Origin: Candidatus Nealsoniibacteriota bacterium
GTDB taxonomy: Bacteria > Patescibacteriota > Minisyncoccia > Minisyncoccales > RBG-13-42-11
Direction: 5' to 3'
Assembly (NCBI GenBank): GCA_019923655.1
Contig: JAHXGL010000006.1
Location: 1-36,262 of the forward strand
Length of the DNA: 36,262 nt
This document shows, in pieces, positions 1 to 36,262 of this stretch. The notes under the pieces were generated by a model. The model was given only the letters and a program-made list of their open reading frames with translations, was not told the DNA's origin and did no database searches. The stretch's first letter is position 1; every line of letters starts with the position of its first letter. Both the position numbers and the translations under genes were made by a program.

Positions 1-12
1 ATAAATAAACTT

Positions 13-86
13 TGGTGGACCCGCGGGGAATCGAACCCCGGACTCAACTATGCCATAGTCGCGTGTTACCGCTATACCACGGGCCC
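13..86 (-). tRNA. tRNA-Ala (GGC)
   Basis: RC: GGGCCCG TG...CGACT ATGGCAT AGTTG...GGGG TTCGATT CCCC...CGGGTCC A CCA. Anticodon GGC, G3.U70 identity pair, 3' CCA encoded. Confidence 0.93.
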
Positions 87-89
87 GTA

Positions 90-161
90 TGCCCCTACCA
101 GGAGTCGGACCTGGATCTTCACGTTAGGAATGTGATGCTCTATCCGTTGAGCTACAGGGGC
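90..161 (-). tRNA. tRNA-Arg (CCT)
   Basis: RC: GCCCCTG TA GCTC...GAGC A TCACA TTCCTAA CGTGA...CAGG TCCGACT CCTGG... acceptor closes to GGGGC A. Anticodon CCT, no encoded CCA. Confidence 0.9.
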
Positions 162-272
162 AGTATTTTAATATCAAAATAGCATATTTTTTTGTTGCTG
201 GCAATGGAATTTAATACTAAAAAAAGAAAAAATAATGAATAAAATAGTCATTAAGACGACTATTTTAAATTT

Positions 273-346
273 GGTGGCATAGGAGATTCGAACTCCTCCC
301 GGCAACTCCACAGGTTGCAGTGCGAAACCACTACACTAATGCCACC
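273..346 (-). tRNA. tRNA-His (GTG)
   Basis: RC: G-1 GTGGCAT...GCAAC CTGTGGA GTTGC...GGAG TTCGAAT CTCC...ATGCCAC C73. Anticodon GTG with the G-1:C73 His identity pair. Confidence 0.92.
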
Positions 347-414
347 ATACATAAGGATTTTGTATGGAAACTTTTTTGCGAATTTTACAAAGAACAATCC
401 CGCCCTTCCAGCGG

Positions 415-488
415 TCTCCCTGGCAGGACTCGAACCTGCAACCTACTGCTTAGAAGGCAATCGCTCTGTCCAGTTGAGCTACAGGGAG
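415..488 (-). tRNA. tRNA-Arg (TCT)
   Basis: RC: CTCCCTG TA GCTC...GAGC G ATTGC CTTCTAA GCAGT...GCAGG TTCGAGT CCTGC CAGGGAG A. Anticodon TCT. Confidence 0.92.
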
Positions 489-617
489 ATATTAGAAAAT
501 TATCCAACTAATATTATAATAACATAAGCCAGCTAAAAGCCAATAAACCATTTAGGACACCCCTAATACAAAGAGGGATAGACAAAAAATTGTTTTATTG
601 ATAGTATAATTAAAATT

Positions 618-896
618 ATGTCATCGCAAAATTACAAAGCTTATTCTTCGTCTTCTAAATCCATCCAGAACTTGGAAACGAATAAATTTTCTTCACCTAA
701 AAAAAAGTTAGGAGAGTGGCAGGTAAACAAAGAACAATGTCTTGGCTGCGGGTTATGCGAAAGCTTGTGCCCTGAAATTTTTGAAATGAAAGACGGCAAA
801 TCTCAAATAAAAAATGGGGCAGATTTTGACAAAAACAAAACCTGCCTTATTGAAGCTGTAGAGGCTTGCCCAGCCAAAGCAATAGTAAGGCAATAG
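618..896 (+). CDS. Ferredoxin (Fe-S cluster, CxxCxxCxxxCP motif)
   Basis: ORF with QCLGCGLCESLCPEIF...CLIEAVEACPAKAI; TATAAT at 605-610. Confidence 0.85.
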   Translation: MSSQNYKAYSSSSKSIQNLETNKFSSPKKKLGEWQVNKEQCLGCGLCESLCPEIFEMKDGKSQIKNGADFDKNKTCLIEAVEACPAKAIVRQ

Positions 897-898
897 TC

Positions 899-975
899 TC
901 TCAAACCATCCTCCAGAGGAGGAGGGTTTGAGAACGCAGTCTCCCGAACTCTCCTCTTTTGGAGGAGGGTTCGGA
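899..975. repeat. Pair of tandem palindromic hairpins (CCTCC/GGAGG core)
   Basis: TCTCAAACCATCCTCC-AGA-GGAGGAGGGTTTGAGA followed by TCCCGAACTCTCCTC-TTTT-GGAGGAGGGTTCGGA; the two units resemble each other. Confidence 0.75.
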
Positions 976-1008
976 CATAAAATTTAGAAACGTAGAAAAA
1001 ACATAACA

Positions 1009-1602
1009 ATGATTAATTTAACTGATGAAAATTTTGACAAAGAAATTCAAAATACTAAAAAAATAGTTTTAGTTGATTTCTGGGCTGATTGGTGTCTTCC
1101 CTGTAAAACATTTAGTCCGATTCTACAAAGAATAGCTAAAGAGCTTGAAAAAGAAATTGTCTTTGCTAAAGTAAACATTGATGAAGCGCCGCTTGCCGCT
1201 ACCAAATTTAACGTTGAAGAAATACCGACAATTTTTGTTTTCAAAAATGGAAAATTAATTGATAAATCTATTGGCTTAAAAACAGAAATCATAATTAAGC
1301 AATGGCTAAAAACTATTCTGGAAGAATATACTAAAAAGGATATTGAAAAGACAATCAAGCAATACGAGAAATACGCAGAAGAAAATGGGTTTAAGTTAAA
1401 TCCTGAAAAAAATGTGGTTAATGGAATAGCTAAAGGCTTATTGGCGAATGAAAAGAGATACGGAGAAAGATATTGTCCCTGCAGAAGGGTTAAAGGAAAC
1501 AAAGAAGAAGATAAAAATAAAATTTGTCCATGCCAATGGCACAAAAAAGAGATTGAAAAACAAGGACATTGTCTTTGCCAATTATTTTACAAAAATACAT
1601 GA
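1009..1602 (+). CDS. Thioredoxin fused to a ferredoxin-thioredoxin reductase catalytic-chain-like domain
   Basis: N-terminal thioredoxin (DFWADWCLPCK, EEIPTIFVFKNGK); C-terminal YCPCRR...ICPCQWHKKEIEKQGHCLCQLF is the FTR-beta CPC/CPC/CxC signature. Confidence 0.85.
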   Translation: MINLTDENFDKEIQNTKKIVLVDFWADWCLPCKTFSPILQRIAKELEKEIVFAKVNIDEAPLAATKFNVEEIPTIFVFKNGKLIDKSIGLKTEIIIKQWLKTILEEYTKKDIEKTIKQYEKYAEENGFKLNPEKNVVNGIAKGLLANEKRYGERYCPCRRVKGNKEEDKNKICPCQWHKKEIEKQGHCLCQLFYKNT

Positions 1603-3749
1603 AGAATAAAATTACAAAAATTTACCCGCCTAAATTTTCCGAAGGAAAGCTTGGGCAGGTAAAAAAAAGAGATGGAACTATTGTAAATTTTGACCATCAA
1701 AAAATCACTGACGCTATCTTTAAAGCCATTACCGCTACAGGGCAAGGCGATGGGAAAAAGACAAAAAAAATAGGAGATAGGGTTGTCCAGATTTTGAGCA
1801 GACGTTTTAAGAAAGATGAAATACCTTCTGTTGAGCAAATCCAGGATATTATTGAAGAAGTTTTAATTTTAGAGGGTCTGGTAGAAACAGCCAAGGCCTA
1901 TATTTTATACCGTGAGCAAAGAAGGAGAATCAGGGAAGCAGTAGCGGTTTCAGAAGAGGCGACAGAAAGGGTTGACCAGTATTTAGAAAAAATGGATTGG
2001 GAGATTAAGGAAAACGCTAATATGGCTTTTTCCCTGCAGGGGCTGAATCATTACGGAGTTTCCGGCATTGTCAAGAAATATTGGCTTAATAAAGTTTATC
2101 CAAAAGAAATTAGAGAAGCGAATGAATCAGGAGATTTGCACCTTCACAACTTAGACACTTTAGCGGTTTATTGTTCGGGATGGGATTTGTATGATTTATT
2201 ATTAAAAGGTTTTGGCGGTGTTTCCGGGAAAATGTCTTCCAAGCCGGCAAAACATTTCAGGAGCGCTTTGGGCCAGGCCGTAAATTTTCTATTTACTATT
2301 ACAGGCGAAGTTGCCGGCGCCGTAAGTTTTTCAAACTTTGACACTCTTTTAGCCCCTTTTATCCGTTACGACAACTTAAACTATCAACAAACAAAACAAG
2401 CTCTTCAGGAATTTTTGTTCAATATGGCAACGCCGACTCGGGTCGGCTTTCAAAATCCTTTTAGCAATATTACTTTAGATCTTCGGCCTTCTTCTGTTTT
2501 TGCCAAACAGCCAGTGATTATTGGCGGAAAACCGCAAAAAGAAACTTATAGCGAATTTGAAGAAGAAATGAAAATATTTAACAAGGCCTTTTATGATGCA
2601 ATGCTGGAAGGCGATAAGGATAATCGGCCGTTCTCGTTTCCAATTCCAACAATAAACATTACTAAAGATTTTCCCTGGGACGAACCTGCTTTTGACGGAA
2701 TTTTTGAGGCCTCGGCAAAATACGGAATAAATTATTTTGCCAATTATATTAACTCTGATATGAATCCTGAGGATGTTAGAAGCATGTGTTGTCGATTGAG
2801 AATTGACTTACGGGAACTTCACAACCGAGGCGGAGGCGGATTGTTTGGCAGTGGAAGTAATACCGGCAGTATTGGCGTGTGCACAATCAATATGCCCAGA
2901 ATTGGTTATTTGTCTAAAACAAAAAAAGATTTTTTTCAAAAATTAGGAGAGGCAATGGATTTGGCAAAAGAAAGTTTGGAGACAAAAAGAAAGACGATTG
3001 AAAACTTTATTGAAAAAGGATTATATCCTTTTTCCAGAGTTTATCTTCAGGGAATAAAAAAAATGCGAGGCGCTTATTATGCTAACCACTTTGCAACCAT
3101 AGGCTTAGTAGGAATGAACGAAGCGCTTTTGAATTTTATCGGTGAAAATATCGCCTCAAAAAGAGGGAGAAGATTTGCCATTGAGGTCTTGGATTTTATG
3201 AGAACCAAAATAGTAAAATACCAGAAAGAAACCGGAAATATCTATAATTTAGAACAAACTCCGGCCGAATCCACTGCTTACAGATTAGCCCAAAAAGACA
3301 AAACTAAATATCCGGACATTATTACAGCTGGAACAAAAAAAGTTCCGTATTACACTAATAGTTCGCAATTACCGGTTAACTATACTGATGATATTTTTGA
3401 TGCCCTTAAACTTCAAGATGAGTTAACTTGCAAATATACGGGAGGCAGTGTTTTTCATCTTTTTTTAGGCGAAAGAGTTTCTGATATTCAAACGGTTAAA
3501 AATTTGATCAAGAAGATTTTTGAAAACTTTCACTTGCCCTATATTACACTTACACCCAGCTTCAGTATCTGCCCCAGTCACGGTTATTTAGAGGGAGAAC
3601 ATTTTGAATGTCCAAAATGCGCCATAAAACAGCCCTGCGAAGTTTATTCAAGGGTAGTGGGGTACCTCCGCCCCATACAACAGTGGAATGCCGGAAAACA
3701 ACAAGAGGCGCGAGAACGGAAATTGTTTAAAATTTCTAAAATAATTTAA
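1599..3749 (+). CDS. nrdD: Anaerobic (class III) ribonucleoside-triphosphate reductase
   Basis: ATP-cone N-terminus, MCCRLRIDLRELHNRGGGGLFGSG, CPSHGYLEGEHFECPKC zinc site, glycyl-radical motif RVVGYLRPIQQWNAGKQQE. Start reassigned from 1569 to 1599 because it gives an ATGA overlap with the upstream stop. Confidence 0.93.
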   Translation: MKNKITKIYPPKFSEGKLGQVKKRDGTIVNFDHQKITDAIFKAITATGQGDGKKTKKIGDRVVQILSRRFKKDEIPSVEQIQDIIEEVLILEGLVETAKAYILYREQRRRIREAVAVSEEATERVDQYLEKMDWEIKENANMAFSLQGLNHYGVSGIVKKYWLNKVYPKEIREANESGDLHLHNLDTLAVYCSGWDLYDLLLKGFGGVSGKMSSKPAKHFRSALGQAVNFLFTITGEVAGAVSFSNFDTLLAPFIRYDNLNYQQTKQALQEFLFNMATPTRVGFQNPFSNITLDLRPSSVFAKQPVIIGGKPQKETYSEFEEEMKIFNKAFYDAMLEGDKDNRPFSFPIPTINITKDFPWDEPAFDGIFEASAKYGINYFANYINSDMNPEDVRSMCCRLRIDLRELHNRGGGGLFGSGSNTGSIGVCTINMPRIGYLSKTKKDFFQKLGEAMDLAKESLETKRKTIENFIEKGLYPFSRVYLQGIKKMRGAYYANHFATIGLVGMNEALLNFIGENIASKRGRRFAIEVLDFMRTKIVKYQKETGNIYNLEQTPAESTAYRLAQKDKTKYPDIITAGTKKVPYYTNSSQLPVNYTDDIFDALKLQDELTCKYTGGSVFHLFLGERVSDIQTVKNLIKKIFENFHLPYITLTPSFSICPSHGYLEGEHFECPKCAIKQPCEVYSRVVGYLRPIQQWNAGKQQEARERKLFKISKII

Positions 3750-3752
3750 CTT

Positions 3753-4529
3753 ATGCGCGAGATTGAAATCGGAGGTTTGCAAAAAACCACTCTTATTGAT
3801 TATCCGGGCAAAATAGCTTGCACGGTTTTTCTTATTGGCTGCAATTTTCGCTGCCCATGGTGTTATTCAGCAGAACTTGTCTTGCCTGGCAAAATTAAAA
3901 AACAGCCGCGAATCTCCGAGAAGGAGTTTTTTACTTTCTTAAAAGAAAAAAAAGGATTATTGGAAGGAGTAGCAATTTGCGGCGGCGAACCTTGTATAAA
4001 CAAAAAATTGCCAGATTTTATTAAAAAGATTAAAAAACTTGGCTATTTAATAAAACTTGATACTAATGGTTCTGACCCGGCAATGCTACTAAAATTAATT
4101 AATGAAAAATTGGTTGATTATGTCGCAATGGATATTAAGGCGCCAATCAACGCCAAAATGCAAAATGTAAAATGCAAAATGCAAAATGACAGATTGAAAA
4201 TTAAAAATAGATATGAACAAGTTGTTGGCGCAAAGGTTAATATGGGAAAGATTAAAAAGAGTATTGAGATTATTAAAAATTCTGACGTTGATTATGAGTT
4301 TAGAACAACTGTTGTCCCTGTCCTTCACACAAAAGAAGATGTTATTCAAATGGCTAAAGATATTTCTCCCGCCAAAAGATATTTTTTACAAAATTTCCGG
4401 CCTGAAAAAACAATTGACCCGGAATATGAAAAATGCAGATCCTTTAATCAGGAAGAATTAAAATCAATACAGAAAGGATGTAATAAATATGTGCTTACTA
4501 AATTAAGAGGTGCGCTATTCTTAAAATAG
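3753..4529 (+). CDS. nrdG: Anaerobic ribonucleotide reductase activating protein (radical SAM)
   Basis: GGLQKTTLIDYPGKIACTVFLIGCNFRCPWCYS (CxxxCxxC), CGGEPCI; directly downstream of nrdD. Confidence 0.9.
   Translation: MREIEIGGLQKTTLIDYPGKIACTVFLIGCNFRCPWCYSAELVLPGKIKKQPRISEKEFFTFLKEKKGLLEGVAICGGEPCINKKLPDFIKKIKKLGYLIKLDTNGSDPAMLLKLINEKLVDYVAMDIKAPINAKMQNVKCKMQNDRLKIKNRYEQVVGAKVNMGKIKKSIEIIKNSDVDYEFRTTVVPVLHTKEDVIQMAKDISPAKRYFLQNFRPEKTIDPEYEKCRSFNQEELKSIQKGCNKYVLTKLRGALFLK
4153..4210 (+). repeat. In-frame heptanucleotide (CAAAATG)n repeat inside nrdG
   Basis: CAAAATGCAAAATGTAAAATGCAAAATGCAAAATGAC; encodes AKMQNVKCKMQND. Confidence 0.8.
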
Positions 4530-4710
4530 CTCGAGTGAATTTCGCCCCTCGCTTCGCTCGGGGCGACCGCGAGGCCAAAAAATGAAATGTCTTCGCCGCG
4601 TTCTTTGACAATTTCAAGTTTTAGCGAGCTTGGTGCCAAGTACCCATTTTTTAGACAGATTGTCTCTCCGCGATTTCCCGGATTAATGGGTTGTTGAATT
4701 CGACTTTTGA

Positions 4711-5196
4711 CTATACCTTATTTTCCTTCTGGTCGTTTTCTTTATTCCCTGTCTCCTTTTTGATAATAGACCAATGATAAAGGAATAAAGGTAGGCCAAT
4801 CAAAATCTTAGCTAAACTTGAGGAAGCCTCTCGGTGCCGGCGGACAGCGACAGGGTCAATTTCCATTCTTCTTTCCTCCCACTCCTCAAAAGCAACCATC
4901 CACCTATCAAACTGCTTTTTTTCTGCTTCAGAAAGGCATATTTCTTTTTCTTCTATTTCTGGCTGGTTTTTTTCAGTATCTATTTCTTCAGGTATGGGCA
5001 TTGGAAATGACCAAGGAGCATGAGGCGGCTGTTGATGCCAAAGCCGTTCTTGTCTTTCAACTTCGGTAAAAACAAAGGCTTTTAATCCCATCTCCAAAAA
5101 ACGAACTCCCCCAGCAATCAAAAGCGCCAAGCCAATCAAAGAAAAAAGATAAAGATAAATTGTGCGAATCAGAGGATAATGTTTTTTATTCAACAT
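4711..5196 (-). CDS. Hypothetical membrane protein with two predicted TM helices
   Basis: Hydrophobic segments LYLFSLIGLALLIAGGVRFLEMGL and ASSSLAKILIGLPLFLYHWSIIKK. Confidence 0.55.
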   Translation of the reverse strand: MLNKKHYPLIRTIYLYLFSLIGLALLIAGGVRFLEMGLKAFVFTEVERQERLWHQQPPHAPWSFPMPIPEEIDTEKNQPEIEEKEICLSEAEKKQFDRWMVAFEEWEERRMEIDPVAVRRHREASSSLAKILIGLPLFLYHWSIIKKETGNKENDQKENKV

Positions 5197-5239
5197 AATT
5201 TTTTTCTAAATTAGATTATCTGTTTCGACCTTTTGTTTA

Positions 5240-5312
5240 ATAGTCTAACATGTTAGACACTCGGTGTCTAACACCTGGTGCCTAACACCTCCACTCGGTG
5301 CCTAACACCTCC
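5240..5312. repeat. Intergenic palindromic/tandem repeats (GTCTAACATGTTAGAC; GGTGCCTAACACC units)
   Basis: Perfect palindrome GTCTAACATGTTAGAC, AGACAC-TCG-GTGTCT hairpin, repeated ...GGTG(C/T)CTAACACCT units. Confidence 0.7.
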
Positions 5313-5331
5313 ATAAATAACTAATCTTCAA

Positions 5332-6159
5332 TCATAATATTTTCTTTTGCAACTCAATCAAAGTAATTTCAGGCGGACAATTAAATCTGATTGGTAAAAT
5401 AGAGGTGCCAATCCCTCGGTTAACATATAAATAAGTGTCTTCTATTCTAAAAAGCCCGCTAGTATATTTCCGACCATATTTTGAAAGGGGCTGGATTAAT
5501 CTACCGACAATCGGAATATTAACTTGGCCGCCGTGAGTATGACCAACCAAGACCAAATCTATTTTTTCTTTTACCGCTTCATTGATTATCTCTGCCGCGT
5601 GAGCTAATAAAATTTTGGGGGGCTCATTTTCTATCCCGACCATTGCTTTTGACAAATTGGCGCGACGGGTCCAGGGATCATCTACTCCGACTAAATAAAT
5701 GTGTTCATTATTAAGAATTAGTTTTTTGTTTTCGTTGTCTAAAATAGTGATTCCGCTTTCTATTAGATAATTTTTTACAAATTTAGTATCGTGATTACCC
5801 AAAACTCCGAATATCCGATTTTCGTATTTTTCTCCTAATTTCTGCCAAAAAATTTTGACGGAATTTAACTTTCTATCAGTTATCGCTTTTGTGATTGGGT
5901 CAACAAAGTCTCCGGTAATAAAAACAAAATCCGGGTTCAATTTTTCAAGCATTTCTAAAACCTTTTTTTCTCGGCTGCCAAACCATAAAGAATGAAAATC
6001 TGAAAGCTGAACAATTTTTACTCCGTCAAATCTCTGGGGTAAATTTTCAATAGCAATAACCTGTTTTTCAATTTGAATATTATTTGGCTCAAAAAATAAA
6101 ATGTAATAACCAAAAACCAAAAATAGGGGTAAAAATATTATTAGAATTATTTTATTCAT
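5332..6159 (-). CDS. Metallophosphoesterase (calcineurin-like, YaeI-type)
   Basis: QLSDFHSLWFG, FITGDFVD, GNHD, GHTHGGQV motifs; N-terminal TM/signal. Confidence 0.88.
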   Translation of the reverse strand: MNKIILIIFLPLFLVFGYYILFFEPNNIQIEKQVIAIENLPQRFDGVKIVQLSDFHSLWFGSREKKVLEMLEKLNPDFVFITGDFVDPITKAITDRKLNSVKIFWQKLGEKYENRIFGVLGNHDTKFVKNYLIESGITILDNENKKLILNNEHIYLVGVDDPWTRRANLSKAMVGIENEPPKILLAHAAEIINEAVKEKIDLVLVGHTHGGQVNIPIVGRLIQPLSKYGRKYTSGLFRIEDTYLYVNRGIGTSILPIRFNCPPEITLIELQKKIL

Positions 6160-6313
6160 TTTAGGTTTTAATTTTTCTTCGACGACCGAGCCCTGCAGGG
6201 GCGAGGCGAAATGTTTGACAAATTCTTCCGTGTGCGGAGTGTGGGATTCGAACCTACGCTCTTTTAAATAACCTTAAACAACCTCAATGGTTGTTTATTG
6301 TGTTCAAGCAAAA

Positions 6314-6774
6314 AACTCAAGCAGGCAATAAGCCGAATTTTGTCTTGCCCGCCTAAATTTCTTCGAAATTTTGGCGGGCGTGGACAATCATCTATCTGGG
6401 CCAAAAATTACTCTTTGGCTCAAGCGAGCTACTTTTTTACCCTCTCTTTTGTTAAAAAGATGGGGGTTTGCTCTTGCACCCAGTAAGGATTTAGCCGTTT
6501 CATTCTTAAAGTTTCCAATAAGATTCGCCAAGCGCATAACAAATGCGCTCGGCGCTTCAGCGCTTTCGCGCTTCAGCGTCACTGTTCGCACCTCTAGCCT
6601 CACGGCCGACAGCTGTTAGCTGCTACTTTCAATGGTGTTCGGACTTTCCTCCCCCCACCACTTTATACGGACTTTCATTTTATTTATAAATTCTGTATTG
6701 AGAATAACTTTGTAAAATTTGTTTTGGAAGCCTGTATAAAGTGAAGGGGGGCGATTGCCTCGCCTACTTGAGTT
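6314..6774 (-). ncRNA. rnpB: RNase P RNA (bacterial class A)
   Basis: RC contains GAGGAAAGTCCGAACACC (P4 5' side) and GACAAAATTCGGCTTATTGCC (3' conserved segment). P1 closes AACTCAAGTAGGC (6762-6774) with GCCTGCTTGAGTT (6314-6326); GTATAAAGTGGTGGGGGG pairs with CCCCCCTTCACTTTATAC (P3). Confidence 0.93.
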
Positions 6775-6831
6775 GATTTTATTTTAACAAAAAAGAAATA
6801 ACTATCAATGATTTTAAGCCACATTTCTGTT

Positions 6832-7275
6832 TCAAAACATTTTCTGAGCGCTACCCTGATTATTTAATGCTTCATTAGCCAGCTTATCCGCTTCTTTGTT
6901 TTTTAGCCGAGAAATAAGGGTAAATTTTATTTTTTTGAAATCAATTCTTAAATTCCAAACCAACAAAAACAATGTTTGAATTCTTGGTTCCAGAATTTTA
7001 TATTCTCCCCTTAAATGCTTTATTAAAAGTTCTGAATCTGTTTTTACTTCAATTTCTGAATTTTTGGCTAATTTTTTTCCAAACAAAGCTTTAAATTTTT
7101 TCAAAGCAAAAACCACAGCCTGATATTCGGCCTCATTATTGGTTAAATTATCTCCTAAATATTCCGAGTATCTTTTAATGGGTTGGTTTTTTTCATTGCA
7201 AAAAACAACCCCAATAGCTGATGGCCCTGGATTATTGCGCGAACTGCCGTCTGTGTAAATAATAATCTTTTTCAT
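6832..7275 (-). CDS. RNase HI family protein
   Basis: IIIYTDGSSRNNPGPSAIGVV...NNEAEYQAVVFALK...KTDSELLIKHLRGEYK...KNKEADKLANEA. Confidence 0.88.
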   Translation of the reverse strand: MKKIIIYTDGSSRNNPGPSAIGVVFCNEKNQPIKRYSEYLGDNLTNNEAEYQAVVFALKKFKALFGKKLAKNSEIEVKTDSELLIKHLRGEYKILEPRIQTLFLLVWNLRIDFKKIKFTLISRLKNKEADKLANEALNNQGSAQKMF

Positions 7276-8417
7276 AAATTTTTAATAAGGCATTTTTTAA
7301 ATTTTTCCAGATTCTTATTTTTTATCCGGAAGCCGGACGCCCGGGGATGACCCCCGAAAACCAAAAGATATTTTGAACACTTTTCCATCAGACAAACGCT
7401 GTTTACGCCTAATAATGCCCTTACTGCTCCCTGGCTTTCTTCTACTCCTTTCTTGAATATAAAAGTTGGCTTTTTATATTTATTGCACATTATTGACGCC
7501 AACGCGCCAATAAAACCAATTTCCCACTTTGTTGAACCCATAAAAATAATTGGTTCAATTTCTTTTGAAATCTGCCATTCAATTTCTTTTGTTGCGTTGC
7601 TTATTTTGGTTTTTTTGATTTCGCTTTGGTTCAATAATTTTTTAATTGCGTTTTGCGACTCTTCTTCGACCAAAGAGGTAAGCAATCTAAAACTGGCTGG
7701 TATTCCTTTTTGTAAATCTCTGATGTTCAAAATGGAAACAAGTTTTGAAATTTTCTGACTTAAATTAGAAATACCTTCAAATGGCTCCATTTTTAAAAAA
7801 GCTTGAATCCCTGGCCGCCAGGAATTTTTTATTGAAGCCATCCCCTGTTCAATAAACATTTTGTTTTCCTGCTCATTCGGCATCATATCGGCAATAGTCG
7901 CCAAAGCCGTAAGTTCCAGGAAGTTTTTTCTTAAACTATCTCTCATCTGATTCCCTAAAAGCAGCTCTGAAAGCTTAAAAACAATGCCCGTTGTTGCCAG
8001 TTCCTTAAAAGGGTATTTATCGCCTTTTTGTTTCGGGTTAACGATAATTGAAGCGTTAGGCAGTTTGCCTAAAACCTGGTGGTGGTCAATAATTATTATT
8101 TCAAATCCTAATTTTTTTGCCAGATTGGTTTCTTTAAAATTTCCTATGCCGCAATCTACGACAACGAGTAAAGCAGGGGCAAATTTTCTTAAACAATCAA
8201 GCCCTGTTTTTGATATTCCATAACCTTCAATTTCGCAGTCAGGAAAATAAACAGCTGCGACCTCGCCTCCCAGAATTTGAATGCTTTCTTTCAAGATAAT
8301 TACCGAAGCTGCTCCGTCCAAATCAGCATCTCCATAGAGAACAATTCTTTCTCTCTTTTTTATCGCTTTTAGAATACGGTTTGCCGCTTTTTTTAAATTC
8401 TTTATTTCCATAATCAA
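7272..8417 (-). CDS. DHH-family phosphoesterase, RecJ-like single-strand exonuclease
   Basis: YGDADLDGAASVIIL, VVDCGI, IIDHHQ, GGHPRASGFRIK motifs; ATGA overlap with the RNase H gene. Confidence 0.85.
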   Translation of the reverse strand: MIMEIKNLKKAANRILKAIKKRERIVLYGDADLDGAASVIILKESIQILGGEVAAVYFPDCEIEGYGISKTGLDCLRKFAPALLVVVDCGIGNFKETNLAKKLGFEIIIIDHHQVLGKLPNASIIVNPKQKGDKYPFKELATTGIVFKLSELLLGNQMRDSLRKNFLELTALATIADMMPNEQENKMFIEQGMASIKNSWRPGIQAFLKMEPFEGISNLSQKISKLVSILNIRDLQKGIPASFRLLTSLVEEESQNAIKKLLNQSEIKKTKISNATKEIEWQISKEIEPIIFMGSTKWEIGFIGALASIMCNKYKKPTFIFKKGVEESQGAVRALLGVNSVCLMEKCSKYLLVFGGHPRASGFRIKNKNLEKFKKCLIKNL

Positions 8418-8482
8418 TATTAATATATCCGTATCATTTTAGTAAACCTGTTCAGAACAGACTAGAGTATATTGGCATTGTC

Positions 8483-9517
8483 TTACTTTAATGCTTTAAT
8501 CCCGGGCAGTTTCTCGCCGGACAAAAAAGCAAGCATTGCCCCTCCGCCGACAGAAGCATGGTTAAATTTTTCCAACAAGCCAATTTCATTTAAAAATTTT
8601 AGGGTCTCCCCCCCTCCAATTACTGATAAGGCCGGACTTTTAATAATCGCTTTGGCAATCTCTTTTGAGCCCTTTGAAAACTCTTGTTTTTCAATCATTC
8701 CCAAAGGTCCGTTCCAAAAAATAGTTTTAGCTCCCTTTATTTTGTCTCTGAAAAGTTTTATTGTTTTTGGTCCAATGTCTTTCCCCTTAATTTCGTCAAC
8801 TGGTTTAATAATCTTTTGAGGATATTTTAAAGAAATTCTTTTCTCTTTCAGCTCTTTTTGGATTAACCCGTTAATAAGCAAAGAGTTGGCTCGGAATGAG
8901 ATTTTATCAATTAATTTTGCCTTAGTTTCAACTTTTTTACCGCCAATTATAACAATCAACGGCTTTTTAGCTTTTTTCATTAAATTTCCCAATACGCAAA
9001 TTTCCTTTTCCAGCAAAAAACCAGCCCCTGAAGGCAGAAATTTCGGCAAGTCAACAAGCGAAGCGTGATTTCTATGACAGACGGCAAATGCCTCATTAAT
9101 ATAAATATCCGCTAATTGAGACAACTTTTCAGCAAATTTTAAATCTCTTTTGGTTTCTTCCTCATAAAATCTTAAATTCTCCAGAAGAATTATCTCGCCC
9201 GGCTTCATTTTTTCTGTCTCTTTTTTTACTTTAGCGCCAATACAATCATTTAAAAATTTTACCTTTTGTTTTAACAATTTCTCTAATTTTTGAGCGACTG
9301 GTTTTAAGCTATATCTAAGCTCTCTCTTCTTTGGCCTCCCCAAATGGCTTATTAAAATCACCCTTGCCCTTTCTTTAATTAAATACTTAATGGTCGGAAT
9401 GCTCTGTTTAATTCTAAAATCATCAACAATATCCCCTGTTCTTGAAACAGGAACATCAAAATCACAACGAACCAAAACATATTTGTTTCTAAAATTAAAA
9501 TCCTTAATTGTTTTCAT
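8483..9517 (-). CDS. pgk: Phosphoglycerate kinase
   Basis: VLVRCDFDVP, LISHLGRPKK, LLENLRFYEEE, FWNGPLGMIE, VIGGGET, SVGGGAMLAFLSG. Confidence 0.95.
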   Translation of the reverse strand: MKTIKDFNFRNKYVLVRCDFDVPVSRTGDIVDDFRIKQSIPTIKYLIKERARVILISHLGRPKKRELRYSLKPVAQKLEKLLKQKVKFLNDCIGAKVKKETEKMKPGEIILLENLRFYEEETKRDLKFAEKLSQLADIYINEAFAVCHRNHASLVDLPKFLPSGAGFLLEKEICVLGNLMKKAKKPLIVIIGGKKVETKAKLIDKISFRANSLLINGLIQKELKEKRISLKYPQKIIKPVDEIKGKDIGPKTIKLFRDKIKGAKTIFWNGPLGMIEKQEFSKGSKEIAKAIIKSPALSVIGGGETLKFLNEIGLLEKFNHASVGGGAMLAFLSGEKLPGIKALK

Positions 9518-9525
9518 AATGCGCG

Positions 9526-11004
9526 CTATCCTTCTGTTTTAAAAATCCTTTTTTTCGGAACAGTCGGAGCTTTTATTGAAGGCAAAACTTTTCTTTTATT
9601 TAAGCAGGTCTTACAATAGACCGGTTTAGTCCCATCCGGCTTAAACATTGTCTTAATTTCTTTCTGACAGACAGCGCATTTAACACTATAAAGCATTAAA
9701 GGCAAATAAGAAGCTTTTTTTAATAATTCTTTTTTTTCCGACCAACGAGATATTTTCCCTTCAATAATATTGCTTAAGCCCCCGTATTTCTCCCTGGAAA
9801 GTTTAATAATTTTTTCTTTATTTGATTCCTTAGGCGGCGCTATTGGCGGCAGAGTTTCAGCTGAAAAAGGACGGCTGGTCATGCCGTTAATCATAAGTTT
9901 TAAATAGATATTATATTTTGCTAAATTTACTAAATCGTCAACGTCAAATTCAGGAATAAATTCTCGGGCTAAAAATTGAGCGTCTTCAGCGCCTACCCGA
10001 AAAGCAATGATAGTTCCCATATTTTCAAATATTGCCTCTTTTATTTTATTATCTACCTGGGCAAGGTATTGATGACCCAAAACCAAGCCTATTCTAAACT
10101 TTTTTGCCTCGGTTAAAATGTCGGCAAAACGTTCGGTCGCAAAATTTTGAAATTCATCAATATAGAGAAAAAATTTTTTCCTTTGTTCTTCCGACGAATC
10201 AGTTTTTGACAAAACATCAATCTGCAATTTAGTAATTAAAAGCCCTCCCAAAAAATAGGCTTTTTCTTCTCCTATTTCTTCCTTGGATAAATTAACTATC
10301 AGAATCTTTTCTTTGTCTATTATTTCTCTAATGCTAATTGAGGATTTAAGCTGACCAATAGTATTTCTGATGAGAGAAGCGGAAACAAGCTGGCCAAATT
10401 TATTTTGAATAGCGGCAATGGCTTCTGTTTCATATTTTTGAACATATTTAGGATATTCCTGAACCCAAAAAGCTCTTACCAAGGGATCGCTTACTTTATC
10501 AGCTATTTTTTTTCGATAATCTGAATCAGCCAGCATCCGATTAATTCCCAGCAAAGTTGAGTTTGGATATTCTAAGAGGGCAAAAATACAATTATTTAAA
10601 ATATATTCTATTTTGGAAGACCAAATATCGGGCCAAATTTTTTTAAAAATCCCATTTATATTTGAAGCGATTAAATGAAAATATTTAGAGTCTGTCTTCT
10701 CAACAACATTAAGAGAAATTGGGTAAGCCATATCAGCCAGATTAAAATAAACCGCTTCATTAATCCGATGAGAGGGAATAAAGTCCAAAAGTTTTTCCGC
10801 TGTTTCGCCGTGAGGGTCAACAAAACCGATTCCATGCCCATTTTGAATGTCTTGAATCGCCATATTCATCATCATCGCTGTTTTACCCATTTCAGTTTTT
10901 CCAACAACATAAATATGGCGGAAACGATCATCAATTCTAACGCCAAAGCGCTTTCGTTGGTTGCGAAAGGTGGTTTCAGCAAAAAAATTTATTTCATTGT
11001 TCAT
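9526..11004 (-). CDS. VirD4/HerA-like ATPase (type IV secretion-type conjugative transfer family) with C-terminal zinc ribbon
   Basis: Walker A GKTEMGKTAMM, VDPHGETAEKLLDFIP, Walker B FFLYIDEFQNF, sensor GHQYLAQ; C-terminal CAVCQ...YCKTC. Confidence 0.82.
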   Translation of the reverse strand: MNNEINFFAETTFRNQRKRFGVRIDDRFRHIYVVGKTEMGKTAMMMNMAIQDIQNGHGIGFVDPHGETAEKLLDFIPSHRINEAVYFNLADMAYPISLNVVEKTDSKYFHLIASNINGIFKKIWPDIWSSKIEYILNNCIFALLEYPNSTLLGINRMLADSDYRKKIADKVSDPLVRAFWVQEYPKYVQKYETEAIAAIQNKFGQLVSASLIRNTIGQLKSSISIREIIDKEKILIVNLSKEEIGEEKAYFLGGLLITKLQIDVLSKTDSSEEQRKKFFLYIDEFQNFATERFADILTEAKKFRIGLVLGHQYLAQVDNKIKEAIFENMGTIIAFRVGAEDAQFLAREFIPEFDVDDLVNLAKYNIYLKLMINGMTSRPFSAETLPPIAPPKESNKEKIIKLSREKYGGLSNIIEGKISRWSEKKELLKKASYLPLMLYSVKCAVCQKEIKTMFKPDGTKPVYCKTCLNKRKVLPSIKAPTVPKKRIFKTEG

Positions 11005-11014
11005 ATTAATGAAT

Positions 11015-12319
11015 TTATCCGATTGGCAAATCCAAAGGAGCTTCTCCTTTTTTAATTCCGACCCGGGGAACGGTTGAAACCGAAGATATTAATCCTGAAG
11101 GGATATGAAATAAAGTAGCCGCTTCCTCGGTATTAATCACAAAAGTTCCGCCAGGATTGGGAAATAAAGGCGGAACCCTCATTTTATAAAACCTAAATAT
11201 TTTTCTCTTTCTTAAATAAAGCCTTCTTTTGTCTAAAAACCAAAAAAACACTGATTTTACTTTAGTCATCGTTTTTTTCCAGATTTTTATTCCGCCCAGG
11301 TTTTCGGTTGAAATTTCTTTGAAAAAACCAAAAACAAACCTTGCCTTTGGCTTATGAAAAACTTCTCTTTTGCCAAGATAGATGAATCTAATAAAACAGG
11401 AAAAGGCAAATTTTGAAATCTTTTCTTCAAGCCCGTCTAACTTTACTATTTCTCCGGGAATTAACGACGGCCCGGAAAAGACAGGTCCCGCTTGTTTTGA
11501 TTTCTGCTGTCCGCTTATTATAATTTCCGCTGCTTCCTGAATTATTGACTTTGACGGTTCTGGTTTTTTCCTTTTGGTTATGCTGTCAATCTCATTTCTT
11601 ATCCTTGTTCTCCAGGGATTTTCATCTCTTATCGGCTTAAAAATAAACTGCAGCCAAAACTGCTCTCCGGGTCCAATAGTGGTCATTCCTTCTAAAAGTC
11701 CTGCCAAAGGATCAATTTTTCTTTCTTTATGAATTTCAAGTTGTGTTTCGTCTTCAAATTTAGAATAAGTTTTAATCGGATAAACATCACTGCCGGAAAA
11801 AACAAAATTACAGCCAAAAAGATCCCATTCTTTATTAGGAATATCCTGAGGTATATGTTTAGTATAATCATCAACCAAAGAAATTTCCGCGTCAGGATAT
11901 TGAGAGTAGATATTTGATTCAACAATATCCCGGAAAAATTCCGGGGTTCTTATATAAAAATGAACTTTACCGCCAAGACTTACGATTTCACACGATATTG
12001 AAAGCTGAAAAAGACCTTCTACCCATTTTTCTCTAAAATCAATCACATCGTGAATAGCGTGAATACCCGCAAAAACCTCATCCATTGCTCTAAGAGGCCT
12101 TAAAACCTGCCTTGGCATCTTAATCTCAAGCAAAATTGGTTTAACATTTTTTTTGTACCATCTTTCATTAAGCCAAAAAAGGTATTGCTTTTTTAAAAAT
12201 CCTAAAAACAAAAAAGGCAGTATTAACCACCACCAAGTCGCAATTATTTGCCAGGCAAAACCTAATATTAAAAAAAGCTCTTCTGGCAACACTAAAAATT
12301 GATCAAGTGGTTGAGTCAT
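11015..12319 (-). CDS. Membrane-anchored partner protein of the VirD4/HerA-like ATPase
   Basis: N-terminal TM, cytosolic body, stop 10 nt before the ATPase ORF; recurrent gene pair in CPR-type genomes (recollection). Confidence 0.6.
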   Translation of the reverse strand: MTQPLDQFLVLPEELFLILGFAWQIIATWWWLILPFLFLGFLKKQYLFWLNERWYKKNVKPILLEIKMPRQVLRPLRAMDEVFAGIHAIHDVIDFREKWVEGLFQLSISCEIVSLGGKVHFYIRTPEFFRDIVESNIYSQYPDAEISLVDDYTKHIPQDIPNKEWDLFGCNFVFSGSDVYPIKTYSKFEDETQLEIHKERKIDPLAGLLEGMTTIGPGEQFWLQFIFKPIRDENPWRTRIRNEIDSITKRKKPEPSKSIIQEAAEIIISGQQKSKQAGPVFSGPSLIPGEIVKLDGLEEKISKFAFSCFIRFIYLGKREVFHKPKARFVFGFFKEISTENLGGIKIWKKTMTKVKSVFFWFLDKRRLYLRKRKIFRFYKMRVPPLFPNPGGTFVINTEEAATLFHIPSGLISSVSTVPRVGIKKGEAPLDLPIG

Positions 12320-12351
12320 TTATATTATTTTGGCAACATCTAAACAATTTG

Positions 12352-13257
12352 TCAAACTTCCCGCCCTGTTTTTAACCCCAACCAGCTTACTAAAATCGGT
12401 CCAGCCAAAAAGAAAGAAGAATAAGTTCCAGCTGTTATACCGACAATCAAAGCAAGGGCGAAATATTTCAAAGTTACTCCGCCAAAAAAGAAAATCGCAA
12501 TTAAAACAAAAAGCGTGGTTAAAGAAGTGTTGATTGACCTGAAGAACGTCTGATTTAAGCTCTTATTCACTGTTTCTTGATAAGTTGTTCCTATTCTTTT
12601 TACAAGATTTTCTCTAATCCGGTCAAAAACAACTACTGTGTTATTAATTGAATAACCAAGCACCACAAGCAAAGCAGTCACAATGGGAATAGTTATCTCT
12701 ACATAGTAAAAAAATCCCAAAATTGAAAAAACACCCAGGACAATCAAAACATCATGAAAAAGAGCCATCAAAGACACGATGCTGTACTGCCAGCTGGCAA
12801 TTGGCTTGGAGACCCGACGGAAAGCCAAAGCAATATAAACCGCTATCGCCAAAACAACCAACGCAACAATTATTTTTGCTCTCTCCCTTAATTCCCGTCC
12901 AATAACCGGACCAATCAAATCATTGCGCATCACTGTTAATGCCGCTTTAGTTCTTAATTGCCGGACAATAAGCTCTCTTGTTTCCGTGTCTGTTTCTTTC
13001 ATTCTGATAATCAGGCCTTTTTCTCCTGTTGGTTGAATAATAATGTCTCCTAAATTAAAATTCTTCAGCTCGGTTCTGATTTCTTCTGAAGAAGGCCTCC
13101 TATTTTCAAATTCCACTTCCAGCAAACTGCCGCCGACAAAATCAATGCCGGGCCGCAAACCAAAAACAACCAAACAAACCAAGCTTGCCAGAATCAAAAT
13201 TCCGGAAAAAATAAAATAAATTTTACGATATTTCAAAAAAGGAATATTCATAAACAA
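12352..13257 (-). CDS. secF: Protein translocase subunit SecF
   Basis: GLRPGIDFVGGSLLEVEF, LGYSINNTVVVFDRIRENL, TLTTLFVLIAIFFFGG-type TM segments. Confidence 0.94.
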   Translation of the reverse strand: MFMNIPFLKYRKIYFIFSGILILASLVCLVVFGLRPGIDFVGGSLLEVEFENRRPSSEEIRTELKNFNLGDIIIQPTGEKGLIIRMKETDTETRELIVRQLRTKAALTVMRNDLIGPVIGRELRERAKIIVALVVLAIAVYIALAFRRVSKPIASWQYSIVSLMALFHDVLIVLGVFSILGFFYYVEITIPIVTALLVVLGYSINNTVVVFDRIRENLVKRIGTTYQETVNKSLNQTFFRSINTSLTTLFVLIAIFFFGGVTLKYFALALIVGITAGTYSSFFLAGPILVSWLGLKTGREV

Positions 13258-13273
13258 AACTCAAATTATTATT

Positions 13274-14653
13274 CTATCCCCATAACCACTTTATCTTTTC
13301 TAATTTCGTTCTTTCAAAAAAAATTAGAAAGTTCTTGGTAATAATAATGGCTGAAAACATACTGATTAAAATTCCCAAAGATAAGGTTAAGGCAAATCCT
13401 TTAACAAAGCTGGAGCCAAAGGCAAATAAAATCAAAGCAACCATTAAAGTGGTCAGGTTGCCGTCGCGAATTGACGGCCAAGCTCTGCTAAAGCCTTCTT
13501 CAATAGCCGTCTTAATTGACCTGCCATCTTTTATTTCTTCCCGCATTCTGGAAAAAATTAAAATATTGGCGTCAACCGCCAAACCAATAGAGAGAATAAC
13601 TCCGGCAATGCCAGCTAAAGTTAAAGTAATCGGAATAATCTTAAATAAAGCTAAAATTAAAATAATATAAATCGCCAGAGCAAAAACAGCCAACAAGCCG
13701 GGCAAGCGATAAGCAAAAATCAAAAAAACAACTATTGCAAGAAGTCCAAAAAGTCCGGCGAATAAACTCTGTTCAAGGGAAATTTTGCCCAAAGTAGGTC
13801 CAACTGTCTGCTGAGAGATCAATTCTATAGGAACCGGCAGAGCGCCGGCGTTCAAGTTCCGGACCAAATCCCGGGCATATTCAATCGTGAAATCGCCGGT
13901 AATCTGCGCCCTTCCGCCGCTGATTCTTTCCTGGACCACTGGCGCTGAAATTACTACTCGGTCAATATAAATAGCCAGGGGCTTTCCAATATTCCTGGCC
14001 GTTATTTCTTCAAAAATTTCCGCGCCCTGGTCATTAAATTGAAGCGAGATAATCGGCCTGGGCACTGGTTGGTCAAAACCAACTTCACTTCTTTGCAAAT
14101 ATTTTCCGGTTAAAACAGTTGGCTTAAAAAACGGGTCTTCAAAAATTAATTGCCAGTCATTTATTTCCTGAATTTTCTGAAAATCCTCTGCCGTCATTGC
14201 TTCTCCCAACTCCTTGCCAATTATTTCTCTTACTTCCTCTATTTTGGCAAGAATTTTTTCTCTCTCTTCTTCTGTTCTCTGTTCTTTGAATTGAAGAAAA
14301 GGCGTTTCGCCAATTATCCTTACTGCTTCGGCAACATCCAAGACACCGGCTAACTCAACAATCAGTCTTTCGTCTTTAACTTGAACCAATGGCTCAGCTA
14401 CTCCAAAAATGTCAATTCTTCTTTCAATAATATCTCTCAATCCTTGCATTGATCTTTCTCGTTCCCCGGGCTCTATCTCTGATAAATCCGCCTGATAAAC
14501 CAAATGCGCGCCGCCTTGCAAGTCCAAACCTAACTTAAAAGGAATATTGGGAAAATGCGGCAAACTTAAAAACTGGGGAAAAACCAAATTCCCGGCCAAA
14601 AAAAGTAAAATAAAAATAATTCCTATAATTATATAGTTATTTTTCTTTGACAT
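13274..14653 (-). CDS. secD: Protein translocase subunit SecD
   Basis: FKLGLDLQGGAHLVY, ERRIDIFGVAEPLVQ, GLAVDANILIFSRMREE. Confidence 0.95.
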   Translation of the reverse strand: MSKKNNYIIIGIIFILLFLAGNLVFPQFLSLPHFPNIPFKLGLDLQGGAHLVYQADLSEIEPGERERSMQGLRDIIERRIDIFGVAEPLVQVKDERLIVELAGVLDVAEAVRIIGETPFLQFKEQRTEEEREKILAKIEEVREIIGKELGEAMTAEDFQKIQEINDWQLIFEDPFFKPTVLTGKYLQRSEVGFDQPVPRPIISLQFNDQGAEIFEEITARNIGKPLAIYIDRVVISAPVVQERISGGRAQITGDFTIEYARDLVRNLNAGALPVPIELISQQTVGPTLGKISLEQSLFAGLFGLLAIVVFLIFAYRLPGLLAVFALAIYIILILALFKIIPITLTLAGIAGVILSIGLAVDANILIFSRMREEIKDGRSIKTAIEEGFSRAWPSIRDGNLTTLMVALILFAFGSSFVKGFALTLSLGILISMFSAIIITKNFLIFFERTKLEKIKWLWG

Positions 14654-14661
14654 TTTAGTTT

Positions 14662-14690
14662 AGTATAACAAAAATTACTTTAACTGACAA
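14662..14690 (-). promoter_or_regulatory. Predicted sigma70-type promoter of secD (TTGTCA-17-TATACT)
   Basis: RC TTGTCA GTTAAAGTAATTTTTGT TATACT, with the -10 8 nt before the ATG. Confidence 0.6.
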
Positions 14691-14738
14691 GATAAACCTT
14701 AACTGGCAAGATAAAAAGCTTTATTTTTACCCCTGGTC

Positions 14739-14829
14739 TTCCAAATTCGTTTCCAAACCCCTTCGTGGGTGTTCCAAATCCCTTTGGGAGTCTTCCAAAT
14801 CCCAAAGGGATTTGGAAACGAATTTGGAA
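14739..14829. repeat. Nested competing inverted repeats (TTCCAAA-type)
   Basis: TTCCAAATTCGTTTCCAAA (14739-14757) is complementary to 14811-14829; TTCCAAATCCCTTTGGGA (14772-14789) is complementary to 14800-14817. Confidence 0.85.
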
Positions 14830-14873
14830 ACGGATTTGGAAACTTTAGTCTTCAAAATCCCTTCGGAAAAGCG

Positions 14874-15977
14874 TTAATTATCCTCAAAAATTTTTACAAC
14901 CTGAAGTCCAATTCCCTTGCTGGCTAAATAAACAGAGTTTCCGGAAACAAAGACCTTTTCAGAAAAACCCGCTAGTTCAATACCAGCTTTCAATTTCGGA
15001 TGTTTGGGATTAGAAACATCAATAACTTGAAGTCCGGCTTTCCCTGCCGCCAAAAAAGCGTAATTTTTCAAAACAAAGACACTTTCCGCTGAACCGGGGA
15101 TTTTAAGATTACTTATTAAAATCGGTTGAATAGGATTTGAGATATCAAAAACCTGAAGGCCAAAAATATCATCAGCCAAAAAAAGATAATTTTCTTTAAC
15201 AAAAACGCTTTCAACATAACCTAAAGTCTTATAAGCGCTTAAAAGTCTGGGGTTTTTAGGGTTGGAAATATCAAAAACTTGAAAACCTCCCTTTTTTCCC
15301 TTGGCTGTAAAAAGATAATTTCCAGAGATAAAAACGCTTTCCGTTTCATACAATAAGTCTTTTTCCAAAATTAAATTTGGAAAACCTGGATCAAAAACAT
15401 CAAAGATTTTAATCCCCCACCATGAATAGGCTAAAAAAGCATATTCTCCAGATACAAAAACGCCTTCTGCTGAAATGGCTGTGTGCCTACTCATCAATTT
15501 TGGATTTTGAGGATTAGAAATATCAAGAATTAAGAATCCTCCGTCTTTATCAGCCACAAAAGCAAAATTTCCAGAAACAAAAACATCCTCGCTATAACCG
15601 GGGGTATTATAGCTTCCAACTAATTTTAGATTTCCAGGTTGAGAAATATCAAAAATCTGAAGTCCGAAAAAACCATTGGCTAAATAAGCAAAATTTCCCG
15701 AAACAAAAACCGACTCTGCTTGACCTGGAGTTTCATAAACGTCAACCAGCTCTAATCTAAGAGGGGGCGCGGCTAAAAAGGAAACTTCTTCTTTTATTTC
15801 CTCTTCTTTTAGCCCAGGATCTGATTCAAACAAATTATTCTTGGGCTCGGACAAAATTTTTACTTCTTGTTTCTCTTCCTGCTTTTCTCTGAAAAAAAGA
15901 AATCCAAAGAAAATTATTCCTATTATTAAAATTAAACGCAGTATTTTTTTAAAAAATAAAATTTCATAATTTGACAT
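14874..15977 (-). CDS. LVIVD-repeat (beta-propeller) protein, membrane/surface anchored
   Basis: Repeats of ..AESVFVSGNFAYLANGFFGLQIFDISQPGNLKLVGSY..; N-terminal TM. Confidence 0.85.
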   Translation of the reverse strand: MSNYEILFFKKILRLILIIGIIFFGFLFFREKQEEKQEVKILSEPKNNLFESDPGLKEEEIKEEVSFLAAPPLRLELVDVYETPGQAESVFVSGNFAYLANGFFGLQIFDISQPGNLKLVGSYNTPGYSEDVFVSGNFAFVADKDGGFLILDISNPQNPKLMSRHTAISAEGVFVSGEYAFLAYSWWGIKIFDVFDPGFPNLILEKDLLYETESVFISGNYLFTAKGKKGGFQVFDISNPKNPRLLSAYKTLGYVESVFVKENYLFLADDIFGLQVFDISNPIQPILISNLKIPGSAESVFVLKNYAFLAAGKAGLQVIDVSNPKHPKLKAGIELAGFSEKVFVSGNSVYLASKGIGLQVVKIFEDN

Positions 15978-18510
15978 AACAGCATTTTTTGTATTTTATT
16001 GGTTTGTTAGTTTTAGGGTTTATTTTGCCGCAGGGGCAAGGGTCATTACGACCAATTTTTGCCTTAGGCCGTGAACCAACATAAACATCCTGTTGAATCA
16101 ATGGCGCGGTTGTAAGCTGCGCTCTAAATATGGCTTGGACAATTTTGCTTTCAACAGCTAAAAGAAATTCTTGAAATATCCGATGTCCTTCATTTTTATA
16201 CTCTATCAAGGGATCGCGCTGACCATAAGCTCTTAACCGGACCGAATCCCTAAGTTCTTCCATTTGAGAAAGATGATCTGTCCAAAAGATATCCAAAATC
16301 CGCAAACAAAAAGTTTTTTCAATTTGCCGCATATTCTCTAATCCAACCTCTTTTTCTTTTTTTTCATAATCTTCTTCTGAAAAACCTGATTTGGTTATCA
16401 ATTCTAAGATGTAAAACCTTAAACTGTTTTCAGATTTTTCTAAAATTTCTCTCCTCTTTCTATAAAAAATTTCTCTCTGCTTGTTCATTACATCGTCATA
16501 ATCCAAGAGATGCTTGCGAGTATCAAAATTAAATCCTTCAATCTTTGCTTGAGATGTCTCAATGGCTCCGGAAACAATTTTAGCTTCAATCGGCTGGTTC
16601 TCTGGAAGTTTTAACATTTTCATTAAAGATTTTATTTTATCTCCGCCAAAAATCCTCATAAGGTCATCTTCCAAAGAAACAAAAAACTGGGAAGAGCCTG
16701 GGTCTCCCTGACGACCAGCTCTTCCGCGCAGCTGATTATCAATTCTTCTTGCTTCATGCCGCTCAGTGCCAATTATATGAAGTCCGCCAAGCTCTTTAAC
16801 TTTTTTCGCCCTTTCTTGATTTGGCGGATTACCTCCTAAAACTATATCAACACCTCTGCCAGCCATATTTGTTGCAATGGTCACTGCGCCCAATCTGCCC
16901 GCTTGAGCAATAATCTCTCCTTCTTTCTCATGATGTTTAGCGTTTAATATCTGATGCAATAGCCCTTCTCTCTCTAAGAGCTTTCCTAAATATTCGTTTT
17001 TTTCTATTGAAACCGTGCCAACTAAAACCGGCTGGCCTTTTTGGTTTCTTTTTTTTATCTGTTCAATAATTGCCTCAAATTTCCCTTGCTTGGTCCGATA
17101 AACCTGGTCTGTCAGGTTTTTTCTAATCATTGGCAGGTTGGTCGGAACAATAATTACTTCTAATTTATAAACCTTGAAAAATTCTTCAGCCGAGGTAGCG
17201 GCTGTGCCGGTCATACCAGCCAATTTCTTGTATAAACGAAAATAATTCTGAAAAGTAACTGAAGCCAGTGTTCGCGACTCTCGCTGAACTTCAACCCCTT
17301 CCTTGGCTTCAATTGCTTGATGAAGCCCGTCGGAATAACGACGACCAGGCATTAAACGACCTGTAAATTCGTCAACAATAACAATCTGTCCTTCCTTTAT
17401 TACATAATGCTGGTCTTTTTTAAATAAAATATGGGCTTTTAGCGCCTGCTCTAAATGATGAACTTGTCTAATCCCCTTTTCTTCATAAATATTTTCTACC
17501 CCTAAAATGTTTTCAACTTTGGTAATCCCTTCATCGGTCAAGGAAACCGCTCTCATCTTTTCATCAATATTGTAATCAATGTCTTGTTTAAGCCGGGGCA
17601 CAATTCTGGCGAATTCCTGGTACATTTTGGTTGATTCTGAATCAGGAGCGGAAATAATTAAAGGCGTTCTGGCTTCGTCAATTAGAATTGAATCTACTTC
17701 GTCAATTATGGCGAAATGATGAATACTTTTTGCGTCAGTTTCGCGTTTTTGTTTCGCGTCTATTTCGCGCGCCTGAACCATTTGGTTCAGACCATAAGCC
17801 ATATTATCTCTTAAATAATCAAACCCAAACTCGTTATTCGTCCCGTAAGTAATATCAGCATCGTAAGCTTCCTTCCTGGAACAAGGCCTAATATAGCTTT
17901 CTGTGATTTTGAATCCGCCGACAATATCTCGTTTCTTATCCCGGTCGTCAGTTTTAAGTTTTGAGTTGTGGTTTTGAATTTTGAGATTTGAGTTTTGAGT
18001 TTCTCGTCCATATTCAGGATCATAAATGTATGCCGCTTCATGAACAATACATCCCACTGATAACCCAAGCAAATGGTATATCTGCCCCATCCAGACCACA
18101 TCTCTTTTCGCCAAATAATCATTAACCGTAATAATATGAACGCCTTGTTTGGTCAAAGCGTTTAGATAAGCCGGTAAAGTAGCGGCTAAAGTTTTTCCTT
18201 CACCTGTTTTCATTTCAGCAATTTTGCCCTGGTGCAAAACAATGCCGCCAACCAGCTGAACATCAAAATGCCGTTGATTAAGAGTTCTTTTAGCCGCTTC
18301 TCTAACTAAGGCAAATGCTTCGGGTAGAATATCGTCTAAGGTCTTGCCTTTTTTAAGCTGTTCCTTAAGCTCAATGCTTTTTTGCGTCAGCTTTTCATCA
18401 GAAAAAATCTCGAACTTTGGTTCAAGCGAGTTAATTTGAACAACCAATGGCTGGATATTTAGTAGATATTTTTCATTGGCATCGCCAAAAATTTTACTAA
18501 GTATTGACAT
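15964..18510 (-). CDS. secA: Preprotein translocase ATPase SecA
   Basis: AEMKTGEGKTLAATLPAYLNAL, VTVNDYLAKRD, GTNNEFGFDYLRDNM, ATNMAGRGVDI, SEC-C tail RNDPCPCGK...KYKKCC. Confidence 0.97.
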   Translation of the reverse strand: MSILSKIFGDANEKYLLNIQPLVVQINSLEPKFEIFSDEKLTQKSIELKEQLKKGKTLDDILPEAFALVREAAKRTLNQRHFDVQLVGGIVLHQGKIAEMKTGEGKTLAATLPAYLNALTKQGVHIITVNDYLAKRDVVWMGQIYHLLGLSVGCIVHEAAYIYDPEYGRETQNSNLKIQNHNSKLKTDDRDKKRDIVGGFKITESYIRPCSRKEAYDADITYGTNNEFGFDYLRDNMAYGLNQMVQAREIDAKQKRETDAKSIHHFAIIDEVDSILIDEARTPLIISAPDSESTKMYQEFARIVPRLKQDIDYNIDEKMRAVSLTDEGITKVENILGVENIYEEKGIRQVHHLEQALKAHILFKKDQHYVIKEGQIVIVDEFTGRLMPGRRYSDGLHQAIEAKEGVEVQRESRTLASVTFQNYFRLYKKLAGMTGTAATSAEEFFKVYKLEVIIVPTNLPMIRKNLTDQVYRTKQGKFEAIIEQIKKRNQKGQPVLVGTVSIEKNEYLGKLLEREGLLHQILNAKHHEKEGEIIAQAGRLGAVTIATNMAGRGVDIVLGGNPPNQERAKKVKELGGLHIIGTERHEARRIDNQLRGRAGRQGDPGSSQFFVSLEDDLMRIFGGDKIKSLMKMLKLPENQPIEAKIVSGAIETSQAKIEGFNFDTRKHLLDYDDVMNKQREIFYRKRREILEKSENSLRFYILELITKSGFSEEDYEKKEKEVGLENMRQIEKTFCLRILDIFWTDHLSQMEELRDSVRLRAYGQRDPLIEYKNEGHRIFQEFLLAVESKIVQAIFRAQLTTAPLIQQDVYVGSRPKAKIGRNDPCPCGKINPKTNKPIKYKKCCYVKL
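17950..18002 (-). repeat. In-frame heptanucleotide (CAAAACT-like)n repeat inside secA
   Basis: Encodes TQNSNLKIQNHNSKLKT; 50/53 nt identical to the copy in murB (20849-20901). Confidence 0.85.
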
Positions 18511-19366
18511 TAAGTTTCTTTGCTAAATACTTTGGCAAAACAGCTGAAGAAAAATGAATTTCCGGATTATAGTATTCTAAATCTAAATTTAATTTTTTAT
18601 ATCTCTGCTTGATGTTTTTATAGTTCGGCTTTTGGGATACGGATTTTAATGCCAAAATAAAAATGTATTCGCTTGAACATTGCAGAGAAGGAATACAGGC
18701 CTGATGAATTTTAACTTCAAAAAAGATTTTTTTCAACTTATTATAAATGCTTTTTACGCGAAGAAATTGCTCAAAAATACAGCCGCTCTGAATAATTAAA
18801 ACTCCGTTTTCAGCAAGGGCTCTGGAAACATCTTGATAAAATTTCCCATGAAAAAACCCTATTGACAACCCTGAAGGGTCGGTAGAATCAAGAATTATTA
18901 TGTCAAAAAAGTTTTTATATTTTTTAGTAAACTTTATTCCATCCTCAATAAATATCTTTGCTCTCTTGTTCTTGAAAGCTCCTTTTGAAACAAATGGCAG
19001 ATATTTTTTTGAAATTTCAATTACTTTTTTATCAATATCTACTACACACGCTTCTTCAATCGGATGCTTTAAGACCTCTCTTAACGCTCCTCCGTCGCCA
19101 CCGCCAATAATTAAAACTTTTTTCGGATTTTGATGAGAGAACATTGCCAAATGAACAAGCATTTCATGATAAATAAATTCGTCTATCTGCGATAATTGAA
19201 CAACTCTGTCCAAAACTAACATTCGGCCAAAAACTAAAGTGTCAAAAACTTCTATTTTTTGATAAGATGATTTTCCGGAATATATTTTCTTTTTTATCTT
19301 TATGCTAGTCCTTGATTCGTCAAGAATTTCGGGAATAGTTTTTTCAAAAAACCATTGATCTCTCAT
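18497..19366 (-). CDS. speE: Spermidine synthase family protein
   Basis: FDTLVFGRMLVLDRVVQLSQIDEFIYHEMLVH, VLIIGGGDGGALREVLKH, DIIILDSTDPSG. Confidence 0.92.
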   Translation of the reverse strand: MRDQWFFEKTIPEILDESRTSIKIKKKIYSGKSSYQKIEVFDTLVFGRMLVLDRVVQLSQIDEFIYHEMLVHLAMFSHQNPKKVLIIGGGDGGALREVLKHPIEEACVVDIDKKVIEISKKYLPFVSKGAFKNKRAKIFIEDGIKFTKKYKNFFDIIILDSTDPSGLSIGFFHGKFYQDVSRALAENGVLIIQSGCIFEQFLRVKSIYNKLKKIFFEVKIHQACIPSLQCSSEYIFILALKSVSQKPNYKNIKQRYKKLNLDLEYYNPEIHFSSAVLPKYLAKKLNVNT

Positions 19367-19758
19367 AGCAATATCCCTCTTTTTATTTCTTTTATCTTTA
19401 CTTTAGTAGGCTGGAATTTCTTTTTTAAGTAATCAAGGGCTTTATAGGGAAAAGTTTTCCCGCCACAAGTGAAAATATCAATTGCTACATAGTTCCATTC
19501 AGGCCAAGCATGAATAGCTAAATGGCTTTCAGCAAGCAAAACAACCCCGGTTATTCCCTGAGGTTGAAATTTATGAATAGCTATTTTTAAAGGAACATTT
19601 TTAGCTTTCTTTGCCGCTATAATTAAAATATTCTCAATTTCTTTTGAGTTCTCAATAATTTTCCCATTCCAAAATTCGGCAAGCAAATGAATACCGGCAT
19701 GTTTTGATATTTGTTTTTCTTTGACCCATTGAATGGATCTCTTTGTTTTTTTGGTCAT
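19363..19758 (-). CDS. speD: S-adenosylmethionine decarboxylase proenzyme (pyruvoyl)
   Basis: GVVLLAESHLAIHAWPEWNYVAIDIFTCGG; Ser of ESH is the canonical pyruvoyl cleavage site; 4-nt overlap with speE. Confidence 0.93.
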   Translation of the reverse strand: MTKKTKRSIQWVKEKQISKHAGIHLLAEFWNGKIIENSKEIENILIIAAKKAKNVPLKIAIHKFQPQGITGVVLLAESHLAIHAWPEWNYVAIDIFTCGGKTFPYKALDYLKKKFQPTKVKIKEIKRGILL

Positions 19759-19884
19759 ATTTTTTCAATCGCCTTATCTTTATCCTGTTAAATGTTTACG
19801 AAGTAAATTTAACAGGTCTTAAAAAACAAAGAGTGAACAAAAAAAGCGATTACATTAGTATAACAATTCTGTGAAAAAAAACAA

Positions 19885-19914
19885 CCCCCCACCAGAACAT
19901 GTTCTGGTGGGGGG
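19885..19914 (-). terminator. 30-bp perfectly palindromic intrinsic terminator
   Basis: CCCCCCACCAGAACA|TGTTCTGGTGGGGGG followed on the minus strand by TTGTTTTTTTT. Confidence 0.9.
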
Positions 19915-19930
19915 AAGAAAAGAAAAAATT

Positions 19931-20029
19931 TTATTTCTTCTTCTTTTTTGCTTTCTTTTTCTTTACCATGAAAATTTTATTATTCTTAAAAGATTCAGCA
20001 AATAGTCGACCTCTATTCGCAAAAAACAT
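19931..20029 (-). CDS. Small lysine-tailed ORF, 32 aa (not in the ORF track)
   Basis: Translates MFFANRGRLFAESFKNNKIFMVKKKKAKKKKK*; ends 16 nt before the palindromic terminator. Confidence 0.5.
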   Translation of the reverse strand: MFFANRGRLFAESFKNNKIFMVKKKKAKKKKK

Positions 20030-20070
20030 TTCTTGTTTGGTTTTTCATTTTAGGAGAGTTTGTCAACCCC

Positions 20071-20158
20071 GTTAGAAATCAACTTATCCACAGGTAAACT
20101 ATTTTTAAATTATTATTTAATAATCAAGGAAATTTCTAACAAAATCAAGTGTGGAAAA
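20071..20158. promoter_or_regulatory. AT-rich segment with two DnaA-box-like sites and a 9-bp inverted repeat
   Basis: TTATCCACA at 20084-20092, TGTGGAAAA at 20150-20158, GTTAGAAAT (20071-20079) / ATTTCTAAC (20132-20140). Confidence 0.4.
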
Positions 20159-21127
20159 CTATAAAAGCTCAATTTCAGTTTCTAAAATTATTCCAAATTT
20201 CTTTTTTACTTTTTCTTTTATTAATTTTATTAATTCTTTTACATCTTTTGCTTTTGCGCCCCCCAAATTAACAATAAAGTTGCTATGCTTCTCGGAAATC
20301 TGCGCTTTGTTAATTTTTTTTCCTTTCAAACCGCATTTTTCAATAAGGTAGCCAGCGGGAATGATATTATTTTTGATTATTGTTTTTATATTTTTATCTT
20401 TTTTAATTTTACTTTGTAATTTTTCATTTGGTATTTGGTATTTGGTATTTTTAAATATACTGCCCGCCGAAGGAAAATTTAATGGCTGAGTTTTTTTTCG
20501 CTGCTCCAAATTTTTTTTAATTTTGTTTTTTATTTCTTCCCTGCCCTCCTTTTTAAGTTGAATCATTAACGAAAGAATAATTAGATTTGGTTTTTTCTTG
20601 AAGATACTCTCTCTATAACTAAATTTACAATCCTTGTTTTTAAAAAATTTAATTTTTTCTGTTTCTGCGTCAAAAACCTCAACAGTTTCAACCACATCTT
20701 TCATTGATTTACCAAAAGAACCAGCATTCCCTCTAATCGCCCCTCCAACACTTCCCGGAATTCCCGCTGCCCATTCCAAACCCATCAGCGATTTCTCTAA
20801 AGATATTTTTAGCAAATGACTTAATCTAACCCCTGATTCAACATAAATAGTTTTAAGTTTTAAGTTGTGGTTTTGAACTTTGAGTTTTGAGTTTTGAGTT
20901 TTGATAACTAAACCTTCATATCCTTTATCAGCCGCCAATACATTGCTCCCTCCTCCCAAAATAAAAAATGGCAATTTATATTTTTTTGCCATTAAAATCG
21001 CCTTTACTAAATCTTTTTTTGTTTTCGCCGCAAAAAAATACTTGGCCGGTCCGCCGATGCGAAAAGTAGTGTCCTTTTTTAATAAAATGTTTCTTTTAAC
21101 GCCTGGCAATAGTTTTGCGATATTCAT
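20159..21127 (-). CDS. murB: UDP-N-acetylenolpyruvoylglucosamine reductase
   Basis: TTFRIGGPAKYFFAAKT, ILGGGSNVLA, GLEWAAGIPGSVGGAIRGNAGSFG, FSYRESIFK, PSAGSIFKN, ISEKHSNFIVNLGGA. Confidence 0.95.
   Translation of the reverse strand: MNIAKLLPGVKRNILLKKDTTFRIGGPAKYFFAAKTKKDLVKAILMAKKYKLPFFILGGGSNVLAADKGYEGLVIKTQNSKLKVQNHNLKLKTIYVESGVRLSHLLKISLEKSLMGLEWAAGIPGSVGGAIRGNAGSFGKSMKDVVETVEVFDAETEKIKFFKNKDCKFSYRESIFKKKPNLIILSLMIQLKKEGREEIKNKIKKNLEQRKKTQPLNFPSAGSIFKNTKYQIPNEKLQSKIKKDKNIKTIIKNNIIPAGYLIEKCGLKGKKINKAQISEKHSNFIVNLGGAKAKDVKELIKLIKEKVKKKFGIILETEIELL
20424..20452 (-). repeat. In-frame heptanucleotide (AAATACC)n repeat inside murB
   Basis: (AAATACC)3AAATG encodes NTKYQIPNE, directly after the conserved SAGSIFKN motif. 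Confidence 0.75.
20849..20901 (-). repeat. In-frame heptanucleotide (CAAAACT)n repeat inside murB
   Basis: Encodes TQNSKLKVQNHNLKLKT; 50/53 nt identical to the copy in secA. Confidence 0.85.
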
Positions 21128-21240
21128 TTTAACTACTCAAATTTTGCGACAGCAAAATTTATGGGCCGGAAGAGTTAACTCCAATACTAAGTCTTTAGTG
21201 AGTGCTATCCTCCCGACCCAATTATATTATATTCAAAAAT

Positions 21241-21312
21241 AAAAAAACAGCAAGCTTTGCTCGAGAAAAGCCTGCTGTCGACTTAGTAAGAGCTCCTTTC
21301 GGAACACTCACT
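21241..21312 (-). ncRNA. Candidate ~70-nt small RNA / leader RNA with intrinsic terminator upstream of murB
   Basis: Promoter TTGACA (21341-21346)-16-TAGCAT; hairpin GTGAG.GTTCC-GAAA-GGAGC.CTTAC; terminator ACAGCAGGC..GCTTGCTGT followed by TTTTTTTATTTTT. Confidence 0.6.
21247..21278 (-). terminator. Intrinsic terminator of the candidate small RNA
   Basis: RC ACAGCAGGCTTTTCTCGAGCAAAGCTTGCTGT + TTTTTTTATTTTT. Confidence 0.8.
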
Positions 21313-21376
21313 TCCACCATGCTAACAAAATAAAAAAAATTGTCAAGCTTGTGTATAATATCTCATCCTGGGCAAG

Positions 21377-22444
21377 CTACAAGTTCAGGATGTCGCTTAC
21401 TTGTTTTATTAAAGAAACAACTACCGGCGGAGGAAGCAAACTATAGTTTGCTTGATTTTCATTATCTAAAACCAGCCAGGGTTTGGTTTTTATTATTGCC
21501 TTTTTTTCCTTTTCATTCCATTGATAATAATATTCCGGAGTAATTTCATAATCATCAATATATTGCCCTGCTAACCTTCTGGGAATTGAATTTCTTAAGA
21601 GAACCTTGGAAACCCCGTAAAGAGAAAGCGCCTGGCTAATTAATTCTTCGTCTTTTTTTAATCTTTTTTTAATCGGCTTAATTCCTTTTTCGTCTCCTTC
21701 TTTGGCAATCATTTTATTTTCTTGGCAGTTTGGATTGTCGCAAATTAAATAAAACTCTTTCTTCTTTTGAAAATATCCTATTTTTGAACTGGGCAGCAAT
21801 TTCAAATTTCGCGAGGTTTGGCAAAGCGGACAAACTCTCCGATATTTTATTCTCTCATCAATTATTCTCTCCGGAACATCAATTAAAACAAAAAGGTCGG
21901 GGTCGTCTCGATAGCCAATCAAGTCGCGGAAAAAAAGAGTGAAATTTATCTGGTCCAAATCCCTGGGAAAACCGTCAATAAAAATAGTTTTCTTTTCCTT
22001 TTTTCCAATTTCCCTTTTAAGAAGGGCTAAAATTAATTCTGTCGGCAGAAGGGTTTTTGTGCTTCTTTTTGTTAAAAGAGATGTTATTTCCTTGGTTGAA
22101 TGTCCTCCCCGATAATTCTTTTCCAGGAATATTGTCAATTCTTTCTTCTTTTTTTTGTTTTTTAGCTCCTGGTCAACACCTCTAATCATATCGCCAACAG
22201 AAAGATGTTCTATCTTTTGAGAATCAACTATCTCGGCAAACATTTTTGAATAAGTTCCTTTGCCTGAATTCTTTTTCCCCAACAAATAAGCGATAAAAGT
22301 GTTTCCTTTTCTGAAATAATCTTTTATTTTGGCAATTTCTTTTCCGGCTTTCAATTCAAAATACCTCCTTCTTTCTTTTGGATTAGTTAAATCAAATTTT
22401 TCTGTCAACCCTTTAATTTTAGTTTTAAAAATAGGAAACTCCAT
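21377..22444 (-). CDS. Adenylate-kinase-like nucleoside monophosphate kinase, divergent
   Basis: LLGKKNSGKGTYSKMFAE (P-loop), LSVGDMIRG, FIDGFPRDLDQI, CPLC...CDNPNC zinc lid. Confidence 0.8.
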   Translation of the reverse strand: MEFPIFKTKIKGLTEKFDLTNPKERRRYFELKAGKEIAKIKDYFRKGNTFIAYLLGKKNSGKGTYSKMFAEIVDSQKIEHLSVGDMIRGVDQELKNKKKKKELTIFLEKNYRGGHSTKEITSLLTKRSTKTLLPTELILALLKREIGKKEKKTIFIDGFPRDLDQINFTLFFRDLIGYRDDPDLFVLIDVPERIIDERIKYRRVCPLCQTSRNLKLLPSSKIGYFQKKKEFYLICDNPNCQENKMIAKEGDEKGIKPIKKRLKKDEELISQALSLYGVSKVLLRNSIPRRLAGQYIDDYEITPEYYYQWNEKEKKAIIKTKPWLVLDNENQANYSLLPPPVVVSLIKQVSDILNL

Positions 22445-23327
22445 ATCTACTTCGCGTTTTCAATCTTTCTCCGTCAGAGGAAATTTTTATATCTCCGTCT
22501 AAATCGGTTCTTAAAATTTTTATGTCAAATTTTTCTAACCTTTCCAATACTTCTTGATGCGGATGGTTGTGTCTATTGCCTTTACCAACTGAAATTATCG
22601 CTATTTCCGGAGAAACATTCTCAATAAATTCCAAAGAACTGGAAGTTCTACTTCCATGATGAGCGATTTTCAAAACTTCTGAACCCAAATCTTTTCTGTC
22701 CTTTAATTCTCGCTCTACCTGCCTTTCTATATCAGCGGTAAGTAAAAAAGAATTCTGATTATGAACCAAACGGGCAACGATTGAAGTATTGTTAACCGCT
22801 CTTCCTCTTTTAATTTTCTGCCCCTTCAGGTTTTCAGACGGATTCAGAACATCAAGAAAAACCTTTGGGCCAAGTTTTATCCTTTGGCCCGCTTGAGCAA
22901 TAAAAATTTCCGCTCCCTCCTGATTAATCAATCTCAGCCATTCTTGATAAGTAAAAGTGTCCACTTCAATTCCGGTCCATAAAACCCGCTCAACTTCATA
23001 TCTCTCCAAAACCTTCAAAAGACCTGTTAAATGATCAGCGCTGGGATGGCTTAAAATTATTAAATCAATCGTTCTGTCCCAAAAAGGCATTTCCTTTCCA
23101 ATCCTTTCTAGAATAGTTTTATCAGGCCCGCCGTCAATTAAAACCTGATGGTTATGAGGACTTTTAATAAAAATTGCTTCACCCTGGCCAACATCAAAAA
23201 AAATAACCTCCAAAAATCCAGCCCGGCTTAAATCATTAACTGCCATCCAGGCCAGAATATTAAAACAAAGTAAAATTATTAAAATGCCTGAGGCACAACT
23301 TAGGGTCCAATTTTTAGTTTCTTTCAT
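22425..23327 (-). CDS. ComEC/Rec2-type MBL-fold hydrolase (soluble domain with one TM)
   Basis: FFDVGQGEAIFIKSPHNHQVLIDGG, ILSHPSADHLTG, LLTADIE, KIAHHGSRTSSS. Confidence 0.88.
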   Translation of the reverse strand: MKETKNWTLSCASGILIILLCFNILAWMAVNDLSRAGFLEVIFFDVGQGEAIFIKSPHNHQVLIDGGPDKTILERIGKEMPFWDRTIDLIILSHPSADHLTGLLKVLERYEVERVLWTGIEVDTFTYQEWLRLINQEGAEIFIAQAGQRIKLGPKVFLDVLNPSENLKGQKIKRGRAVNNTSIVARLVHNQNSFLLTADIERQVERELKDRKDLGSEVLKIAHHGSRTSSSLEFIENVSPEIAIISVGKGNRHNHPHQEVLERLEKFDIKILRTDLDGDIKISSDGERLKTRSRYGVSYF

Positions 23328-23343
23328 CTTTGCCCTAGGAGTG

Positions 23344-23499
23344 TTAGACCTTTCCTAAAATCCTGAACATTTTAGTCCCGCACGCAGGACAAGTACCGGT
23401 CATAGCCCTTCTCTTGGCTCCGCCCTTGCCTTTCATTGCTACTTCTTTAGCTTCTGATATCTCCTGTTTTTTCTTACATTTTACGCAGTAACCTTCCAT
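23344..23499 (-). CDS. DUF5679-like small zinc-ribbon protein, 51 aa (not in the ORF track)
   Basis: MEGYCVKCKKKQEISEAKEVAMKGKGGAKRRAMTGTCPACGTKMFRILGKV*; two CxxC pairs. Confidence 0.85.
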   Translation of the reverse strand: MEGYCVKCKKKQEISEAKEVAMKGKGGAKRRAMTGTCPACGTKMFRILGKV

Positions 23500-23512
23500 A
23501 ATATTCTAAGGG

Positions 23513-23615
23513 GTACGGGATTCAAACCCGCATTCCTTAAACAGATAAAAATAATTAAATAAGACCGACCTTTTGCTCTCTTATTTTAAGAGTGTGGATT
23601 TAATCCCACACCCCT
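23513..23615 (-). other. tRNA-like structure or degenerate tRNA, non-canonical
   Basis: RC AGGGGTG...TACCCCT acceptor-like ends, T-arm-like CGGG TTTGAAT CCCG, but no canonical D arm or anticodon loop (GTGTGG/CCACAC and CTCTT/AAGAG hairpins instead). Confidence 0.4.
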
Positions 23616-23649
23616 ATTTTAACTTAATTTTTTAAAAAATGTCAACTCA

Positions 23650-25095
23650 TCAAAAAAACCTGGCTCTTCTAGCCATTATCAAGGCGATTTCAGCCTGTAA
23701 TTGAAAAATCAATTCCCTTAAAAATTCAATCTTTTTTACAATCTCTTTTATTAATTCTTTTTCCTGTTCCGGCGTTCTTTTTTCAATTGAAGCAGTTAAG
23801 GAAAAAGAAAACGCCATTTCCCTTCCGTTAAATCCCGTAATCTTATTCTGGGCCGAAGGCAGGATTGTGAAAGATCTGTTTTTAGAGTTAAAATCGGGAA
23901 TATAAATCACCCCTCTTTGTTGTTCGTCAAGCTCCAAAAAGCCAATGGACAGATTGCCGCCCGCATCTTCAATCATATAAGGAACATTAAAAACAAAATC
24001 ATTGCTTCCTCTAAATTCTATTCTAAGCGCCTGATGGCCGCCGATAAATCTATACCAATTAGCCGACCAATCAGTGGTAGTATGAGTTATTGATAAAACC
24101 CCCTGGCCAACCAAAGGAAGAAAATTTGTTAAAGGAACCACTCTTAAATCTTTCAGCTGCGGACTTAAAAAACAATATTTAGAGCCAATTTCACAATCAT
24201 TAACCAAAAGAGCGATTTTCCAATCAGTAAAAATTTGAGAAAAATCTTGCTCAAAGCCGTTTTTTTTCAAAGCATAGTTTATTGAAGGAATGCCAACCTT
24301 TTTAGAATGAAGCGAATCAACCAAAATCGCGATGCCATAATGGTCATATAAATAAAGAGCGAATAAATTAACCACCCCGTAGTCAGAAATCTCACCCAGC
24401 CACTCAGTAAGGGAATCTGATGGGTTGCGCAAGAAACTTCTTATCCTTTGTTTAAGAAGACTTTTTTCAAAAACATCGTCATAACCAAGCAAAAAAGAAG
24501 TAAATTCAGCCCGAACATCATTAAGCCAAATTTCTTCTGTTATTCCGCGAATAATATCTTTCTGGTTAAAAGTAATCAAATGCATAAATTCATGCGCTAA
24601 AATATTCCTTAAAAAGGGGCTTTTAATGTGAAAAGCGTTAAGATAAACCATCTCTCTTTCATTGGATCTCGGGACCTGAACTCTGAAAAAACCATCGCCG
24701 CTGTGAAAATAGCCGCCCACTTTTCTAATCATCGGGTGGATTAAAATAGTAATTCTCAAATCTTTGTCAATGCCTGGCCTTGGTTCTGAACCAAAGGTTT
24801 TAGTTAAAATAGGATGAATCCTGTTTCTGAACTCTTGGTCAAGCTCCTTCAAAGAATTTATTTTATCCCTCTGTTTTTCAAAACTCTGCGCCAGCCACCA
24901 TCTATCATCAACATAAAAATAAAGTTTAGGAGAAGTTTTAATTAAAACAGCGGCAATTTCTTCTCTTCGAAAAAAATCAAAATCAGGACTAACAAAAAAG
25001 CCGGTTCTTCTAGCCGCAAAAACAAAGCTCGGCTCTAAAAGAAAAGCAATCGCAAAGAAAAAGAAAAAAGTTTTCAAAATAGATCGAGTGAGCAT
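23650..25095 (-). CDS. Secreted/membrane zinc metallopeptidase (HExxH)
   Basis: N-terminal signal/TM and NILAHEFMHLITFNQ. Confidence 0.75.
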   Translation of the reverse strand: MLTRSILKTFFFFFAIAFLLEPSFVFAARRTGFFVSPDFDFFRREEIAAVLIKTSPKLYFYVDDRWWLAQSFEKQRDKINSLKELDQEFRNRIHPILTKTFGSEPRPGIDKDLRITILIHPMIRKVGGYFHSGDGFFRVQVPRSNEREMVYLNAFHIKSPFLRNILAHEFMHLITFNQKDIIRGITEEIWLNDVRAEFTSFLLGYDDVFEKSLLKQRIRSFLRNPSDSLTEWLGEISDYGVVNLFALYLYDHYGIAILVDSLHSKKVGIPSINYALKKNGFEQDFSQIFTDWKIALLVNDCEIGSKYCFLSPQLKDLRVVPLTNFLPLVGQGVLSITHTTTDWSANWYRFIGGHQALRIEFRGSNDFVFNVPYMIEDAGGNLSIGFLELDEQQRGVIYIPDFNSKNRSFTILPSAQNKITGFNGREMAFSFSLTASIEKRTPEQEKELIKEIVKKIEFLRELIFQLQAEIALIMARRARFF

Positions 25096-25121
25096 ATTTT
25101 TATATTATCAGTTTTCCAAAA

Positions 25122-26714
25122 TTATAAAAGAGTTAAACAAAAACCAAGAATACCGAGAATTAAACTAATGATAAAAACAACCTGCAAATTATTGCGAATA
25201 ACTTTGTTTGTTTGCTCAAGCGCGCCAACCACTGCCAAAGCAACAACCACATTATGAATGGCAATCATATTCCCCAAAGCCGCGCCCAGCCCTTGCAAAC
25301 TCAAAACCAAAACCGGGTCAATTCTTAAAAATAAAGCGGTACTTACCTGAAACTCGCTAAACAAAAGATTGGATATCGTGGTCCCGCCAGTAATAAAAGA
25401 ACCCAAAGCGCCGATAAAAGGAGCAAAAACCGGCCAGGAAGGTCCAGCGAAATCAGCCATTGCCCGGGCTAAAATCAAAGGCATACTTAGATATTGGTTG
25501 GGATTTTCTCCGGAAGCATAAACAAAAACTTTAACAAAGATTAAAACCAAAACAAGAGTCAGGAGCGGTTTTTTTATCTTGCTTAAAGAATTTTGACAGC
25601 TGGTTTTCAATTGAGAAAGGTGCATTTTAGAAGTAAAAAAGAAAAACAGGGAAACCAATATCAAGAGAACGCCAATAGAATAAAAAGGACTAAAAGAATA
25701 GCCAATGTCCAAAAAAGGAAAATAGAGACGGCCAAAATTCATCAGCCAATTCTTAAACGGCAAAAAATCGGCCCGGGACAAAAAGACAATAAAAACAATT
25801 AAAAAATAAGGGAGTAAGCTGGAAAAAATTTTCTTTGAAGAAACCGACGCACTTGAAATTTTTGGAACAATCCCGTCAAAACTCCATTCGTTTTTAGGAA
25901 TCAACCAGCCCTGTTTGGTGGCTAATAAAAGCAGAATTAACCCAATTAAACCGCCGCCAACCGAGACTAATTCAGGGCCTAAAAATTTAGCCAATAATAT
26001 GCCCGGCAAAACAACAAACAAACAAGCCATTGTCAAATAAGGAATAACTTCTAAAACATACTTAAAATGTCTTACCGTCTTTTGTCCAAAAGAAAAAATT
26101 AAAACAACAATCATTGCCAGACAAGCCAACCAAAAACTAATTAGATTAAAATAAGCAATAGAAATTGTAACCTGGTTTAAGAATTCCGGTTCCTGAACAA
26201 AAGCGCCAAGGCCAGCTCCAAAACCAAAAACTATCGGCAGGCCAAAAGCGCCAAAAATGCTTGACACTGCCGCGCCAATCAAAACAACAGTTACTGCGGC
26301 AACTGGAGAAAATCCTAAAATAATAAGAATAGGCGCTAACAAGACTGCCGGAGCGCCAAAGCCAGCGCTTCCCTCTATTAAAGTGGAAAAAACCAAGCCA
26401 ATAATAATCGCTAAAATTCGTTTATCCCGGCTAAGCTCCTTAAAAATGTCTTTAATTTTTGTTTCCAGGCCGCTTTGCTGAAGAATATTAAGAAAAAAAA
26501 TCGCTCCAAAAATAATCAATACTATTTCTAAAGCAAAAAAAGTCCCTTGAATTCCAGAAGCTAAAATCTGCAATAAAGGCGTCTGCCAAATAAAAATTAT
26601 TGCCGCTAAAAGCAAAGAAAGAGCGACTAAAATCGCCTTGTTCACTGACCAATTAAGAACAATAATCAGAAAACAAAGAACAATTATCGGTAAAGCGGCA
26701 AATAATACTAACAT
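25122..26714 (-). CDS. L-lactate permease family transporter
   Basis: GLVFSTLIEGSAGFGAPAVLLAPIL, GSFITGGTTISNLLFSEFQ, LGAALGNMIAIHNVVVALAVVG. Confidence 0.88.
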   Translation of the reverse strand: MLVLFAALPIIVLCFLIIVLNWSVNKAILVALSLLLAAIIFIWQTPLLQILASGIQGTFFALEIVLIIFGAIFFLNILQQSGLETKIKDIFKELSRDKRILAIIIGLVFSTLIEGSAGFGAPAVLLAPILIILGFSPVAAVTVVLIGAAVSSIFGAFGLPIVFGFGAGLGAFVQEPEFLNQVTISIAYFNLISFWLACLAMIVVLIFSFGQKTVRHFKYVLEVIPYLTMACLFVVLPGILLAKFLGPELVSVGGGLIGLILLLLATKQGWLIPKNEWSFDGIVPKISSASVSSKKIFSSLLPYFLIVFIVFLSRADFLPFKNWLMNFGRLYFPFLDIGYSFSPFYSIGVLLILVSLFFFFTSKMHLSQLKTSCQNSLSKIKKPLLTLVLVLIFVKVFVYASGENPNQYLSMPLILARAMADFAGPSWPVFAPFIGALGSFITGGTTISNLLFSEFQVSTALFLRIDPVLVLSLQGLGAALGNMIAIHNVVVALAVVGALEQTNKVIRNNLQVVFIISLILGILGFCLTLL

Positions 26715-26738
26715 AGTTTAGGATTTGGAAACGAAATT

Positions 26739-28811
26739 TTATTTTTGTAAAAATTTCTCAAATTTTGGACCCCAAACAGGATTAAACTCAATCGCTTGTT
26801 CAATTTTTACTTTGGCTAAATCATAATTTTTTGTTAATAAGGCAAATTCAATAAAAAGTTTCCAGGAATAAAAAAATCGCGGTTCAAGACTTATTGCTTT
26901 TTCCAGATATTGAAAAGCTAAATCCGGCTTATTTTGCTTAATCTTTACCCGGCTCAAAACCCAATAAGCCAGTTGGTTGGTCGGGCTAAGTTCAATCGCT
27001 TGCTCTAATGTCTTTTCAGCCAATAAAAAGCTTGCCTGAGCGCGTTTATCTCTTCCCTGCTCATAATAAAATATTCCCTGGTTTGAATAAAGTATTCCCA
27101 AAGTTAACCGAGAACAAAAATGCATGGGAGTCTGTTTTATTTCTTTTTCCATTTCCCGAACAGCTGTTTCAAGCCCTGCCTCAAATCCTTGTGGAAACTC
27201 TTTTTCAGGAAACTCATCATTTCTTAAAGTTCTTGCCAGGGTGATTATTACCAGGTCTTTCAAGCGCATTCTTATTTGCTGTCTTGGCAAGGGAGAGATT
27301 TCTAAAGCCCTTTCAAAAAAAGAAATTCTTTTCTCAAAGCTAATTTGAGGCAAAAAAGCTTTAGCGGTATAATGGGCGGCAATTGCCGGTTGAATTATAA
27401 ATCTAAAGAAAGAAAAAAACAAAAAAACCAAAACAAGAGCCAAAATCCATCTATTTTTTGGTTCAGCGCTTTTCTCAACTGCGCCTGGTTTTATTAGGGC
27501 GCTAATAAATCCCAATATTAAAAAAAACATTAAATAAGTGCTTATCATATCAAAAACAACCAGATTCTGGATAAAATAAGAAATTAATATCACTGAAAAA
27601 ATTCCAGCTGTCCAAAAACTGATTCTTTCTCGAAAATATTTCCGCCACAAAACATAAAAAGCAGAAGCAAAAATTCCAAGATATGCCAAAAGCCCAATAA
27701 TGCCAAAGGCAACTAAAGCGTCAAACGCAACATTATGAGCTCGATCAAACCAAACCTCCCCTCCATACTCCGGCAAAAACAAAGAAGGATTAAAATGTCT
27801 GGCAAAAACTAAATCAAAACTTTCCGGTCCCCAGCCCAGCCATGGCCTTTCCTGCCAACCCTGCCAAGCCTTCTCCCAAACAACTAATCTTGCGCCGGTT
27901 GCGACTTCAATAAATTTTTCTTGAACCCGGCTATTTGGTTGAAAGAGAAGAAAAGTAAGAACTAAAAAAACTATTAAAGAACCAACCAGACAAACACGGC
28001 CTAAAATCCTTAAGAAAAATTTTGAAGAAGCAAACGCCAAATAAAGAAAAAACAATAAAACTAAACCGCCCAAAAAAGCTAAAATAGCTGCTCGTCCCCC
28101 GCTAAGCAATAATCCCAAACTAATCAATATAAAACTAAATCCGGCAAAAATTTTTAACAGACCAGAGGATTTTACAAAAATATAAAGGGCTAAAAAAACA
28201 TTAAACAACAAATAAGTAGCCATAAGAGAGGTATTGCCAATAGTGGCGCCGCCAATAGGAGAAGGGTCAATATCAATCCCAATTCTTGGCCCCAAACTAA
28301 GTAAGCTTACTAAGACGGCAACGGAAAACGAAACACTGAAAATCTTAAACCAATCCTTTTTTAATCCTTGAAAAACCGAAGAAATAACTAAGAAAAAAGC
28401 CATTAGGTGAAACCAGGTTAAAAGCCCGGTCATTCTTTCATATGTACTCCAGAAACTTCTGAAAAAATCAACGCCGAAAACAGAACTTAAAAATAAAATA
28501 ACAAGAAAAAAGGCAATCGCCGCTGAAAGCGGATTAAATCGAGGTCGGTATCTTTGAAAAGAAATTGCCAAAAAAAGCCAGGCAGCAAAAATTATCTGGA
28601 CCAGCCCCAAAAAATAGATAGTTTTAGGAACAACAAAAGGGAAGAAAAATAAGTCGCTAATTATTAGGGGTGTAAGCAAAATAAGATAGGTTCCCTTTTT
28701 AATGATAAAAAGGCAGAATTTCTCCAATCTACCCTTGCCGCCATATCCGTCTTTCTTTCTTTCCGTTCCTTTCTCTCTTGCTTGTTTTTTCTCCATAAAT
28801 TTTTTACTCAT
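26739..28811 (-). CDS. O-antigen ligase / Wzy-like polymerase with C-terminal TPRs
   Basis: Many TM segments, WLGWGPESFDLVFARHFNP...DRAHNVAFDALVAFG, TPR-like C-terminus. Confidence 0.85.
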   Translation of the reverse strand: MSKKFMEKKQAREKGTERKKDGYGGKGRLEKFCLFIIKKGTYLILLTPLIISDLFFFPFVVPKTIYFLGLVQIIFAAWLFLAISFQRYRPRFNPLSAAIAFFLVILFLSSVFGVDFFRSFWSTYERMTGLLTWFHLMAFFLVISSVFQGLKKDWFKIFSVSFSVAVLVSLLSLGPRIGIDIDPSPIGGATIGNTSLMATYLLFNVFLALYIFVKSSGLLKIFAGFSFILISLGLLLSGGRAAILAFLGGLVLLFFLYLAFASSKFFLRILGRVCLVGSLIVFLVLTFLLFQPNSRVQEKFIEVATGARLVVWEKAWQGWQERPWLGWGPESFDLVFARHFNPSLFLPEYGGEVWFDRAHNVAFDALVAFGIIGLLAYLGIFASAFYVLWRKYFRERISFWTAGIFSVILISYFIQNLVVFDMISTYLMFFLILGFISALIKPGAVEKSAEPKNRWILALVLVFLFFSFFRFIIQPAIAAHYTAKAFLPQISFEKRISFFERALEISPLPRQQIRMRLKDLVIITLARTLRNDEFPEKEFPQGFEAGLETAVREMEKEIKQTPMHFCSRLTLGILYSNQGIFYYEQGRDKRAQASFLLAEKTLEQAIELSPTNQLAYWVLSRVKIKQNKPDLAFQYLEKAISLEPRFFYSWKLFIEFALLTKNYDLAKVKIEQAIEFNPVWGPKFEKFLQK

Positions 28812-28823
28812 TAAATGTAGTTG

Positions 28824-28865
28824 TTGACACTCTCCGCGACTAAAGTCAACGGAGATTCTTGCTTC
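28824..28865 (-). mobile_element. Solo copy of the IS200/IS605 TnpB right-end / omega-RNA hairpin
   Basis: 40/42 nt identical to 32678-32719 (right end of the TnpB element); no tnpB next to it. Confidence 0.75.
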
Positions 28866-28911
28866 TATGAGTGGCTATTGCCAAAGTGATTGAATAGCGC
28901 GCATTAGATAT

Positions 28912-28940
28912 ATTATAATTGATTCTTGATTTTTTTTCAA
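28912..28940 (-). promoter_or_regulatory. Predicted sigma70-type promoter (TTGAAA-17-TATAAT) of the O-antigen ligase gene
   Basis: RC TTGAAA at 28935-28940, 17-nt spacer, TATAAT at 28912-28917. Confidence 0.65.
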
Positions 28941-28954
28941 ACCCATCTTATTAT
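28926..28954 (+). promoter_or_regulatory. Predicted sigma70-type promoter (TTGATT-17-TATTAT) of the sugar transferase gene
   Basis: TTGATT at 28926-28931, 17-nt spacer, TATTAT at 28949-28954, ATG 7 nt further. Confidence 0.6.
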
Positions 28955-28961
28955 AAGATAA

Positions 28962-30278
28962 ATGCCTAACACCTTAAAATTACGAAAAATTATTCTTTTA
29001 GGAGGAGATATTGGCTTACTCTATCTTTCCTTGTTAGGAATGGTCTTTTTTGGTTTTTGGGGAGAATTTAACTGGCAGATTGTCTCCATCCACATTCTTC
29101 CCTTTTCTATTTTATACTTTTTTTGGCTGATTGTTTTTTACATTATTGGTCTTTATGATCTCAATTTCCTTAAAACCCATCTTACTTTTTATGCTCGTCT
29201 GCTCTTTGGTCTTGGAGTTATTTTAGTAATAGGGGTATTCTTTTTCTATTTTACTCCTTTTTTTGACATTACTCCAAAAACTAACTTATTTTTGAATATC
29301 CTGATTTTCGGAACATTGACTGTTTTTTGGAGAAAAACTTTTTTTTCTTTATTCTCTGCCCGCTTCCAAAATAAAACCGCTATTGTCGGGCAAAGCCCTC
29401 AATTAAAGGAACTTATCCAAATTATTCAAAAAAACCCTCAACTTGGCTATAAAATCGTTGCCTTTTTTGATTCTTCAAAAACTATTTTCAAAGAAGCGCA
29501 AAAAAAAGAAATTGACACTTTAATCTTTGCTAAAAACCTTGTTCCCGGCTCTCTTTTGGCTAAAAACCTCTATCAGTGCCTTTCCTTAAAAATAGATTTT
29601 ATTGACCTGGCAAAAGCTTACGAAATTATAATTCAAAAAATTCCTATTGCTTTTGTGGAATATGCTTGGTTTCTGGAGAACCTAAGAGAAATAGAAAAAG
29701 GGCCCTATGAAAAAGTAAAACAGGGAACAGACATAATTTTAGCTGGAATTCTAATAATTTTAACTCTTCCTTTTTGGCTATTCATTGCTTTGGCAATTAA
29801 ATTAGAAGATAAGGGCGCAATATTATATTTTCAAGAAAGAATCGGCAAAAACAAAAAACCTTTTTTATTAATTAAGTTTAGGTCAATGAAAAAAGGAGCT
29901 GAAAAATACAGGCCAGTCTGGGCAAAAAGAAAAGATTCAAGAATAACCAATGTCGGAAAATTTTTGCGAAGATTTCATTTAGATGAAATCCCCCAGATGA
30001 TCAATATCTTAAAAGGAGATATTAGTTTGGTCGGTCCCAGGCCAGAAAGACCAGAATTTGTTCAACAACTGGAAAAAGAAATCCCCCATTATCACCTTCG
30101 CCATCTAATAAAGCCTGGCTTTACGGGCTGGGCTCAAATAAAATTCAGATACGCGAGAACAATAATGGATAGTTTTGAAAAATTCCAATACGATCTTTAT
30201 TATTTAAAAAACCGCTCTTTTTTCTTAGACCTCTGTATCTTGCTTAAAACCCTGCAATTACTTTTCAAAAAAGAGTAG
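28962..30278 (+). CDS. Undecaprenyl-phosphate sugar phosphotransferase (bacterial sugar transferase)
   Basis: QERIGKNKKPFLLIKFRSMK, RRFHLDEIPQMINILKGDISLVGPRPERPEF, KPGFTGWAQI. Confidence 0.92.
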   Translation: MPNTLKLRKIILLGGDIGLLYLSLLGMVFFGFWGEFNWQIVSIHILPFSILYFFWLIVFYIIGLYDLNFLKTHLTFYARLLFGLGVILVIGVFFFYFTPFFDITPKTNLFLNILIFGTLTVFWRKTFFSLFSARFQNKTAIVGQSPQLKELIQIIQKNPQLGYKIVAFFDSSKTIFKEAQKKEIDTLIFAKNLVPGSLLAKNLYQCLSLKIDFIDLAKAYEIIIQKIPIAFVEYAWFLENLREIEKGPYEKVKQGTDIILAGILIILTLPFWLFIALAIKLEDKGAILYFQERIGKNKKPFLLIKFRSMKKGAEKYRPVWAKRKDSRITNVGKFLRRFHLDEIPQMINILKGDISLVGPRPERPEFVQQLEKEIPHYHLRHLIKPGFTGWAQIKFRYARTIMDSFEKFQYDLYYLKNRSFFLDLCILLKTLQLLFKKE

Positions 30279-30293
30279 AAAAATTTACAGAAA

Positions 30294-31370
30294 TCACAAA
30301 TACTTCAATTGCTTTTGCTTGTCCAATTTTTCCACTATTTTCTTTACTTCTTGAGATTTTTTGGGGTCACAAATTAAAATAATATCTTCAGTAACTACAA
30401 CAATTAAATTCTTTACTCCAACCATGGCTACTAACTTCTCGTTTGTTCCGTAGACAAAGACATTTTTTGAATCCAAGCTTATACAGTTCCCTCTAATATA
30501 GTTTTTAGAAGAAGAATCAGTTAAACAATTCTTCAGAACCGTCCAGGAGCCAATATCAGACCAGCCCATAGAAACCGGCAAAATAACATTCTTTTGATAG
30601 TTTTCTAAAATTGAATAGTCAAAAGAGACCTTATCCATCTTTAAATATTCTCTTTTTAACACCTTGTCAAAGTTCTTTTTTGAAAAGGCTTTTTTTATTT
30701 TCAAATACCGCTTATAGCTGTCCGGCACAAATTCTTTTACCAGCCCTTCAAGTAAAGACGGGGTAAAAACAAAGATACCGGCATTCCAAAAATAATCTTT
30801 TATTTTTAAATATTCTTTTGCCCTTTTTAAGTTTGGTTTTTCCTTAAAATTCCCAACCTTAAAAATAGTAAAATTCTCTAATTTTTCAATTTTTCTTCCC
30901 TTTTTGATATATCCCAATCCAGTATCTGGCGCCAAAGGCCTCTCGCCAAGAAGTAAAATCCTGTCAGGATATTTTTCTATAAACTTTTTCCCAGCAATAA
31001 GCGCTTCTCTAAACTTTTTTTCGTCTTTTATCAAATGATCCGAAGGCAAAATAATTACAGGTTTTAAGAAGTCCTCTTTTTTTAAATAACAAAAAAACAG
31101 CAAAAGCGCAGACACTCTTTCCCTGAAACACGGCTCTAGAATAATCTTTTTTAAGTCAATCTTTGGCAATTGTCTTTTTACTTCTTTTCCGTAAAAATGA
31201 GAAGTGGCAACATAAATATCTTTAAGGGAAACCAAGGGCAAAATCCTTTCAAATGTTGTCTGAAGCATTGTTTTTTTGCCAAAAAGTTTTTGAAATTGCT
31301 TTGGCTTATGAGAACAGGACAAAGGCCACAACCTTGTGCCTTTGCCGCCAGCTAAAATTAAAACTTTCAT
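30294..31370 (-). CDS. manC: Mannose-1-phosphate guanylyltransferase
   Basis: MKVLILAGGKGTRLWPLSCSHKPKQF, PSDHLIKDEKKF, GLGYIKKG, FKEKP, WNAGIFVF. Confidence 0.92.
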   Translation of the reverse strand: MKVLILAGGKGTRLWPLSCSHKPKQFQKLFGKKTMLQTTFERILPLVSLKDIYVATSHFYGKEVKRQLPKIDLKKIILEPCFRERVSALLLFFCYLKKEDFLKPVIILPSDHLIKDEKKFREALIAGKKFIEKYPDRILLLGERPLAPDTGLGYIKKGRKIEKLENFTIFKVGNFKEKPNLKRAKEYLKIKDYFWNAGIFVFTPSLLEGLVKEFVPDSYKRYLKIKKAFSKKNFDKVLKREYLKMDKVSFDYSILENYQKNVILPVSMGWSDIGSWTVLKNCLTDSSSKNYIRGNCISLDSKNVFVYGTNEKLVAMVGVKNLIVVVTEDIILICDPKKSQEVKKIVEKLDKQKQLKYL

Positions 31371-31391
31371 TTATTTAAAAGGATGAATGGT

Positions 31392-31439
31392 CGGCTTTTT
31401 GAGAATAATCTTGTAAAGATTTTCAATGAAATCGCCGCC
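31392..31439. repeat. 48-bp perfect direct repeat, copy A (3'-end remnant of a paralog of 32250-32555)
   Basis: Identical to 32268-32315. Minus-strand reading continues GGDFIENLYKIILKKPTIHPFK* (stop near 31371). Confidence 0.9.
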
Positions 31440-31851
31440 TTTGAAAAAATTCTTTGGGAGAAACAATGGAAATATTTTTAAATTTTTTAAGTTTTAATAA
31501 ATGCTTATCTCCGGAAATAATAAAAGAGGCCCGCGCAGATATGGCGCAAGCAATAATGTAATTATCAGCTAAGTCCTCTTTAATAATTACTGGAACCTTG
31601 GACGGCTGAAGAAAAATTAAAGAACGCTCTTTTATTTTATCAATAAAATCGTCAATAGAGAAAGATAAAAGTTTCTTTTGACTGTTAAATTTTTCGTTGC
31701 GGAGCAAAAACTCAAGTTCGGTAAAGGTTAAGACGTTAAAACAAGGAATAATTACTTTTTTTTCAATAAGATTCAAAATTTTTCTTGGTTTACCGCCAAA
31801 GAAAATTCCGGAAATAAAAATGTTCGTATCAATGACCACTCGCATAAACAA
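31423..31851 (-). CDS. PIN-domain toxin (VapC-like)
   Basis: VVIDTNIFISGIFFGG...LTFTELEFLL...ADNYIIACAISARASFIISGDKHLL; follows an antitoxin ORF. Confidence 0.85.
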   Translation of the reverse strand: MFMRVVIDTNIFISGIFFGGKPRKILNLIEKKVIIPCFNVLTFTELEFLLRNEKFNSQKKLLSFSIDDFIDKIKERSLIFLQPSKVPVIIKEDLADNYIIACAISARASFIISGDKHLLKLKKFKNISIVSPKEFFQRRRFH

Positions 31852-31854
31852 AAT

Positions 31855-32106
31855 TTATTTATATACTTTTTGTCTAACGCTCTGGATGGCTTTCTCTGTC
31901 TCTTTTTTTGAAAGCCGAGTTTTGCGAGCCGCCCGACGGAGTTCATCCATCATTTCTTTTAAACTTAAAGCTGATTTAGTAAGTCGTTTAATTGAGATTG
32001 TGTCCCTGGAAACATCAATAAAAACATCTGCCCCTTTCCAGCTTTTTTGCAGTCCCTTGGGCAGGGTAATAGTTCCATTTTTTACTTTTGCAGTTTGATT
32101 AGCCAT
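31855..32106 (-). CDS. AbrB/SpoVT-like antitoxin
   Basis: VKNGTITLPKGLQKSWKGADVFIDVSRDTISIKRL swapped-hairpin-type N-terminus, 3 nt before the PIN ORF. Confidence 0.75.
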   Translation of the reverse strand: MANQTAKVKNGTITLPKGLQKSWKGADVFIDVSRDTISIKRLTKSALSLKEMMDELRRAARKTRLSKKETEKAIQSVRQKVYK

Positions 32107-32249
32107 ATTGGTTTAATTGTACTAAACTAAAAATAATAAATCAAATTTTTTTACCTTATTAGAGAATTGAAAGCTATATTTATTCTTTCAAGCTCTTTCT
32201 TAAAATTAAGCCCTATTATTTTAAGTTATCCTATAATTCTCAACTAGGT

Positions 32250-32555
32250 CTATTTAGAATAGATAGACGGCTTTTTGAGAATAATCTTGTAAAGATTTTC
32301 AATGAAATCGCCGCCAGCATAACCAATAACAAAAGCAATTGCTGGAGTGATATAATCCAGGCCTAAAAAAGTAATGCCCAATTCTTTGGTTACAATAGCC
32401 GCCAAAAACCCGATAACCCCGGAAAGAAACATCATTCCTAAAAAATAAGTAAGGCGAAAACCAACCCTCTTGTAAGAATACTGATGCTTAATAAAACCAA
32501 CCAGTCCCCTGATTACTCCGCCCCCAAACCCGGCTATAAGAATTTGTATATACAT
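32250..32555 (-). CDS. Small membrane protein of unknown function
   Basis: Three hydrophobic segments; C-terminus GGDFIENLYKIILKKPSIYSK lies in the 48-bp direct repeat. Confidence 0.65.
   Translation of the reverse strand: MYIQILIAGFGGGVIRGLVGFIKHQYSYKRVGFRLTYFLGMMFLSGVIGFLAAIVTKELGITFLGLDYITPAIAFVIGYAGGDFIENLYKIILKKPSIYSK
32268..32315. repeat. 48-bp perfect direct repeat, copy B
   Basis: Identical to 31392-31439. Confidence 0.9.
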
Positions 32556-32677
32556 AAATTATTAAAGTTAATTAATTTTTTATTTATATTAAAATTTGGA
32601 TCTTTGAATCCTCAAAAGATAATAAAATCATTCTATTTCCCTTATTACAATTTACTAAATTCGGACATTTTAGTCAA

Positions 32678-32760
32678 TTGACACTCTCCTTGACTAAAGT
32701 CAACGGAGATTCTTGCTTCAACGACTGCCTAATGGTTAGTCTCCGCAAGCGTTAATTTGG
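32678..32760 (-). ncRNA. Predicted omega RNA (reRNA) overlapping the tnpB 3' end and RE
   Basis: Position and GAAGCAAGAATCTCCG...GGAGAGTGTCAA hairpin at the RE, as known for TnpB omega RNAs; 5' end not determinable. Confidence 0.5.
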
Positions 32761-33871
32761 GTCTGCCCGACCCTATTAAAGCAAATCTTTTAATGTTTTG
32801 GCTTGCTAAAATATCTCTATCGTGTTTTGTTTTACATTGTGGACAAATCCATTCTCTTGCAGAAAGTTTTAGTTCTTGATTAACATATCCACAAGAACAA
32901 GTTTTACTACTGGCTTCAAATCTTCCTATCATTAAAAGATTTTTACCATACCAATCGCATTTATACTCTAATTGTCTTTTGAATTCTCTCCAAGCAACAT
33001 CTGAAATCGCTTTTGCCAGATATTTATTTTTTAACAAACCTTTTATACCTAAATCCTCTATGGCAATTGACTTCACCGCTTGGTTCTCGCGGATCAATTG
33101 ATAAGTGAATTTGTGTAGAAAATCCGTTCTTTGGTTATTTATTTTTTCGTGAATTAAAGCAACTTTTAATCTTTGTTTTGCGTTATTGTTGCTGGCTTTC
33201 TTTTTTCTGCTTAACCATCGTTGTTGTCTTTTTAGTTTTAATTCTGATTTTTTAAGAAATTTAGGATTATCTATTTTTCTGCCATCGCTAATAGTAGCAA
33301 AATGCTTTATTCCTAAATCTATACCGATTGTTGTTTTTTCAGCTATTTTCGGTTTCTTTGGTAGCTGTTTGCGTTGTTCTGTTAAAATTGAAACGAAGTA
33401 TTTTCCTGTTGGAGTTTTACTAATCGTTGCTGTTTTAATTTTACCTTGTATTTTTCTGCTTAATTTGATTTTGATATTTGGTATCTTAAAAACACTTAAT
33501 TGATTATTATTTATTTTCAATCCTTGCGGAACTTGAAAACTATTCTTATTTTGTTTCTTACTCTTAAATCTTGGAAACCTATTATGCTTTCTGAAAAAAG
33601 AAGTAAAAGCATTATCAAGATTTCTTAAAGCCATTTGGAGTGATTGGCTGTTTACTTCATTAAGCCATTCATAATCCTTTTTCTTTTTTAGTTTTGTTAA
33701 CTCTTTTGTTAAATCAAAACAGCTTAATCTTTTTTTGTCTTGCTGATATGCTTTTATTTTCTTTTCAAGTCCAAAATTAAATGTCCAACGAACACAGCTA
33801 AAGTGTTTCTCAATCAGTTCTTTTTGTTTCTTATCGGGATATAACCTATATGCGTATGATTTCTGTATCAT
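32729..33871 (-). CDS. tnpB: RNA-guided endonuclease TnpB family protein
   Basis: IGIDLGIKHFATIS, IAIEDLGIKGL, CSCGY...CPQC zinc finger, DRDILASQNI: RuvC D/E/D residues all present. Confidence 0.93.
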   Translation of the reverse strand: MIQKSYAYRLYPDKKQKELIEKHFSCVRWTFNFGLEKKIKAYQQDKKRLSCFDLTKELTKLKKKKDYEWLNEVNSQSLQMALRNLDNAFTSFFRKHNRFPRFKSKKQNKNSFQVPQGLKINNNQLSVFKIPNIKIKLSRKIQGKIKTATISKTPTGKYFVSILTEQRKQLPKKPKIAEKTTIGIDLGIKHFATISDGRKIDNPKFLKKSELKLKRQQRWLSRKKKASNNNAKQRLKVALIHEKINNQRTDFLHKFTYQLIRENQAVKSIAIEDLGIKGLLKNKYLAKAISDVAWREFKRQLEYKCDWYGKNLLMIGRFEASSKTCSCGYVNQELKLSAREWICPQCKTKHDRDILASQNIKRFALIGSGRPKLTLAETNH

Positions 33872-34018
33872 ACTTATAGTTTATTCCTTTATCTGTAAAT
33901 TGTCAAGTGTTTTCTGTATCCCCACACCAAAATTCGGGGGTTTTAGAAAACAAGATTCTCATAATTCCGCAGAGTTTTTTACTGGGATTTTTAATAAGAT
34001 TAAGATATAATCAAAAAT

Positions 34019-35287
34019 ATGGAGTTAAAGCAAAAAATTTACGAATTTCTGCGATGGTCTGAAAAATATACCGGGACTGATATGGTCTATTTTGCCAAAG
34101 GAAGTTTTTGGTGGATTTTAGGTCGGAGCATTCTTTTACTGCTTAGCTTAGCAGTAATGATGGCTTTTGCCAGATGGCTACCAAAAGAAACCTTTGGCGC
34201 TTATCAATATATTCTTTCAATGGTGGCAATTTTAGCTATTTTTGCTTTACCCGGAATAGATACTGCTTTAGTAAGAACTGTTGCTAAGGGCTCTACCAAA
34301 GCATTTTGGTTCTGCGCCAAGACAAAGTTCCGCTGGGCATTGATAAGCGCGGCTGGCTGCCTTGTTATTGCTGGCTGGTATCTTGCTCATCAAAACTTTG
34401 TTCTGGGAGTTTCCTTTTTAATTGCCGGTATCTTTTTCCCGTTTGTCAATGTCTTTAATCTTTTTGCGTCTTTCTGGCATGGAAAAAAGAGGTTTGATGT
34501 CCTGGCAAAATATCAAATTTTATTAAAAATTTTATCTGTTTTGATTCTTCTTCCAGTAATTTTCTTTTTTGATAATTTAGTCCTTATTATTCTTGCCTTT
34601 TCTGTAAGCTCTGCTATTTTTGGCGCCATATTTTTTACTCTCACTTTGAAAAAAATAACTGCTCAAGATTCAATCAATGAAAGCCAGGAAGATGAAAAAC
34701 AAGAAAAAGAGACAATTTCTTTTGGCAAGCGCTTAACTTTAATGTCAAGTATTGGTCATTTCAGCGCCCATCTTGATAAAGTTATTATCTGGCAAATGCT
34801 GGGACCAATGGCTGTCGCAATTTATGCTTTTGCCCAATTACCGCTCCAGAAAATTAATGAAATAATTCCGATTGCTCCTCTGGCATTTCCAAAGCTAAGC
34901 GACCAAAATGTGAAGGAAATAAAAAAAGAAGTTTTCAAAAAATTTCTAAAGCTCTTTTTATTTTCCATTCCTTTAACCGTTTTAATTATTTTTTTAGCGC
35001 CCTATTTTTATAAACTTCTCTTTCCTCTCTATTTGGAATCTATACCATATTTTCAGGTCTTAGCCCTTTCCTTAATCTTCATTCCTTTTTCTTTATTAGG
35101 AATTTCCCTGCTTACTGAAATGAAAAAGAGAGCGCTTTATATAATCTCATTTACCGCTCCTTTACTGCAGATAGTTCTGTTTTTAATTTTAATTCCTTTT
35201 TATGGAATTTGGGGAATAATTTTCGCTATTTTGATTGCCCAATTTTCAGGCAGTTTGCTCGTACTCTATTTTTTCAAAAAGATTTAA
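34019..35287 (+). CDS. Oligosaccharide flippase (Wzx-like)
   Basis: Polytopic, YFAKGSFWWILGRSILLLLSLAVMMAFARWLPKETFGAYQYILS; neighbours are polysaccharide genes. Confidence 0.85.
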   Translation: MELKQKIYEFLRWSEKYTGTDMVYFAKGSFWWILGRSILLLLSLAVMMAFARWLPKETFGAYQYILSMVAILAIFALPGIDTALVRTVAKGSTKAFWFCAKTKFRWALISAAGCLVIAGWYLAHQNFVLGVSFLIAGIFFPFVNVFNLFASFWHGKKRFDVLAKYQILLKILSVLILLPVIFFFDNLVLIILAFSVSSAIFGAIFFTLTLKKITAQDSINESQEDEKQEKETISFGKRLTLMSSIGHFSAHLDKVIIWQMLGPMAVAIYAFAQLPLQKINEIIPIAPLAFPKLSDQNVKEIKKEVFKKFLKLFLFSIPLTVLIIFLAPYFYKLLFPLYLESIPYFQVLALSLIFIPFSLLGISLLTEMKKRALYIISFTAPLLQIVLFLILIPFYGIWGIIFAILIAQFSGSLLVLYFFKKI

Positions 35288-36251
35288 AATAATTAACGGT
35301 TTTTTCTAATCCTTGTTCTAAATTATATTTTGGCTTCCAGCCAAGCTCTTTTTTTATTTTGGCGTAACTCAAACAGCTTCTTTTTAATTCTCCGTTGATT
35401 TTAGATGGCTCAAAAATCGGCTTAATTTCTTTTCCAATCTTTTTTGAAACTAATTGCCAAAGTCTATTTATGCTGGTTTCAATTCCCGTACCAACATTGT
35501 AAATCGCGTTATTGCAATTCTGTTGATTCAAAACTCTTAAAAAAGAATCAACTACATCATAAACGAATACAAAGTCCCTGGTTTGCCTGCCATTTCCAAA
35601 AATAACTGGCTTGTTCTTTTTTAAAAGTTTATCAATAAAAATTGCCACTACACCTGCTTCGCCTCTTGGGTCCTGGCGAGGCCCGTAAACATTTGCCAAA
35701 CGCAAAGAAGTAAATGGCAAGCCAAAAACTTGATAATAATAATTTAAGTATTGCTCTGTTGTTAATTTGGCAACAGCATAGGGAGAAAAACACCGGGCAG
35801 AACTATGTTCAGGGGTTGGCGTTATTTGAGCGTCTCCATAAATTGCTCCACCTGAAGAAGTAAAGATAATTTTTTTAACCCCAACTTTCTTACAATTTTC
35901 TAAAACATTAAGAGCTCCCAAGATATTAATCCTTGCGTCTTCAAACGGGTTCTCTACTGACTTGCGGACATTAATTTGGGCAGCTAAATGAAAAACAACT
36001 TCTGGTTTTTCTTGCTTAAAAATTCTTGAAATCTCAGGACTTAAAATGTCAAGCTTATAAAATTTACCCCCGCCTTTTTTAAAAAAGAGGGGGGTTGCCC
36101 CATGTTTTTTGCTCAAAAGAAGGGGGTGAAGATTTTCTTTTCTGCCGGTGGAAAGATTATCAATCACGACCACTTTATGCCCTTTCTCTATTAAACAATC
36201 TACAAGATGAGAACCAATAAACCCGGCGCCGCCAGTTATTAAAATTTTCAT
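35274..36251 (-). CDS. NAD-dependent epimerase/dehydratase (UDP-glucose 4-epimerase-like)
   Basis: MKILITGGAGFIGSHLVDCLIEKGHKVVVIDNLSTG, SSGGAIYGD, YAVAKLTTEQYL, RLANVYGPRQDP. Confidence 0.9.
   Translation of the reverse strand: MKILITGGAGFIGSHLVDCLIEKGHKVVVIDNLSTGRKENLHPLLLSKKHGATPLFFKKGGGKFYKLDILSPEISRIFKQEKPEVVFHLAAQINVRKSVENPFEDARINILGALNVLENCKKVGVKKIIFTSSGGAIYGDAQITPTPEHSSARCFSPYAVAKLTTEQYLNYYYQVFGLPFTSLRLANVYGPRQDPRGEAGVVAIFIDKLLKKNKPVIFGNGRQTRDFVFVYDVVDSFLRVLNQQNCNNAIYNVGTGIETSINRLWQLVSKKIGKEIKPIFEPSKINGELKRSCLSYAKIKKELGWKPKYNLEQGLEKTVNYFKSF
36066..36095. repeat. Palindromic repeat inserted in frame in the epimerase gene
   Basis: ACCCCCGCCTTTTTT|AAAAAAGAGGGGGGT; encodes ATPLFFKKGGGK. 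Confidence 0.8.
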
Positions 36252-36262
36252 AATTTTTGCTG

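Follow-up and report, generated by a model that had tools for sequence, protein, structure and literature searches.

In-frame heptanucleotide segments of secA and murB as probable solo arms of a dispersed element that flanks IVP (S23) genes

The secA and murB genes of a patescibacterial genome each contain a short in-frame segment of heptanucleotide repeats. We conclude, with a probability that we put at a little over 0.7 for the explanation as a whole, that both segments are solo arms of a dispersed element whose arms flank genes for IVP proteins, and whose spread has been filtered by coding. IVS/S23 elements were already known; we add to them the link between IVP genes and heptamer arms, and the solo arms in coding genes. 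The explanation connects three loose ends, namely heptanucleotide repeats of unknown origin, S23/IVP proteins of unknown function, and in-frame inserts in patescibacterial essential proteins. It gives the repeats a concrete, testable partner in the IVP protein, and it includes a simple sequence rule that lets a repeat colonise coding DNA in any frame. It also cautions against taking the loops of these proteins for adapted structure when selfish DNA may be their source.

The repeat unit in secA and murB

The analysis was based on genome searches and on the stretches around the matches. The window, by which we mean the whole 36,262-nt stretch of DNA analysed, is contig C17 of a 463-kb genome; its size and gene content, together with the taxa in which the element recurs, point to a member of the Patescibacteria. 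Two ORFs on its minus strand, with which SecA orthologs (15964-18510) and MurB orthologs (20159-21127) were retrieved, host segments at 17950-18002 and 20849-20901, respectively. The segments match at 50 of 53 nt, the similarity ends where they end, and TRF reports period 7 in each. Both lie on the minus strand, in sense orientation, and add TQNSNLKIQNHNSKLKT to SecA and TQNSKLKVQNHNLKLKT to MurB. The match, the orientation and the added peptides are as stated in the original prediction, which had proposed one heptanucleotide-repeat element inserted in both genes. The two segments also have in common an irregular stretch, CAAAACCACAACT, and the same core and ends recur in other genomes. Because this stretch (AAAACCACAACT) sits amid the heptamers of both, the segments are copies of one thing and not independent heptamer runs. 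The core occupies 17950-17976 in secA, where it reads CAAAACCACAACTCAAAACTTAAAACT, and 20849-20875 in murB.

The repeating unit is a discrete element of about 51 nt, consisting of heptamers, an irregular core (AAAACYACAACT) and fixed ends. Copies aligned on the core have both ends in common. For 61 genic copies, the 51-nt consensus is aCTCAAAacTCAAAAcTCAAAACTCAAAACCACAACTCAAAACTCAAAACT, and conservation is at background within 1-3 nt on either side. The repeat element of the original prediction is therefore real, but its unit is a defined 51-nt arm and not a free heptamer repeat. Likewise, the idea that one 7-aa cycle is encoded in all frames holds for a pure heptamer but not for the actual element, which has seven units with one 6-nt irregularity, so that its three frames give three different peptides (TQNSKLKTQNHNSKLKT, KLKTQNSKLKTTTQNSKL and NSKLKTQNSKPQLKTQN).

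When 85k species genomes were scanned for the core together with its right-hand side, 33 stretches matched, nearly all from Patescibacteria, plus two from Omnitrophota; the core was absent from the viral contigs scanned, and no Rfam family matched the element. Within the window's order, the element is present in 44 of 247 genomes. We collected 159 distinct copies, 62 in long ORFs and 97 outside ORFs. Solo arms are more similar within a genome (0.786) than between genomes (0.732), a difference matched in 0 of 2000 permutations. We rejected a reading of the repeats as DNA-uptake signals because each genome has just a few copies. One Falkowbacteria genome, LH_S3 (L056-L082), has well over ten core copies, several of which belong to long composite arrays of heptamers close to the ends of contigs.

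Two further sense heptamer tracts in the window had been overlooked. One, at 20413-20451 on the minus strand, is a second tract within murB; it was identified by TRF and ortholog comparison, has the sense unit ACCAAAT, encodes the peptide KYQIPN, and belongs to a different heptamer family that is also present in other genes. The other, identified by TRF and alignment, has the sense unit CAAAATG and lies at 4149-4194 on the plus strand, in a gene for an NrdG-type activase (3753-4529). Elsewhere in the same genome, sense heptamer tracts occur in pcm, murE, pheT, cca, gatA, cysS, leuS, topA and fmt. Every in-ORF heptamer tract found in this genome is in sense orientation. Many of the genome's heptamer tracts are short and pure and have no core. 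The window also contains four tRNAs at its start, a class A RNase P RNA (Rfam RF00010) at 6314-6770 on the minus strand, and an intergenic GC-rich palindrome, CCCCCCACCAGAACATGTTCTGGTGGGGGG, at 19887-19918.

Alignment to orthologs did not show the segments to be an old, conserved part of either protein. Relative to the ortholog of genome G007, SecA has 17 extra residues in a variable loop, and other relatives have no insert or a variant of it. G001, a genome of the same family, likewise carries the element at this site of its SecA (L234), together with an additional insert. For MurB, the proposed insertion needs rewording. An arm is indeed present, but the loop following VIK contains heptamer DNA with other units in many genera (TCAAATG, ACTACAA, AAATTCT, ATACAAG, CAAAATT and GATTCAA), indicating a hot loop in which the net gain is below 17 aa. 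Among 26 MurB loops, 10 reach 18 of 21 periodic matches, compared with 0.9% of coding windows. In an AlphaFold model of MurB (pLDDT 92.5), the insert forms an extra loop and a short strand between the strands at 70-77 and 91-97. Other, unrelated repeat inserts (peptides KRTKFS and GEEDESSSSTIAAAW) occur in the same loops or genes, in the SecA loops of L363 (G001) and L362 (G008) and in the MurB of L374 and L366.

Coding constraints on copies inside genes

All 62 copies in long ORFs are in sense orientation and none is antisense (p 4e-19), so that genic copies do not occur equally in both orientations. Their reading phases are distributed 14/21/27, with all three in use. Together, these counts support the proposal that the element spreads in a frame-neutral, orientation-restricted manner, as Rickettsia palindromic elements do. 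Because all three frames are used, selection for a single peptide cannot account for the spread, and we rejected a role of the peptide as a protein tag for the same reason. The host genes, named via curated models, include those for the tRNA synthetases for Ala, Arg, Cys, Ile, Leu, Met, Phe and Val, as well as MurC, MurE, MurF, GyrA, RpoB, RpoC, SecA, TsaD, MnmA, MiaB, TatD, UvrC, RNase HII and RsmA. In MetRS and ValRS, genera that share the site of the element differ in its frame, a pattern that suggests repeated insertion at permissive sites. We found no target-site duplication around genic arms.

The orientation bias had been attributed to the TGA codon on the antisense strand. This codon alone is enough to remove antisense copies of CAAAACT, but it may not explain the whole bias. 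The ACCAAAT family, which is stop-free on both strands, is nonetheless found 10 times in sense and once in antisense orientation (p 0.012), arguing that antisense stops may not be the only filter. The CAAAATG family has 6 sense and 3 antisense copies; both families are represented by few copies, and several of those called antisense seem to lie at doubtful ORF ends. A likely second filter is selection against hydrophobic antisense peptides. Overall, there is good support both for the spread of the element and for its filtering by coding.

Copies outside genes differ from those inside in that they are often paired. An inverted second arm lies within 90 nt of 44 of the 97 non-ORF copies, compared with 1 of the 62 genic copies (p 9e-11). 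Two such inverted pairs have predicted folding energies of -42 and -40 kcal/mol (z -11 and -6), and the fold energy of the solo arms in secA and murB is about zero. The strong hairpin of inverted pairs can explain why genes would tolerate only single arms. Arms within one hairpin are no more alike (similarity 0.655) than they are to the arms of other copies (0.686), indicating that the arms of this family do not co-evolve in pairs.

Inverted arms around IVP genes

Four complete copies (L182, L169, L227 and L221) have the layout arm, ORF, inverted arm. The enclosed ORF matches PF05635, 23S_rRNA_IVP (E 2e-25), and TIGR02436, four helix bundle protein (E 8e-29), and is related to the solved protein 2rld. 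This layout shows that the arms and the IVP genes form one element. Deleted copies have a short centre in place of the ORF between the two inverted arms and are predicted to fold into a strong hairpin. The original prediction was thus accurate as to the solo repeats in genes but incomplete, having missed both the palindromic parent form and the complete form with an IVP/S23 gene. The solo arms in secA and murB do not themselves encode an IVP protein, and a search of the order's genomes detected no IVP gene in the window's genome or in G001, though both have arms. With no IVP gene detected, the arms of the window's genome appear to be orphaned. Across the order, an IVP gene is present in 32 of the 44 core-bearing genomes (12 have none) and in 98 of the 203 others (p 0.004).

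The arrangement extends well beyond the 51-nt unit. Among 81 patescibacterial IVP genes of the order, 52 have mutually inverted flanks at z>4, compared with 3 of 150 control ORFs (p 6e-27); the remaining 29 fall below this threshold. In a subset chosen on IVP score alone, with flanks disregarded, 17 of 29 genes have inverted flanks. The repeat unit varies from one IVP element to another. On plasmids, mostly from cyanobacteria but also from Bacteroidota, Spirochaetota and Chloroflexota, inverted arms flank all 16 IVP genes examined (z 5.4-24), a set that includes near-identical Nostoc relatives, so that its loci are not all independent. Period 7 is present in 25 of the 32 plasmid flanks, and no other period is present in any. 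Inverted heptamer arms, or sometimes octamer arms, around IVP genes are thus a common rule that reaches cyanobacterial plasmids. Given these flanks in the order and on plasmids, the heptamer repeats described here can be read as arms and debris of IVP elements.

Several individual loci deserve mention. At IVP genes L303, L307 and L289 the arms are octamers of the ATCGAAAT/TCGATATT type, not heptamers. The IVP element L328, on plasmid pTCL26-01_B of Nostoc sp. TCL26-01, lies between cas2 and cas1, and IVP genes L318, L332 and L333 on other plasmids adjoin genes for helicases and DNA methylases. No IVP relative turned up in the viral scan, and phage records contained just two partial ones.

The spacer between rpoB and rpoC gave a view of one site across related genomes. 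Genomes G154 and G156 have the full element there. G155, of the same genus as G156, has a different IVP element with CAAAATT arms, and G029, of the same genus as G154, has only a remnant. Small heptamer hairpins occupy this spacer in G000, G001 and G093, and no IVP element is found in it in G057, G094, G158, G161, G162 or G245. These differences, along with the greater likeness of arms within a genome, are good evidence for gain and loss of the element, the closest genomes compared being of the same genus.

Origin of the arms and comparison with known systems

We infer that it is the IVP protein that recognises the arms and causes them to be copied or moved. In the mechanism that we propose, a ring of IVP protein would bind the arms as single-stranded nucleic acid, and we hypothesise that it reads them in steps of roughly one 7-nt unit. 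Arms or whole elements would be copied to new sites via a single-stranded or RNA intermediate, with no strong specificity for the site of insertion. Purifying selection would then clear from genes the antisense copies (through stops or hydrophobic peptides), the out-of-frame copies and the two-armed copies (through the mRNA hairpin), so that only solo arms that are in frame and lie in tolerant loops would persist there. The arms in the window's genome would be either relics or copies moved by an element since lost.

The main competing explanation, which we consider unlikely, is that an unrelated enzyme, such as a Y1/RAYT or IS200/IS605-type transposase, moves the arms, which would then be an ordinary MITE- or REP-like family, and that IVP genes are passengers caught between two copies. 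On the other strand the core reads AAGTTGTRGTTTT, with a GTRG motif that we take to resemble REP sequences; an ORF in the window (32729-33871, minus strand) resembles, by eye, a TnpB/IS200-IS605 accessory gene; the 12 core-bearing genomes with no IVP gene would fit as well; and IVP proteins have, to our knowledge, no known enzyme or mobility activity. The inverted-repeat layout, however, brackets IVP genes with many unrelated units in several phyla, and a passenger would not show such consistent bracketing with arms that differ in sequence. Less probable still is that selection maintains the inverted arms because they function as RNA signals (terminators, sites of processing by a double-strand nuclease, or operon spacers), with the genic copies being decayed by-products. 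The strong predicted hairpins and the positions in operon spacers such as rpoB-rpoC fit such a role, and RNase III cleavage of rRNA intervening sequences is known (PMC4990558), but at a single spacer copies are gained and lost among close relatives, many arms are single, and no Rfam family was matched.

We regard it as very improbable that replication slippage produced the tracts independently in each gene, as plain heptanucleotide microsatellites. In most bacterial genomes, heptamers are reported to be the most abundant class among the longer tandem repeats, and polymerase slippage has been proposed to account for them (PMC4679880); the window's genome has many short, pure tracts with no core. 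Slippage would not account for the 50/53 identity that includes the irregular core, the fixed ends at unrelated sites, the inverted pairs or the association with one gene family, though after insertion it may have altered lengths and units, for example in the MurB loop. We give the least credence to local gene conversion that made one copy from the other with no wider element involved. The copies lie only 2.9 kb apart and are 50/53 identical, and conversion could have homogenised them, but the same element and ends occur in many other genes and genomes, including at the same site in the SecA of G001, which led us to reject conversion as a full explanation.

If the solo-arm explanation is extended, IVP/S23 genes would define a widespread, unrecognised class of bacterial mobile element with inverted heptamer-array ends that the IVP ring protein reads. 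The heptamer repeats of bacteria, cyanobacterial STRRs among them, would then largely be its debris, and its single arms would have repeatedly rewritten loops of essential proteins. We advance this extension tentatively, at somewhat less than even odds. In the open-access literature searched, we found no paper joining IVP to heptamer repeats.

Among known systems, the 23S rRNA intervening sequences (IVS) of Coxiella, Leptospira and Salmonella are selfish elements with inverted-repeat borders that form a stem and an S23-family ORF inside; their origin has been called unclear, and an older idea holds that the ORF serves mobility (PMC4990558). Complete copies of our element likewise encode a protein of the same family (PF05635) between stem-forming inverted repeats. 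IVS lie inside 23S rRNA and are cut out of its transcript; the copies examined here sit in spacers and protein genes. Our element also differs in having heptamer arrays as inverted repeats and single arms dispersed within coding sequences. Rickettsia palindromic elements (RPE) are short repeats that have entered numerous unrelated housekeeping genes in frame and lengthen their products by a peptide (PMC10969869). Our element resembles them in being inserted in frame in unrelated genes and in one orientation (62:0). However, an RPE is a palindrome of about 100-150 nt, whereas a genic copy here is a single, unstructured arm of about 51 nt, uses all three frames and has a complete form with a gene.

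STRRs and other bacterial heptamer repeats, such as the GGGAATC type of Xanthomonas and Nostoc and TAACTGA in Beggiatoaceae, are present in high copy, sometimes inverted, and are phylogenetically scattered (PMC4692102, PMC4679880); they have been discussed as possibly mobile, with no protein named (PMC4679880). The element shares with them short tandem heptanucleotide repeats in many copies. Neither PMC4692102 nor PMC4679880 mentions a link to S23/four-helix-bundle proteins, whereas that link and a coding-strand filter are seen here. STRRs had been offered as a loose precedent; they are related, but the link is probably closer than that, because IVP genes on Nostoc plasmids have heptamer arms. 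REPs, which are linked to RAYT, are for the most part palindromes of 20-40 nt that lie outside genes. As with REPs and BIMEs, our element occurs as single copies and inverted pairs, but its single unit is not a palindrome and is common in genes. Of the terminal inverted repeats and target-site duplication that mark MITEs, inverted arms are seen at the 44 paired non-ORF copies, and no duplication was detected at genic arms. Finally, tandem repeats in Borg elements also add peptide segments inside proteins (PMC9879509), but as described there they have no tie to an IVP gene or to any dispersed element whose ends are fixed.
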